Of a stretch of 15,481 nt of DNA, positions 1 through 15,481 are shown piece after piece. The translations under genes and the position numbers were made by a program. The notes below the pieces were generated by a model. It saw nothing but the letters and a program-made list of their open reading frames with translations, did no database searches and was not told the DNA's origin. Position 1 is the first letter of the stretch. Each line of letters begins with the position of its first letter. Source of the stretch: Proteobacteria bacterium UBA1844 (GTDB lineage Bacteria; Pseudomonadota; Gammaproteobacteria; Steroidobacterales; Woeseiaceae); the NCBI GenBank assembly GCA_002338615.1, contig DDIS01000029.1:1-15481 (forward strand), written 5' to 3'.

Positions 1-177
1 GGCGGGCGCAGTGGCGACCGGGGCCGGAGCCGCATAATTTACCGGCGCAGCGAGCACCATACCGCCTTGCGGGTAACGACTGATGCGCACGGATTCTTCA
101 CCTTCGGTAATTTCTATCTCGGCGATTCCGGATTCATCCAGCAGTTCGATCAGCTTTTTTACTTTTCTGATGTCCAT
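1..177 (-). CDS. accB: Biotin carboxyl carrier protein of acetyl-CoA carboxylase, N-terminal part (cut by window edge)
   Basis: AccB carries the biotin that AccC carboxylates and that AccAD uses to make malonyl-CoA, the first committed step of fatty-acid synthesis in the cytosol. Only the first 59 residues are inside the window. They begin [18 protein letters not shown], continue [15 protein letters not shown], and then enter an Ala/Pro-rich linker, which is the usual AccB N-terminal arrangement. The biotinyl domain lies beyond the edge. The start ATG (177-175) overlaps the TGA of aroQ by one base (TGATG), so the two are probably translationally coupled. aroQ-accB-accC is a common gammaproteobacterial order; accC would be expected further left. 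Confidence 0.93.
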
Positions 178-629
178 CAGGTTCCCTCTCCCGGGGCCAG
201 GTAATTGCTCGCAGCGAGGATCGCGAGCTCGTAGCCGAAAGGGCCAATGCCAATCAGGCAGCTCGTCGCAATATCGCTGAAATAACTGTGATGACGAAAC
301 TGTTCCCGTGCGAAGGTGTTGCTGAGGTGCAGTTCGACAAATGGTATGGCAACTGCCAGTAGCGCGTCGCGCAGTGCGATGCTGGTGTGCGTGAACGCGC
401 CCGGGTTCAGGATGATGAAGTCCGTTGCATCCGCTCTGGCCTGTTGCACCCGATTGATCAGTTCGTGTTCGGCATTGGACTGAAAGCACGCCAGTGTGTG
501 CCCCCTCGCGGCTGCCAGCTCTGTTGCCCGTGCCTCGATATCGGCGAGCTGCGCGCTGCCGTAAACCTCGGGCTCACGGCTGCCGAGCAGGTTCAGATTC
601 GGGCCGTTGATCAGAAGTAGCGAAGCCAT
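177..629 (-). CDS. aroQ: Type II 3-dehydroquinate dehydratase
   Basis: This cytosolic enzyme converts 3-dehydroquinate to 3-dehydroshikimate in the shikimate pathway for aromatic amino acids. At 150 residues it has the normal type II length. Visible signatures are [14 protein letters not shown] (7-20), the flexible-loop arginine R18, the catalytic tyrosine Y23, [10 protein letters not shown] (49-58), NPGAFTHTS (75-83), catalytic H101 in ELHLSN, and R112 in FRHHSY. The ATG has no strong Shine-Dalgarno sequence (GGTTGAA precedes it), but it places the family's N-terminal beta strand immediately after Met. It lies 93 bp downstream of the TlpA-like gene and overlaps accB by one base. A 7-bp inverted repeat (650-656 / 664-670) sits in its leader. 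Confidence 0.96.
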
Positions 630-668
630 TTCAACCGGTAGCTAACGAGATTGCCGAAGATGGCGGCA

Positions 669-699
669 ATTCTAACCCTTATCCGGCCAATTGTTGCAA
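669..699 (-). promoter_or_regulatory. Possible promoter for aroQ-accB
   Basis: On the minus strand a TAGAAT box (674-669) lies upstream of aroQ. A TTGCAA box (699-694) precedes it with a 19-bp spacer, longer than the optimum of 17. Transcription would start near 662, about 30 nt before the aroQ ATG. This is a motif match only. It would allow aroQ-accB to be expressed separately from dsbD and the TlpA-like gene. Confidence 0.3.
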
Positions 700-722
700 G
701 TTTCGGCAGAGAATCAATTTTT

Positions 723-1343
723 CTACAGCAGCTCGAAGGCGCCTTTGGCGGAGTCTTTCGTGATCTGGCCGGCATCGAGTTGCGTGAGGATATTGCTGAT
801 GTCATCAAGCTTCTCACGATGCAATTCGCCAAGGTAAGCACCCAGGTACTCTCCGTCGCGCGCTATGATCATCGTGAATGGCATCGCAATGAAGGAGATG
901 CCGGAGGATTCGGCCACCGCCATCGCATCTTCCTCGCCGATGAGAATCGGATAATTGAATTGGGCAGCTGCCGCATAATTGGCGACGGCATCCGCAAAGT
1001 CGACCGCAATGCCCATGACAAGTACTCCGTCATCGCCTTGCTCGGCCTGAAATGCTTTTAGCACCGGAATTTCGCGGCGGCAGGGCGCACACCAGGTTGC
1101 CCAGAAATTCAGCAGGCGATTGCGGCCGTCGAACTCGGAAAACGCCCGGGCATTGCCATCGAGATCATTAAGCGTGAAGGCCGGGTACTGAACAATGTCC
1201 GGCCCATTCGAATTTACGGCTGCGTCGGGCACGGCCGACTCGGCCATTTTCGCATGCTCAACCGGCACCCGGGCGACATAAAGAAGTACGCCAGCCATCA
1301 AAGCGACGAAAGCTACTGCAAAAATCAGGAAAGAACGATGCAT
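723..1343 (-). CDS. TlpA/ResA-like membrane-anchored thiol:disulfide oxidoreductase
   Basis: This 206-residue protein has an uncleaved-looking N-terminal membrane segment (about 4-24) followed by a periplasmic thioredoxin-fold domain. Its active site is WCAPC (84-88) in the strand context LLNFWATWCAPCRREIPVL, and the cis-proline is P155 in AMPFTMII. These fit the TlpA/ResA/DsbE group of periplasmic reductases, which reduce disulfides in apocytochromes or other envelope proteins and take electrons from DsbD/CcdA. Its place directly after dsbD in the same direction supports DsbD as electron donor. The substrate cannot be told from sequence. No cytochrome c maturation genes are in view, so a dedicated DsbE role is not supported. 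A large inverted repeat fills the gap to dsbD. Confidence 0.9.
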   Translation of the reverse strand: MHRSFLIFAVAFVALMAGVLLYVARVPVEHAKMAESAVPDAAVNSNGPDIVQYPAFTLNDLDGNARAFSEFDGRNRLLNFWATWCAPCRREIPVLKAFQAEQGDDGVLVMGIAVDFADAVANYAAAAQFNYPILIGEEDAMAVAESSGISFIAMPFTMIIARDGEYLGAYLGELHREKLDDISNILTQLDAGQITKDSAKGAFELL

Positions 1344-1395
1344 GCCCGTTAGTCTACTTGAATGTTAGTGAGACTGTGAAAATCCAGTTACCGCA

Positions 1396-1496
1396 GGTGC
1401 GGCCGGGTTCCGGGGGCTTTTTGACCGAAGTAAAGCGGAGCGCCGCGCAGCGGCGTGAGCCATGGGGGAAAGAAGCCCCCGGAGCTCGGCCGCACC
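1396..1496. repeat. Long imperfect inverted repeat in the dsbD / TlpA-like gap
   Basis: Arm 1396-1420 (starting GGTGCGGCCG and ending CCGGGGGCTTT) is complementary to arm 1472-1496. All 25 positions pair if G-U is allowed. The three non-Watson-Crick positions are G-U only when the plus strand is the RNA; on the minus strand they become A-C mismatches. A second perfect hairpin, CGCCGC (1441-1446) / GCGGCG (1450-1455) with a 3-nt loop, sits inside. No gene lies in the interval. It may be an extragenic repetitive (REP/MITE-like) element or a structured RNA. I do not recognise the family, and there is no second copy in this window. Confidence 0.7.
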
Positions 1497-1517
1497 GGAA
1501 AACCCTTGGGGACACAA

Positions 1518-3743
1518 CTACAGTGCGACCGCCTGGGCGACATGTTCGGCAAAATCTTCGGCGTTCATGAAACCAACCACCTCATAACCATGTCGCTGTG
1601 CGCCATCGCTGCCGAAGAAAATAATGGTGGGCGGTCCGAACACACCGAAGCGCTCCAACAGCTGTTTGTCGTCGACATCGTTTTTCGTTACGTCAGCCTG
1701 CAACATGACCGTGTTGGCGAGCGCCGCCTGTACCTCGGGCGTAAAGAAGGTGTATTCCTCCATTTCGAGACAGGACACGCACCAGTCAGCATAGAAGTCG
1801 AGCATGGCACTTTTGCCATTCGCGGCGGCGGCCGCGATTTCGCGATCGAGGTCGGCGACGGTTTTCACGCGTCTGAATTCGGAATGCAGGCTGGCGACCG
1901 GGCCCGTAGAGCTACCCACGGAAACGCTGGCCAGCGGCTTCAACGGGTTGGTCACACCGGTCAAGGCGCCGAGGATCAAAAGCAGGCCGTAGAAAACGGC
2001 CATCAAGCCAAAACCCTTGCCGAGCTTTTGCGGCGTCGTTGCCCCGGCTGCCAGCGTCGTCAGGCCCCCCATGAACACGCCGCCAATCAGGATCAGTGCC
2101 GCCCACAACAGCATCGTGACTGTGCCGGGCAGAATTCGGGACAGCATCCAGATGGCAAGCCCGAGCATCATGAAGCCAAACGCGCCTTTGACCGTGATCA
2201 TCCAGCCACCGGACTTTGGCAGGAATTTGCCTTGCGCGGCGCCAACCAGCAGCAAGGGTGCGCCCATGCCGAGGCTCATCGCGAACAATGCCAGCCCGCC
2301 GCGCAGCATGTCGCCGGTTTGTGCAATCACCGTGAGTGCGGCAATCAAGGCCGGCGCGACACAGGCGGTAACGACCAGCGCGGAAATAGCGCCCATTACG
2401 AACGCCCCGATCGCAGTACCGCTCTTTTGCTTGCCGCTGGCGCCGGCAAGCTTGCTTTGCACGGACGATGGCATTTGCAGATCGAATACGCCAAACATAC
2501 TCACCGCCAGCACCACGAACACACCGGCGAACAGGATCAGCACCCAGGGCTGATTAAATGCCGCCTGCAGTTGCAGGCCGGCCGCTGCGGCCGCAACACC
2601 GGCACCTGTGTATACAATCGCCATGCCCATGACGTAGGCGAGCGCAAGCAGGAAGCCGCGCATCGGGCTGACCTTGTCACCGTCGCCGGCAATGATGCCG
2701 GAGAGTATCGGCACCATGGGTAAAACGCAGGGCGTAAATGCGAGGCCAAGGCCCGCCAGGAAGAAAACACCAATTGCAGCCCAGAGACTCGATTCGGTAA
2801 TTATTGTTGCAAGGCGTGCCTGCTCGGAAACCGGTGCAGTGCCGGTATCTCGCCGGGGCAAGGTTGACAGATCCGTGACAGTCTCGGCTGCGGGCAGACT
2901 GACGGTCATTACCCTGGTTTGCGGCAGGTAACAAAGGCCCTCGTCAGCACAGCCCTGGTAGCTGACTTCAATTTCGATATCCGTTGCTGCCGGTGTCGCA
3001 CGCGCTATCGCGAGTCGACCGACGACTTCGTCGTAATAGACTTCCTGCTCGCCGAAAAACTCGTCGGAATGAATCTTGCCTTGCGGAAGCTCAAGTGTGC
3101 CTGCGCGTGCGTCATCGCCGAGTACTTTCGCCGAGAGCTTGTTCTTGTAAAGGTAGTAGCCCGGAATAATCCGGACGCCGACTTCCACGGTATTACCATC
3201 AACGGCGAAAAGGTCCGGAAAAAACACGTCTTCGGGCGGTGGAAAATCGCTCTGGCTCTTGCCGCCAAGCACGCCAAGATCCAGTTTTTTCGCGGCCGCA
3301 TGCGCTGGCTGCAACGCGACCGTTTCGATCCAGGATTGCGGTACGTAGCAGAATCCCATATCGAGGCAACCGCGACTGTTGATGGTCAGTGGCAGCGAAG
3401 CGGGCTTGTCGCCCTTGACCGAGTAGGGGATGCGCACAAAGAAATTGCCACGGTAAATGGTCTGTTCGCCGAGAAATTCATCCTCGTGGCGCTCGCCCTC
3501 TGGCAATTCCGGTGTGCCGAGCACGATAGCGGGGCTGCCGCTCTTGAAACCGAACGCGTCACGGTACATGTAGGCGTCGTCGTCCACGGCCCAGTCGATT
3601 TCAAGCGCATCGCCCGCATCGAAAATGGCGTAGCGGAATACCTCGTCGGGCGGAGCAGGTGCATTCCCGGCCTGGGCGGCGCATGCGAGACACAGCATGG
3701 ACCAGGCAAGACTCATGATCAGGGTACGAAAGGCTCGATTCAC
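1518..3743 (-). CDS. dsbD: Thiol:disulfide interchange protein DsbD with duplicated N-terminal alpha domain
   Basis: DsbD carries electrons from cytosolic thioredoxin across the inner membrane to periplasmic thiol proteins. This protein has 741 residues against about 565 in E. coli. A signal peptide (1-25) is followed by two consecutive DsbD-alpha immunoglobulin-like domains. The first (about 31-145) has its cysteine pair at C126/C132, and the second (about 168-285) at C265/C271. The membrane beta domain (about 320-595) has C339 (FTPCVLPM) and C461 (TACVAPAL). The C-terminal gamma thioredoxin domain (about 620-741) has WCVSC (654-658). The extra length is explained by the duplicated alpha domain, which could let one transporter serve two sets of partners. 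The gene runs divergently from groESL and is followed by the TlpA-like gene. Confidence 0.96.
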   Translation of the reverse strand: MNRAFRTLIMSLAWSMLCLACAAQAGNAPAPPDEVFRYAIFDAGDALEIDWAVDDDAYMYRDAFGFKSGSPAIVLGTPELPEGERHEDEFLGEQTIYRGNFFVRIPYSVKGDKPASLPLTINSRGCLDMGFCYVPQSWIETVALQPAHAAAKKLDLGVLGGKSQSDFPPPEDVFFPDLFAVDGNTVEVGVRIIPGYYLYKNKLSAKVLGDDARAGTLELPQGKIHSDEFFGEQEVYYDEVVGRLAIARATPAATDIEIEVSYQGCADEGLCYLPQTRVMTVSLPAAETVTDLSTLPRRDTGTAPVSEQARLATIITESSLWAAIGVFFLAGLGLAFTPCVLPMVPILSGIIAGDGDKVSPMRGFLLALAYVMGMAIVYTGAGVAAAAAGLQLQAAFNQPWVLILFAGVFVVLAVSMFGVFDLQMPSSVQSKLAGASGKQKSGTAIGAFVMGAISALVVTACVAPALIAALTVIAQTGDMLRGGLALFAMSLGMGAPLLLVGAAQGKFLPKSGGWMITVKGAFGFMMLGLAIWMLSRILPGTVTMLLWAALILIGGVFMGGLTTLAAGATTPQKLGKGFGLMAVFYGLLLILGALTGVTNPLKPLASVSVGSSTGPVASLHSEFRRVKTVADLDREIAAAAANGKSAMLDFYADWCVSCLEMEEYTFFTPEVQAALANTVMLQADVTKNDVDDKQLLERFGVFGPPTIIFFGSDGAQRHGYEVVGFMNAEDFAEHVAQAVAL

Positions 3744-3896
3744 ACTGTTCTCGGCATTGATTACGGTATCGGGGTTCGGTCTTGGTTTAATCGGGGCCAG
3801 ACCTAAGACCAGCTCTGTCCGCCGAATGTTACGGGTTTGGCCGACGTTGTCATTGACTTGGGTCTGATTTTTCTTTGGAAAACCGCGGCGGCGGGT

Positions 3897-3925
3897 CTTG
3901 AATTTCCCTGGCCCATGCCCATAAT
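3897..3925 (+). promoter_or_regulatory. Overlapping sigma-70 and sigma-32 promoter of groESL
   Basis: CTTGAA (3897-3902) and CCCATAAT (3918-3925), separated by 15 bp, match the heat-shock sigma-32 pattern. In the same place TTGAAT (3898-3903) and CATAAT (3920-3925) with a 16-bp spacer match sigma-70. Transcription would start inside or just after the CIRCE element, so HrcA binding would block both. The divergent dsbD promoter must lie in 3744-3896, but I could not identify it convincingly. Confidence 0.7.
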
Positions 3926-3951
3926 TAGCACTCCTTACGGTCGAGTGCTAA
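3925..3951 (+). promoter_or_regulatory. CIRCE operator (HrcA binding site)
   Basis: TTAGCACTC (3925-3933) and its exact complement GAGTGCTAA (3943-3951) are separated by 9 bp, a perfect match to the CIRCE consensus TTAGCACTC-N9-GAGTGCTAA. It overlaps the -10/start region of groESL, as expected for repression by HrcA. It predicts an hrcA gene elsewhere in the genome. Confidence 0.97.
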
Positions 3952-4014
3952 CAACCCGATTCGTAAAATTGCAGGAACTTGCTTTTAAATCAATTGTTTA
4001 CAGGAGAAGTTACC

Positions 4015-4305
4015 ATGAAGATTCGACCGCTTCATGATCGGGTCATCGTCAAGCGCATGGAAGAAGAGCGCACATCGCCGGGTGGCATTGTCATTCCGGA
4101 CGCTGCGGCGGAAAAACCGATCAAGGGTGAAGTTATCGCAGCCGGTAACGGCAAAATTCAGGAAAACGGGGAGCTCAGAGCCCTGGACGTCAAGGTTGGT
4201 GACAAGGTGCTGTTCGGCAAGTACGCCGGCACGGAAGTCAAGGTCGACGGCGACGAGCTGCTGGTCATGAAAGAAGACGACATCATGGCGGTAATCGAGG
4301 GCTAG
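4015..4305 (+). CDS. groES: Co-chaperonin GroES
   Basis: GroES forms the heptameric lid that closes the GroEL folding chamber. The 96-residue protein begins [14 protein letters not shown] and shows the mobile loop that binds GroEL ([14 protein letters not shown], about 18-31) and the closing [12 protein letters not shown] 4015 is chosen over the in-frame ATG at 3979 because it has AGGAG (4002-4006) 8 nt upstream and gives the standard N-terminus; the 12 extra residues would not align. It is first in the groES-groEL operon, controlled by the CIRCE/sigma-32 promoter just upstream. Confidence 0.98.
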
Positions 4306-4342
4306 AAGTCAGACCTCGGTTGGCAATTTGTATATTGATTAA

Positions 4343-6040
<1,698 letters not shown>

Positions 6041-6070
6041 GCCACCCCGCTTCAAGCACGACGAAAAAGA

Positions 6071-6100
6071 AGCCCGGCGAGCAATCGCCGGGCTTTTTTT
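6071..6100 (+). terminator. Rho-independent terminator of groESL
   Basis: A perfect 10-bp stem (6071-6080 / 6085-6094) closes a GCAA tetraloop and runs into seven T residues (6094-6100). It begins 30 nt after the groEL stop codon and should end the heat-shock transcript before msrB. Confidence 0.95.
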
Positions 6101-6111
6101 ATAGTGTGCCG

Positions 6112-6139
6112 TTGTATCTTGCCCGGTATGCGCCATATC
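6112..6139 (+). promoter_or_regulatory. Possible sigma-70 promoter of msrB-rof
   Basis: TTGTAT (6112-6117) and CATATC (6134-6139) are separated by 16 bp, just after the groEL terminator and about 40 nt before the msrB start. A new promoter is needed here because the upstream terminator is strong. The match is moderate and unproven. Confidence 0.4.
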
Positions 6140-6180
6140 TGCGCTACACGATGCGACAAAGCAGCGAAGGAGAATTGCAA

Positions 6181-6585
6181 ATGACCACGCCAAAAGACGA
6201 GATCCGGGATGTCGAACTGCGCGAACGCCTGACGCCGGAGCAATATCGGGTGACCCAGCAACAGGCAACAGAGGCAGCTTTTTCGGGCAAGTATGTCGAC
6301 CACAAGCAGGATGGAACCTACACTTGCGTTGTTTGCGCGAACCCGCTTTTTCGCTCTGATGAAAAATACGATTCCGGTTCGGGCTGGCCGAGTTTCTGGC
6401 TACCGCTCGCAGGCGACCGGGTGCACACCAAACTGGACGAGAGTCACGGCATGCGTCGCGAAGAGGTGTTGTGTGCGAACTGTGGCGCCCACCTTGGACA
6501 CCTGTTTCCGGACGGCCCGCCGCAGTCGGGCAATCGCTTTTGCATTAATTCGGCGTCGCTCGATTTCGTGCCGAAAGATGACTAA
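6181..6585 (+). CDS. msrB: Peptide-methionine (R)-S-oxide reductase MsrB
   Basis: MsrB reduces methionine-R-sulfoxide in proteins in the cytosol, using thioredoxin. The 134-residue protein has the structural zinc ligands C49/C52 (TCVVC) and C98/C101 (CANC), the GSGWPSF loop (66-72), the HLGHLF motif, and the catalytic cysteine C121 in RFCINSASL. The position often used for the resolving cysteine (SGCGWPSF) is serine 67 here, so recycling may use another cysteine or thioredoxin directly, as in many MsrB proteins. ATG 6181 is chosen because AGGAG (6168-6172) precedes it by 8 nt; the upstream in-frame ATG 6106 would lie within the promoter region. Its 3' end overlaps the rof-like gene by 8 nt. 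Confidence 0.96.
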   Translation: MTTPKDEIRDVELRERLTPEQYRVTQQQATEAAFSGKYVDHKQDGTYTCVVCANPLFRSDEKYDSGSGWPSFWLPLAGDRVHTKLDESHGMRREEVLCANCGAHLGHLFPDGPPQSGNRFCINSASLDFVPKDD

Positions 6586-6895
6586 GACTGTGTCAGAAGA
6601 TCAGGAAAGCAACCGCGCCTACCAACCTATCGAATGCGATGACCATGATTTTGTTGAAATCGCGTGCCTGGATGCGTATGAGGTCGAGCTGGTTACTGAC
6701 GATGGGCCTGTTACCGGTATTGCCGAAACCACGCGCACGGAAGCAGAGGGTGAATTCCTCTGTCTGAAACCGCGGGGCGACGTGGCTCAGCGCGTGCGCC
6801 TGGATCGGATCCGGCGGCTCATCGTGCTGACGCGCCCAAGCCGGTTTCGGGAGCACGACTTCCGCGCTCCACGCGGCAATTGCAAACGAGGGTGA
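6578..6895 (+). CDS. rof: Rof-like Rho-binding antiterminator
   Basis: The 105-residue product contains YQPIECDDHDFVEIACLDAY near its N-terminus and RVRLDRIRRLIVL later. E. coli Rof (YaeO) has YQPINCDDYDNLELAC and ELRLDKI at the same places, so this is very likely the ROF family, an Sm-like small protein that binds Rho and blocks RNA loading. It has about 12 extra N-terminal residues and a basic C-terminal tail (from about residue 86) that E. coli Rof lacks. ATG 6578 overlaps the end of msrB (stop 6583-6585), implying coupled translation; GTG 6590, in frame, is an alternative start. Neither has a clear Shine-Dalgarno sequence. Co-expression with msrB suggests a stress-linked role, but that is inference. 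Confidence 0.85.
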   Translation: MTKTVSEDQESNRAYQPIECDDHDFVEIACLDAYEVELVTDDGPVTGIAETTRTEAEGEFLCLKPRGDVAQRVRLDRIRRLIVLTRPSRFREHDFRAPRGNCKRG

Positions 6896-6967
6896 CCGGT
6901 AGCCGCGAAGCGGCCCCAATGTTTGGTTCTATAGTCTCGACTTTCGCGCAACGTCAACCCGACTACT

Positions 6968-7111
6968 TTGCAAGTGGACGACAACGGCGTGGAATTGACG
7001 CCGGAGCGTATTCACCAGGCGCTGCGCAGTGTCGCCGGCATCGCCCAGAACCCGACGGTAACCAGCAATTTCCCGCTCTCGGCTGGAATCTTGCCAATTT
7101 ACAAAGCCTGA
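6968..7111 (+). CDS. Possible small ORF or gene remnant of unknown function
   Basis: The stretch between rof and the 3' end of msrQ has one frame with protein-like composition: 47 codons from TTG 6968 to TGA 7109-7111, reading LQVDDNGVELTPERIHQAL and later TSNFPLSAGILPIYKA. There is no ATG (TTG 6968 or GTG 6974 are the only starts) and no clear ribosome binding site. I do not recognise it. It could be a small unknown protein or the fragment of a decayed gene. Weak inverted halves CCTGAC (7107-7112) / GTCAGG (7130-7135) around a T-run follow it, at the junction with convergent msrQ. Confidence 0.25.
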   Translation: MQVDDNGVELTPERIHQALRSVAGIAQNPTVTSNFPLSAGILPIYKA

Positions 7112-7130
7112 CTCTTTTTTCGATAAGTTG

Positions 7131-7778
7131 TCAGGGAGTGCCGGGCACAGCGCGACGCTTCTCTCCGGATTTTCGGTGACGTGCGACGCTGCGATAGTGG
7201 CTGACGAGGCGAAAACCAAGCAACACCGTGAGTATCGTCGCGTATAAAAGCGGCTCGCGGATGTCCGCTTTGACCTGCCACCAGTAGTGCCACACGCCCA
7301 GCACGCCGACCACATACACAGCGTAGTGCAATTGCTGCCAGCGCTTGCCCATGCGGCGACGCATGACAGCGGTTGACGTGGCGGCCATTGCCGTCAGCAA
7401 CACGAACGCCGCGAAACCGAGCGTAATAAACGGGCGCTTGACGATATCCTCGAGGATTGCTGAGAGCAGCAAGCCCTGGTCGAGAATGAGCCAGACCAGG
7501 AAATGCATGAGTACATAGAAAAAAGCGAACAGGCCCAGCATGCGCCTGAAACGCGACAACCAGTTCCAGCCGGAAATTTTGCGCAGCGGCGTGATCGAAA
7601 GAGCGATCATGATGAATCGCAGGGCCCAGTTGCCAAATCGATCCTGCAGGTCTTCGACAGGGTTGGCATCAAGGCCGCCCGTGATGTTGAACGCGTCGCC
7701 CACGGCCAGCAGAAATGGCAACAGGCACAGCAGGAAAATGACCGGCTTGGCCCAGCGCACTTTTTGCAGCGTATTCAA
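7131..7778 (-). CDS. msrQ: MsrQ, haem-binding membrane subunit of the MsrPQ methionine sulfoxide reductase
   Basis: MsrQ is an inner-membrane b-type cytochrome that passes electrons from the respiratory chain or flavin reductase to periplasmic MsrP. The sequence is hydrophobic with about six membrane segments. Three histidines in LMHFLVW, QQLHYAVY and GVWHYWW correspond in spacing (the last two 13 apart) to the haem ligands of E. coli MsrQ. RRxGKRWQQLH and GxRFIMIALSITPLRK are family signatures. No ATG start exists. TTG 7778 (reading MNTLQKVRWAKPVIF) fits the E. coli N-terminus best. TTG 7805 gives nine more residues but lies inside the palindromic element. Neither has a good Shine-Dalgarno sequence. 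It follows msrP after the 165-nt palindrome. Confidence 0.92.
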   Translation of the reverse strand: MNTLQKVRWAKPVIFLLCLLPFLLAVGDAFNITGGLDANPVEDLQDRFGNWALRFIMIALSITPLRKISGWNWLSRFRRMLGLFAFFYVLMHFLVWLILDQGLLLSAILEDIVKRPFITLGFAAFVLLTAMAATSTAVMRRRMGKRWQQLHYAVYVVGVLGVWHYWWQVKADIREPLLYATILTVLLGFRLVSHYRSVARHRKSGEKRRAVPGTP

Positions 7779-7785
7779 AATGGAG

Positions 7786-7950
7786 CTAGTGTCCCGTGCG
7801 GCCAATTCGTTGATCTATTTCGGCCCGTTTTTCCGTGCTGCGGCGTTTTGCCTTCTCGCCATAGCTACGGCTATGACTCGTCGGCAAGCCTTGCAGGCCG
7901 AAAAAACGGACTCGAACTACATTCATCGAATTAACCACACGGGACACTAG
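7786..7950. repeat. 165-nt palindromic MITE-like element between msrP and msrQ
   Basis: The two ends, CTAGTGTCCCGTG (from 7786) and its exact complement (to 7950), extend to 24 paired positions with three wobbles. The complementarity continues patchily to the exact centre, where CATAGC (7860-7865) and GCTATG (7870-7875) close a 4-nt loop. The element centre (7868) and the inner hairpin centre (7867.5) coincide, so it is one symmetrical unit. The three wobble positions are G-U on the minus strand, the strand transcribed for msrPQ. It starts within the msrP stop codon (its CTAG supplies TAG) and ends 8 bp before TTG 7778 of msrQ. It has no coding capacity. CTAG at both ends could be a target duplication, but CTAG is itself palindromic, so this cannot be resolved. 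Confidence 0.85.
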
Positions 7951-8906
7951 AAGTTCTTGCGGAGATCGAGACCCTTGTAAAGATCCGCCACCTGCTCACC
8001 GTAACCGTTAAACATCCGGGTCGGGATCTTGTCGGCGAACAGACCAGTGCCGATGCGTCGCTCGCGCGCCTGGCTCCAGCGTGGATGATCCACGTCCGGA
8101 TTGACGTTCGCATAAAAGCCATATTCCTGCGGCGCTGACAGGTTCCAGCTGGTTCTCGGTTGTTTTTCTACAAAGCTCATCCTGACGATGCCCTTGATGC
8201 CCTTGAAGCCATACTTCCATGGCGTCACGAGCCGGATCGGTGCGCCGTTCTGGTTCGGCAACGCTTCGCCGTAGATACCAATTGCGAGGATGGCCAGCGG
8301 ATTCGTCGCCTCCGCAATCGTCAGGCCTTCGCGATAGGGCCAGTCGAGCACGCGCGAGCGCTGGCCAGGCATGCGGGAAGGATCATGCAGCGTTGTAAAT
8401 GCGACATATTTTGCTTTCGAGGTCGGTTTGAAGCGCTTGACTACTTCGGCGAGGGAAATCCCGACCCATGGTATGACCATAGACCAGGCTTCGACGCAGC
8501 GCATGCGATAAATGCGCTCTTCGGCATCGAAAGGCTTGATGAAATCGTCAAAATCGTACGTACCGGTTTCCTCCGCTTCGCCGTCAACCGTAATCTTCCA
8601 GGGCCTCGGTTTGAATTTCTGTGAGTACTTGTGTGGATCGGCTTTGCCGGTACCAAACTCGTAATAATTGTTATACGTAGAGATGTCCTCAAGGCTGTTA
8701 TTACGTTCTTCCTTGCTGAATCTGCTTGTCGCGATATTCGGTATCTTCGCGTGCTCCTCCACCGGAACCACGGCGGAAAGTGCCGGGCCCGCCAGCGCCG
8801 AACCGCCGATAGCGCCAGCCGATTTCAAAAAATTGCGCCGGTTCAGGTAGTTGCTCTTGCTGGTGATTTCAGAAGGACGAATATCCTCAGCTTTGCGGAT
8901 CAGCAT
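7947..8906 (-). CDS. msrP: MsrP, periplasmic molybdenum-cofactor methionine sulfoxide reductase
   Basis: MsrP is a soluble periplasmic enzyme that repairs both R and S methionine sulfoxide in envelope proteins using a molybdopterin cofactor. The 319-residue protein has a twin-arginine signal NRRNFLKSAGAIGGSALAG (R23-R24), with likely cleavage after ALSA at about 45. The Mo-coordinating cysteine is C137 in YRMRCVEAWSMVIPWVG. Other family stretches are PGQRSRVLDWPYREGL, NGAPIRLVTPWKYGFKGIKGI and the C-terminal LYKGLDLRKNF. Start ATG 8906 has AAGGAG (8918-8913) 6 nt upstream. msrQ follows but is pushed 141 bp or more away by the palindromic element, whereas the pair is usually adjacent or overlapping. 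Confidence 0.97.
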   Translation of the reverse strand: MLIRKAEDIRPSEITSKSNYLNRRNFLKSAGAIGGSALAGPALSAVVPVEEHAKIPNIATSRFSKEERNNSLEDISTYNNYYEFGTGKADPHKYSQKFKPRPWKITVDGEAEETGTYDFDDFIKPFDAEERIYRMRCVEAWSMVIPWVGISLAEVVKRFKPTSKAKYVAFTTLHDPSRMPGQRSRVLDWPYREGLTIAEATNPLAILAIGIYGEALPNQNGAPIRLVTPWKYGFKGIKGIVRMSFVEKQPRTSWNLSAPQEYGFYANVNPDVDHPRWSQARERRIGTGLFADKIPTRMFNGYGEQVADLYKGLDLRKNF

Positions 8907-8919
8907 GGTTGGCTCCTTT

Positions 8920-8946
8920 GGATTGTGACTCGTGGATTGTCACTCG
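8920..8946 (-). repeat. 14-nt tandem repeat in the msrP leader
   Basis: GGATTGTGACTCG (8920-8932) is followed after one base by GGATTGTCACTCG (8934-8946), giving a 14-nt period with one mismatch. It lies just upstream of the msrP Shine-Dalgarno sequence. It may be a simple duplication or a repeated protein-binding half-site. Confidence 0.55.
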
Positions 8947-9047
8947 CGATTTCCAGTTTGTATGGTCGCATTCAATATAGACAGACCGTCGAGGTTCGAA
9001 CTTTATTGCACTTTTTATGGTGCAAATGTCAGTGTACGCATGCGCAC

Positions 9048-9215
9048 GGCTCCTGCCCGGTATCCTGCGGAGGCCAGCGCCGGCCATAGGTGCCGCCAGG
9101 GGCAGGCAAGCTCGCGCAAGCCGTGCAATAAAACGACGGGTTCGCCCGGTCCTTGCCCGTAAACGGCCATGCGGATGCCGTTCGAATCGACAAATCGTGG
9201 TTCTGGAAACACGGC
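9048..9215 (-). pseudogene. Remnant of an alpha/beta hydrolase (epoxide-hydrolase-like), N-terminal piece only
   Basis: The minus strand encodes EPRFVDSNGIRMAVYGQG followed by PVVLLHGLRELACPWRHLWP and ALASAGYRAG. This is the start of a classic alpha/beta hydrolase: first strand, HG oxyanion motif in LLHG, and the WRH...PALAxAGYR segment seen in epoxide hydrolases and haloalkane dehalogenases. The frame then goes to unrelated residues and stops at 9015. The nucleophile elbow, acid and histidine are all missing, so this is a truncated, non-functional remnant. It sits between msrP and the ileS T-box and may mark a breakpoint of past insertion or deletion. Confidence 0.75.
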
Positions 9216-9287
9216 GGATCCTGACTTGGATGTGACGGAGTATGGGCCCCGTACTTTAAGGAAATGGTACAAAAGCGCAAAATCGGC

Positions 9288-9316
9288 TTGTTTTTTCGGG
9301 GCGCGACCGCTACCTT
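9288..9316 (+). promoter_or_regulatory. Candidate promoter for the ileS T-box transcript
   Basis: TTGTTT (9288-9293) and TACCTT (9311-9316) are separated by 17 bp. The predicted start near 9323 lies about 10 nt before stem I of the T-box, where a T-box transcript should begin. The -10 box is a poor match, so this is position-supported rather than motif-supported. Confidence 0.4.
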
Positions 9317-9330
9317 CTTCGCCAGACGTC

Positions 9331-9614
9331 GATGGGGACGAGTATGCGGGCCATGCGGCCAAAGCGACCGGAGGAGGGTGTGAGCTCCGGGCCGATATCC
9401 GCTGAACATCACCCCGGAGTTGCTGCCCGAACGAGGCTCGTCAGAGTCTGCCAGTAGGCGCGGCCGCCTGACCCACGAGACGGGTGTCGGATTGATTGAA
9501 TCCATTTGATCGAATCCAGGAGACGGCAACCTCGTGAGGTTGGCCGTGAAACCGGGTGGTACCGCGAATTTTTCGCCCCGGGCGTTTTTCCAGCGCCCGG
9601 GGCGTTTTGTTTTT
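9331..9614 (+). promoter_or_regulatory. T-box riboswitch, isoleucine-specific, transcriptional type
   Basis: The leader contains every core part of a T-box, which senses uncharged tRNA. Stem I base is GGGG (9334-9337) with CCCC (9412-9415). The specifier loop has AGUA (9341-9344) opposite GAAC (9404-9407), followed by specifier AUC (9408-9410), an isoleucine codon, and A9411. The stem continues GCGG (9346-9349) / CCGC (9399-9402), and its distal hairpin CCGGAG (9368-9373) / CTCCGG (9385-9390) carries a GGUGUGAG loop. Stem II is CTCGT (9437-9441) / ACGAG (9475-9479), with inner AGTA and GGCG/CGCC. Stem III spans 9523-9547. The antiterminator pairs CCGGG (9552-9556) with CCCGG (9577-9581) and GCGA (9564-9567) with TCGC (9573-9576), leaving the bulge UGGUACC (9557-9563). 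UGGU matches the ACCA end of tRNA-Ile. A competing terminator follows. Confidence 0.95.
9574..9614 (+). terminator. Regulated terminator of the ileS T-box
   Basis: CGCCCCGGGCG (9574-9584) and its exact complement (9594-9604) form an 11-bp stem with a 9-nt loop, followed by TTTTGTTTTT (9605-9614). The 5' arm shares 9574-9581 with the 3' side of the antiterminator, so the two folds exclude each other. Charged tRNA-Ile should give termination and uncharged tRNA-Ile readthrough into ileS. The ileS Shine-Dalgarno sequence follows immediately. Confidence 0.95.
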
Positions 9615-9627
9615 GGAGTATCTGATT

Positions 9628-12600
9628 TTGACATTCAAAGAAGTAGCTGGCCGATACAACGGACCCGCCCTCGAAACCGAGGTGCTGGAGTTCTGGCGCG
9701 AGCACGACGTCTTCGCCAAATCCCTCGAAGCCAGCAAAGGACACCCACAGTTTAGTTTCAACGAGGGACCGCCGACGGCGAACGGTAAGCCAGGCATTCA
9801 CCACGTGCTGGCACGCAGCTTCAAGGACGTGTTTCCACGTTACAAAACCATGCGCGGCTACTACGTACCGCGCAAAGCCGGCTGGGACACCCACGGCTTG
9901 CCCGTGGAGCACGAGATCGAAAAAGAGCTCGGAATATTCGATAAGAAAGAGATCGAGCGACTCGTCGGTATCGACGAATTCACGCGACGCTGTCGTGAAT
10001 CCGTCATGCGTTATATCGGCGACTGGGAAAAAATGACAGAAAGAATGGGCTTCTGGGTCAATCTTGATGAAGCCTATTACACGCTGGACAACAACTACAT
10101 CGAGTCGGTCTGGAACCTGTTGCAGAGGATCTGGGACAAGGACCTGATCTACCAGGGCTACAAGGTGGTGCCCTACGACCCGCGCATCGGCGCCACGCTG
10201 TCCTCGCATGAGCTCGCGCAGGGATATCGCGAAGTCGAAGATCCGTCAATAACGGTGCGCTTCACGCTAGCGGACCAAAAGGACACCCACTTCCTGGTCT
10301 GGACGACCACGCCGTGGACATTGCCGTCCAATCTCGCGCTTGCGGTCGGTACTGACATCGACTACAGCTATTGCATCGCCGATGGTGAAACGCTGATCGT
10401 TGCCGAGGCCTTGCGCGAGGCCGTGTTTCGAGACCAGGCACATACCGTCGCCAAAATCGTCAAAGGCGCGACGCTGGTGGGCACGCGCTACGAACGGCTG
10501 TTTGACTATCTCGACGTCGATGCGCCAAACGCGTTCCATGTGTTTGCGGCCGACTTCGTCAGCACCGACGATGGCACCGGCATCGTGCACACTGCGCCCG
10601 CATACGGCGTTGATGATCTCGCTCTTGGGCAGGCCAACGATCTGCCGATCGTGCACGGCGTGGGCCTTGATGGATGCTTCATCGACGCAGTCACTCCGGT
10701 TGCCGGTTTGTTTTTCAAGGACGCAGATAAGCCGCTGATCCGTCTGCTAAAAGAGCGCGGATTGATGTTCCGCTCGGAACGCTATAAACACAATTATCCG
10801 TTCGGCTGGCGCACCGGCGATCCAATCATCTATTACGCAAAGAACGCCTGGTACATTCGCACCTCACAGTTTCGCGAGCGCATGGTCGAGCTCAACCAGC
10901 AAATCAACTGGATGCCCCCGCACATCAGGGATGGCCGCTTCGGCAACTGGCTGGAGAACAACGTTGACTGGGCGCTATCGCGCGAACGCTTCTGGGGTAC
11001 ACCGCTGCCAGTCTGGACTGATGGCGCGGGTGCATACCAGTGTATCGGTTCCGTGGCTGAGCTGGAGGAACTGACCGGGCGTGATTTGTCAGAACTCGAC
11101 CTGCATCGCCCGGCCGTTGATGAAATCACGTTCGAAAAAGATGGCAAGACCTGGCAGCGCGTACCGGAAGTCATTGACTGCTGGTTCGATTCCGGCGCGA
11201 TGCCCTACGCGCAGTGGCATTACCCGTTCGAGAACGAAGACAAGTTCACGGCCCATTTCCCCGCCGACTATATTTGCGAGGCCATTGATCAAACCCGTGG
11301 CTGGTTTTACACATTGCATGCGATTGCGACGCTGGTGTCGGACAGCGTGTCCTTCAGAAATTGTATTTGCCTGAACCTGATTGTCGACAAAGACGGCAAG
11401 AAGATGTCGAAGTCGCAGGGCAATATCATCGACCCTTACGACGTCTTCGATACGGTCGGTGCTGACGCCCTGCGCTGGTATTTTCTGGCGAGACTTTCCC
11501 CCGATGTGCCAAAACGAATTTCTGTGGACATCGTTGCGGACGTCGCAAGCTCGTTCATCAATACGTTCTGGAACACTTACGGCTTTTTCGTGCTTTATGC
11601 GAGGCTCGACGACGTAGATCTTGGCAGAAACGTACCCGTCGCAGAACGTCCGGAGATCGATCGCTGGGCCATGGCGCTCACCTTCCACACGGTGACGCGC
11701 GTTACCGAGGCGATGGACAGCTTCGATGCGAAGTCCGCGGGCGAGGCCATCGAATCATTCGTGGACCAGTTGAGCAACTGGTATGTGCGGCGTAATCGGC
11801 GCCGCTTCTGGAAGTCGACGAATCCGGAAGATACGCACGCGGCCTATCTCACCTTGTATCAATGCCTCGATGTGGCACATAAGCTGATGGCGCCCTTTGT
11901 CCCGTTTCTTGCCGAGAATGTGTATCAGAACCTGGTGCGTAGTGTTGATCCTGCGGCGCCCGTCAGCGTGCACATGACCGACTGGCCAGCAGCGGACCCT
12001 TCCTGGCAAAACGACGCATTGCTCGACGATCTCGCCGTCGTGCAGAAAGTTGTCGGTCTCGGGCGTGCGGCGCGTGGCTTGTCGGGTGTGCGAACCCGCC
12101 AGCCTTTATCGCGACTGCTGGTGCGAGCGCCTGACGACGGTGCGGCCAAAGCGCTTGCCGAACACCGGGAACAGGTGCTCGACGAGTTGAACGTCAAGGA
12201 GATCGAGTTTATTGCGCGTGATGCGGGTCTTGTCAGCTATCGGATCAAACCAAACTTGCCGGTGCTCGGGCGTCGTTACGGGAAGCTTATTCCAGCCATC
12301 AGGAAAGCGCTCGATGCAGCTGATGGTGCGGCGATAGCCGGCAGCGTTGCACGCGGAGACAGCTTCACAATCACAGTTGCAGGTGAGGAACTCGAACTTG
12401 CAGGAGACGATGTGCTTATCGAAACCAGCTCGGCCGAAGGTTACGCCTGCGCCGAAGATGCCGGCTACCTGGCCGCGCTGGACACGACGCTGAATGACGA
12501 ACTCGTTGCCGAGGGCATTGCCCGCGAGGTCGTTCGTTCGGTACAGGATGCGCGCAAGCAGGCAGGGCTTGATGTTTCGGACCGGATTGTCCTTGGCATT

Positions 12601-12765
12601 TCCGGTTCAGCCGATGTCGAGCAGGCCGTCGCAAAGCACCGCGGTTACCTGATGACCGAGACGTTGGCGGTGAGCTGGGTCGTGGGCCAGGCTGAGCCCC
12701 TCTACGCGGACGATCGGACGGTCGGGGACAGCCACTGGCGGATCGAGTTCACGCGGCAAGCCTGA
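9628..12765 (+). CDS. ileS: Isoleucyl-tRNA synthetase, type 2 (IleRS2), with swapped GxHH signature
   Basis: IleRS attaches isoleucine to tRNA-Ile and edits mischarged valine. From TTG 9628 the protein has 1045 residues (E. coli IleRS has about 938). TTG 9628 is chosen because GGAG (9615-9618) lies 9 nt upstream and MTFKEVAGRYNGPALE matches the family start; the upstream in-frame ATG 9556 lies inside the T-box. NEGPPTANGKPGIHHVLAR places GIHH (56-59) where HIGH is expected, an exchange of the first His and the Gly. KMSKS is intact (592-596). The CP1 editing domain shows TTTPWTLPSN (226-235) and GTGIVHTAPAYGVDD (316-330). WVNLDEAYYTLDNNYIESVW and the long C-terminal region fit the eukaryote-like type 2 clade. 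The usual ribF and lspA neighbours are absent. Whether a second, type 1 ileS exists cannot be seen here. Confidence 0.97.
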   Translation: MTFKEVAGRYNGPALETEVLEFWREHDVFAKSLEASKGHPQFSFNEGPPTANGKPGIHHVLARSFKDVFPRYKTMRGYYVPRKAGWDTHGLPVEHEIEKELGIFDKKEIERLVGIDEFTRRCRESVMRYIGDWEKMTERMGFWVNLDEAYYTLDNNYIESVWNLLQRIWDKDLIYQGYKVVPYDPRIGATLSSHELAQGYREVEDPSITVRFTLADQKDTHFLVWTTTPWTLPSNLALAVGTDIDYSYCIADGETLIVAEALREAVFRDQAHTVAKIVKGATLVGTRYERLFDYLDVDAPNAFHVFAADFVSTDDGTGIVHTAPAYGVDDLALGQANDLPIVHGVGLDGCFIDAVTPVAGLFFKDADKPLIRLLKERGLMFRSERYKHNYPFGWRTGDPIIYYAKNAWYIRTSQFRERMVELNQQINWMPPHIRDGRFGNWLENNVDWALSRERFWGTPLPVWTDGAGAYQCIGSVAELEELTGRDLSELDLHRPAVDEITFEKDGKTWQRVPEVIDCWFDSGAMPYAQWHYPFENEDKFTAHFPADYICEAIDQTRGWFYTLHAIATLVSDSVSFRNCICLNLIVDKDGKKMSKSQGNIIDPYDVFDTVGADALRWYFLARLSPDVPKRISVDIVADVASSFINTFWNTYGFFVLYARLDDVDLGRNVPVAERPEIDRWAMALTFHTVTRVTEAMDSFDAKSAGEAIESFVDQLSNWYVRRNRRRFWKSTNPEDTHAAYLTLYQCLDVAHKLMAPFVPFLAENVYQNLVRSVDPAAPVSVHMTDWPAADPSWQNDALLDDLAVVQKVVGLGRAARGLSGVRTRQPLSRLLVRAPDDGAAKALAEHREQVLDELNVKEIEFIARDAGLVSYRIKPNLPVLGRRYGKLIPAIRKALDAADGAAIAGSVARGDSFTITVAGEELELAGDDVLIETSSAEGYACAEDAGYLAALDTTLNDELVAEGIAREVVRSVQDARKQAGLDVSDRIVLGISGSADVEQAVAKHRGYLMTETLAVSWVVGQAEPLYADDRTVGDSHWRIEFTRQA

Positions 12766-12809
12766 CACCTGGGCAGTACCCTTTGTAGATAGAGCATTTG
12801 TAATAAAAC

Positions 12810-12850
12810 TTGCGCACACTTTCCATTTCCTGTTATAAAAAGTGTGCGCA
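12810..12850 (+). promoter_or_regulatory. Promoter flanked by an 11-bp inverted repeat, upstream of the small unknown gene
   Basis: TTGCGC (12810-12815) and TATAAA (12834-12839) with an 18-bp spacer resemble a sigma-70 promoter starting near 12846. TGCGCACACTT (12811-12821) and its exact complement (12840-12850) bracket the spacer and -10 box, so one half overlaps the -35 and the other the start site. This is a plausible operator arrangement. No T-run follows on the plus strand, so it is not a good ileS terminator. On the minus strand it is followed by AGTTTTATT, which leaves a weak reverse terminator possible. Confidence 0.5.
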
Positions 12851-12851
12851 G

Positions 12852-12921
12852 GTTCCTGAAACTAAAAGGACTAATTCAGGAACGAACGGTCCAGAAGAGG
12901 CCGCAAACTACAAGGAGTAGT
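12852..12921 (+). promoter_or_regulatory. Leader hairpins with CsrA/RsmA-like GGA sites
   Basis: Hairpin 1 pairs GTTCCTGAA (12852-12860) with TTCAGGAAC (12875-12883) and shows AAAAGGA in its 14-nt loop. Hairpin 2 pairs ACTAC (12907-12911) with GTAGT (12917-12921) around the loop AAGGA. Read through, hairpin 2 contains UACAAGGA, an exact match to the core of the CsrA consensus RUACARGGAUGU. Further GGA triplets occur before the ATG at 13002. This may be a CsrA-bound leader or a small CsrA-sequestering RNA; no terminator supporting a separate small RNA was found. Confidence 0.4.
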
Positions 12922-13001
12922 GACTCGCTAGCGAAAAATGCCGCCGGACGATCTGTGAGAGGAGCGCCGGTCGGACTACAAACAATAACGCTGGAGATGA
13001 A

Positions 13002-13370
13002 ATGACGACTTACGTCGATCGATTTTTTGCCGCGGTATCCGTGCTTGCCGGCGATGGCTATATAAAACAGAGACTTATACGTGCCTATGCGGACAACCTG
13101 GCAGACATTGATGAAGATGAGCTGCCGGTCGCGGTTAAAGAGGAGTTTGCCGATACTCGCAAATGCATGCACAGTGTCGCACCTATGAACGGCGAGAGCC
13201 CGATCTCGGCCTCCGTGCGCAAGATGTCGGCACGTGAAGCAAGCGCATGTGCACTCGCGCTGTTTTCCATTTACAGCGAGCTGCTCAAGCAGGACGAGGG
13301 TACGCAACGACGACCCGTCAAAAAGAAGAGCACCGCAGCACCGTTTATCGTCAAATCGATTTCACGCTAG
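13002..13370 (+). CDS. Conserved-looking small protein of unknown function
   Basis: This 122-residue soluble protein has no signal peptide or membrane segment and starts MTTYVDRFFAAVSVLAGDGYIKQRLIRAYADNL. The middle is mostly helical and acidic (NLADIDEDELPVAVKEEFAD), followed by a segment SVAPMNGESPISASVRKMSAREAS that looks like a conserved core, and the C-terminus is basic (PVKKKSTAAPF). GGAG (12993-12996) lies 5 nt before the ATG. I cannot assign a function. I have the impression that similar proteins occur in other gammaproteobacteria, but no family name can be given from sequence alone. It has its own promoter and a structured leader of about 150 nt, unusual for so small a gene. It converges on the SRPBCC gene with only 17 bp between stops. 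Confidence 0.85.
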   Translation: MTTYVDRFFAAVSVLAGDGYIKQRLIRAYADNLADIDEDELPVAVKEEFADTRKCMHSVAPMNGESPISASVRKMSAREASACALALFSIYSELLKQDEGTQRRPVKKKSTAAPFIVKSISR

Positions 13371-13387
13371 TTGCGCGGCATATCGCT

Positions 13388-14404
13388 TCAGCGTTTGTCG
13401 CGGATCGGGTAGTAAACATAGGTGAGCAATTTCGATTCCTCGACCTTGCTTGGGTCGCTGACGTAGGATTCCCACGAATCACCGCTACGCTCTATACCGA
13501 GCGCGGCGAGGTAAGCGGCGATCCTGCGATGTGTGTCGTTAAGCTGCCGATAAGAGCCCGTGTGTTTCACGCGCAGGACTTCGCCACCATAGGTTTGGCC
13601 CAGCCGTATGCCGGACTGATTGTCCGGCGTACCTGCCCCAGTGCCGCTGACCGGAATGCCGGCATCGAAGTTCAACTTCGCTCCAGTGAATGATCTAGCG
13701 ATTGACAATGGTGCGCCTGCGAGTTGCAGGTTATTGGCATCCATGAAATTCATGATTTCGAAATAGGCGCTGCCGAGAGCCGCGGACATCTTTGCCGGTT
13801 CCGGTAGCGCATGGATCGACTTGTAGGCAATTTGCATGGGCTCGACCACCAGGCGTTCGATATCCAGGCCGGCAAAGTCTGCGGTTGGCAGGCTCTCGGC
13901 CAATATCTTCAAATTCTCCAGGCTTTTTTCATAATTTTGTCGCATTACGCCGGTTAACAAGAGACTCATGTAGCGGCCAACCAGGTTGAATCCGTAATCG
14001 TGGCTAAAGCCCCAGTCTATGTGCGTCCCGCTGTCGGTATCTGTCAATTCGTACCAGGTGTGGCTCTCGCTGCTCTCCCCGGCATTGATCACCGTTGCCA
14101 CGAATTCGTAAGGGCGGCTTTCGGTGATTGTCTCCGTTCCGCTGCCGGCGATCGCACCATCCCAACTGATCGTTGCGCCAGCGCCGCGCTGTGGGCCTGA
14201 ATACCGGACGCGTGCATTGGGGTCGATTTCGCTGTCGTGCAACCATAGACGCTTACGCCGTGGGTCGTTGAGCAGCGCGAAAACAGTGGCCGGATTGGCG
14301 TCCACATCCCCCGCAACGACGAAGCTTCCGTGCCGCGGAATTATCAAGCCTAGCAGCAGGAGCGCAGCAAAAAGGCCGCCCGTGGCGTAGAACACTTTAT
14401 GCAC
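13388..14404 (-). CDS. Membrane-anchored SRPBCC protein with C-terminal GyrI-like effector-binding domain
   Basis: The 338-residue protein has an N-terminal hydrophobic segment (about 6-22) and then an SRPBCC/polyketide-cyclase-like domain (about 28-165). In that domain DANPATVFALLNDPRRKRLW and SGPQRGAGATISWDG match the ligand-cavity fold. A GyrI/AraC-effector-binding-like domain (about 183-336) follows, with GGEVLRVKHTGSYRQLNDTHRRIAAYL and a final SWESYVSDPSKVEESKLLTYVYYPI. Both folds bind small hydrophobic ligands, but the ligand is unknown. The start is GTG 14404; an upstream ATG frame stops at once. It is divergent from murI across only 65 bp. TTGTAC and ATAATT boxes on the minus strand of that gap are a weak promoter candidate. 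Confidence 0.85.
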   Translation of the reverse strand: MHKVFYATGGLFAALLLLGLIIPRHGSFVVAGDVDANPATVFALLNDPRRKRLWLHDSEIDPNARVRYSGPQRGAGATISWDGAIAGSGTETITESRPYEFVATVINAGESSESHTWYELTDTDSGTHIDWGFSHDYGFNLVGRYMSLLLTGVMRQNYEKSLENLKILAESLPTADFAGLDIERLVVEPMQIAYKSIHALPEPAKMSAALGSAYFEIMNFMDANNLQLAGAPLSIARSFTGAKLNFDAGIPVSGTGAGTPDNQSGIRLGQTYGGEVLRVKHTGSYRQLNDTHRRIAAYLAALGIERSGDSWESYVSDPSKVEESKLLTYVYYPIRDKR

Positions 14405-14457
14405 AATTATCTGCCGAACATTTTCATGGAGTCGAATTATTTCATAGTTCCCGACGG

Positions 14458-14463
14458 TACAAT
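14458..14463 (+). promoter_or_regulatory. -10 box placing the murI transcript start at its ATG
   Basis: TACAAT (14458-14463) is a good sigma-70 -10 box. The usual start site, 6-7 nt downstream, falls on 14470, the A of the murI ATG. There is no clear -35 hexamer and no Shine-Dalgarno sequence, so a leaderless murI mRNA is possible. Confidence 0.5.
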
Positions 14464-14469
14464 GCGCCG

Positions 14470-15297
14470 ATGAATATTGAGCACAGGAAATCCTCGTCGA
14501 TCGGCGTATTCGATTCGGGTGTCGGCGGCTTGACGGTTTTGAAAGAAATACGCCGCGTCATGCCACACGAAGATCTTATCTATCTCGGTGATACGGCGCG
14601 CCTGCCATACGGTACCAAGAGCCCCCAATCGATCGCGCGCTATGCGTGTCAGGCGGCCGCGCGCTTGCGAGAAGAGGATATCAAGTTGCTGGTTATAGCC
14701 TGCAACACCGCATCCGCGGTCGCACTGGAGGCGCTACAAGGGCAGTTGGCGCCATTGCCTGTCATTGGTGTAGTCGAGCCAGGCGCGACGGCGGCAGTAG
14801 CCGCACGCCCTGGCGCCGAGCATCTCGTGCTGGCTACGGAGGCGACGGTGCGCCTTGGCGCCTATAGTGCGGCAATAACAAGACGCGATGAGAAAGCCAG
14901 CGTACGTGAGCTCGCTTGTGAATTGCTGGTCTCATTGGCTGAGGAAGGCTGGGTCGACGGCTCGATCGCGACTGACATATTACAGCGCTATCTCGCACAA
15001 CTTGCGCCCCACGAGCGTGCGCCGGATTGTGTCATTCTCGGCTGCACCCATTTTCCACTGTTGCGGGATGCGATTGCTGCCGTCTTTGACGAAGGAACCG
15101 CAATTGTTGATTCCGCGAGCACCACGGCGGAGGTTGTCCGCGCAATGCTGGAAAGGCTCAAGCTCGGTAACGAACAACATCGCACGGGCGCAGTCCGGCT
15201 GCTGGCAACGGATGGTGCGAGCCGCTTCGCGCGCGTCGGTGGCCATTTCCTCGGAGAATCCCTGGCGGCAAGCAACATCGAGCTCGTGGACTTGTAG
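14470..15297 (+). CDS. murI: Glutamate racemase
   Basis: MurI makes D-glutamate from L-glutamate in the cytosol for peptidoglycan synthesis. The 275-residue protein has normal length. It shows IGVFDSGVGGLTVL (11-24) with the conserved D15 and S16, YLGDTARLPYGTKS (38-51), the first catalytic cysteine C78 in IACNTASA, and the second, C192, in ILGCTHFPLL with H194. EPGATAAV (103-110) is also typical. ATG 14470 is the only reasonable start upstream of the first strand, although nothing like a ribosome binding site precedes it. It is divergent from the SRPBCC gene. No terminator was found after its tandem TAG TAG stop codons; a repeat-bearing spacer follows. Confidence 0.97.
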   Translation: MNIEHRKSSSIGVFDSGVGGLTVLKEIRRVMPHEDLIYLGDTARLPYGTKSPQSIARYACQAAARLREEDIKLLVIACNTASAVALEALQGQLAPLPVIGVVEPGATAAVAARPGAEHLVLATEATVRLGAYSAAITRRDEKASVRELACELLVSLAEEGWVDGSIATDILQRYLAQLAPHERAPDCVILGCTHFPLLRDAIAAVFDEGTAIVDSASTTAEVVRAMLERLKLGNEQHRTGAVRLLATDGASRFARVGGHFLGESLAASNIELVDL

Positions 15298-15308
15298 TAG
15301 CCCTAAAA

Positions 15309-15351
15309 GGACACCCACGCACTTTCAAACAAGAAACGGGACAGCCACGCA
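15309..15351 (+). repeat. Pair of 13-nt direct repeats before the RAYT-like gene
   Basis: GGACACCCACGCA (15309-15321) and GGACAGCCACGCA (15339-15351) differ at one base and are exactly 30 bp apart. Repeats of this GGACA type commonly occur around REP-associated transposase genes, and one begins at 15440. The stretch 15298-15439 otherwise holds nothing I can identify. Confidence 0.6.
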
Positions 15352-15439
15352 ATATGTCGACAGATTCGCCAGATAAGGGACTCGTGAACGTTTGAGGGTT
15401 GGTGGAGCATGGATAGCCCTGTCACGAAGTGGTGTTGCG

Positions 15440-15481
15440 ATGACCTTGCCGCGTGGACGACTGGTCTGTGTTGAGCAGACG
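15440..15481 (+). CDS. N-terminus of a probable REP-associated tyrosine transposase (RAYT, Y1 family), cut by window edge
   Basis: Only 14 codons are present, reading MTLPRGRLVCVEQT. RAYT-type Y1 transposases of gammaproteobacteria typically begin with a short basic stretch, then R-x-L-(V/I)-S, then a few residues to TPYYHC, and this fragment matches up to the T. The direct repeats just upstream fit such a locus. The catalytic HUH and tyrosine motifs lie outside the window, so identity rests on a short N-terminus plus context. No strong ribosome binding site is seen. Confidence 0.5.
   Translation, partial: MTLPRGRLVCVEQT

Follow-up and report, generated by a model that had tools for sequence, protein, structure and literature searches.

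A T-box leader before a type II ileS gene across a gammaproteobacterial family, with predicted tRNA-responsive antitermination

The question raised by this locus is how a T-box, an element that the accessible text of two surveys places in Firmicutes, Actinobacteria, Chloroflexi, Deinococcus/Thermus and a few deltaproteobacteria (PMC2494555, PMC3766115), comes to stand directly before ileS in a gammaproteobacterium. The stretch of DNA that was analysed, called the window throughout, is 15,481 nucleotides long and belongs to a genome of 4.23 Mb in 217 contigs (G000; 93.82% complete, 4.41% contaminated) in which one T-box was found. A preliminary description of the window had claimed a complete transcriptional T-box riboswitch of isoleucine specificity, imported into a gammaproteobacterial setting. 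A match to the whole of the T-box model RF00230 is evident when positions 9320-9614 are compared with Rfam in E-value mode (77.3 bits, E 4.6e-17), and the leader and its gene are laid out as follows.

9320..9583, + strand: T-box leader, full-length RF00230 match (model positions 1-219 of 219; 77.3 bits, E 4.6e-17)
9326..9420, + strand: Stem I with specifier loop and distal loop motif GGTGTGAG (Rfam alignment, covariation)
9341-9344 and 9404-9406, + strand: loop-E strands in Stem I, AGTA and GAA respectively
9408..9410, + strand: specifier codon ATC (isoleucine), ATC in 48/48 aligned T-boxes
9422..9464, + strand: Stem II with GAA/AGTA S-turn (covariation)
9471..9485, + strand: helix in place of Stem IIA/B (covariation of the helix, its pseudoknot partner aside)
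9489..9517, + strand: additional variable helix between Stem IIA/B and Stem III, absent from the RF00230 model
9523..9547, + strand: Stem III (covariation; z -3.65)
9552..9581, + strand: antiterminator, helices 9552-9556/9577-9581 and 9564-9568/9572-9576 (Rfam alignment, comparison)
9557..9563, + strand: T-box bulge TGGTACC, identical in 48/48
9574..9614, + strand: intrinsic terminator, 11-bp stem plus TTTTGTTTTT (hairpin 9574-9604, T-rich tail to 9614)
9628..12765, + strand: ileS2, isoleucyl-tRNA synthetase of type II by its sequence, 1045 aa (TTG start; GGAG at 9615-9618)

The pairs of the RF00230 alignment were set on window coordinates, and Stem II, the helix in the Stem IIA/B place, the further helix and the terminator were added by hand. 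The first pair of Stem I is 9326/9420, which puts its start slightly 5' of the 9331 given in the preliminary description. The antiterminator bulge is flanked by helices of 5 bp and 4-5 bp, and since the 5' arm of the terminator (9574-9584) overlaps the antiterminator 3' strand, the two structures exclude each other. The RF00230 search that the preliminary description had proposed for the window thus bears out the T-box over the whole model, at a score below the curated cut-off of 93 bits; with Rfam run at the gathering score no match is listed for the window, which by that score alone would have been called empty. The same 93 bits are reached by 14 of the 78 T-box-matching genomes of the order. 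Other Rfam families suggested within the leader (ncS037, NsiR1, CrfA and others) had scores below their cut-offs, mostly covering the terminator, and were rejected.

When the sequence is folded by itself, the 284-nt leader has a z of -3.11, and the terminator alone is strongly folded (-28.6 kcal/mol, z -5.86). The antiterminator alone gives -10.9 kcal/mol with z -0.83, and Stem I is not recovered by single-sequence folding, its piece having a z of +0.77; given this weak folding of both, Stem I and the antiterminator rest on the model and on comparison. For the comparison we aligned 48 T-boxes: the window's family contributes 45, counting the own genome, a second family, f6, one (L195), and other gammaproteobacterial MAGs two (L164 and L177). 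These are mostly the best-scoring among the 87 gammaproteobacterial genomes found with a T-box, so that the conservation reported here is somewhat overstated.

The alignment reveals a structure that is kept while its sequence changes. Over the named structure 93.0% of 2465 cells are paired, and 40 of the 53 base pairs have two-sided changes, in 336 cells, against a mean of 108.7 in shuffled alignments and at most 71 in slid versions. Each of the five helices of Stem I (86.2-100% of cells paired) has at least one pair with two-sided changes; such changes are found in 5/6 pairs of Stem II (91.7% paired), 4/4 of the helix in the Stem IIA/B place (90.1%), 7/7 of Stem III (89.9%) and 5/5 of the helix at 9489-9517 (85.8%, with 10 rows gapped). 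The antiterminator helices, with 100% and 93.7% of cells paired, are mostly invariant. GAA of the specifier loop is found in 46/48 and AGTA in 40/48, the rest reading AACA or AATA. By a loose criterion a terminator lies behind the T-box in 47/48, the exception being L195; 90.5% of its cells are paired, with 31 two-sided cells versus 9.6 in shuffles, spread over 4 pairs, a number equalled in 111 of 500 shuffles. The leader thus has the sequence and covarying structure of a class I T-box, and every element named in the preliminary description is present before ileS. In three loci (L008, L014 and L022) the terminator hairpin is enlarged by a palindromic, repeat-like insertion that keeps the hairpin and makes it stronger (-73.4, -62.1 and -63.0 kcal/mol, respectively), and L016 carries a shorter insertion of the same sort (-34.8 kcal/mol).

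The arrangement is that of the Bacillota-type class I T-box described by RF00230, with the same Stem I and specifier loop, Stem II S-turn, Stem III, UGGN bulge in the antiterminator, mutually exclusive intrinsic terminator and aminoacyl-tRNA synthetase gene downstream; it differs in its gammaproteobacterial host and in the extra variable helix at 9489-9517, which lies outside the model. The preliminary description had counted three isoleucine identity checks as independent. The ATC specifier fits the downstream ileS, and the three are not fully independent: the U of UGGU asks only for A73, which is present in many tRNAs, and a gene for tRNA-Ile(GAU) was not found (see below). No sigma-70-like promoter was found in window positions 9000-9700.

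In the T-box mode of action as given in the accessible text of PMC12452182, the anticodon of an uncharged tRNA pairs with the specifier and its NCCA end with UGGN, holding the antiterminator. For the window, the partner would be uncharged tRNA-Ile(GAU), pairing with ATC through its anticodon and with the UGGU of the bulge through its ACCA end, and stabilising the antiterminator at 9552-9581; the terminator at 9574-9604 would then be prevented and RNA polymerase would proceed into ileS2. With charged tRNA-Ile, whose blocked 3' end would be kept from the bulge, the terminator, as the more stable of the two structures, would form and end transcription, so that less charging of tRNA-Ile would mean more ileS2 transcription. 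Transcriptional antitermination is thus the predicted mode of action of this leader, and from its structure we infer tRNA binding and antitermination in the host.

The tRNA of this scheme was looked for as a gene. It was not located in the family genomes searched, by patterns in 10, 20 and 26 genomes and by BLAST in 34; BLAST gave matches in 34/34 genomes, none of those listed spanning the whole tRNA at >79% identity, and the 30 loci taken from these matches (L237-L266) held no tRNA-Ile. The pattern did find true genes, confirmed by ARAGORN, in a genome of the same order (G528) and in a Chloroflexota genome (G110, that of L042); a pattern match in G590 was discarded as no tRNA. Because the gene was also missed in two single-contig genomes of other families (G517, G087), we read the miss as a limit of the search rather than as absence of tRNA-Ile(GAU), which should exist to read AUC and AUU codons. 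Among the loci collected, L260, L261 and L265 have a tRNA gene (CAT anticodon) that is split near position 1505, immediately behind the anticodon, by an insert that looks like a group I intron; in L262, L263, L264 and L266 the gene is continuous.

The gene under the leader is itself unusual in this setting. The window IleS matches TIGR00392 at 927.7 bits, over the cut-off; the MupA and MupB models rank next, under their own cut-offs, and DUF5915 lies at the C-terminus. Its HIGH motif, near residue 50, reads GIHH, and the form GXHH, common to most rows of the IleS tree, is described in the accessible part of PMC10485003 as the altered HIGH form of hyper-resistant IleRS2. By these sequence features the window enzyme is a type II (eukaryote-like) IleRS of the IleS2/MupA type; the trees were built from rows other than type I enzymes. 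In its TIGR00392 score, its MupA/MupB neighbours and its GIHH motif it resembles the mupirocin-resistant-type IleRS2; unlike the known IleRS2, it stands under a T-box and is the only IleRS found in the genome of a gammaproteobacterium. It is the single match over the TIGR00392 cut-off in G000, where the other matches are partial and weak; we interpret the four frames concerned (972, 862, 683 and 496 aa) as probable relatives among the class I synthetases plus a chance match.

Within the order, the enzyme follows family lines. Among 147 genomes of the order, all 24 of the window's family (f1) carry an IleS of the window's type at 70-82% identity (100% for the query itself), in one case (G035) in two pieces, and so do four genomes of family f6 at 66-71% identity, three of them as pieces. 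Of the other 117 genomes, one gave no match, and the matches in 116 are much weaker (best E 1.1e-105; identity no higher than 35% among the matches listed), consistent, as far as such distant similarity goes, with type I enzymes. Two genomes of family f8 (G067 and G080) have a different IleS of the wider type, at 38-44% identity, with no T-box match in either genome; this is likely a separate acquisition in the same order. The window's family is likely Woeseiaceae, and the nearest named IleS proteins come from MAGs titled Woeseiaceae, Chromatiales, Gammaproteobacteria and proteobacterium.

The T-box is a family trait. In a set of 99 genomes (the window's own and 98 relatives) it was found in 52, all of the window's genus: 51 of the 60 relatives of that genus and the own genome. 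The RF00230 search of relatives, which the preliminary description had also suggested, gave a T-box in 78 of the order's 296 sampled genomes. The window's family accounts for 77 of these, out of 90 genomes examined, with at least one genome in each of its 12 sampled genera; among the 206 genomes from the rest of the order a single one has a T-box. Class-wide, 2 of 369 genomes carry one, both of the window's genus. These surveys used stricter filters, under which weak T-boxes may be missed; the 13 of 90 family genomes that gave no match under them are 65-93% complete. In G533, a single-contig genome from another genus of the family, the T-box lies directly before ileS. The gammaproteobacterial T-box of the preliminary description is thereby confirmed, as a family-wide element rather than a curiosity of one contig.

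The surroundings of the gene are likewise shared. The neighbours aroQ, dsbD, msrP, msrQ and rof named in the preliminary description were recovered; no RAYT was found among the window ORFs scanned against Pfam, which were part of the window's ORFs. Comparison of the ileS locus across 11 genera shows window neighbours in 10 of them. Of 15 wide family loci, 13 include msrP (L032 and L033 are the misses). A 122-aa ORF on the + strand downstream of ileS (13002-13370), with no Pfam match, recurs in 35 of the 40 loci compared from the family, where copies other than the window's own are 31-65% identical to it; some genomes are represented among these loci by two cuts. Many family loci also have an SRPBCC gene and murI; four loci (L033, L210, L215 and L226) have none of the five compared neighbours, and the L037 locus ends with ileS. 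A gene of the Rof family (PF07073), whose members modulate Rho-dependent termination, lies on the + strand at 6614-6883, 2.4 kb upstream of the T-box.

In family f6 the same enzyme is found in another place, the order ribF-ileS-lspA, which we take to be the usual, native ileS slot of Gammaproteobacteria. G549 has ribF-ileS2-lspA and G572 has ribF-ileS2 up to the end of the piece, both without a T-box, and G596 has ileS2-lspA on a piece from which the start of the gene is missing. G532 has murJ-ribF-T-box-ileS2 up to the end of the piece, with a T-box of 54.6 bits and no terminator of the usual kind found close behind it. A MAG titled Acidiferrobacteraceae (L036) also carries ileS2 without a T-box. 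Downstream of ileS2 in L036, at 5732-5814, an SAH riboswitch (48.4 bits, over the cut-off) lies directly before a frame at 5823.

These loci bear on the first alternative, that the leader came with the gene and was kept as a T-box-like relic, either a constitutive leader or a plain attenuator, with no tRNA sensing. That related ileS2 genes in G549, G572 and L036 lack an upstream T-box indicates that ileS2 can work without the switch, and the aptamer of G532 with no usual terminator close behind fits the same idea; decay of the specifier or of UGGU would then be expected, whereas both are unchanged in 48/48 and the helices change by compensation. We regard a relic as improbable.

Where the unit came from is addressed by the IleS tree. 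In a tree of 52 rows the gammaproteobacterial rows form one clade (support 100) within a clade of 36 rows (100) that also holds Chloroflexota, a cyanobacterium, Trueperaceae and two alphaproteobacteria; of these 36, 29 have a T-box, 5 have none and 2 are left open. Over the 50 labelled rows T-box presence changes 6 times, the label resting on a motif scan for five Bacteroidota rows (L077, L090, L101, L102 and L105), and 33 of the 48 genomes behind the tree loci have a T-box somewhere. The gamma clade and three other subclades meet in an open fork, so that the trees do not settle the donor phylum. A T-box before a related type II ileS is the arrangement of Chloroflexota and of one cyanobacterium as well. 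Of the 17 Chloroflexota loci, 16 have it ahead of ileS and L049 is the exception, by positions taken from genome-search coordinates, motif or Rfam, and matched by hand, that of L075 being 536 bases from ileS. Many of those Chloroflexota genomes have several T-boxes, whereas the window's genome has one. In the Trueperaceae (Deinococcota) loci the T-box is weak in L061 (30.4 bits) and was not found in L053. The cyanobacterial case, Leptolyngbyaceae MO_188.B28 (L052, 3068-3336), scores 95.1 bits; Table 3 of PMC2494555 counts no T-box in 13 cyanobacterial genomes.

A second alternative is old vertical inheritance, with T-box and type II ileS ancestral in Gammaproteobacteria and lost by nearly all others. 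It could account for the same IleS2 in a few other gamma lineages (L034, L035, L036 and the four f6 genomes), yet the T-box is confined to the window's genus in the class-wide survey (the 2 of 369 above), IleS matches in the remainder of the order are distant, and constraining gamma and alpha IleS2 to a single clade gave p-AU 0.022, a rejection of little weight given that an earlier tree had guided the choice of groups. We consider this very unlikely. That the T-box entered the assembly from a Chloroflexota or Bacillota genome by chimera or binning error is next to impossible, for although the assembly is in 217 contigs with 4.41% contamination and its IleS is about 50% identical to Chloroflexota proteins versus 27-35% to those listed for most of the order, the T-box recurs in 12 genera of the family, one as a single-contig genome, with the neighbours shared in 10 of 11 compared genera.

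Together, these results make it highly probable that the leader is a class I T-box, with predicted tRNA-responsive antitermination, which was imported as a T-box-ileS2 unit that displaced the native gene. The import proposed in the preliminary description is supported in this altered form: what came in would be the whole unit with its type II IleRS, not a switch placed before a native gene. For the history we infer that an ancestor acquired the unit from a phylum with T-boxes, Chloroflexota or one of its neighbours in the tree being the likeliest source, and that the unit displaced the native type I ileS. The switch would have persisted in the Woeseiaceae-like family and disappeared from some lineages, including two with ileS2 in the native slot after ribF; from the tree, it was probably present at the root of the gamma clade and lost more than once. 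With less assurance, we lean towards a single crossing between phyla of T-box and type II ileS, after which the unit displaced the native IleRS and became the family-wide control of an essential gene, the switch being lost or in the course of loss where ileS2 sits in the native ribF-ileS-lspA slot.

The T-box is a known kind of element, and its gammaproteobacterial host is new as far as our literature search reaches. That search, over titles and the starts of abstracts, found no report of a gammaproteobacterial T-box and no paper combining Woeseia and riboswitch; subscription papers were mostly outside its scope and an earlier report is possible. Table 3 of PMC2494555 gives a T-box in 2 of 125 proteobacterial genomes. 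The leuA T-boxes of the deltaproteobacteria Geobacter and Pelobacter, as given in the accessible text of PMC2494555, are also proteobacterial in the older sense and differ from that of the window in amino acid, gene and class; the same text has ile T-boxes before ile-tRNA ligase genes in Dehalococcoides (Chloroflexi) and Deinococcus radiodurans. The main text of the TBDB paper speaks of major phyla and does not contain the word 'proteobacteria' (PMC7778990), and the main text of an IleRS2 paper contains neither 'T-box' nor 'Gammaproteobacteria' (PMC4861432).

A terminator-type T-box across a gammaproteobacterial family runs against the known T-box phyla and against the habit of Pseudomonadota, whose riboswitches seldom use transcription terminators (accessible text of PMC12452182). 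Its history is unusually readable, and these lineages allow the retention of an imported riboswitch to be set against its loss. Woeseiales make up 1-22% of the 16S sequences retrieved from marine sediments, according to the accessible part of PMC7082342. If our reading is right, a bacterial group that is among the commonest on the sea floor would have an essential gene under the control of an imported unit, and the family would lend itself naturally to testing what a transcriptional riboswitch of Gram-positive type requires in order to operate with a proteobacterial RNA polymerase.
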